A stretch of 29,552 bases of DNA from a virus. The stretch lies in IMG/VR virus record IMGVR_UViG_3300034284_000440, positions 1-29,552 of that record, one strand, 5' to 3'. This document shows, piece by piece, positions 1-29,552 of this stretch (positions are counted from its first letter, which is position 1; each line of letters opens with the position of its first letter). The translations under genes and the position numbers were made by a program. The notes beneath the pieces are model-generated. The model saw nothing but the letters and a program-made list of their open reading frames with translations, had not been told where the DNA came from and did not search any database.

Positions 1-10
1 AATGATACGG
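1..10. other. Probable leftover sequencing adapter
   Basis: The window opens with AATGATACGGCGA, which equals the first 13 bases of the Illumina P5 adapter. The phage sequence at the other end (29415-29430) reads differently at this point, and the exact match between the two ends starts only at base 11. The last three bases, CGA, fit both adapter and phage, so 10 bases are clearly foreign. I infer an untrimmed adapter end, not phage DNA. Confidence 0.8.
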
Positions 11-104
11 CGAAGCCTTTGTTAACTCCGTGGCTGGTTATACAACACGAATAATAGTTGAAGCAATTAGTCCATTTACTTTATGCGAAAATCCATTTAA
101 TTAA
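11..104 (+). CDS. C-terminal end of tail-terminator-like protein (partial copy)
   Basis: These bases encode the last 30 residues of the protein whose full copy lies at 29050-29520. The fragment includes the conserved-looking VAGYTTRIIVEA stretch and ends in CENPFN. It is cut at the left only because the circular genome was opened here. Its stop codon overlaps the next start in a TAATG arrangement. Confidence 0.9.
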
Positions 105-136
105 TGGATCCAAAGAAACTATATATCCGTCAAGTT
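11..136. repeat. Left copy of 126-bp terminal overlap
   Basis: This 126-bp stretch is identical to 29427-29552. It holds the last 30 codons and stop of the tail-terminator-like gene and the first 11 codons of the gp10-like gene. An overlap that runs smoothly through two genes is what assembly of a circular or circularly permuted, terminally redundant phage genome gives. It could also be a true short terminal repeat, but its position inside coding sequence favours an assembly overlap. Confidence 0.9.
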
Positions 137-544
137 ACTAAAGCCTTAGATGCTTTGGGTACTGAGATATTAAACATTATGAAGGCTCAAGCACCAGTAA
201 AAACAGGCAAGCTAAAGCGTTCTATTCGATATAAGATAGTTACTAAAAACGATAATCCTGCATTATCATTCTATTACATCTATTATGGCGTTTACGTTGA
301 CTTAGGTACTTATAGCAATGCAGATAAATCAAGCTACGGAATGAGTCAGTTCATAATGCCTAAATGGAATCCAAGACCAGGACATACGGGTAAAGGAATA
401 TTACCTAGATACTGGACATCATTAAGCGACGATGCACAAGAGTTAATAGCATACTTTGCAAAGAAATTGGAGCGCACGGTGAGTGCTGACATAGTAGAAT
501 TATTAACAGGAGTTACAACAAAAACAAGTAGAGCTACAACATAA
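104..544 (+). CDS. HK97 gp10-like head-tail joining protein
   Basis: This 146-residue protein resembles the HK97 gp10 / minor tail component family, small proteins acting at the head-tail junction. The clearest sign is APVKTGKLKRSI near residues 30-41, matching the family hallmark APVxTGxLRxSI. It is followed by aromatic beta segments (FYYIYYGVYVDLGTY) and a basic, proline-rich stretch (PKWNPRPGHTGKG). The family is usually about 110-160 residues, so the length fits. The start overlaps the stop of the tail-terminator-like gene (TAATG), so the two are translationally coupled and probably act at neighbouring steps of tail completion. The family assignment is fairly secure; the exact position in the virion is inferred. 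Confidence 0.7.
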   Translation: MDPKKLYIRQVTKALDALGTEILNIMKAQAPVKTGKLKRSIRYKIVTKNDNPALSFYYIYYGVYVDLGTYSNADKSSYGMSQFIMPKWNPRPGHTGKGILPRYWTSLSDDAQELIAYFAKKLERTVSADIVELLTGVTTKTSRATT

Positions 545-548
545 AATT

Positions 549-1205
549 ATGAGAACAATTAAAAGTATATCAATTAGAAAATTTATCGAGATTTCGGATT
601 TAATAAAAGACGAAACAAGCATACACGACCGTATGAAAGTGTTCCAAATTGTCACAGGTTGCGACATGGAAGAAATCCGTATTATCCCAGCTGAAATACT
701 CGATACGATGTGGAATGAGTTTGTACACAATTGCTTTGACTTAGGCGATGGGAGTGTTGACAACATCATTACCATTGATGGTAAAAGTTACGGATTGATT
801 AACGTGAAAGGATTAACAGTTGGTGAAATGGCAGATATCGATGTGTTGAAAAACCACCCCGTGTTAAACTTCAATCTTCATAAAATAATGGCTATTCTTT
901 ACAGACCATTGATAAGCAAACTACCTTTCAAAATTGAGCCTTATAGCAGTGAAACATTTGAAGAGCGAGCTGAATTGTTTGCAGAGAAAATGCCCGTTAA
1001 GGTTGCATTGAACACCGCTGTTTTTTTTTTAAATATATTGGGCAGCTTGAAAGAAGTTACAAAGGACTTTTTGGCGAAACCGAAAGCGGAGAAGAAGAAA
1101 AAAATCTTGAACGTGCTGATGTCCGTTGCGCTCGAGGTTGGAATACGTTTATTTACTTCTTGGCGAAAGACGACATCCTTAAAATCGAAGAAGTCACAAA
1201 AATAG
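549..1205 (+). CDS. Tail assembly chaperone, short (zero-frame) product
   Basis: This 218-residue protein sits between the neck/tail-completion genes and the tail-tip and tape-measure genes, the place of the lambda G / GT chaperones. Residues 1-155 form an ordinary globular-looking segment. A Phe-rich patch (AVFFLNILG) follows, then a lysine-rich tail (PKAEKKKKILN). The gene carries a run of ten T at 1021-1030 containing an in-frame U UUU UUA slippery heptamer, and a second product arises in the -1 frame (see next entry). Zero-frame reading gives this shorter form. By analogy with lambda gpG it would coat the tape measure protein during tail assembly and be absent from the virion. The role rests on position and frameshift architecture, not on a recognised motif. 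Confidence 0.65.
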   Translation: MRTIKSISIRKFIEISDLIKDETSIHDRMKVFQIVTGCDMEEIRIIPAEILDTMWNEFVHNCFDLGDGSVDNIITIDGKSYGLINVKGLTVGEMADIDVLKNHPVLNFNLHKIMAILYRPLISKLPFKIEPYSSETFEERAELFAEKMPVKVALNTAVFFLNILGSLKEVTKDFLAKPKAEKKKKILNVLMSVALEVGIRLFTSWRKTTSLKSKKSQK

Positions 1206-1267
1206 AATTAATAACAGCCTATAATTTTTTAGCACACCAAAAAAGCAAAAATGATAACAGCAATTAA
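549..1267 (+). CDS. Tail assembly chaperone, -1 frameshift product (gpGT-like)
   Basis: Reading shifts back one base at the heptamer T TTT TTA (1025-1031), and translation continues from 1031 in the -1 frame for 78 more codons to a TAA at 1265-1267. This gives 161 + 78 = 239 residues. The -1 extension looks more like a real protein than the zero-frame tail: it has a tryptophan, an amphipathic stretch FIYFLAKDDILKIEEVTK and a helix ITAYNFLAHQKSK. In lambda the T domain recruits the major tail protein, and this extension would do the same. It overlaps the next gene's start by 17 bases. The other reading is a single-base error in the ten-T run with only one true frame. The slippery heptamer in the correct register argues for programmed shifting. 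Confidence 0.65.
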
Positions 1268-2723
1268 CTACGCACCATCTTACTTACAAGGAGTTTACAA
1301 TCCTATTATATGGAGTGTTACAAGTAATCAAATAGCACAAACAAATTTTTCCTATGTATTCGATGTATACATTAACGGTACTTTTCAAATAAGATTAAAA
1401 GTAAAACCGAATCCAGCGGGTGTTGGCATGGTTGATGTAAGTCAAATTTGTCAATCATTTTTACCAATTGACATAGTGCCCGAAACTATTATCGATAATT
1501 TTTCGGATTTAATTTTTGCAGATAATCTTAATTCAAGCTTACATGTATTTTTAAAAGTTGGTGAAGAGTACGGAAGTCCTGGTGTTATTTATAACGGCGT
1601 TACTACGGGAGTAGAAGGTTCACCAGCTTATAATTTATATGCAAAAAAAGGAAATGAAATATTAGATATTCCCGTTCATGCTTGGAATTCAAGTTTAGAG
1701 TTTAAAGAACAACAAGAAGGCATGAGTGTTTTTACAGCCACAAGTGGTGGCTATGGTGCTTTAGCTTCAAGAACTATTCACTATGACTGGGGTTTAAATG
1801 TGTTAGTTCCTTTAATGGATAAGGCTTATCCATTGACTTATTCAATACTTAATCAAAAAGTTTATTTAAAAGATGTTAATGTATTATCTTTTATAAATTG
1901 GACTAAATATGCTACACTAAATGATAATTACATTGCTTTTTGTAAAATAAGATATTACAATGCAAGTGGTACTTTAGTAAATCAATATAATGCAAGTTTA
2001 GATTCCTTAAACGGTTTTAATCAGAAATTAAATTGTAGCACGGTTGTAACAACTCAATTAAATACTAGATACGATATTGTTCATGTTGATTCTCAATTAG
2101 ATCATTTAATGTATTATTTTAACAGTAAATTATCAACTGGCTACACTTTATCTCCAAATGAATCAATGAGTATTCAAATGTATACGCACCAAACCGCTAA
2201 CGGGTGTGTGCCTAATATCGCTTCAACGCAAGAAGTTAGGTTTACAATGTTAGAAGATTGTGAAACTTTATACACACGTGTAAGGTTAAGTTGGTTAAAT
2301 GATTTGGGCGGTCGTGATTACATGAATTTCACAATGTTTACTGAAAAGGAAATTCAAACTACTAACGATAATTATTATCAAGAATCAATGAATTGGAATT
2401 TAACAACGCCAGTACCAATGAATGTTCAAAATCCTAACCAAAATTTAAGCATAAAAGGCGGTAATGTAATCTACAATAAACAAGCGTCAACATCGTGGAT
2501 GTTAAACACGGATTGGCTTACACAGGATGAAGTTAATTTACTTGAAGGATTACAAAAGAGTTCACATGTGTTGGCTTATTTCAATGATAATTTATATAAT
2601 CAATATGCGCCTTATAGCGTACGAATAGGACAAACATCTTATAAGACTAAAAATATTAAGCAAGTAAAAATGGTACAAGGTGAATTTGAAATATTTTTGA
2701 ATCAAATACAAAAGATTAATTAA
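1251..2723 (+). CDS. Tail-tip / baseplate structural protein
   Basis: This 490-residue protein has the make-up of a virion protein: rich in Asn, Thr, Ser and aromatic residues, beta-prone, without signal peptide or membrane segment. It resembles large tail proteins that lie just before the tape measure region in Bacteroidota siphophages, with an N-terminal beta domain (FDVYINGTFQIRLKV) and a C-terminal domain containing WLTQDEVNLLEGLQKSS. No enzyme motif is visible. It begins inside the end of the frameshift chaperone and its last base is the first base of the next start, so it belongs to one tail-tip operon. Distal tail or baseplate hub is the best guess, from position and composition. Confidence 0.55.
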   Translation: MITAINYAPSYLQGVYNPIIWSVTSNQIAQTNFSYVFDVYINGTFQIRLKVKPNPAGVGMVDVSQICQSFLPIDIVPETIIDNFSDLIFADNLNSSLHVFLKVGEEYGSPGVIYNGVTTGVEGSPAYNLYAKKGNEILDIPVHAWNSSLEFKEQQEGMSVFTATSGGYGALASRTIHYDWGLNVLVPLMDKAYPLTYSILNQKVYLKDVNVLSFINWTKYATLNDNYIAFCKIRYYNASGTLVNQYNASLDSLNGFNQKLNCSTVVTTQLNTRYDIVHVDSQLDHLMYYFNSKLSTGYTLSPNESMSIQMYTHQTANGCVPNIASTQEVRFTMLEDCETLYTRVRLSWLNDLGGRDYMNFTMFTEKEIQTTNDNYYQESMNWNLTTPVPMNVQNPNQNLSIKGGNVIYNKQASTSWMLNTDWLTQDEVNLLEGLQKSSHVLAYFNDNLYNQYAPYSVRIGQTSYKTKNIKQVKMVQGEFEIFLNQIQKIN

Positions 2724-5149
2724 TGAGATTATACGTTAAGATTACTACTGGGTTTATCTTATTAGATTTAATGGAAAACAATCCGATTAAATTAACCATG
2801 TCGGTTGCGGATATAATGGATCCGACCGCAAACCCATCGACTTATTCACAAACTTTCAGAGTACCAAATACGGCTAATAACAATTTGTTTTTTAAAAGTG
2901 CATTTAACATTAATGCAATTAGTTTTGATGCTACTAAAAAAATAGAATCTTACGTTGAAGATAGTAACGTGACTATTTCAGTTGGTTCAATTAGATTGAC
3001 TAATATAATTACAAACAATCGAGATAAGAATGTTGAATATGAGATTACTTTTTTCGGTGAAGTTTCAGACTTTAGTTCGGCGATTGGCGGTGGGTTTTTG
3101 AATAGTTTAGATTTAACAGCATACAATCATGTTAAGAGCTATGTTAATGTGGTTGATAGTTGGAGTTTAAATTTATTAAATGGAGATGTAATATATCCAT
3201 TGATTGAGTGGGGTTATGATTATTTAGATGGAAAACCAGTACAAAATACATTAGCTTTACACCATGGAACGTATGCGCCTAACGGTTTTACAGCAAATAT
3301 CCATCCATTATCAATCGACCAATTCAAACCCGTAATTCGTGCCAAAGTTTTGTTTGATGCAATATTTAATCTAAGTGGTTTTACTTATGATAGTACGTTT
3401 CTGAATGGTTCGGATTTCATGAATCAATATATAATCACTGAGCAAATAGATACAGCGATTGATAGAAGAACAGCTAAATTTCAAGCTAAAGGCAATGCAA
3501 GTCAAAGTTTGAATCTAACTTTAACTAAATTATTTTTTCCAAATGAGATTTACGATACAGCAAATTCATTCGACAATGCAACATCAATCTTTACAGTTCC
3601 TTTAACATTTGCACTACCATTAACTCAATTTTATACATTTGAAATTAGTGGTGCAACGAAAATGATATTTACAGGCTTACCAGGAACGCCAATTACTTTT
3701 GATATTCAAATATTTAATTTAACAACGCCAGCGGTAATTGCTACACAAAGTTTTTCTTACACTCCAGTAATTCAAAACGAAATTTTTAATTTTACAGCTA
3801 ATTTTAATGTGTTTAATGCGTTAGCACCGATTGGCAATGAATTAATATTCAGACTAAATATTACAAGTGCTAATGTTGCAGTTGCAAGTATTTTAAATGC
3901 TACATTAACCCAAACTACATCGGTTGATAATATCAATGTATTGAATAATTACCTACCAAACAACGTTAAAAATATTGACTTTTTAAAAGGAATTATCGAA
4001 CGATTTAACCTTGTTTTAGAACCATCAAAAACAATCTCAAAACACTTCATTATTACTCCGTGGGTTGATTGGGTAGAACAAGGCACACAAAGAGATTGGA
4101 CTAATTTAGTAGACGGTAATGTTGACATCCAAAGCAAACCATTGTTTGAAAGTCAATCGAGGTCAAATACTTTCTTAGACGATGAAGATAGCGACTATGT
4201 TAATTATAATTTTCAGTTAGCTACAAAGCGAACTTTTGGACAATTAGAGATTGACAGTCAAAACGAAAACATCGTAGGCAATAAAGTAACGCAATCGTTA
4301 TTTAGCCCTACTCCATTATTACCAATTGGGAACGCAAGTGCTGAAACAAGTGCTAGCGCAAACCAAAAGTTAGCAGCTAAATTCTTAATACCTCACATTG
4401 CTAAAGATACAACTACCGAGCGAACTCCGATAGTTCCAAAATTAAGATTGGTTTATTACAATGGAATGATAAACGCACCTTTAGAATGGCACATAAAAAA
4501 CGATGCGAATGTTACTCAACATTGGAATCAATATCCTTTAGTAAGTCAATATTCAGTATTTACGAATACAAGTAATTTTATCGACATGGCATGGCGTAAT
4601 AGTGCGCCTTTATATCCGATAACTGGAGCGGTTGCAAACCCACCATTTAGAACAATCTTTGATTTATTCAACAACTATTGGCAAAAGTGGTACAATTTTA
4701 CATACGATTCATTCGGTCGAATATTAGAAATGAATATAATTTTAGATTATAGAAACATATTTGATTTGCGTTTTAATGATAAAATTTTTATCAAAGATAG
4801 TTGGTTTATGGTTAATAAAATAACCGATTATGAAGTAGGTAAACCAACATCTTGCAAAGTAGAATTAATTAGAGTTGGGGAACAAATATCAATCGTTCCA
4901 AGTCAATTGATTACAGGACAATTGATGTGTTACCAAGTTGCTCAAGAGACAAATTGTGATGTTTATTGTTGCTTTATTAATGGCAATGCAACAACCACTT
5001 ATTATGAGCAAAATGGACAAATATTTTTAGATCCAAACGGTAATTTACCAGCTCCAAATGGATTTTATTCTTATGGCGTTGGGAATACATTTCAAGCAAT
5101 TAACGGATTTATTACTAACTACATTAACACAACTTCATGTGTATGTTAA
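2723..5149 (+). CDS. Large tail-tip (tail-associated) protein
   Basis: At 808 residues this is the largest product in the window. Its N-terminus (LYVKITTGFILLDLMENNPI) and the segment YSQTFRVPNT recall a large tail protein common in Bacteroidota phages next to the tape measure. It is beta-rich with many Asn and Thr. A region near residues 630-710 (TYDSFGRILEMNIILDYRNI) looks like a hub-type fold joint. The last 75 residues carry six cysteines, unlike the Cys-poor body, and may be an added tip domain. It overlaps the upstream stop by one base (TAATG). A tail-tip, Tal- or hub-like role is inferred from size and position. No peptidoglycan hydrolase motif is visible. Confidence 0.55.
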   Translation: MRLYVKITTGFILLDLMENNPIKLTMSVADIMDPTANPSTYSQTFRVPNTANNNLFFKSAFNINAISFDATKKIESYVEDSNVTISVGSIRLTNIITNNRDKNVEYEITFFGEVSDFSSAIGGGFLNSLDLTAYNHVKSYVNVVDSWSLNLLNGDVIYPLIEWGYDYLDGKPVQNTLALHHGTYAPNGFTANIHPLSIDQFKPVIRAKVLFDAIFNLSGFTYDSTFLNGSDFMNQYIITEQIDTAIDRRTAKFQAKGNASQSLNLTLTKLFFPNEIYDTANSFDNATSIFTVPLTFALPLTQFYTFEISGATKMIFTGLPGTPITFDIQIFNLTTPAVIATQSFSYTPVIQNEIFNFTANFNVFNALAPIGNELIFRLNITSANVAVASILNATLTQTTSVDNINVLNNYLPNNVKNIDFLKGIIERFNLVLEPSKTISKHFIITPWVDWVEQGTQRDWTNLVDGNVDIQSKPLFESQSRSNTFLDDEDSDYVNYNFQLATKRTFGQLEIDSQNENIVGNKVTQSLFSPTPLLPIGNASAETSASANQKLAAKFLIPHIAKDTTTERTPIVPKLRLVYYNGMINAPLEWHIKNDANVTQHWNQYPLVSQYSVFTNTSNFIDMAWRNSAPLYPITGAVANPPFRTIFDLFNNYWQKWYNFTYDSFGRILEMNIILDYRNIFDLRFNDKIFIKDSWFMVNKITDYEVGKPTSCKVELIRVGEQISIVPSQLITGQLMCYQVAQETNCDVYCCFINGNATTTYYEQNGQIFLDPNGNLPAPNGFYSYGVGNTFQAINGFITNYINTTSCVC

Positions 5150-5164
5150 ACAACTAATTAAAAT

Positions 5165-7315
5165 ATGGCAAACGAGATAAATATAGGAATAAATACCACG
5201 TCAAACCTAGACGGGATAAACCAAGTCGACCAAAGCGTAAAGAGTTTACGACAACAAATTAAAGAAGCTACCGCAAACGTAGCCATACTTTCTGATAAGT
5301 TTGGAGATACTTCTAAAGAAGCCATTGAAGCGGCAAAGGCGGCAGCTGTCTTAAAAGATAGAATGGGAGATGCAAAAACCTTAACAGATGCGTTTAATCC
5401 TGATGCTAAATTTAAAGCGGTTAGTGCGTCACTTACAGGCGTTGCGGGTGGATTTAGTGCGGTTACGGGTGCCATGGGTATCTTTGGCGAAAAGAGTAAA
5501 GATGTTGAAGCGGCAATTTTAAAAGTGCAAAGCGCAATGGCTTTGGCTAGTGGTGTTCAAGCGATTGGTGAGAGTATAGATAGTTTCAAACAATTAGGTG
5601 CCGTAATAAAATCTACAACGATATTTCAAAGGATTGCAACAGCAGCGCAATGGTTATGGAATGCGGCATTAAATGCCAATCCTATTGGTGCAGTTGTGGT
5701 TGCAGTTACGGCATTGATAGGAGTTGGTTATTTGATGATAAAAATGTTTAAAAGTACAAATGAAACATTAGAAGTATCAAAAGAAAATATTGAAAAATAT
5801 AATAAAAAAATTGAAGCACAAACTACATTACTTGAAAATAATCGTAGAAAAAAGCATGAGTTACAAGAATTTGAATTGAGGTTAATGAAAGCCCAAGGTA
5901 AATCCGAAGAAGCTATTTTAAAACGTGCCTTAGCTATTTCAAAAGAAAATCAACAAGAAGCATATAAGCAATACGAATTAAAACGTACTACTTTAGAAAT
6001 GCACAAAAATATAATTGCAACTTATGAATCAACGCAAGCCGATTTAGATAAGAAAATTGCATTAGAGGAATATGGCAGTGTTTTAAAAGTTCATTATGAA
6101 GAGCAAAAGAAAAATAATGCTAGAGAATTAGTTAATTCTAAAGAGCAATTAAATGCGTCAATTTTGGCAAATAATGCTGCGGTTAAAGTAGTTAATGAAG
6201 CTAACGCACAATTTAAAAAATCTAAAGAAGATTTAATAATATTTACAACCCAAAAAGAAACAACTGCAAATCAAGAAGCAAAAGATAGGCAAATAGAACA
6301 AAATAAAAAACAACAAGAAATAAGAGATGAAGCGGCTCGAAAAAGATTAGAAAAACAACAACAAGGTAATACAAAAGAAGAAAAAGAAGAAGTAAGGTCA
6401 GATAAACAAAAGCTTGAAGATTTAGAAAAATATTTAAAAGATGAAAAAGATGCTTTTGATAAAAGAACGGAAGATGAATATCAAACATCAATAGATTTAA
6501 TGAACCTTCAAGATGTTGGTTTTGAAGATGATTTAAGTAAAAAATTAGCACATTACCAACATTTAAAAACTATTCAAGAAGATTACGGAAAAGAAACTAT
6601 AAACATTGATACTCAAATTGCTGAAACTAAAATAGATATAGATAAAAAAGCTGCAGAAGATAAAATAGCGATTGCAGAAGCCGAGTTAGAAATGAAAAGA
6701 GTAGTTGCTGATAAAACTATTCAAGTAGCGGGACAAGCTGGGCAATTATTACAAGATATAGCTGGTAAAAGTAAAGGAGTTGCAATTGGGGGAATAATAG
6801 TTGAAAAGGCGGCATCTATTGCGGGTATTATTTCAAATACGGCTCAAGCAAATGCGCAATTTTTAGCCAATCCAGTTTCTGCTGCAACTTTAGGAACTGC
6901 GGCAATAAGTCCGATAGCTTTAAACAACATTAGTGCGGGTATTAGTATTGCATCAATCTTAGCACAATCGGCAAAAAGTATTTCTGAAATCAACGGCGCA
7001 AAGTCAAGTGATACGGCTGGTGGTGGTGGTGGTTCAACACCATCTAAATTCGCAACGGGTGGATTAGTTCAAGGTATGGGTACATCTACAAGCGATAGTA
7101 TCATGGCTAATTTATCGAATGGAGAATCGGTTATTAATGCGAAATCAACAGCCATGTTTGGGAATTTACTTTCGAACATAAATCAAATGGGTGGCGGTGT
7201 TTCTTTTGGTAATCAAAATCAAACAAATCCGATATTTAAAACGTACGTTGTAGCAAGCGAAATGACTTCGCAAATAGAGGCAAATTTAAAATTAAAACAA
7301 ATAGCAAGATTATGA
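5165..7315 (+). CDS. Tape measure protein
   Basis: This 716-residue protein sets tail length and helps DNA pass the host envelope. Residues 1-130 are Ala-rich and helical, and a hydrophobic segment lies near residues 168-195 (IGAVVVAVTALIGVGYLMI). Residues 200-540 form a long charged coiled coil, heavy in Glu, Lys and Gln. A second Ala/Gly/Ile-rich hydrophobic region follows (about 545-620). The C-terminus has the GGLVQGMGTSTSDSI and NGESVINAKST pattern common in tape measures of Bacteroidota phages. It is short for a tape measure, suggesting a short tail. The ATG at 5165 follows an A-rich leader 15 bases after the previous stop, and its end overlaps the protease start by four bases. Confidence 0.85.
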   Translation: MANEINIGINTTSNLDGINQVDQSVKSLRQQIKEATANVAILSDKFGDTSKEAIEAAKAAAVLKDRMGDAKTLTDAFNPDAKFKAVSASLTGVAGGFSAVTGAMGIFGEKSKDVEAAILKVQSAMALASGVQAIGESIDSFKQLGAVIKSTTIFQRIATAAQWLWNAALNANPIGAVVVAVTALIGVGYLMIKMFKSTNETLEVSKENIEKYNKKIEAQTTLLENNRRKKHELQEFELRLMKAQGKSEEAILKRALAISKENQQEAYKQYELKRTTLEMHKNIIATYESTQADLDKKIALEEYGSVLKVHYEEQKKNNARELVNSKEQLNASILANNAAVKVVNEANAQFKKSKEDLIIFTTQKETTANQEAKDRQIEQNKKQQEIRDEAARKRLEKQQQGNTKEEKEEVRSDKQKLEDLEKYLKDEKDAFDKRTEDEYQTSIDLMNLQDVGFEDDLSKKLAHYQHLKTIQEDYGKETINIDTQIAETKIDIDKKAAEDKIAIAEAELEMKRVVADKTIQVAGQAGQLLQDIAGKSKGVAIGGIIVEKAASIAGIISNTAQANAQFLANPVSAATLGTAAISPIALNNISAGISIASILAQSAKSISEINGAKSSDTAGGGGGSTPSKFATGGLVQGMGTSTSDSIMANLSNGESVINAKSTAMFGNLLSNINQMGGGVSFGNQNQTNPIFKTYVVASEMTSQIEANLKLKQIARL

Positions 7316-8298
7316 CAAATAGAAAATTAATTGAATTAGTAATAAGTGAAAGCGGTGGAGTCGATAAAATTTCATTGGTTGAAGAGCCAGCCATTGAGAT
7401 TGATTTCATGTATTTTAAAAAGGAATTAGAAAAATATAGGTTTGATAATGATTTACAAATTGTAATCGGACCAGCCATGATTCCTGACATGAAGATTGTA
7501 AGATTTGATGACAAAGGTAATTATTACGATGTTGTTTTTTCCAAAGAAACTATTTTGAAGATTGCAAAAAAGTTTATGAAAGAAGCTCGAACGAATGACA
7601 TAAACCAAGACCATGAGAATAAAAAGAAAACAGGTACCTACGTTTACGAATCGTGGATAGTTGAAGATGAGAACGACAAAGCAATTCAAAAATATGGATA
7701 CGATGTGCCCGTTGGAACGTGGATGGTAAGCATGCAAGTAGAAGATATGGCAACGTGGCAAAGAGTGAAAAATGGGGAGTTAAAAGGCTTCAGCGTTGAA
7801 GGTGTTTTTGAGGAATATGAAAACGAGGAATTATTCAATAAGATTAAAGGAATCATTGAATTTGACGAAGATAAGGCAATCGAACTGGCGAAGACTTTAG
7901 GAATCAAAGCAAGTGATATGGAAGAATTCGAAGTTGTTGAATACGATGAAAATTTCATTCCAGTACAAGGATATAAAGAAGGCTTAACAGTATACAAGTA
8001 CGATGGACCACCAGCTGAAAGAACATTTTGTAAGTCGTTATTATCACTTGAAACTTATTTTACATTTGCAGAAATTCGAGCCATAGCTCAAGCGCCAGTT
8101 AATCCAGGCTTTGGACCACGTGGTACAAACATTTATGATATATGGAAATATAGTGGCGGTGCAAATTGCAAACATTTTTGGCGTAAATATTACATCAATG
8201 CAAAAGAAAAAATAATCAACAAAGGACGTGCTCCAGGACTTGCGGGAACCGCTCCATACGACCAACCAAATCATGGTTTCTTACCAAATAATAAATAA
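7312..8298 (+). CDS. XkdF-like prohead protease with conserved C-terminal module
   Basis: This 328-residue protein should cleave scaffold and capsid protein during head maturation. The N-terminal two thirds match XkdF-like serine proteases: His101 in DINQDHENKKKTG is the likely catalytic histidine, and Ser161 in GELKGFSVEGVF is the likely nucleophile, preceded by PVGTWMVSMQVED. The last ~95 residues form a second module with FCKSLLSLETYFT, NIYDIWKYSGGANCKHFW and a His/Pro-rich end. I have the impression this module is often fused to or beside head proteins in Bacteroidota phages, and it may bind metal through Cys and His. The gene directly precedes scaffold and capsid genes, the normal order. 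It overlaps the tape measure stop by four bases (ATGA). Confidence 0.75.
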   Translation: MTNRKLIELVISESGGVDKISLVEEPAIEIDFMYFKKELEKYRFDNDLQIVIGPAMIPDMKIVRFDDKGNYYDVVFSKETILKIAKKFMKEARTNDINQDHENKKKTGTYVYESWIVEDENDKAIQKYGYDVPVGTWMVSMQVEDMATWQRVKNGELKGFSVEGVFEEYENEELFNKIKGIIEFDEDKAIELAKTLGIKASDMEEFEVVEYDENFIPVQGYKEGLTVYKYDGPPAERTFCKSLLSLETYFTFAEIRAIAQAPVNPGFGPRGTNIYDIWKYSGGANCKHFWRKYYINAKEKIINKGRAPGLAGTAPYDQPNHGFLPNNK

Positions 8299-8343
8299 TT
8301 ATCCACATTTTTGTTAAAAACTTTAAAACAAATATTTACTAAT

Positions 8344-8826
8344 ATGTACAAATTAAAATTAAACCAAGTTAGAGAACTACTAGGCGTAGAAGTGTCTCTT
8401 GAAAAAATTGTTTTAGTTGATGGAACTGAGGTTATGACTGAGAAATTAGAAGTCGGATATCCTGTTTTTGATGCTGAAAATAACTCCGTTGGAGAAGGCG
8501 AACACACAATGGCAGATGGCACAATGTTCAAAACTGACGAAATGGGTATAATTACCGAAATCGTTTTTGCAGAAGTTGAAGAAACTGAAGCACCAGTTGA
8601 AGTAACTGTTGAAGCGTCGGAAGTTGAAGTAGCAGTTGATCCAATGCAATTAGTTTACGAATCAATTACAGAATTAGGAACTGAAATTGCTAATTTAAAA
8701 GAAAGAGTAAATTCATTCTCAAAGGCACCAGCAACTACACCAATCAAAAAAACTGAAGTTGAAGAAATTTCAGTATTTTCAAAAATAGACAAATTAAAAT
8801 TCATTAAAAACCAATTAAAAAAATAA
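8344..8826 (+). CDS. Capsid scaffolding protein
   Basis: This 160-residue acidic protein lies between protease and major capsid gene, the usual scaffold slot. The N-terminal part is a small beta-rich domain (GYPVFDAENNSVGEGEH, MADGTMFKTDEMG). A run rich in Glu and Val follows, then a predicted helix (ITELGTEIANLKERVNSF) that could form a coiled coil, and a basic C-terminus (KLKFIKNQLKK), the region by which many scaffolds bind capsid protein. I chose the ATG at 8344. An in-frame TTG at 8311 would add 11 residues but lacks support. It ends three bases before the capsid gene. Confidence 0.6.
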   Translation: MYKLKLNQVRELLGVEVSLEKIVLVDGTEVMTEKLEVGYPVFDAENNSVGEGEHTMADGTMFKTDEMGIITEIVFAEVEETEAPVEVTVEASEVEVAVDPMQLVYESITELGTEIANLKERVNSFSKAPATTPIKKTEVEEISVFSKIDKLKFIKNQLKK

Positions 8827-8829
8827 ATT

Positions 8830-9762
8830 ATGGCATTCGATTTAACAGCATTACCAGCTTATACCGACCAATTATCAACCGACCTTATTAGTGAGGCGTT
8901 ATTGAAATCTTTTACAACTGATTACGTAACTATCGAAGCGGGTAAAACTGCGGGTACATCAGCAATCAACATCATGAATTCAGTAGTTGACATTTTAGAT
9001 GCAACTTGTGGATTTGCAGCGGGACAAGTAGGTAACAACGACACAGTATTCTCTCAAATTCCTTTAGTAGTAGGTTCAAAAATGTTGAAAGAGCAATTAT
9101 GCCCTGAAGATTTAAGAACTAAATGGACTTCATCTCAATTAGGTGCGGGTGCTAACCAAGAATCAGTACCTTTTGCAGAATTAATCGCAGCAAACAAAAT
9201 GAACAACATTGCTAAATATGTTGAGAATACAATTTGGCAAGGAGATGGTGTTGGTGGTACATTAGATGGTTTGTTATTTCAAACTGAAAACGCTCAAGGT
9301 TCAATTAATTCAGCGGGTGCTTATGCTCAATGGACTACATCAACTGCAATTGCACAATTTTGGTTGAACGTTGGTTCTTTAACTCCATCATTACAAACTG
9401 AAGATGATTTAATTCTTTACACTTCTTATGCTAACTATCAAGCGTTAGTGGGAGCCTTAATCAACACAGGAGCTTCAGTAATCGGTACTTTTGCTCAAGT
9501 TTCAAATGCAAGTGGTGTTAACGCTCCTAGCTCATTTGTTTTCCCTGGTACAAACATCACAGTTTATGCAGCACCAGGAATTAATGATGCAGCACGTGTA
9601 ATCTTAGGACCTAAAAAATACTTATTTTTCGGAACAGGTTTGTTAGATGAAATGGACACATTTAAATTCTACTACAACCAAGCAGATGACATCATGAATT
9701 TCAATGCGAAATTTAGATTAGGGACAGCGGCTTATGCTTCTCAAATAGTATCAAATTTATAA
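8830..9762 (+). CDS. Major capsid protein
   Basis: This 310-residue protein forms the head shell. It matches the capsid proteins of Bacteroidota siphophages, with an N-terminal helix, a CGFAAGQVGNND stretch, LVVGSKMLKEQLCPEDLRTKW, the segment PFAELIAANKMNNIAKYVE and NTIWQGDG. These are typical of this HK97-fold subgroup. The C-terminal part (GLLDEMDTFKFYYNQADDIMNF) also fits. It follows protease and scaffold without a gap. A terminator-like hairpin lies directly downstream, a common way to raise the level of the most abundant virion protein. The ATG is preceded by an A-rich leader. Confidence 0.85.
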   Translation: MAFDLTALPAYTDQLSTDLISEALLKSFTTDYVTIEAGKTAGTSAINIMNSVVDILDATCGFAAGQVGNNDTVFSQIPLVVGSKMLKEQLCPEDLRTKWTSSQLGAGANQESVPFAELIAANKMNNIAKYVENTIWQGDGVGGTLDGLLFQTENAQGSINSAGAYAQWTTSTAIAQFWLNVGSLTPSLQTEDDLILYTSYANYQALVGALINTGASVIGTFAQVSNASGVNAPSSFVFPGTNITVYAAPGINDAARVILGPKKYLFFGTGLLDEMDTFKFYYNQADDIMNFNAKFRLGTAAYASQIVSNL

Positions 9763-9768
9763 ATAAAA

Positions 9769-9795
9769 AAGGGGTGTAAAAAGCCCCTTATTTTT
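9769..9795 (+). terminator. Terminator after the capsid gene
   Basis: The inverted repeat AAGGGG (9769-9774) and CCCCTT (9784-9789), with a 9-base loop, is followed by A and five T. The stem is short but GC-rich. It lies 6 bases past the capsid stop and probably ends only part of the transcripts, since downstream genes have no clear promoter of their own. Confidence 0.65.
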
Positions 9796-9817
9796 CAACT
9801 TAAAAAATATATAAAAA

Positions 9818-10384
9818 ATGGCGTGTACTATTTTGAATACAATGAACTTAGATTGCATGAGTGCCTTAGGTGGCGTGAATAGTATCTTTGTTTATGCAGA
9901 AGGAGGTCTTTATGATATCCAAACAGTTACGGCGGGTGAGGTTACTTTGGCTAATGGTAATGGTACTTTTTTCCAATATCGTTTTGGAAAAGATACTGCG
10001 AAGTTAACAGAAACGGCAACGATTTCAAACGCAAACGGAACGGTGTTTTATACAACTGAATTGAGTGTTAACATTAGCAAAAGAGATGTAGCAAAAAGAA
10101 ACGAATTTTTGTTGTTAGCAAAGAATCGTGAAATTAGAGTTATTGCATTAGACAACATGGGACAATTTTGGTTGTTAGGCAACACACGTGGAGCTAACTT
10201 ATCAACTATGGTAGGCGAAGGCGGTCAAGCAATCGGAGATATGAATGGATACACATTCACGTTTCAATCAATGGAAGCGGATCCAATGCCAGCATTAAGC
10301 TCAACAAGTGCGGCTTTAATCAATGCAATTGCACCTGGTTCAAGTGCAGCAGTTGGTGGATTTGATTTTGAAACTGCCCTTTAA
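9818..10384 (+). CDS. Probable major tail tube protein
   Basis: This 188-residue protein resembles a Bacteroidota phage family that I associate with the tail tube. It has a beta-rich core (FFQYRFGKDTAKLTETATIS, GTVFYTTELSVNIS), a basic helix RDVAKRNEFLLLAKNRE, then MGQFWLLGNTRGANL and MNGYTFTFQSMEADP. The length fits tube proteins (150-250 residues). It lies between two terminator-like hairpins, as expected for a highly made structural protein separated from its neighbours. A head decoration protein is the main alternative, given its place between capsid and portal genes. Confidence 0.55.
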   Translation: MACTILNTMNLDCMSALGGVNSIFVYAEGGLYDIQTVTAGEVTLANGNGTFFQYRFGKDTAKLTETATISNANGTVFYTTELSVNISKRDVAKRNEFLLLAKNREIRVIALDNMGQFWLLGNTRGANLSTMVGEGGQAIGDMNGYTFTFQSMEADPMPALSSTSAALINAIAPGSSAAVGGFDFETAL

Positions 10385-10406
10385 TCAATTAACCTTTTAA
10401 ATAACG

Positions 10407-10437
10407 AGCGGTGCGGTTAATCGCACCGCTTTTTTTA
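10407..10437 (+). terminator. Strong intrinsic terminator
   Basis: AGCGGTGCG (10407-10415) pairs perfectly with CGCACCGCT (10422-10430) around a six-base loop, and a T run follows directly. This is the most GC-rich hairpin in an otherwise AT-rich window. It ends the capsid/tube segment and sits just before the 127-residue gene, so expression further down needs readthrough or an unseen promoter. Confidence 0.85.
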
Positions 10438-10442
10438 TTCTT

Positions 10443-10826
10443 ATGATAAATTTAATAACAGGTTCAAATCAATTTATAATTTATAATTCACTACCTTATG
10501 GAAGTACTGAAATGGAATTAAAATTTTTTAATGGATTTGATAAATTAGTACATTCAGTAATTTTACAAGAACCAACATCTATTATTAATTCTATAAGATT
10601 TACAACATTTTTTTTAGATATAAATGTAAATAATAGCTTAGTTCCAAACATTAACAATTTACCATACGGAAATTATGATTTTGAAATTTATGGACAAGAT
10701 GTTAACGCTTGGTTTACTGTTTTATATTCACGAGGTCAAGCATTTCTAGCGGGTGATAATGAGATACAAAAAATAGAATATATATCCGATAATGAAACAA
10801 GCGAAAGCATAATATACGTTAGCTAA
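10443..10826 (+). CDS. Hypothetical structural-type protein
   Basis: The 127-residue product is not recognised. It is beta-prone and aromatic, with a repeated LPYG motif: NSLPYGSTEMELKFF near residue 16 and NNLPYGNYDFEIYG near residue 76. The segment NYDFEIYG recalls Ig-like or beta-sandwich virion proteins. It starts right after the strong terminator and overlaps the next gene by one base (TAATG). Position between tube and portal genes suggests a head or tail accessory protein. Confidence 0.5.
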   Translation: MINLITGSNQFIIYNSLPYGSTEMELKFFNGFDKLVHSVILQEPTSIINSIRFTTFFLDINVNNSLVPNINNLPYGNYDFEIYGQDVNAWFTVLYSRGQAFLAGDNEIQKIEYISDNETSESIIYVS

Positions 10827-11023
10827 TGAGAACAATAATAGACACATTAAAAGAGCCAGTAAACATATTAAATGCCACAACTTTTGGCGTTAGTTTAACT
10901 ACATTACCCGAAGATTTAAAATTAGTTTTTTACATTGTTTCAATAATGGCTTCAATATTGGTTAGTGTTAAGTATATTTACGAAATAATTTCATTGCGAA
11001 AAAACGCCAAAAAAGATATTTAA
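10826..11023 (+). CDS. Small membrane protein
   Basis: This 65-residue protein has one clear membrane segment near residues 32-52 (LVFYIVSIMASILVSVKYIY) and a short basic tail (LRKNAKKDI). A second, weaker hydrophobic stretch lies near residues 16-27. The inside-positive tail suggests an N-out, C-in orientation. It could be a holin-type or other membrane-active lysis protein, but it sits between structural genes and away from the endolysin, so the role is open. It is coupled to both neighbours by tight spacing. Confidence 0.5.
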   Translation: MRTIIDTLKEPVNILNATTFGVSLTTLPEDLKLVFYIVSIMASILVSVKYIYEIISLRKNAKKDI

Positions 11024-11027
11024 TAGT

Positions 11028-12140
11028 ATGAACAAGTTTGCATTCAATTCATTAACTCAAATTCAAATAAATTTACCTACGTTTTCCGAACGTAATTCAA
11101 AGAAATGGATTTCTTTCGGTGAAGATAATTTATATCCGCAATTTATAGCTGGTTTATTTCTACGTAGTGCCATCAATAGAACGGCAATACAATCCAAGAT
11201 TGATGCTACTATCGGTAATGGATTAAAGACGAAAGACGAGTCTTTAAATTACGTTTTAGTGCGTGCAAATCCGATCGATAGTTGGAATGATGTGTTTGAA
11301 AAATGCGCTCAAGATTACATAACATTTGGTGGGTATGCTTTGAATGTAATTTGGTCAAACGATGGAAACAATATTAGTGAAATATATCACTTAGATTTTA
11401 CGAAGGTTAGAAGTGGAAAAATTGAAGCTGGCGACGATGCGCCAATGGAATATTTCTATTCAACAAATTGGGAAAATTCAAACAAATATAAGCCTACACA
11501 ATACGCAACTTACAACCCTACTTTGTCAATTGAATGTCCTTCACAAATACTTTACGCATTTGATTATGAGCCAGGCAATATCTATTATCCTTTACCGACC
11601 TATGCTGGTTCAATAAATGACATACAGATTGATATTGAGGTGTCGAAATTTCATATTTCTAATTTAGCAAATAGTTTAAATCCTTCTTTGTTTATTTCGC
11701 TTAACAATGGAATCCCAGCGCCCGAGGAACGTAAAGAAATTTATGACGAACTAACTATGGCTTATAGAGGTACGGAAAACGCTGGAAAAGCCTTCGTAGC
11801 ATTCAGTCAAGATAAAGAGCACGCTCCAGAAGTAACTCCGATTTCAAGTACTAATGATAGTTATTACACTACATTAGAAACGAGAATCACAACACGAATT
11901 CTAACAGGACACAGAATTACAAGTCCATTACTTTTGGGACTTTACAATGGTGGCGCTGGCTTTAGTTCAAATGCTGATGAATTGGCGGTTGCTTACAATC
12001 ATTTTATCGGAACTTGTATTCGACCAATCCAAAAAAGTATGTTGAGAGTGTTTAATAATCTACTACTAAATAGAGGTTATGAAACTGAATTATTAATCGT
12101 ACCGACTACAATTATAGAACCTTTAATAACCGTTGAATAA
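11028..12140 (+). CDS. Portal protein
   Basis: This 370-residue protein should form the ring at the head vertex through which DNA passes. It resembles HK97-type portal proteins of Bacteroidota phages: an N-terminal WISFGEDNLYPQFIAGLF, then RSAINRTAIQSKIDATIGNG, a core with CAQDYITFGGYALNVIW, and a helical C-terminal part with ITTRILTGHRITSPLLLGL and a final amphipathic helix region. The length is typical for the compact form. The gene is followed without gap (TAATGG) by a connector-like gene, the usual portal-connector pair. The odd point is its place downstream of the capsid gene. Confidence 0.8.
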   Translation: MNKFAFNSLTQIQINLPTFSERNSKKWISFGEDNLYPQFIAGLFLRSAINRTAIQSKIDATIGNGLKTKDESLNYVLVRANPIDSWNDVFEKCAQDYITFGGYALNVIWSNDGNNISEIYHLDFTKVRSGKIEAGDDAPMEYFYSTNWENSNKYKPTQYATYNPTLSIECPSQILYAFDYEPGNIYYPLPTYAGSINDIQIDIEVSKFHISNLANSLNPSLFISLNNGIPAPEERKEIYDELTMAYRGTENAGKAFVAFSQDKEHAPEVTPISSTNDSYYTTLETRITTRILTGHRITSPLLLGLYNGGAGFSSNADELAVAYNHFIGTCIRPIQKSMLRVFNNLLLNRGYETELLIVPTTIIEPLITVE

Positions 12141-12727
12141 TGGCAATAACTAACGTACTTTTCGTATCCGAAACAAAACTAAAATCATATACTTCGATAC
12201 ATCAATCGGTAAGCCCTGACGATTTACAGCCTTTCATTTTACAGGCTCAAGATATCTACTTGCAAAATTATTTAGGTGCTACATTTTACCAGGAATTACA
12301 AACGCAAATAACGAATAACACGTTAACGATACCAAACAAAAAAGTACTAGATGACTTTATAGGTGCGATGCTTTGCAATTATGCGCTTTACCATGCTTTG
12401 CCTTTCTTAAAGTATAAATTGTTTAATAAATCAATCATGAACAATGATAGCGAAAGTGGTACATCGATTGACTTGGAAGCGTTGAAATTTTTACAAAATG
12501 AGGTTCGTAGTGTAGCTGAAAATTATACCAAAATGATGACGGTATTTTTACGCAATAACTTAACAGATTATCCATCGTATAACAGTGCTGATTTCTTAGA
12601 TGGGATAACACCAGATAGAGATACACCGTACTTTAGTGGATTGCAAACAAATTCAAGTTTTAATTTGAGTAGAAATAGAAATCGTAGACGTGGTGAATGT
12701 AACGATTGTAACGATTTCGGATATTAA
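12140..12727 (+). CDS. DUF6712-like head-tail connector
   Basis: The 195-residue product resembles the DUF6712 / head-completion type of Bacteroidota phages. The start (LFVSETKLKSYTSIHQSV) and the segment PFILQAQDIYLQNYLGATFY fit that family well. It is largely helical, as gp6/gp15-type connectors are. The C-terminus is unusual: a basic RNRNRRRGECNDCNDFG end with two cysteines that could bind nucleic acid or metal. It is coupled to the portal gene by a one-base overlap and probably docks on the portal ring. Confidence 0.65.
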   Translation: MAITNVLFVSETKLKSYTSIHQSVSPDDLQPFILQAQDIYLQNYLGATFYQELQTQITNNTLTIPNKKVLDDFIGAMLCNYALYHALPFLKYKLFNKSIMNNDSESGTSIDLEALKFLQNEVRSVAENYTKMMTVFLRNNLTDYPSYNSADFLDGITPDRDTPYFSGLQTNSSFNLSRNRNRRRGECNDCNDFGY

Positions 12728-12750
12728 AAAATAATTTAAAAAAATATAAA

Positions 12751-13038
12751 ATGATAATAGATAACGGAAAATTCATAATTACAAATGAAGTAATCGCAAA
12801 CAAGTATAACATTAGAGTAGTGCCAGACGTTACAGGTCAACCGATGCTTTTTGAAGTTGCAGTATATGGCGGTGACATAATTTTTATATGTAATTATATA
12901 TCATTAAAAATATTTGTTGATGGAGTTAAATTGGTAATTTTAGACAGCAATTTCTACGCAGAATTTTCGGCAAATAATATAGAAGGTTTTAATACCGCTG
13001 AAATTTTATTAACAGATATTCGTGCAAACATTGTATAA
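12751..13038 (+). CDS. Small decoration/fibre-anchor paralogue
   Basis: This 95-residue protein is clearly related to the first ~90 residues of the next protein. Shared features are KFIITNE versus KLYIVNV, NKYNI versus NKYTI, a CNY/CDY motif, and NFYAEFSANN versus NFYGEFSALN. The domain is beta-rich with no signal peptide or membrane segment. The free-standing copy may cap or anchor the same particle site as the longer protein. It follows the connector gene after 23 A-rich bases. No function is recognised from motifs alone. Confidence 0.6.
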   Translation: MIIDNGKFIITNEVIANKYNIRVVPDVTGQPMLFEVAVYGGDIIFICNYISLKIFVDGVKLVILDSNFYAEFSANNIEGFNTAEILLTDIRANIV

Positions 13039-13058
13039 AAAAAAATAAAATATAAAAA

Positions 13059-13820
13059 ATGATAGACGATCAAAAACTATACATCGTAAATGTAGCCGAA
13101 ACTAATAAGTACACAATTGCTTTAATTCCAAGCCCAACCAATCCAGTAAATTATAGATTTACAGTTAGTCAATTGGGGGCAGTAATTTTTAATTGTGATT
13201 ATAACGACACTCAGATTAACAGTAGCAATGCTACAAGTTTATTAGTTCAAACCGATAATTTTTACGGAGAATTTAGCGCATTGAATACGGTTGATTTTAC
13301 CTATGCAAATTTAATAAGTGGCTTAACCAACTTAACAGTTTCAAGTGTTGAGATTACAAGACCAGCAAACACGACAGCATACGCAGCAAAAGATGTTGTA
13401 GGTACTATAATGACATTCTCAAACGCTTTAAAATCTAATGCTGGGAATGGTTACATAACTAAAGTTCGATTAATGGGAGATGTATCAACACAAACATTCA
13501 AATCTAAATTACATTTATACTCAGTAAGTCCGACAGCTGTTGTAGACAATGACCCATTTACATTGTTGTATTCAAATAACGCAATAAGACTTGGTGCAAT
13601 AGATTTACAAGCATTGGCAACGGAAGGGACAGGTTCAACGGCATGCGCTTCAATTTGGACCGCTGGGAAAGCAGACGTTAACGGATTTGCTCAAGGTATT
13701 TTGGCGGTTAAAGGCGATGCGGGTTCAAATATAATTTACGGAATTTTAGAAACTTTAGACGCTTTCACACCAACTTCGGGCGGTAAATACTTTGTTGAAA
13801 TTACAGTTGATAATATCTAA
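13059..13820 (+). CDS. Two-domain decoration or head-fibre protein
   Basis: Residues 1-90 repeat the domain encoded by the previous gene. Residues 95-253 form a second beta-rich domain beginning VEITRPANTTAYAAKDVVG and containing GYITKVRLMGD, SKLHLYSVSPTAVVDNDPF and SNIIYGILETLDAF. The second domain resembles capsid decoration or fibre domains seen in several phages, where a RPANTTAYxAGDVVG-like start recurs. The protein may bind the particle by its N-terminal domain and expose the other. It lies in the structural block between connector and receptor-type genes. Confidence 0.6.
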   Translation: MIDDQKLYIVNVAETNKYTIALIPSPTNPVNYRFTVSQLGAVIFNCDYNDTQINSSNATSLLVQTDNFYGEFSALNTVDFTYANLISGLTNLTVSSVEITRPANTTAYAAKDVVGTIMTFSNALKSNAGNGYITKVRLMGDVSTQTFKSKLHLYSVSPTAVVDNDPFTLLYSNNAIRLGAIDLQALATEGTGSTACASIWTAGKADVNGFAQGILAVKGDAGSNIIYGILETLDAFTPTSGGKYFVEITVDNI

Positions 13821-13822
13821 TT

Positions 13823-14623
13823 ATGCGAAGACATATTTTTAATTTACTAACAACTCCATCGGGTTCAATTAGCTTTGAAAGTGAATATACAGCATTGTTA
13901 GCTCGTGCTACTACATTGGGCTATACATTGCCATCTACAAGTCAACAAATTAAGCAAAATAAATTGTTAGTTGATTTGAAAGCGGCTGGTGCATGGACTA
14001 AATTAGATGTATTCTATATGTTTGCCACGGATGGAAACAGCTCATTTGCTACGTTAAATTGGAAAAATCCAAACACGAATCAAAGTACATTAGTTAATAG
14101 TCCGACATTCACAGCAAACCAAGGATTTGCAGGAAATGGAACGTCAAGTTACATAAATACAAATTACAATCCATCAACATTTGCAAGTCCTAAATACTTA
14201 TTAAACGATGCAAGTTTGGGGTGGCACAAACGTACAACGGGAACGCTTAGCACAGTTAGGAATATAGTCGGAGTTGCAAGTTTCAGAATTAACATGGTTA
14301 ACCAAAATTCTAACAATCAAATTTTCAACACTACATTTGGGACTGGTCAATCAATTGCAACAAATTTTGGAATAAATGGTTTTGCTTTGGCAAATAAAAC
14401 AGGAAGTTTAGCGGGTACAAATTACGTTGCAAATACAACACCAATAAATTATACAGCATTAGCGGTTGATGCTTTGCCAGCAACAAATGTGTTGTTATTT
14501 TCATCAACTGGTCTTGCTAATTTTTCAGATGTACAATTGTCTTACTTCTTTGCGGGTGCAAATTTAAGCGCCTTCGCTAGTCCTTTGTTTACTTCTTTTA
14601 ATAACTATTTAACGTCAATATAA
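13823..14623 (+). CDS. Receptor-binding / fibre-type protein
   Basis: This 266-residue protein looks like a variable surface protein: rich in Asn, Thr, Ser, Phe and Ala, beta-prone and nearly without Cys. The central part (SPTFTANQGFAGNGTSSYIN, then TNYNPS) recalls a lectin-like (LamG/concanavalin-like) domain found in tail or fibre proteins of Bacteroidota phages. The first ~70 residues, with an amphipathic helix (YTALLARATTLGYTLP), could be the attachment domain. It stands at the end of the structural block just before lysis genes, a common site for host-recognition genes. The start lies two bases past the previous stop. Confidence 0.5.
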   Translation: MRRHIFNLLTTPSGSISFESEYTALLARATTLGYTLPSTSQQIKQNKLLVDLKAAGAWTKLDVFYMFATDGNSSFATLNWKNPNTNQSTLVNSPTFTANQGFAGNGTSSYINTNYNPSTFASPKYLLNDASLGWHKRTTGTLSTVRNIVGVASFRINMVNQNSNNQIFNTTFGTGQSIATNFGINGFALANKTGSLAGTNYVANTTPINYTALAVDALPATNVLLFSSTGLANFSDVQLSYFFAGANLSAFASPLFTSFNNYLTSI

Positions 14624-14832
14624 TGTTAGTATTATCCCCATCAATTGAACAATACAACGAGCTTAATGGATACAAAAATGGCACGTCAGAATTAATTTTT
14701 GTAAAAGATTATTCGAATGCGTGGATTGTAGGCGTTGAAGTTTTAGAGGATGAAAATTTTAGTGAAATTTTAGACGAATTATTAAGACTTGACATTATCG
14801 AGTACACACCTTTTCCTGAAGAGGATATTTAA
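14623..14832 (+). CDS. Small acidic hypothetical protein
   Basis: The 69-residue product is not recognised. It is acidic, especially at the end (TPFPEEDI), with a mixed pattern such as WIVGVEVLEDENFSEILDEL. It overlaps the fibre-type gene stop by one base (TAATG), so it may be a chaperone or partner of that protein, as small genes beside tail fibres often are. That role is inferred from position only. Confidence 0.5.
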   Translation: MLVLSPSIEQYNELNGYKNGTSELIFVKDYSNAWIVGVEVLEDENFSEILDELLRLDIIEYTPFPEEDI

Positions 14833-14853
14833 TTTAACTTTTAAAAAAATAAT

Positions 14854-15078
14854 ATGAAAGCAAATAATACAAAACAATGGTATGAATCAAAAACTATCAT
14901 TATGAACATTATGGTCGGCATGACAATGGTAATGGCTTTATTACCTACATTATTCACGGATTTAAAAATGGATGAAAATTTAAGCCTGAGATTGAGTGTA
15001 ATGGTTGGTTTCTTAACTAACATTATAAATATTGGTTTGAGATTTATTTCAACGGATAAAATTAAAACTAATGCCTAA
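14854..15078 (+). CDS. Holin-like membrane protein
   Basis: This 74-residue protein has two membrane segments, near residues 15-35 (IMNIMVGMTMVMALLPTLF) and 46-66 (LRLSVMVGFLTNIINIGLRF), joined by a short charged loop, with a lysine-containing tail (STDKIKTNA). The pattern and size fit a class II type holin. Its place one small gene upstream of an M15-type endolysin supports this. It should make the inner-membrane lesion that releases or activates the endolysin. Sequence alone does not prove holin activity. Confidence 0.65.
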   Translation: MKANNTKQWYESKTIIMNIMVGMTMVMALLPTLFTDLKMDENLSLRLSVMVGFLTNIINIGLRFISTDKIKTNA

Positions 15079-15292
15079 CTCAATCGTTAGCGCAAAGTTT
15101 GATTTAATGCGCCTTGCATTGCCAAAAGATAGCTTGTTTACGCTAGATAATAATACGATTAAGGTAAAGCATTCAGACGTAACTTTAAAGGCTGAAATTG
15201 AGGCTAAAATTAAGAATTTGACCGCTTCAATTGGGTGCGAAATTACCGACAAATCAACGAGTGCGAAGATTAAGTTTGAAATCAAATTTTAA
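15071..15292 (+). CDS. Hypothetical protein in the lysis cluster
   Basis: This 73-residue protein overlaps the holin-like gene by eight bases and ends shortly before the endolysin promoter. It is basic and probably of alpha-beta type (LKAEIEAKIKNLTASIGCEI), without a membrane segment or signal peptide. It is not recognised. Its position suggests an accessory lysis function, such as an antiholin or regulator, but nothing in the sequence shows it. Confidence 0.45.
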   Translation: MPNSIVSAKFDLMRLALPKDSLFTLDNNTIKVKHSDVTLKAEIEAKIKNLTASIGCEITDKSTSAKIKFEIKF

Positions 15293-15305
15293 TATTATAT
15301 TTTTG
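15275..15305 (+). promoter_or_regulatory. Promoter for the endolysin gene
   Basis: TTTG (15275-15278), 19 bases, then TATTTTTG (15298-15305) matches the Bacteroidota sigma-factor consensus TTTG-N19-TAnnTTTG. The endolysin ATG follows at 15312, so the mRNA would have an almost absent leader. The -33 part lies inside the preceding gene. Confidence 0.55.
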
Positions 15306-15311
15306 TAATTC

Positions 15312-15788
15312 ATGAAGCCTAAAATCTTTAGTCAATTAGAACAGGAAAATTATTTCGGAAAAGCAAATTCACAAGGAACGTATTTAGTTATGATTGATTT
15401 GCCTTACACGATGTATTACGATAGACAACCGATTAAGCGTATGAGATGCCATAAGAAGGTAGCTCAAGCCTTTAAAAATGTTTTTACTGATTTATTAAAA
15501 ACATACGGAGAACGAAAGTTAAACGAATTAGAAATTACTGATTTCGGTGGATGCTTTAATTATAGATTAATGAGAGGTTCAAGAAGTAAATTAAGCGCAC
15601 ATTCATGGGGTACTGCAATCGATTTGGATCCGAATAGAAACACTTTAAAAGAAACAAGTAAAACAGCTCGATTTGCCAAAACTGAATATAAGGCAATGAT
15701 TGATATCTTTGAAAAGCACGGCTTCGCTTCGTTGGGTAGGTTAAAAAATTACGATTGGCAACATTTCCAATATGGTTTACCTATATAG
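15312..15788 (+). CDS. Endolysin: M15-family peptidase
   Basis: This 158-residue protein belongs to the M15 / VanY-like zinc peptidases, which cut peptide crosslinks or stem peptides in peptidoglycan. The zinc motif SAHSWGTAIDLD spans residues 95-106 (His97, Asp104 as ligands), and the third ligand His151 lies in NYDWQHFQ, with Asp148 as likely catalytic acid. This is the SxHxxGxAxD ... DxxHF layout of the family. There is no signal peptide, so export probably depends on the holin-like protein upstream. The protein is one catalytic domain with no separate wall-binding domain, usual for phages of Gram-negative hosts. Confidence 0.85.
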   Translation: MKPKIFSQLEQENYFGKANSQGTYLVMIDLPYTMYYDRQPIKRMRCHKKVAQAFKNVFTDLLKTYGERKLNELEITDFGGCFNYRLMRGSRSKLSAHSWGTAIDLDPNRNTLKETSKTARFAKTEYKAMIDIFEKHGFASLGRLKNYDWQHFQYGLPI

Positions 15789-15824
15789 TGAATAACTAAA
15801 GTATATTTATTAAGCATTTTTAGT

Positions 15825-15832
15825 TATATTTG
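15825..15832 (+). promoter_or_regulatory. Possible promoter before the homing endonuclease
   Basis: TATATTTG fits the TAnnTTTG element and lies 21 bases before the endonuclease ATG. The -33 region is poor: TTTA rather than TTTG and not well spaced. It may give weak independent expression of the selfish gene. Confidence 0.4.
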
Positions 15833-15853
15833 TATAAATAAAAATATATTAAT

Positions 15854-16366
15854 ATGCAAGATTTAAAAAACTTTGAAGGACTTTACAAAATTGATAAAAG
15901 TGGTAACATATATTCAAATAGGATTAAAAAAATAATGAAAAATAGTAAATCTAATTCAGGTTATTTTTGTATAATTTTAAAAAAGAATAAAAAAACTTAT
16001 GGTACTTTTATTCATAGATTATTAGCTATAAATTTTATAGATAATCCTTTAAATTTAGAACAAGTAAATCATAAAGATGGTAATAAACTTAATAATAATT
16101 TAGATAATTTAGAGTGGGTTACACGTTCTGAAAATATTTTACATATGTATCAACTTGGATTAAAAAAATATAAACCATTGCATTATAAAAACAAATTTGG
16201 CAGTGAACATAATAGAAGTAAATCTATTTTATGTACAACTAACAATAAAAATTACGGTTCTATTTCAGAAGCCAGTAGAGAATTAAGCATAGCAGTTTCA
16301 TCTATACATTGGGCAATAAATAAAAATACTCAAACTAAAAAAGGATATACATTCATATATAATTAA
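15854..16366 (+). CDS. HNH homing endonuclease (free-standing)
   Basis: This 170-residue protein has the layout of HNH homing endonucleases. A NUMOD4-like segment at residues 4-30 (LKNFEGLYKIDKSGNIYSN) is followed by the HNH core at about 54-90, with His54, Asn72-His73 (VNHKDGNKLNNNLDNLEWVT) and downstream Asn residues. A C-terminal DNA-binding repeat of intron-encoded nuclease type lies at 124-170 (SISEASRELSIAVSSIHWAI). The enzyme would cut a homologous site in a related phage to spread its own gene. It sits alone between endolysin and terminator and is visibly more AT- and Lys/Asn-rich than its neighbours. No intron boundaries are evident, so it is probably free-standing. Confidence 0.85.
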   Translation: MQDLKNFEGLYKIDKSGNIYSNRIKKIMKNSKSNSGYFCIILKKNKKTYGTFIHRLLAINFIDNPLNLEQVNHKDGNKLNNNLDNLEWVTRSENILHMYQLGLKKYKPLHYKNKFGSEHNRSKSILCTTNNKNYGSISEASRELSIAVSSIHWAINKNTQTKKGYTFIYN

Positions 16367-16399
16367 TTCGTTTTTTTCATAATAAATTTAATGTTTATG

Positions 16400-16430
16400 G
16401 CTTCACTTTTCTAAGTGAGGCTTTTTTTTT
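16400..16430 (+). terminator. Intrinsic terminator ending the late block
   Basis: GCTTCACTT (16400-16408) pairs with AAGTGAGGC (16413-16421), with one G-U pair and a four-base loop, followed by nine T. It lies just past the homing endonuclease and before the first strong early promoter, so it insulates the late lysis block from the replication block. Confidence 0.85.
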
Positions 16431-16493
16431 AAAAATTAATAGCCTTTATTCATGCACGTTTCAGCGTATTAACAAAAATAAATGTAAAATATA

Positions 16494-16524
16494 TTTGGTA
16501 GTACGGAATGTTAGTATATCTTTG
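16494..16524 (+). promoter_or_regulatory. Strong early promoter 1
   Basis: TTTG (16494-16497), 19 bases and TATCTTTG (16517-16524) give an excellent Bacteroidota promoter. The -33 box runs into GTAGTAC, and the -7 box ends in CA; both details recur in the promoter at 17.5 kb. A short A-rich leader leads to the ATG at 16555. Confidence 0.75.
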
Positions 16525-16554
16525 CACTATCAATAACAATTAAAAATAAAAATT

Positions 16555-16725
16555 ATGACAAACACAAAATTACAACAACGATTAGAAAAAAAAGGTTACA
16601 CAGTAACTGCAAACATTGGTTATAAGAATGACGAGCAAACAATTATTAGTTATTCATTAAAAAACAAAAATGGCATGACTTTAAAAACTGAAACATCATT
16701 AACTAAATTATTAAGAAACAATTAA
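16555..16725 (+). CDS. Small basic hypothetical protein
   Basis: This 56-codon gene begins MTNTKLQQRLEKKGYTVT and ends TETSLTKLLRNN. It is the first gene after the strong promoter at 16.5 kb, and the ATG follows the A-rich leader AAATAAAAATT. The protein is basic, with a helix and probably a small beta sheet (QTIISYSLKNKNGM). First-transcribed small phage proteins often act on host systems, but nothing here identifies a target. Codon pattern and placement make the gene likely real. Confidence 0.6.
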   Translation: MTNTKLQQRLEKKGYTVTANIGYKNDEQTIISYSLKNKNGMTLKTETSLTKLLRNN

Positions 16726-16735
16726 ATTAAAAAAC

Positions 16736-17065
16736 ATGATACAATTAACACAACAATTAGACAACAACGCAACATTGACTCAAACACATTACAACATGGT
16801 TACTATGAGTGAAGTTAAGAAGGTACATTTAGCGTGCCAATTAGAAAGACTTGAACAAGAGATGCAACAGCCAGTTAAGGATTGGAATAAGATTGCATTC
16901 TTAAAAACTGAAATTGCAACATTAAAAAACTACTTAAAAATAAAAAACGTAGTTGTGCAAGAAAAACTTTACACTGAAAAAGAAATGATAGACTACGGAA
17001 GATTTTGTGTTCAATGCGAAAAACAAGGCTTTATAATCCCTAAAAATAATCAATTATGCAAATAG
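16736..17065 (+). CDS. Hypothetical early protein with helical region
   Basis: The 109-residue product is not recognised. A helical, possibly coiled-coil part covers residues 26-72 (VHLACQLERLEQEMQQPVKD). The end holds a CVQC pair and a final cysteine (NNQLCK), which might bind metal. It is the second gene of the early unit, with its ATG 10 bases after the previous stop. An internal Met at residue 24 is a possible alternative start. It overlaps the next gene by 10 bases. Confidence 0.5.
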   Translation: MIQLTQQLDNNATLTQTHYNMVTMSEVKKVHLACQLERLEQEMQQPVKDWNKIAFLKTEIATLKNYLKIKNVVVQEKLYTEKEMIDYGRFCVQCEKQGFIIPKNNQLCK

Positions 17066-17262
17066 TAAACACAACCATTGTAACAACGATAAGCGAGATA
17101 AAGGAGTTGATCCAGTACTGCTTAGTCCATAATTTTGAAGGTCAAATTAATCTTACTTTTGAAGATAACAAAATAATAGTCTCAGAACCTAGCAAAGAGA
17201 TTGCACCTGATTTTATAATTGAACGTTTCCCTCATTCGGATTGCATTGATAATTGCCAATAA
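17056..17262 (+). CDS. Small acidic hypothetical protein
   Basis: The 68-residue product is not recognised. It seems to contain a helix (ISEIKELIQYCLVHNF), two beta strands (GQINLTFEDNKIIV) and an acidic Cys-containing end (PHSDCIDNCQ). It is placed within the early operon by a 10-base overlap with the upstream gene and an 8-base gap to the next ATG. Confidence 0.5.
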   Translation: MQIVNTTIVTTISEIKELIQYCLVHNFEGQINLTFEDNKIIVSEPSKEIAPDFIIERFPHSDCIDNCQ

Positions 17263-17269
17263 AATAAAT

Positions 17270-17506
17270 ATGGAAAAAAGAAAGAACATTAGAAAAGCAA
17301 AAGAAGATTACAAACAATTAGGTAGGAAAAGTATTTACATCAATCCTAAAAACAATATCTTGAAAACGTATCGAAGTAATAACCACAAACTCCTGGACCT
17401 GGTTAATAAGTTGATCCAAAACAAAAACAAGATAAATCCTAACAAGGTAACAGAAAAGCAACGCAAAGACATTAGCGAAACCATTAACGAATTATTATTT
17501 ATATAA
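17270..17506 (+). CDS. Small basic hypothetical protein
   Basis: I start this gene at the ATG at 17270, just after the previous stop and an A-rich leader. The open frame extends 51 bases further upstream but there overlaps the preceding gene. The 78-residue product is strongly basic (MEKRKNIRKAKEDYKQLGRK), with a helix near residues 41-50. It could bind nucleic acid, but no family is recognised. Confidence 0.5.
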   Translation: MEKRKNIRKAKEDYKQLGRKSIYINPKNNILKTYRSNNHKLLDLVNKLIQNKNKINPNKVTEKQRKDISETINELLFI

Positions 17507-17520
17507 AACTTAAAATAAAT

Positions 17521-17550
17521 TTTGTAGTACAAATAAAAAGAATATCTTTG
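17521..17550 (+). promoter_or_regulatory. Strong early promoter 2
   Basis: TTTG (17521-17524) and TATCTTTG (17543-17550), 18 bases apart, form a second strong Bacteroidota promoter. Like the one at 16.5 kb it carries TAGTAC just after the -33 box and CA after the -7 box. It lies 32 bases before the ATG of the 124-residue gene and re-starts transcription for the recombination genes. Confidence 0.75.
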
Positions 17551-17582
17551 CAATTCATTAAACAATTAAAAAAATAAAAATT

Positions 17583-17957
17583 ATGAAAATTACAACAACA
17601 CAAACACAGACAGAAACAAAAGAAATCGAAATCAATTTCCCTTCATTTACAAAAGTAGTAAGTCCATTATCAACTGCATATTATTGCATTAAAAATGAAC
17701 ATGAAGTATTGAGAGTTGAGCAATTTCTTAGCACTAAAATTGCAACGGTTAGTCATTATTCAAACTTTTCAGATGCTTTGATTAATGGATTTGAATTTAT
17801 CGACAAGGATACATTCTTTGAGAATTACAATAAAATTGTAGCGCAAATGTGGGAAGATATGGAACAATTAGAAGCTAGTTTTGTTGAAGATGAAACAAAC
17901 GAAAAACAAGATGATGAAGGCTACGAATACAATCCCGAAACCGAAACTATGAATTAA
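17583..17957 (+). CDS. Acidic hypothetical early protein
   Basis: The 124-residue product is not recognised. Residues 1-20 are Thr/Gln/Glu-rich (TTTQTQTETKEIEINF), the middle is a compact aromatic domain, and the last 35 residues are very acidic (EDMEQLEASFVEDETNEKQD). Such a tail is common in DNA-mimic and inhibitor proteins, but also in many unrelated ones. It is the first gene behind its own strong promoter and is separated from the annealing-protein gene by a GC-rich hairpin, so it may be made in larger amounts than the genes after it. Confidence 0.55.
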   Translation: MKITTTQTQTETKEIEINFPSFTKVVSPLSTAYYCIKNEHEVLRVEQFLSTKIATVSHYSNFSDALINGFEFIDKDTFFENYNKIVAQMWEDMEQLEASFVEDETNEKQDDEGYEYNPETETMN

Positions 17958-17964
17958 TTAACAA

Positions 17965-17981
17965 GGGGGTTAACAGCCCCC
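17965..17981 (+). other. GC-rich intercistronic hairpin
   Basis: GGGGG (17965-17969) and CCCCC (17977-17981) enclose a seven-base loop in the gap before the annealing-protein gene. No T run follows (ACTTTAAAA), so it is unlikely to be an efficient intrinsic terminator. It may protect the upstream mRNA end or reduce readthrough. Confidence 0.6.
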
Positions 17982-18001
17982 ACTTTAAAACAATAAATAT
18001 T

Positions 18002-18703
18002 ATGAATAAAGAAATAGCAAAACAAACGAAGGCAACGATAACAAGCCTATTCAAACAATTAGATTTAGACGTTGTGCCATTAGAGCAATTGAACGTAATA
18101 CTTTCAACACCACCGCCAGCGACCTGGGTGAAACAGCACCCATTTATTAAAGGTTACAATTACCTACCTATTGACAAAGTGGAGTACTTACTTCGTAGAT
18201 GCTTTAAGAAGTATCAAATCGAGGTTATTAAAACAGCACAATTATTCAATGCAATCGAAGTGACAGTAAGAGTGCATTACTTAAACCCAGCTACAAATGA
18301 AATGATGTATCATGACGGCGTAGGAGCTCAAGAGTTGCAAACAAAACAAGGAACTGGCAATCTTAATATGGATATGTCAAATGTAAACAAAGGTTCAGTA
18401 ATGATGGCTTTACCAATAGCGAAATCAATTGCAATAAAAGATGCGTGTGACCACTTTGGAGATTTATTCGGTGCTAATCTAAATAGAAAAGATATTGTGC
18501 AATTTACAGGCGATACGGAGCTTTTAAGTGCAGAGAGTGTACATAATAGCAAAGAAAAAGAAAGAGTAATTAAGCACATCGAAAATGCGACTACAATGCA
18601 GTCTTTAGAACAAGTTCAATCGCTTGCGATAAAATACGAATTAGAAATTATTTACGATAAAAAACAAGAAAACATATTATATGGATTTAAAAATATTATT
18701 TAG
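18002..18703 (+). CDS. Rad52/Sak-like single-strand annealing protein
   Basis: This 233-residue protein is likely to anneal complementary single strands in phage recombination, working with the exonuclease encoded next. The Rad52-fold pattern is visible: YLPIDKVEYLLRRCFKKYQI (residues 54-73), a strand pair FNAIEVTVRVHYLNP, the glycine-bearing HDGVGAQELQTKQGTG (104-119), then MMALPIAKSIAIKDACDHFG (134-153) and LFGANLNRKD. The A..A.K.A...FG..FG..L.R signature is characteristic of Rad52, DdrA and Sak-type proteins. RecT-like annealing proteins are the alternative. It overlaps the exonuclease start by 23 bases, the classic annealing protein-exonuclease pair. Confidence 0.65.
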   Translation: MNKEIAKQTKATITSLFKQLDLDVVPLEQLNVILSTPPPATWVKQHPFIKGYNYLPIDKVEYLLRRCFKKYQIEVIKTAQLFNAIEVTVRVHYLNPATNEMMYHDGVGAQELQTKQGTGNLNMDMSNVNKGSVMMALPIAKSIAIKDACDHFGDLFGANLNRKDIVQFTGDTELLSAESVHNSKEKERVIKHIENATTMQSLEQVQSLAIKYELEIIYDKKQENILYGFKNII

Positions 18704-19373
18704 ATGCAGTGGTACGGGAGCTTTAATGACCGACCCAAAATTGAAAGCCGACAAAGACGCTGGCAACTTATCAGAAACCGCAAAGACATTCGTTGAAGAT
18801 AAATGGTTATTTGAGCAGTTCGGTTTTTCCGAATCAATCAAAAATCAGTATATGGATAAAGGAAATTTTTGCGAACAAGATTCAATGGAATTAGTTAGTC
18901 AAGTAGTTGAAGGCGGTTTCCGTTCAAGATACAATACGAAGTTACAAAACGAGTATGTTATAGGAACTCCCGACATTGTGCTTAACGATTGTGTTGAAGA
19001 TATAAAAACCTCGTGGAATTTAAAAACGTTTTTTAATGCTGAATTATCAAAGATGTATTACGCACAAGCGCAATGCTATATGTGGCTTACAGGAAAAGAA
19101 AAGTATAAATTAATTTACGCCCTTGTGCCAACACCTCAAAGCATGGTCCTAAATGAGTGCGAAAAGTTAGTTTATAAATATGGCAAAAACTATGAGAATG
19201 AAGATTACATCAAAGAATGCCAACAAATCCAACGTAATAACGATTTAATCAAAGAATTGCCAACTGAAAAACGAGTTAAAGTATTTGCATTTGATTACGA
19301 TCCAGCATACATTGAAACATTGAAGATTAAAATCGAGAGAGCTCGAGAATATTATAACACTTTAAAATTATAA
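18681..19373 (+). CDS. PD-(D/E)XK recombination exonuclease (YqaJ/lambda-Exo-like)
   Basis: This 230-residue nuclease probably resects double-stranded ends to feed the annealing protein. The catalytic core is GTPDIV (residues 95-100, Asp98) followed by EDIK (106-109, Asp107 and Lys109), i.e. G-x-PD...D-x-K. Glu65 upstream may complete metal binding. YYAQAQCYMWLTG (126-138) is the helix motif typical of YqaJ/lambda-Exo-like enzymes. The start overlaps the upstream gene by 23 bases. The first residues (MDLKILFRCSGTG) also agree with a real N-terminus, as the Cys-Ser motif is common in this group. A RecB-like or Cas4-like nuclease is less likely. Confidence 0.75.
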   Translation: MDLKILFRCSGTGALMTDPKLKADKDAGNLSETAKTFVEDKWLFEQFGFSESIKNQYMDKGNFCEQDSMELVSQVVEGGFRSRYNTKLQNEYVIGTPDIVLNDCVEDIKTSWNLKTFFNAELSKMYYAQAQCYMWLTGKEKYKLIYALVPTPQSMVLNECEKLVYKYGKNYENEDYIKECQQIQRNNDLIKELPTEKRVKVFAFDYDPAYIETLKIKIERAREYYNTLKL

Positions 19374-19374
19374 A

Positions 19375-19731
19375 ATGGAAAACAACATTAAAGAACACAT
19401 CGAAAGATTAACAGCATACGAATATACATTGCTAAATACAATATGCGACCACTCAAACATTAAATTTGTTGATTTGGTAGGGCAAAAAAGACATAGAAAG
19501 TTTGTAAATGCTCGAAAAATAGCCAGCTACTTATTAAAAAATCATGGTTATACACACGAAAACATTGGGCAAATAATTAGCTTAATTCCTAAAGACCATA
19601 CGAGTATTATTTACAACGTACGAAAGGCACATGATCATTATGAATTTGAACCATTATTTAAAAACATAGTTGATAGCGTCAACAATGTAATAACCAAAGA
19701 AAGATTTACAAGTTTTAAATATAAAAAATAA
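19375..19731 (+). CDS. DnaA domain IV-like DNA-binding protein
   Basis: Of its 118 residues, about 40-90 match the C-terminal DNA-binding domain of DnaA: KFVNARKIASYLLKNHGYTH, then IGQIISLIPKDHTSIIYNVR. KDHTSI corresponds to the R/K-DHTTV signature that contacts the DnaA box. There is no AAA+ domain, so this is a DNA-binding module alone. It could mark the phage origin, recruit host replication proteins or compete with host DnaA. The gene starts two bases after the exonuclease stop and is followed by an HTH gene. Confidence 0.75.
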   Translation: MENNIKEHIERLTAYEYTLLNTICDHSNIKFVDLVGQKRHRKFVNARKIASYLLKNHGYTHENIGQIISLIPKDHTSIIYNVRKAHDHYEFEPLFKNIVDSVNNVITKERFTSFKYKK

Positions 19732-19733
19732 TC

Positions 19734-20219
19734 ATGGAAAATATAAACGAATTTATAAAAGACAATCCTAAAATGAAACTCAAAGAAATTGGGGAATTAT
19801 ACGGGCTTTCAGTTTCTGCAGTTAGCAAACGTAGAAAATTATTGGGTATTAAAATTGGCACCGCGGAAAAATGCAAAAAGATAAAAACAATGTTACATCT
19901 TAAGAATATTGATATTGCAAATAAGCTCGGATGCACGCAAAATTTAGTCGCAGTAGTCCGACATAAAGAAGGTAAAAGGTCTACCCAAAGAGTAGATTTA
20001 ACAGATGAACAAATTGAGTTAGTTAAGCTAAATTACAACTCAATGACTGGCGTTAAATTAGCTGAATTAATTGGAGTTACAAGCCATGTATTGCGAAGTC
20101 GAATGGCTGAAATGCAGTTGTATAACGATACTGAAAGACAATGTAGTTTCTACGATTACAGCTTGGATAATGGAAAAGGGTATTTCGATTTGGAAAAATA
20201 TAAAGCGGTTATGTTATGA
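19734..20219 (+). CDS. Helix-turn-helix DNA-binding protein
   Basis: The 161-residue protein contains up to three HTH-like units: MKLKEIGELYGLSVSAVSKR near residues 14-33, KNIDIANKLGCTQNLVAVVR near 57-76, and TGVKLAELIGVTSHVLRSRM near 104-123. Repeated HTHs suggest a regulator or origin-binding protein with an extended site. The C-terminal 30 residues are aromatic and acidic (CSFYDYSLDNGKGYFDLEKY). It lies just behind the DnaA-like gene, and the two may act on the same DNA. Its stop overlaps the next start (ATGA). Confidence 0.65.
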   Translation: MENINEFIKDNPKMKLKEIGELYGLSVSAVSKRRKLLGIKIGTAEKCKKIKTMLHLKNIDIANKLGCTQNLVAVVRHKEGKRSTQRVDLTDEQIELVKLNYNSMTGVKLAELIGVTSHVLRSRMAEMQLYNDTERQCSFYDYSLDNGKGYFDLEKYKAVML

Positions 20220-20575
20220 GTGATAAATTTTTAAAAAGCAATACCGACATCACGTTAATATTAACGTATGCAACGCAAATAAGTAGGTTGTGTGAAAATG
20301 TTATCGTAGATTTACAATTGAGTAAAGGATATAAACAAGACTTTCAAGACGCAATAAAGGCGGCTAACAAGGTGCATAAATTGATAGTTGGAGTTACGAA
20401 TTATGAGATGCGAAAAGAGATACACGAAAGAACTACAAATAATTATGAAACGGGAGTTTTTGACAATTTGATGTTTAATTTTGGACAAATGTCCGATGAA
20501 CAACGTAATATTGCAGATGAAGTCCTAACTCAAATATTAAACAACACATTAAAAATAAATTGGGATAATGAATAA
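20216..20575 (+). CDS. Hypothetical helical protein
   Basis: The 119-residue product is not recognised. It is mostly helical and soluble, with segments such as LTYATQISRLCENVIVDLQL and DAIKAANKVHKLIVGVTNYE. It has no enzyme motif. It is coupled to the HTH gene by a four-base overlap and to the lipoprotein gene by an eight-base overlap. Confidence 0.55.
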   Translation: MSDKFLKSNTDITLILTYATQISRLCENVIVDLQLSKGYKQDFQDAIKAANKVHKLIVGVTNYEMRKEIHERTTNNYETGVFDNLMFNFGQMSDEQRNIADEVLTQILNNTLKINWDNE

Positions 20576-20792
20576 GATAATATTAATGCTAGTAATAATT
20601 ACTATAATGTCATGTAATAATACAATAGAAAATAATGAAAAATTAAAAGTTACTAAATATAAAAATAACGTAGAGGTTGAAAGCATTATGGGAATGGTTC
20701 AGTATGGATTAAGTAAAGTTAAATTAAATGACTCAACTACTATTTTAATATATTCAGAACCTCAAACTTGTAGCATAATAAAAATAAAATAA
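20568..20792 (+). CDS. Small phage lipoprotein
   Basis: This 74-residue protein starts with a short basic and hydrophobic signal (MNKIILMLVIITIMSCNN), with Cys16 in a lipobox-like IMSC. It should be processed by signal peptidase II and anchored to a membrane by lipid. The mature part is about 59 residues, hydrophilic and beta-prone. Small lipoproteins of other phages, such as T5 Llp, block receptors or superinfection. That role is possible here but only by analogy. The eight-base overlap with the upstream gene places it in the early/middle operon, not in the lysis cluster. Confidence 0.6.
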   Translation: MNKIILMLVIITIMSCNNTIENNEKLKVTKYKNNVEVESIMGMVQYGLSKVKLNDSTTILIYSEPQTCSIIKIK

Positions 20793-20795
20793 ATA

Positions 20796-20927
20796 ATGAA
20801 TAATTATAAATACTTAGGGAAAACAAAAAACGATAATAAGCCAACATTTGAAACCATCCAAGTTGATGTGGCTAAAATGAAGGCGGTACGAATTGATAAA
20901 AAAACAATTAAATTAATAAAGAAATGA
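20796..20927 (+). CDS. Very small basic protein
   Basis: This 43-codon gene begins MNNYKYLGKTKNDNKPTF and ends DKKTIKLIKK. Its ATG lies three bases after the lipoprotein stop, and its TGA overlaps the next ATG in an ATGA arrangement, which supports a true coupled gene. The product is basic and has no recognised family. Confidence 0.55.
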   Translation: MNNYKYLGKTKNDNKPTFETIQVDVAKMKAVRIDKKTIKLIKK

Positions 20928-21109
20928 ACGATAAAATAAAAGAAGTATTGAACGTAATTACAGCCAACGGCATGAGAGAGTTAACAGATGAAAGGTTAAA
21001 TCAATTTGCATTTGTAATTTGTGAATTGCAAAAAAAAGAATGTTCTTTAATATGGGATTTTGAACATAATAAAGATAGGACTTTAAATTCAAAAAACGTA
21101 GCTGAATAA
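20924..21109 (+). CDS. Small hypothetical protein
   Basis: The 61-residue product is not recognised. The first 40 residues are probably helical (IKEVLNVITANGMRELTDER) and include LNQFAFVICELQKKE. It is coupled to the upstream 43-codon gene by ATGA and is followed six bases later by the tRNA-like gene. Confidence 0.5.
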   Translation: MNDKIKEVLNVITANGMRELTDERLNQFAFVICELQKKECSLIWDFEHNKDRTLNSKNVAE

Positions 21110-21115
21110 AAAATT

Positions 21116-21202
21116 AGCCATGTGTCGGAATTGATAGACGAGTGCTTCCCATTAGAACAGCATACCCTTTGAGGTTTATAGGTTTGAATCCTATCATGGC
21201 TA
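21116..21202 (+). tRNA. tRNA-Leu-like gene with an enlarged anticodon loop
   Basis: A class II cloverleaf can be drawn by hand. Acceptor stem: AGCCATG (21116-21122) with CATGGCT (21195-21201), seven perfect pairs. D arm: TCG/CGA with loop GAATTGATAGA. T arm: ATAGG (21178-21182) with CCTAT (21190-21194) and loop TTTGAAT. A variable arm has the short stem ACC/GGT. The D-loop and total length of 87 nt point to Leu. The anticodon stem TGCT/AGCA (21143-21146/21159-21162) encloses an oversized loop. The best reading is CCC followed by ATTAGAA, which would give anticodon UAG. The 3' end is A then CTA, without encoded CCA. It may be functional, altered or decaying. Confidence 0.6.
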
Positions 21203-21225
21203 CTAAACAATTAAAACAAATAAAT

Positions 21226-21549
21226 ATGAGTACAATGATTAGCGGGTACATTACCCTAGACAAATTAAAAGAAATCGTGAAGGTTTGCGAGAGTAAAAAT
21301 GAAACAGGCTTTAAATTTACAGCCAGTATCTCGGACCAGTCAAACCAATTTGGACAAAATGTGTCCTTTTTTGCTGAGCAATCTAAAGAGCAAAGAGATG
21401 CAAAAGTTTCAAAGTATTACTTCGGTAATGGAAAGGTTTTTTGGACTGATGGTAAAATTAGTTTAGGTACAAAAGAACAACCAGCAGAGGTTAAATATGA
21501 AAGTAACAAAATACAAGATGCAGTAGTAATTTCAGATTTGCCGTTTTAA
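21226..21549 (+). CDS. SSB-like protein with DLPF tip (tentative)
   Basis: This 107-residue protein ends in VVISDLPF, which resembles the C-terminal tip of bacterial SSB (DDLPF/DDIPF) that recruits partner proteins. The body is beta-rich and polar (GFKFTASISDQSNQFGQNVS, then FFAEQSKEQRDAKVSKYYFG), and W97-type aromatic residues are present in GKVFWTDGK. A short OB-fold is possible but not proven. I start at the ATG at 21226 after an A-rich leader; an ATG at 21196 lies inside the tRNA-like gene. The frame remains open upstream into the tRNA-like gene, but that part is not coding-like. Location among recombination genes supports an ssDNA-binding role. Confidence 0.5.
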   Translation: MSTMISGYITLDKLKEIVKVCESKNETGFKFTASISDQSNQFGQNVSFFAEQSKEQRDAKVSKYYFGNGKVFWTDGKISLGTKEQPAEVKYESNKIQDAVVISDLPF

Positions 21550-21583
21550 TCGTTTTGTTGATGCCAACGAAATGATAATTAAG

Positions 21584-21606
21584 CCACCTATTAAGGTGGT
21601 TTTTTT
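21584..21606 (+). terminator. Terminator ending the recombination block
   Basis: CCACCT (21584-21589) pairs with AGGTGG (21594-21599) around ATTA, and seven T follow. It lies 35 bases after the SSB-like gene and closes the early transcription unit that began at 16.5 kb. Confidence 0.85.
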
Positions 21607-21841
21607 ATTTATATTGATAATCAATTCTTTATATATATTTATATTCCACATGAATAAAAAAGTATGCAAAGTCTCTCTTATAGGCATAGTTCAAACAAGA
21701 ATTTTTTTTTTTTTCAAATTATCAAAAAAAAACCTGCATCCTGCATGTTTTTGGCTTATAGTCAATGTTTATAATACTTTCGCTCATATATAAATTTTTT
21801 TACATGTAGAATATAAATATATGTTTATTGAATATAATATG

Positions 21842-21871
21842 TTTAAGTCAATTAATAATATTGTATATTTG
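21842..21871 (+). promoter_or_regulatory. Possible promoter for the structured RNA / primase unit
   Basis: TATATTTG (21864-21871) matches TAnnTTTG. The upstream element is a weak TTTA (21842-21845) at 18 bases distance. Transcription would start near 21878, ahead of the long hairpin at 21931 and after the terminator at 21.6 kb. Confidence 0.45.
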
Positions 21872-21930
21872 TGTTTTAGTTCTTAATAAATATGTGGTGT
21901 GAGAACCATTAGTTATAATCTTTTTAAATG

Positions 21931-22011
21931 CCATTGTAGGTATTGCAAAAAAAGGAATAGTAGAAATACTATTCTAAATTCTCACTTGCAGTTCCTACAA
22001 TGGTTTTTTTT
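21931..22011 (+). ncRNA. Two-part hairpin RNA element ending in U8
   Basis: The RNA would fold as a long rod. Outer stem: CCATTGTAGG (21931-21940) with CCTACAATGG (21994-22003), 10 perfect pairs. After one T-T mismatch, a seven-pair stem follows (21942-21948 with 21986-21992, one G-U). An unequal internal loop comes next (5 A on one side, 10 bases on the other). The tip is a perfect eight-pair hairpin GAATAGTA/TACTATTC closed by a GAAA tetraloop. Eight T follow the outer stem directly. It could be a small RNA with its own terminator, a leader of the downstream operon or a complex terminator. The gene start at 22016 comes straight after the T run. Confidence 0.6.
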
Positions 22012-22015
22012 ATTT

Positions 22016-22288
22016 ATGAATAAATTATGTCAAAGTTGTAAATCTGAAAATATAGAAACTATTTTTAGTGATGGTGTTATGAGCTACTTTTGTAAAGATT
22101 GCAATGCCTACAATGGTTCAGCTCACAATTATATTAGTACAGGATTAAAGTTTAGGTTCGGAAAATATAAAGGAGATTTAATTGAATTATCTGAAAATGC
22201 AAATTACCTTAGTTGGTTGCTTGAAGGTAATAAAATTGATAAAGGATATCGAATAGCAGTTATTAACAGATTAAACCAATTAAAATAA
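22016..22288 (+). CDS. Zinc-ribbon / DUF3820-like protein
   Basis: The 90-residue protein has an N-terminal zinc ribbon, CQSC (residues 5-8) and CKDC (27-30), and a C-terminal segment FRFGKYKGDLIELSEN, then YLSWLLEG, matching the DUF3820 / exonuclease-X-like tail motif FGKYKG...YL.WL. Zinc ribbons next to primases often assist template binding. I start at ATG 22016, which has no usual A-rich leader because it follows the U8 run. A longer frame from a GTG at 21899 would have to read through the hairpin. The stop overlaps the primase-helicase ATG by one base (TAATG). Confidence 0.6.
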   Translation: MNKLCQSCKSENIETIFSDGVMSYFCKDCNAYNGSAHNYISTGLKFRFGKYKGDLIELSENANYLSWLLEGNKIDKGYRIAVINRLNQLK

Positions 22289-24681
22289 TGCCACAAATAA
22301 CAATATACAAATCATTTGGAGACGTATCCGCTGGATATAATAGAGATATTTATTTTATCTTAGATAGGATAAAAAGAGGTAGTTCAAAGGTACTTATTGA
22401 ACAAATACGTAATTCTAATTTAGAGGCTCAAAATAGCCTTAAAAAGAAACTCCCAGCCATTCTATTCAGTGGAACATTTAGACAGCGAAATGATGCCTCT
22501 ATTATCGAACATAGTGGTTTAATTTGCATTGACTTTGATAAGTTTGAAACAATTGAGTTATTAAACGAATTTAGAGCGCAATTAATCGAAGATGCTTACA
22601 CATTTAGTGTGTTTACCTCACCTAGTGGTAACGGGCTTAAATGCCTGGTTAAAATACCAAATGAAATAGAAAATCATAAATTATACTTTGAGTCATTAAA
22701 AGAAAAATATAATTCTAAATATTTTGATATCTCATGCTCAAATATTAGTAGAATATGTTTTGAAAGTTATGATCCAAACATTCACATAAACGAAGATAGT
22801 TTAATATGGTCTGAGAAAAGCGAACCCGATATTTATGAGGTTGAAACTATTAATGTAAACATACCGATAAGGTCAGAAAATAGAATAGTAGATAATCTTC
22901 GTAAATGGTTTACTAAATTCTCAATGAATGAAGGAGAGAGGAATAACAACCTATTCAAGTTAGCCATCGCATTCAATGATTTTGGAGTACCAAAAAACGT
23001 ATGTGAAAGCGTTTGTATGGAATATGTAAGGGAGGATTTTCCACTTCGTGAAATACAAACTATTATAAAAAGCGCTTATCAACGTACAGGTAGTTTTGGA
23101 ACTAAATTCTTTGAAGATACATTTACTAAAGAAAAGATTGAAAAAAACATTCGTAGTGGTAAGGATATAAAAGCAATTAAAAAACAATTCCCTGACTTAC
23201 AGGAAAATGAGATTGAGAATGCCATCGAGAACGTAAAGGAAAATATATCAATAACTGACTTTTGGGAATATTCTAGTAAAGGCAATATTCAAATTTTACA
23301 GCATAAATTTAAGTACTTCTTACAGGAACGTAATTTCTTTAAATTTTATCCGAGTAGTACGAATGGATTTATATTTATTAAAATATTTGAAAACTTACTT
23401 GAAGAAACAAATAAGGATATGATTAAAGATTATACCCTTAATTATTTAGAGTTTAAAGAAGATATAGGAATGAAGCCATTTAATTATATGGCTGAAAAAA
23501 CTAAATATTTTTCATTCGATTTCTTATCATTTTTAGAAACTAAAGAAGTTAAATTACTTGAAGATGACATCGATAATTGTTATCTATACTTTAAAAACAA
23601 AATAGTATCAATCTCAAAGAATGAGATTAAACAAATTGATTACATTGATAGCGAAGGTTACGTGTGGAAAAATCAAATCATTGATAGAGATTTTGAGTAT
23701 ATTAAAATAGAATCATGTGTATTTGGTAAGTTTTTAAATTACATTGCTGGAGAAGATGAAAGTCGTTATAATTCGCTTAAATCGGTTATTGGGTATCTAT
23801 TGCACTCATTTAAAACAAGTGCAAACAATAAGGCTATAATTCTTAACGATGAAACTATTTCAGATACTCCGAATGGTGGGAGTGGTAAGGGCTTATTTTG
23901 GAATGCTTTAAGTCAAATGAAAAAATTAAATAGTTTAGATGGAAAATCGTTTAGTTTTGGCGACCAGTTTAAGTATCAAACCATTTCTGCAGATTGTCAA
24001 ATATTAGTATTTGACGATGTAAAGAAAAACTTTGACTTTGAAAGTTTATTTAGTCTTATTACTGAAGGTATTACCTTAGAGCGCAAAGGTCAACTAGCAA
24101 TAAAATTACCCGTTAAGAAAAGCCCGAAAATATTAATTACAACTAACTACACGGTCGGTGGCGTTGGTGGATCATTTGAGCGTAGAAAGTTTGAGGTTGA
24201 GTTTAGTAGTTTCTTTAATGCAAACAACACACCTTTAAAAGTATTTAATCATTTATTATTTGACGAATGGAGCGAAATAGAATGGAAAAAATTTGATAAC
24301 TTCATGATTGAATGTGTGCAATATTATTTAGCAAATGGATTGGTACAGCATGAGTTTAAGAATTTAGAGGTGCGCAAATTTATTAATAAAACATCGAGTG
24401 AATTTTATGAGTTTGTTAATGAAACCGAACATTTGCAAACGGGAGTTAGAATAATAAACCAAGTATTTTTTGAGGAATTCTTAAACGATTATCCTGACTT
24501 TAGAAAATGGTTAACTAGAAAGAAATTAAAACAATGGATTGATGTTTATTGTCAATTTAAAGGATATGAAGTAGAACATGGCAAATCTCATTTAGGAGTT
24601 TATTTTGAGATAGTAGATAAAACAAAACCGAAAAGAAACGATATAACAAGCGAACCAATTGATGACGGATTAATATTTTAA
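22288..24681 (+). CDS. Primase-helicase (VirE-N/BT4734-like primase plus SF3-type ATPase)
   Basis: This 797-residue protein probably primes and unwinds DNA at the phage fork. The N-terminal third resembles the VirE-N/BT4734-like, PrimPol-related domain: IEHSGLICIDFDKFE (about residues 73-87, acidic metal ligands), FTSPSGNGLKCLVKIP (109-124) and a Cys/Arg segment DISCSNISRICFESYDP. A D5/SF3-like ATPase domain follows: Walker A PNGGSGKGLF (about 528-537), Walker B ILVFDDV (about 571-577) and sensor ILITTN (about 615-620). The Walker A lysine is followed by Gly in place of Ser/Thr. The C-terminal 150 residues may be a winged-helix region. It is coupled to the zinc-ribbon gene. Confidence 0.75.
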   Translation: MPQITIYKSFGDVSAGYNRDIYFILDRIKRGSSKVLIEQIRNSNLEAQNSLKKKLPAILFSGTFRQRNDASIIEHSGLICIDFDKFETIELLNEFRAQLIEDAYTFSVFTSPSGNGLKCLVKIPNEIENHKLYFESLKEKYNSKYFDISCSNISRICFESYDPNIHINEDSLIWSEKSEPDIYEVETINVNIPIRSENRIVDNLRKWFTKFSMNEGERNNNLFKLAIAFNDFGVPKNVCESVCMEYVREDFPLREIQTIIKSAYQRTGSFGTKFFEDTFTKEKIEKNIRSGKDIKAIKKQFPDLQENEIENAIENVKENISITDFWEYSSKGNIQILQHKFKYFLQERNFFKFYPSSTNGFIFIKIFENLLEETNKDMIKDYTLNYLEFKEDIGMKPFNYMAEKTKYFSFDFLSFLETKEVKLLEDDIDNCYLYFKNKIVSISKNEIKQIDYIDSEGYVWKNQIIDRDFEYIKIESCVFGKFLNYIAGEDESRYNSLKSVIGYLLHSFKTSANNKAIILNDETISDTPNGGSGKGLFWNALSQMKKLNSLDGKSFSFGDQFKYQTISADCQILVFDDVKKNFDFESLFSLITEGITLERKGQLAIKLPVKKSPKILITTNYTVGGVGGSFERRKFEVEFSSFFNANNTPLKVFNHLLFDEWSEIEWKKFDNFMIECVQYYLANGLVQHEFKNLEVRKFINKTSSEFYEFVNETEHLQTGVRIINQVFFEEFLNDYPDFRKWLTRKKLKQWIDVYCQFKGYEVEHGKSHLGVYFEIVDKTKPKRNDITSEPIDDGLIF

Positions 24682-24682
24682 T

Positions 24683-25186
24683 ATGAACAGAAAAACTAAA
24701 CAAAGATTTTTAGATGCAAAGCGAATGAGCCTCATTCGTAAGTACCCAACCTGGACAGATGAAGATTTGCAGAGCTTTAATTTTTACACGAAAACCGATA
24801 ATTCTGCAAACCACTTAACTGGTTGCATAATGGACTGGATAAGATACAATGGCGGTCAAGCAGAACGAATCAACACAATGGGACGTAGGATTGACAATCG
24901 AGAGACAATTACCGACGTTATGGGGTACACACGGACAATTGGTTCGGTATCATGGCAAAAGGGCACAGGAACGAAAGGGAGTGCTGATATAAGCGCAACT
25001 ATACCAATGCAAGTAAATGGTATCAAATTTGGAGTTAGTGTGAAAATCGAGGTTAAATATGGCAAGGATAGGCAATCACTTGACCAAAAGAAATATGAGC
25101 ACACAATTAATGAAGCTGGGGGGATTTATTATCAAGCTAGAAACATTGATGACTTTATTGAATGGTACGATGAAACTTTTAAATAA
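24683..25186 (+). CDS. VRR-NUC type nuclease
   Basis: This 167-residue protein fits the VRR-NUC family of PD-(D/E)XK nucleases, found beside replicative helicases in many phages and often thought to act on branched DNA. Motifs are HLTGCIMDWIRYNGGQAERI (residues 44-63), GTKGSADISA (about 96-105, Asp102), IEVKYGKDRQS (122-132, Glu123 and Lys125) and Gln135 in a helix, with AGGIYYQA near 145-152. It starts one base after the primase-helicase stop, so the two are made together. A Holliday-junction resolvase-like role is inferred from the family and the neighbour. Confidence 0.75.
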   Translation: MNRKTKQRFLDAKRMSLIRKYPTWTDEDLQSFNFYTKTDNSANHLTGCIMDWIRYNGGQAERINTMGRRIDNRETITDVMGYTRTIGSVSWQKGTGTKGSADISATIPMQVNGIKFGVSVKIEVKYGKDRQSLDQKKYEHTINEAGGIYYQARNIDDFIEWYDETFK

Positions 25187-25239
25187 CATGCCTTATACTA
25201 CACACAACAATCATTAACAAGTAAATTATATAACACATT

Positions 25240-25449
25240 ATGCAAATAGAATTTAAGATTACAGGCGAAGACCAAAACGAATTAATGCCATACTTTCAGG
25301 CGCAAAATAGAGATGCTTTTTTATTTCAATTATTCCACAATTTCTTTAGGCAATGGAAAAATACTGATGGAATGGTCGACATTGAAGATGTTAAAGAAAA
25401 GTTATTTGAGTTAAAGAATGAACACAATGTTATTTTAATCGACTATTAA
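25240..25449 (+). CDS. Small acidic hypothetical protein
   Basis: The 69-residue product is not recognised. It contains a helix (DAFLFQLFHNFFRQWK) and an acidic segment (MVDIEDVKEKLFELKNEH). It stands alone between the nuclease and the sigma-like gene, with 50 AT-rich bases upstream. Its ATG is preceded by an AT-rich leader. Confidence 0.5.
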   Translation: MQIEFKITGEDQNELMPYFQAQNRDAFLFQLFHNFFRQWKNTDGMVDIEDVKEKLFELKNEHNVILIDY

Positions 25450-25454
25450 TACAC

Positions 25455-25462
25455 TAACTTTG
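25455..25462 (+). promoter_or_regulatory. Possible promoter at the sigma-like gene
   Basis: TAACTTTG matches the TAnnTTTG element. The upstream box is only TTTT/TTTA near 25433-25436. If used, transcripts would start near 25469, about a dozen bases before the preferred TTG start at 25481, giving an almost leaderless mRNA and excluding the TTG at 25460 as start. Confidence 0.4.
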
Positions 25463-25480
25463 TTTCCCAAAAGCAATTCA

Positions 25481-25942
25481 TTGAATGATATAGTACTTGA
25501 ATACCCAATCTTAATTGAAGCCAGTAAGAAGATTACAGGCGGTCATGAATTGCATCTTGACTTACTTCATTACGCAATCGAGGAGCTTTATTCAAAGTCA
25601 AATTATAATGAGATTATTAATAGTGGTGGATTGAGATTTTATATAGTACGAATAATGCTTACTCAATGGCGTTCAAATACTGGTCCATTTTATAAGATGT
25701 TTTTTAATCAAAAGTCAAATGAGATAGTTGGGGACTTTATTTACGAAGATGAATATGATTTTAATGAGATACAATACAATGAAGCTTTAGAGGATTTGAA
25801 GTGGTACGATAAAGAATTATTCAAACTATTCACAAACGAACAGCATACGATTTCAAGCTTATCCAGGCAAACAGGCATACCACGTTCAAGCGTTGATTTA
25901 ACTATTAAAAAAGTACGTAAAATATTAAAGAAACATGAGTAA
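25481..25942 (+). CDS. Sigma-like / HTH transcription regulator, TTG start
   Basis: The product (153 residues from TTG 25481; 160 if TTG 25460 is used) ends in an HTH region LTNEQHTISSLSRQTGIPRS, then VDLTIKKVRKILKK, similar to sigma region 4 or a sigma-like phage regulator. The N-terminal part (GHELHLDLLHYAIEELY) recalls the DLLHE-type start of region 2 in small Bacteroidota phage sigma-like proteins. It probably directs the switch to late genes that follow. The frame has no suitable ATG, so a TTG start is needed. I prefer the second because a promoter-like element covers the first. It overlaps the phosphoesterase start by eight bases. Confidence 0.6.
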   Translation: MNDIVLEYPILIEASKKITGGHELHLDLLHYAIEELYSKSNYNEIINSGGLRFYIVRIMLTQWRSNTGPFYKMFFNQKSNEIVGDFIYEDEYDFNEIQYNEALEDLKWYDKELFKLFTNEQHTISSLSRQTGIPRSSVDLTIKKVRKILKKHE

Positions 25943-26567
25943 AGTTTTAATAATCGGAGACATACATGAGCCCTTTTGTTTAGATGGTTATATTGACCAT
26001 TGCAAAAAACAATACAAGCAATTTAATTGTAATAAGGTAGTATTTATCGGAGACATAATTGACTCACATTACAGCTCATTTCATAACACCGACCCCGATG
26101 GATTGAGCGCAAAGGATGAGCTCAATGTTTCAATTAAGAAGTTAAGAAAATGGCACAAGGCATTCCCTAACGCAACGGTTATAATTGGGAATCATGATCG
26201 AATAGTGGCTCGTAAAGCCTTAGCAAATGGAATTAGTGCTAAATGGATTAAGGAATATAAAGACGTTTTAGAAGTACCTACATGGAATTTCAAAACAGAT
26301 GAAACGATTGACAATGTGTATTATGTACATGGAGAAGGTTCGACTGCATTCACAAAGGCTAAAGACCAATTCAGATCCGTTGTAGCTGGTCACACACATA
26401 CGAAGTGTTACATTGAATTTGTTAATAATGTATTTGGAATGCAAGTCGGTTGCGGTGTAGATAAGGATAGTTACGCAATGGCATACGCTAAAAACTACGC
26501 ACCGCCTCAAATAGCTTGCGGTGTGGTTATTGATGGTAAATTGCCAATTATAATTAAAATGCACTAA
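25935..26567 (+). CDS. Calcineurin-like metallophosphoesterase
   Basis: This 210-residue enzyme has all metal-binding motifs of the calcineurin-like superfamily in order: GDIH (8-11), GDIID (39-43), GNHD (85-88), a His in YVHGEG (132) and GHTHT (152-156). It should hydrolyse phosphodiesters or phosphomonoesters with two metal ions. In phages such enzymes range from nucleases to protein phosphatases and nucleotide hydrolases, and the substrate here is unknown. It has no signal peptide and overlaps the sigma-like gene by eight bases, so it is probably made at the early-late transition. Confidence 0.85.
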   Translation: MSKVLIIGDIHEPFCLDGYIDHCKKQYKQFNCNKVVFIGDIIDSHYSSFHNTDPDGLSAKDELNVSIKKLRKWHKAFPNATVIIGNHDRIVARKALANGISAKWIKEYKDVLEVPTWNFKTDETIDNVYYVHGEGSTAFTKAKDQFRSVVAGHTHTKCYIEFVNNVFGMQVGCGVDKDSYAMAYAKNYAPPQIACGVVIDGKLPIIIKMH

Positions 26568-26609
26568 AATATATATTTATAGATATGAAATGGAAATTTG
26601 AAAATATAG

Positions 26610-26951
26610 ATGTTATATTCAGTTGTCATGAGAATGACTTTGAACGTACAAGTAATTACTCACGAAATAAACTTAATACAAATGATAGAATTATTTATCT
26701 TGACGGTGGCAATATCGATGGGAACGATAGCGTTAATATTGAATCCGATATATGCGAAAGTACTGAGAATATTTACAATTCTCACAACGTTAAACCTCGA
26801 AGGAAAGCCGTTAAAGTGTCCGACGTGCCTTCCGTTTTGGGTGACGATGATAGTCCTATTGATTACTAGAGTAGATATACCATTGGTAATATTATTAAGT
26901 TTTAGTGCCTCTTATTTAGGGGAGTATTTTTACAAACAATTGACTACATGA
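26610..26951 (+). CDS. Small membrane protein with CPTC motif
   Basis: The 113-residue frame encodes two or three membrane segments: about residues 25-45 (MIELFILTVAISMGTIALIL) and 74-105 (LPFWVTMIVLL, IPLVILLSFSASYLGEYF). Between them lies GKPLKCPTCLPFW, a CPxC-x-PFW pattern seen in small phage membrane proteins. The start is uncertain: ATG 26610, 26628, 26634 or, quite plausibly, 26682 (MIELFI). A 94-residue frame in another register starts at 26585 and overlaps nearly all of it; I treat the membrane protein as the main product. The stop overlaps the next ATG (ATGA). Confidence 0.6.
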   Translation: MLYSVVMRMTLNVQVITHEINLIQMIELFILTVAISMGTIALILNPIYAKVLRIFTILTTLNLEGKPLKCPTCLPFWVTMIVLLITRVDIPLVILLSFSASYLGEYFYKQLTT

Positions 26952-27295
26952 GAAAAACATTTAAATTAAATATATTTTATTGCAAAGTAAATTTTATCCT
27001 TTCAAAGGATATTATTAAGGACGTACAAAAGATATTCAAAAAGAATAAAGAAGTATTCACATTAGATTGCGAACTTGAAGGCATTGTTTTTTACTTTACG
27101 ATTAGTGAATACTTTATAATCATTAACGAGAATTATTTATCTCATAATACTTTAGCACATGAGATATATCATTTAGTGGTTAAAGTAACGGAGCCTAGGG
27201 ATATAACAGACGAAGAGACGCAATCATGGTTGTGTGGTGAATTAACACAGGACATATATAAATTTTTAGAAACAAACAAAGTAACAATAAAATGA
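26948..27295 (+). CDS. Zincin-like putative metallopeptidase
   Basis: The 115-residue protein contains HEIYH (residues 71-75) in NTLAHEIYHLVVKV, the HExxH zinc motif, followed by Glu89/90 in TDEETQSWLCGELT as a possible third ligand. This is the small zincin-like layout also seen in ImmA/IrrE-like and other phage proteins. A true peptidase would need the Glu within the motif, which is present. The substrate is unknown. It is linked by ATGA overlaps to both neighbours, just before the terminase genes. Confidence 0.65.
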   Translation: MRKTFKLNIFYCKVNFILSKDIIKDVQKIFKKNKEVFTLDCELEGIVFYFTISEYFIIINENYLSHNTLAHEIYHLVVKVTEPRDITDEETQSWLCGELTQDIYKFLETNKVTIK

Positions 27296-27507
27296 CAATG
27301 ATAGTTAGCGAACAGGATAAAGAAATATTACTTGAAAATAGTAAGATAATACTAGACATTACAACTGGTTATAAGCCTAACGAATTGAAGGTATTGTATG
27401 ATTTGCATAATCGAATTTACAACACTAACAAGGTGCCAAACGGTTGTGGTTCATGCATTCGTAGTGTAATCGTATCGTTACAAAAAGCATTGTCTAAAGT
27501 GATTTAA
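27292..27507 (+). CDS. Small protein upstream of terminase
   Basis: The 71-residue product is not recognised by name. It has helices (QDKEILLENSKIILDI, VIVSLQKALSKVI) around a segment NGCGSCIRS with a CxxC pair, a pattern I have the impression of seeing near terminase genes in Bacteroidota phages. It may bind metal or DNA. It overlaps the zincin-like gene by four bases; an internal ATG six bases later is an alternative start. Confidence 0.5.
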   Translation: MTMIVSEQDKEILLENSKIILDITTGYKPNELKVLYDLHNRIYNTNKVPNGCGSCIRSVIVSLQKALSKVI

Positions 27508-27530
27508 TAATTAGAAAATAATTAGAAAAT

Positions 27531-27824
27531 ATGCCAAATATAGAAAACTTAATACCAGCACAGAAAGGTGAAGTAAGAAACCCAAATGGGCGTGGTAAAG
27601 GCAATAGAAATAGAAGTACAATCCTTAAGGAATTACTTGACATTAACGACCAAGAATTAAAGATGCACCAAGCTCAGATTGAGAAGGCAATCGAGCTGAA
27701 AGATACGAACGCATACAAAGCCGTTTTAGATAGTGCTTATGGTGCACCAGTTCAACAGATTGACAATGACATAACAATAAAGGAATTCGACATCTCGAAA
27801 CTCTATAATGGAGAAGCACAGTAA
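27531..27824 (+). CDS. Terminase small subunit (DUF5681-like)
   Basis: This 97-residue protein begins with a KGEVRNPNGRGKGNRNRST stretch, matching the DUF5681-type N-terminus KGxSGNPxGRPKGxxNRST, a basic DNA-contacting region. A helical segment (LLDINDQELKMHQAQIEKAI) and a conserved-looking SAYGAPVQQI follow. It would recognise phage DNA and control the large subunit. It overlaps the large terminase gene by 17 bases. The length is short for a small terminase but usual for this type. Confidence 0.7.
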   Translation: MPNIENLIPAQKGEVRNPNGRGKGNRNRSTILKELLDINDQELKMHQAQIEKAIELKDTNAYKAVLDSAYGAPVQQIDNDITIKEFDISKLYNGEAQ

Positions 27825-29022
27825 GGCATGGGATTTATTAGGTAGTAAGAGTAGATACTTTGTAGTCACGGGCGGACGAGGCAGTGGTAAGTCTTTTGAG
27901 GTGGGTAGGTTCATTACTTTATTATCATTCGAGCAAGGACATAAGATATTGTTTACGAGGCAAACAATGACGAGTGCTCACTTGTCTATTATTCCCGAAT
28001 TTAAAGAGAAAATTGAGCTATTAAAATTAGAAGATATGTTTAGTATCTCTAAAAGTGAAATTAAGAATAAGCAATCTCAAAGTGAAATATTTTTTAAAGG
28101 CTTAAAGACATCGAGCGGTGACCAAACAGCGAACCTTAAATCTTTGCAAGGAGTAACAACGTGGATTTTAGATGAGAGTGAAGAGTTAACCGACGAAGAT
28201 ACATTCGATAAAATAAATTTATCAATCCGTTCTAATGATAAACAAAATAGAGTTATATTAATCCTTAACCCAGCAACGAAAGAACATTGGATATATAAGA
28301 AGTTTTTTGAACAAGAAGGTATCAAAGAAGGCTTTAATGGAACGAAAGGTAATACGACATATATTCATACTACCTATGAAGATAACATTAAAAATTTAGG
28401 TGTTTCATTCTTACAAGAGATTGAAAAAATTAAGATACACAATCCTGATAAATATCAACACGTTATTTTAGGCGGTTGGTTAGACAAAGCCGATGGAGTT
28501 GTGTTTACTAATTGGGAGTTCGGTGCGTTCAATCCAAATTATTTACAAACATCATTTGGAATGGACTTTGGGTTCTCGATTGATCCTGACGCATTAGCTG
28601 AAGTGGCAATTGATTTAAAGAATAAAATACTTTATGTCAAAGAACATATTTATCAACGTGGGCTTAAAACACATGAGTTATCAAAAATGCTACTTGAAAA
28701 AACAAAAGGCGGTTTGATTATAGCAGATAGTGCCGAGCCTAGATTAATTGATGACCTTAGATTTCAAAAAGTAAACATACAAGCGGTTAAGAAAGGAACC
28801 ATTGAAAGCGGTATTGTTCGTATGCAAGATTTCAAGATTATAGTTGAGCCTAACAGCACGAACATAGCAAAGGAGTTAAATAATTATTGCTACTTAAACA
28901 AAGGTAGTCGACTATATGTAGACAATTGGAATCATATAATAGATGCAATAAGATACAATGTGATATATAACCTTGACAATCCATCAAAAGGAACTTATGG
29001 TTTTTATCGAAAAGGTATGTAA
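27808..29022 (+). CDS. terL: Terminase large subunit
   Basis: This 404-residue protein is the packaging motor and nuclease, of the PBSX-like (Terminase_3) type. ATPase motifs: Walker A GGRGSGKS (22-29), an adenine-type region FTRQTM (49-54), Walker B WILDESEE (119-126) and motif III-like ILILNP near 150. Nuclease motifs: MDFGFSIDPDA (about 252), IIADSAEP (about 305) and DNWNHIIDAIRY (about 371-382), which supply the acidic metal ligands. The length is typical for the compact form. It is coupled to the small subunit and followed by the tail-terminator-like gene, not by portal, which is unusual. Confidence 0.9.
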   Translation: MEKHSKAWDLLGSKSRYFVVTGGRGSGKSFEVGRFITLLSFEQGHKILFTRQTMTSAHLSIIPEFKEKIELLKLEDMFSISKSEIKNKQSQSEIFFKGLKTSSGDQTANLKSLQGVTTWILDESEELTDEDTFDKINLSIRSNDKQNRVILILNPATKEHWIYKKFFEQEGIKEGFNGTKGNTTYIHTTYEDNIKNLGVSFLQEIEKIKIHNPDKYQHVILGGWLDKADGVVFTNWEFGAFNPNYLQTSFGMDFGFSIDPDALAEVAIDLKNKILYVKEHIYQRGLKTHELSKMLLEKTKGGLIIADSAEPRLIDDLRFQKVNIQAVKKGTIESGIVRMQDFKIIVEPNSTNIAKELNNYCYLNKGSRLYVDNWNHIIDAIRYNVIYNLDNPSKGTYGFYRKGM

Positions 29023-29049
29023 TTTTACAAAAAAAATATATTTAACAAT

Positions 29050-29520
29050 ATGGTCGGTTCAATATACGAAATATTAATTAAAGATTTAAGAACATTGTGT
29101 TTATCTCATAAGGCAGTAAAATCCTTTCGAGTAGGTGATATAAGTGCAATCGAACAACCTAGTGGTAACGATGGAACGTTTACGAATTCATACGATTACA
29201 TGGCAGTTCACTTAGTCCCATCAACTGCTGAAATGAATGGTCAGTCAACGAAGTTTGAGTTTGATATGGTAGTTTTTGACCTTTGCAAAGACGATTTAGA
29301 TTTGCAAGTAATTACACAATCACAATGCTTAGAAGTAACTCGAGATATTATCAGTAAATTTAACTTAACCGATTGGGTAGGCTTTCGATATAACATTCAA
29401 TTACCAACTACGTCAATGATATTCGACGAAGCCTTTGTTAACTCCGTGGCTGGTTATACAACACGAATAATAGTTGAAGCAATTAGTCCATTTACTTTAT
29501 GCGAAAATCCATTTAATTAA
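29050..29520 (+). CDS. Tail-terminator / tail-completion-like protein
   Basis: The 156-residue protein begins with a helix (IYEILIKDLRTLCLSHKAVK) followed by beta strands (YDYMAVHLVPSTAEMN, FEFDMVVFDLC). The C-terminus has NSVAGYTTRIIVEAISPFTL and ends CENPFN, a pattern I recognise from Bacteroidota phage tail-completion proteins (VAGWxxxxxxxxPxxxCxxP). The fold could be like lambda gpU / HK97 gp10-neighbour tail terminators. The 3' end lies in the terminal overlap, so its last part is repeated at the window's start. It is coupled to the gp10-like gene by TAATG. Confidence 0.6.
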   Translation: MVGSIYEILIKDLRTLCLSHKAVKSFRVGDISAIEQPSGNDGTFTNSYDYMAVHLVPSTAEMNGQSTKFEFDMVVFDLCKDDLDLQVITQSQCLEVTRDIISKFNLTDWVGFRYNIQLPTTSMIFDEAFVNSVAGYTTRIIVEAISPFTLCENPFN

Positions 29521-29552
29521 TGGATCCAAAGAAACTATATATCCGTCAAGTT
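29427..29552. repeat. Right copy of 126-bp terminal overlap
   Basis: Identical to 11-136. The segment covers the end of the tail-terminator-like gene and, from 29520, the first 11 codons of the gp10-like gene (MDPKKLYIRQV). It shows that the window closes on itself. Confidence 0.9.

Follow-up and report, generated by a model that had tools for sequence, protein, structure and literature searches.

The window, which here means the whole 29,552-nucleotide stretch of viral DNA that was analyzed (IMG/VR record IMGVR_UViG_3300034284_000440), carries ahead of its zinc-ribbon/primase replication operon a structured RNA made of two hairpins, of which the second, terminator-like one contains the exact complement of the loop of the first. 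We call this arrangement, a class defined in the present analysis, the kissing-leader architecture, and we found its plan in many Bacteroidota-type phages with unrelated sequences. We are nearly certain that the window RNA is structured and under selection, kiss included. Judging from the sequence, we propose, with a probability of about 60%, that the element is the 5' leader of the operon and acts as a promoter-proximal attenuator. The class as a whole is probably an on/off gate for replication genes and mobile DNA-cutting enzymes. The features of the window are as follows.

21584 to 21606, + strand: simple intrinsic terminator of the upstream gene, CCACCT-ATTA-AGGTGG followed by T7, read from the sequence; it shields the leader from transcription coming from upstream.
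21864 to 21871, + strand: promoter -7 element TATATTTG (TAnnTTTG/TAHHTTTG); in relatives, too, this element lies ahead of the hairpin.
21895 to 21908, + strand: 5' hairpin UGG-U-GUGAGAA-CCA, which displays kissing loop K.
21899 to 21905, + strand: kissing loop K, GUGAGAA, 7 nt, the exact complement of 21979 to 21985; 3 of the 7 pairs show double changes in relatives.
21909 to 21929, + strand: A/U-rich linker joining the two hairpins, seen in the sequence; all variants have a similar kind of linker.
21931 to 21940, + strand: 5' arm of the terminator-like stem, CCATTGTAGG, forming a 10-bp helix with 21994 to 22003.
21942/21943 to 21948, + strand: inner helix, 5' side, 6 to 7 bp with 21986 to 21991/21992; two double changes.
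21954 to 21962 and 21967 to 21975 (core 21955 to 21974), + strand: apical hairpin of 8 to 9 bp with a GAAA tetraloop, weakly conserved.
21979 to 21985, + strand: K', UUCUCAC, which can pair with K and immediately precedes the 3' strand of the inner helix.
21986 to 21991/21992, + strand: inner helix, 3' side, from the fold and the alignment of relatives.
21994 to 22003, + strand: 3' arm of the terminator-like stem, CCTACAATGG, pairing with 21931 to 21940.
22004 to 22011, + strand: U8 tract, seen in the sequence, which completes the intrinsic-terminator-like element.
22016 to 22288, + strand: first gene, a 90-aa zinc-ribbon/ExoX-like C-terminal protein, with its ATG 4 nt past U8.
22288 to 24681, + strand: primase-helicase (BT4734-like N terminus, PriCT-1), the replication gene behind the leader.

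The rod (21931 to 22003, 73 nt) is clearly present, and sequence and folding recovered every part that a sequence-only reading had listed for it, namely, three stacked helices, an asymmetric A-rich internal loop, a GAAA tetraloop, and U8. The segment from 21928 to 22012 folds with -31.9 kcal/mol, compared with -11.9 ± 2.7 for shuffled sequences (z = -7.3, 0/200 shuffles), which excludes a chance origin of the rod and, together with the paired changes in relatives, bears out the earlier view that it is more than an ordinary terminator. K' lies on the 3' side of the internal loop of the rod, which thus presents a partner for the 5' hairpin and makes a loop-loop (kissing) contact possible. Nested folding is unable to display the kiss itself; in the minimum-energy folds of two other leaders (L202 and L021), neither partner is engaged in a helix, so that both are free to pair. 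The rod is only half of the functional unit, the 5' hairpin being the other half. The 73-nt GAAA-capped rod did not hold up as the unit that is conserved; what marks the element is its kiss with the 5' hairpin, which lies within the earlier coordinates (21842 to 22016) and had gone undescribed. The window has the promoter, the hairpin with a complementary loop, the terminator-like hairpin, the U-run, and the start codon of the architecture, as well as the GC-rich stem, immediate U-run, and position between promoter and first gene of an intrinsic terminator or attenuator.

The TAnnTTTG element noted earlier 60 bases upstream is indeed a Bacteroidota promoter: TATATTTG lies 60 nt upstream of the rod and is the only TAHHTTTG between 21560 and the ATG. 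According to the Flavobacterium rule, TANNTTTG covers -12 to -5, and in F. johnsoniae the G of the motif is at -5 (PMC6847099). With this spacing, transcription would start near 21876. Since upstream terminators are present, the promoter of the leader is the only evident source of transcripts. A tblastn search with the zinc-ribbon protein gave no match, and blastn of the region against known phages gave chance matches only.

We found the primase at 90 to 100% identity in eight IMG/VR contigs, of which seven had a readable upstream region and five the window type of leader. In three of them (L008, L014, and L015), K reads GUGGAAG and K' reads CUUCCAC, so that 3 of the 7 kissing pairs are doubly changed and none is broken; the kissing helix is 100% paired among the window-type relatives. 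The earlier expectation that the stems are kept by paired changes held for the inner helix, with its two double changes, and failed for the GAAA-capped third helix, the least conserved one, in which 2 of 8 pairs are broken in 3 of the 5 relatives. The covariation score of this alignment, whose five sequences are few and of common descent, was reached by 0/500 shuffles, and slid controls scored far lower. In L014 and L015, which have no zinc-ribbon gene, the leader directly adjoins the primase. Two other contigs (L005 and L007) share the promoter-side flank and the genes, and have in the leader slot a wholly different RNA with the same plan, namely, a hairpin AAGAU-GUCGCAU-AUCUU and its partner AUGCGAC within a AGUCCUUUA/UAAAGGACU terminator hairpin. 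Between the window type and this type, leaders have been exchanged over a stretch that begins at about the transcription start and ends with the terminator, and the flanks are conserved.

The plan extends to distant relatives of the primase (∼41% identity), four of which (L020, L021, L022, and L025) display the loops GGUUCGAC, AAGUGGA, GUAGUGC, and AAGUUGGA, respectively. L018, L020, L021, and L025 have the promoter in common and diverge completely from about the transcription start; the kiss of L018 (AUGCGG/CCGUAU) was left uncounted, being weak and containing one G-U pair. The idea that the leader stands upstream of all relatives of the primase was dropped, as most of the marine ones (∼44% identity) are without it. 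A scanner that looks for a terminator-like hairpin preceded by a hairpin of complementary loop was applied to the regions upstream of 96 primase loci and found 12 elements, against 0 in 480 dinucleotide shuffles and 1 in 96 reverse strands; for L041, one of these 12 loci, the scored site is doubtful and a better element lies nearer the primase. TAnnTTTG, which was not a criterion of the scan, lies just upstream of 30 of 48 scanner matches (P of ∼2e-9 against the higher of two backgrounds).

About 30 further variants, and one subclass present in 70 metagenome contigs, share a common plan: a TAnnTTTG promoter, a 5' hairpin usually at +1, an A/U linker, a terminator-like hairpin holding the complement of the loop, U4-9, and an ATG. 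Behind it lie genes for primases and helicases and, most often, for homing endonucleases of the HNH and GIY-YIG types. Isolated phages are among the carriers. Phages elemoE and elemoA share the host Flavobacterium sp. BAL314; as far as TATCTTTGC their flanks are almost the same, and unrelated RNAs of the same plan follow, with the kissing pairs GUGGAGG/CCUCCAC and GAGAGC/GCUCUC. The mumin, hattifnatt, and morran phages (hosts LMO6/LMO9) form a series of otherwise similar RNAs with the pairs GUGGAACG/CGUUCCAC, GUGAGACG/CGUCUCAC, and GUGAGAAG/CUUCUCAC; in their alignment, 100% of the cells are paired and six pairs are doubly changed. Scanning Cellulophaga phi46:1, Polaribacter Leef_1, part of Maribacter Panino, Nonlabens P12024S, and Flavobacterium lotta8-1 gave no credible element. 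As a separate observation, positions 509 to 650 of L150, an unrelated 99.6-kb phage, hold a near-copy of the elemoE promoter and leader, with a different gene behind and an interrupted U-run.

Altogether, kissing complementarity with compensatory changes was found in at least four independent sets, which, like the 0/480 shuffles, argues strongly against an ordinary intrinsic terminator with chance complementarity. The terminator-like look and the position between two genes would suit that explanation. The element ends no upstream gene, however, because a separate terminator does so, and we regard this explanation as scarcely credible.

The homing-endonuclease subclass came from a second leader of the mumin-type phages, GUAG-AGUCGUCG-CUAC with the partner CGACGAC, which precedes a NUMOD4-HNH gene and recurs nearly unchanged in a marine contig (L080). 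Its 17-nt hairpin, searched in IMG/VR, retrieved the 70 contigs, nearly all with TAnnTTTG, the hairpin, an A/U linker, a very variable stem around a conserved UGAUAAAG-ACGACGAC-CUUUUGA interior, U4-9, and an open reading frame (ORF). Among 44 distinct RNAs, 99.3% of the cells pair and 14 of 22 pairs are doubly changed; the covariation score is 0.259, compared with 0.065 for shuffled alignments (0/500 reached it) and 0.013 to 0.038 for slid ones. The kiss itself is largely invariant here by construction, because the search was anchored on the loop. Independent evidence comes from L202 and L227, in which it is flipped to GUGGUCG/CGACCAC. Further elements were found by a covariance model without the kiss, and in all six of those with a 16-nt hairpin, the loop was exactly complementary (chance of 0.7 to 4% each), a test that is not wholly unbiased because the model has sequence preferences on both sides. 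Two near-identical RNAs among these elements differ in having GUGGACG/CGUCCAC versus GUGGAAG/CUUCCAC. Model R1, the covariance model built from the 44 GUAG-AGUCGUCG-CUAC elements, found L022 (E of 7e-4) and, at an E value of ≤5, missed the window element, which shares the architecture of the subclass without detectable sequence homology. Carriage in prophages found no support: in 395 Bacteroidota-class host genomes, R1 and an exact pattern gave 0 matches, the model search being strictly filtered and run without a positive control.

Evaluation of the genes behind the leaders at 72 loci revealed HNH_3 in 26, NUMOD4 in 23, GIY-YIG in 2, and T5orf172 in 2, the rest being primases, a DEAD helicase, and small unknowns. 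Phage filifjonk lacks both the endonuclease and its leader, with the flanking gene coming directly, which indicates that leader and gene move together. A promoter, kissing leader, and NUMOD4-HNH cassette is likewise present in one and absent from the other of two near-identical Flavobacterium phages (L155, 11580 to 12245; L158, 1380 to 1520). In six contigs (L181, L185, L193, L205, L216, and L223), diverging TATAACGTT...-type sequences resembling integron attC ends lie just past the leader, as if it fronted a cassette site; integrons have been reported in phages (PMC9892861). A GGUCAG-loop subfamily (L174, L202, L217, L177, and L207) has CUGAC(C) also in or beside the 5' arm of the terminator, and K pairing there could possibly block the terminator, as a built-in switch.

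Sixteen of the 70 contigs have two or three leaders, and the same K never occurs twice in one contig. This would fit another reading, unlikely but deserving consideration, according to which termination yields the functional product itself, namely, a small RNA that acts in trans and recognizes its own kind via K/K', like the P4 CI RNA or Gifsy IsrK. Such an RNA could turn expression of read-through copies on or off, or it could shut out a co-infecting phage whose loops are the same, in a manner resembling immunity or incompatibility. The leader swapping between close relatives with kept flanks (also between elemoA and elemoE), the extreme variability with self-complementarity retained, and the fact that CI RNA and IsrK act on transcripts of the same promoter (PMC4825925) all agree with it. 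On the other hand, since K and K' are in one molecule, pairing in cis is expected to prevail; the leader directly adjoins the gene and travels with it; and differing K sequences per genome are also explicable by descent, the contigs being fragments. An extension that we hold to be rather unlikely is a self-recognition code, in which each phage or homing gene would have a private kissing pair, the released leader would act in trans on no transcripts but those that share this pair, and loop diversification would create compatibility groups of co-infecting phages or mobile endonuclease copies.

The positioning of the element favors the attenuator. The 5' hairpin begins 3 to 6 nt past TTTG, at about +1, in 60/72 distinct loci, the window family (∼18 nt past +1) being an exception, and the ATG lies 3 to 6 nt past the U-run in 44/72 and at most 17 nt past it in 62/72. 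The element thus makes up the complete 5' untranslated region of the gene that follows. The sequence-only reading had left open an attenuator of replication genes or a stand-alone small RNA; the former is the best reading and the latter is less likely, because the U-run runs into the start codon in most of the 72 loci and the element travels with the gene. The fixed spacing to promoter and start codon also argues against a DNA-level replication element (a single-strand origin or protein-binding repeats), which we find very improbable. The window element does adjoin an AT-rich intergenic region with inverted repeats beside the primase, but G-U pairs are kept on the transcribed strand, which is sensible for RNA only, and most members front homing endonucleases, not origins.

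A U4-U9 tract follows the stem at once in all 69 elements measured. Start contexts behind the leaders are 58% T, and 92% of them have T≥4, compared with 31% and 10% for the A-rich starts of the other window genes; initiation in Flavobacterium favors A, the opposite of the U-rich contexts (PMC6847099), which argues that the U-run serves termination and not translation. These two results weigh against a structured 5' untranslated region acting after transcription, by protecting the mRNA 5' end against decay or controlling ribosome access to the adjacent start codon, with the U-run as an unstructured landing site, since a stem with an immediate U4-9 (69/69) is the signature of an intrinsic terminator. 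The hairpin at +1, the structure abutting the AUG, and the many homing endonucleases among the targets, for which there is precedent (reviewed in PMC3014915), would suit such a role, which we judge quite unlikely.

We favor the attenuator because attenuation has as its signature a stem and U4-9 that lie past the promoter and ahead of the start codon. From the sequence we infer that the element terminates transcription and that the kiss changes termination, in one direction or the other and under some form of regulation, along the following lines. The transcript would begin near 21876, and the small hairpin displaying the 7-nt loop K would be made first, followed by the terminator-like hairpin with K' in its interior, then U8 and the start codon. 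In the default state, some of the polymerases would halt at U8, yielding a leader RNA of ∼136 nt, and expression of the replication genes would depend entirely on read-through. K' lies 13 to 23 nt from the U-run (mode of 15, dominated by one subclass of common descent). RNA polymerase holds roughly 14 to 15 nt of RNA, and the kiss can thus first form with the polymerase on the U-run. K' would clear the polymerase about when the U-run is reached, the kiss would form at the stop/go decision, and it would likely be the control point, either aiding the closing of the terminator or keeping it open. Several observations count against an attenuator: the U-runs are weak or displaced in L164, L185, and L150; ∼60 nt or more precede any ORF in L181, L185, L193, L205, L216, and L223; marine relatives of the primase are mostly leaderless; the window hairpin is off +1; and the HNH gene of the window at 15854 has a plain leader. 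This homing-type ORF (15854 to 16366) has a TAHHTTTG promoter and a leader without a kiss; a kissing leader is not a constant feature of such genes.

The claim of novelty with respect to Rfam stood, as the covariance search of the window found no family for the rod. At the Rfam 15 gathering cutoff, the window, seven architecture-bearing relatives, and eight homing-type loci yielded tRNAs only, and permissive searches yielded chance-level matches only. We dropped 6S-like, tRNA-like, CRISPR-like, and type III antitoxin RNAs, as the rod is apparently without their hallmarks.

The closest systems in logic are P4 CI RNA (and P1/P7 C4) and IsrK. P4 has a leader-derived same-strand RNA with segments complementary within the leader and premature termination ahead of replication genes, and the promoter of Gifsy-1 IsrK serves both a short RNA that ends at a terminator and an mRNA made by read-through (PMC4825925). 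P4 uses the longer seqA, seqB, and seqC and a processed CI RNA in the prophage, whereas here two short loops kiss in one leader, many copies front homing endonucleases, and the phages examined showed no lysogeny genes; IsrK activates translation in trans, whereas here K and K' are in one molecule. The closest in targets are Aeh1 mobE, T4 segB, and I-TevI, where a structured RNA at the start of a phage homing endonuclease keeps the gene low or late (PMC3014915). Theirs sequester the Shine-Dalgarno sequence, whereas the present leader combines a kissing partner with a U-run and a hairpin of terminator type, and primases and helicases are also found behind it. To our knowledge, Bacteroidota are without a Shine-Dalgarno signal. 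The closest in loop-loop termination are pT181-type attenuators, in which a loop-loop contact is reported to determine the formation of a terminator ahead of a replication gene (PMC4878617, PMC3753616); the partner loop described there belongs to a separate antisense RNA, whereas the present leader contains its own partner, and no antisense RNA was found. None of these systems has the same anatomy.

The kissing leader is thus apparently an undescribed, very variable class in viruses of Bacteroidota, within a literature covered incompletely. It would be a new, widespread class of structured RNA specific to Bacteroidota phages, in which gene control is poorly known, and would explain how replication operons and mobile endonuclease genes are restrained after phage entry without repressor proteins. 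Homology tools miss it because the sequence is hypervariable and the architecture fixed; the loop-complementarity rule makes it searchable. As isolated phages with known hosts carry the leader, the matter lends itself to direct experiment. RNA circuit design, too, would benefit from kissing attenuators that are orthogonal by nature.

Three further observations concern the surroundings of the leader. Positions 21931 to 21948 are complementary at 17/18 nt to the zinc-ribbon coding sequence at 22099 to 22116, better than to their own 3' arm and more strongly than cross-pair controls; this is kept at 15 to 18 nt in L008 and L009 and has no counterpart in other leaders. Antisense to the zinc-ribbon gene was rejected as a general function, since the match is confined to the window family and L014 and L015 are without the gene. 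The AT-rich intergenic region at 21633 to 21822, a candidate replication origin, contains a 33-nt inverted repeat (85% complementary) and CTGCAT repeats and is kept in relatives. Finally, a tRNA-like element with a long variable arm lies at 21116 to 21202 (32.2 bits for Rfam tRNA; ARAGORN makes no call), and in the elemo phages a tRNA is likewise found a short way upstream of the leader.
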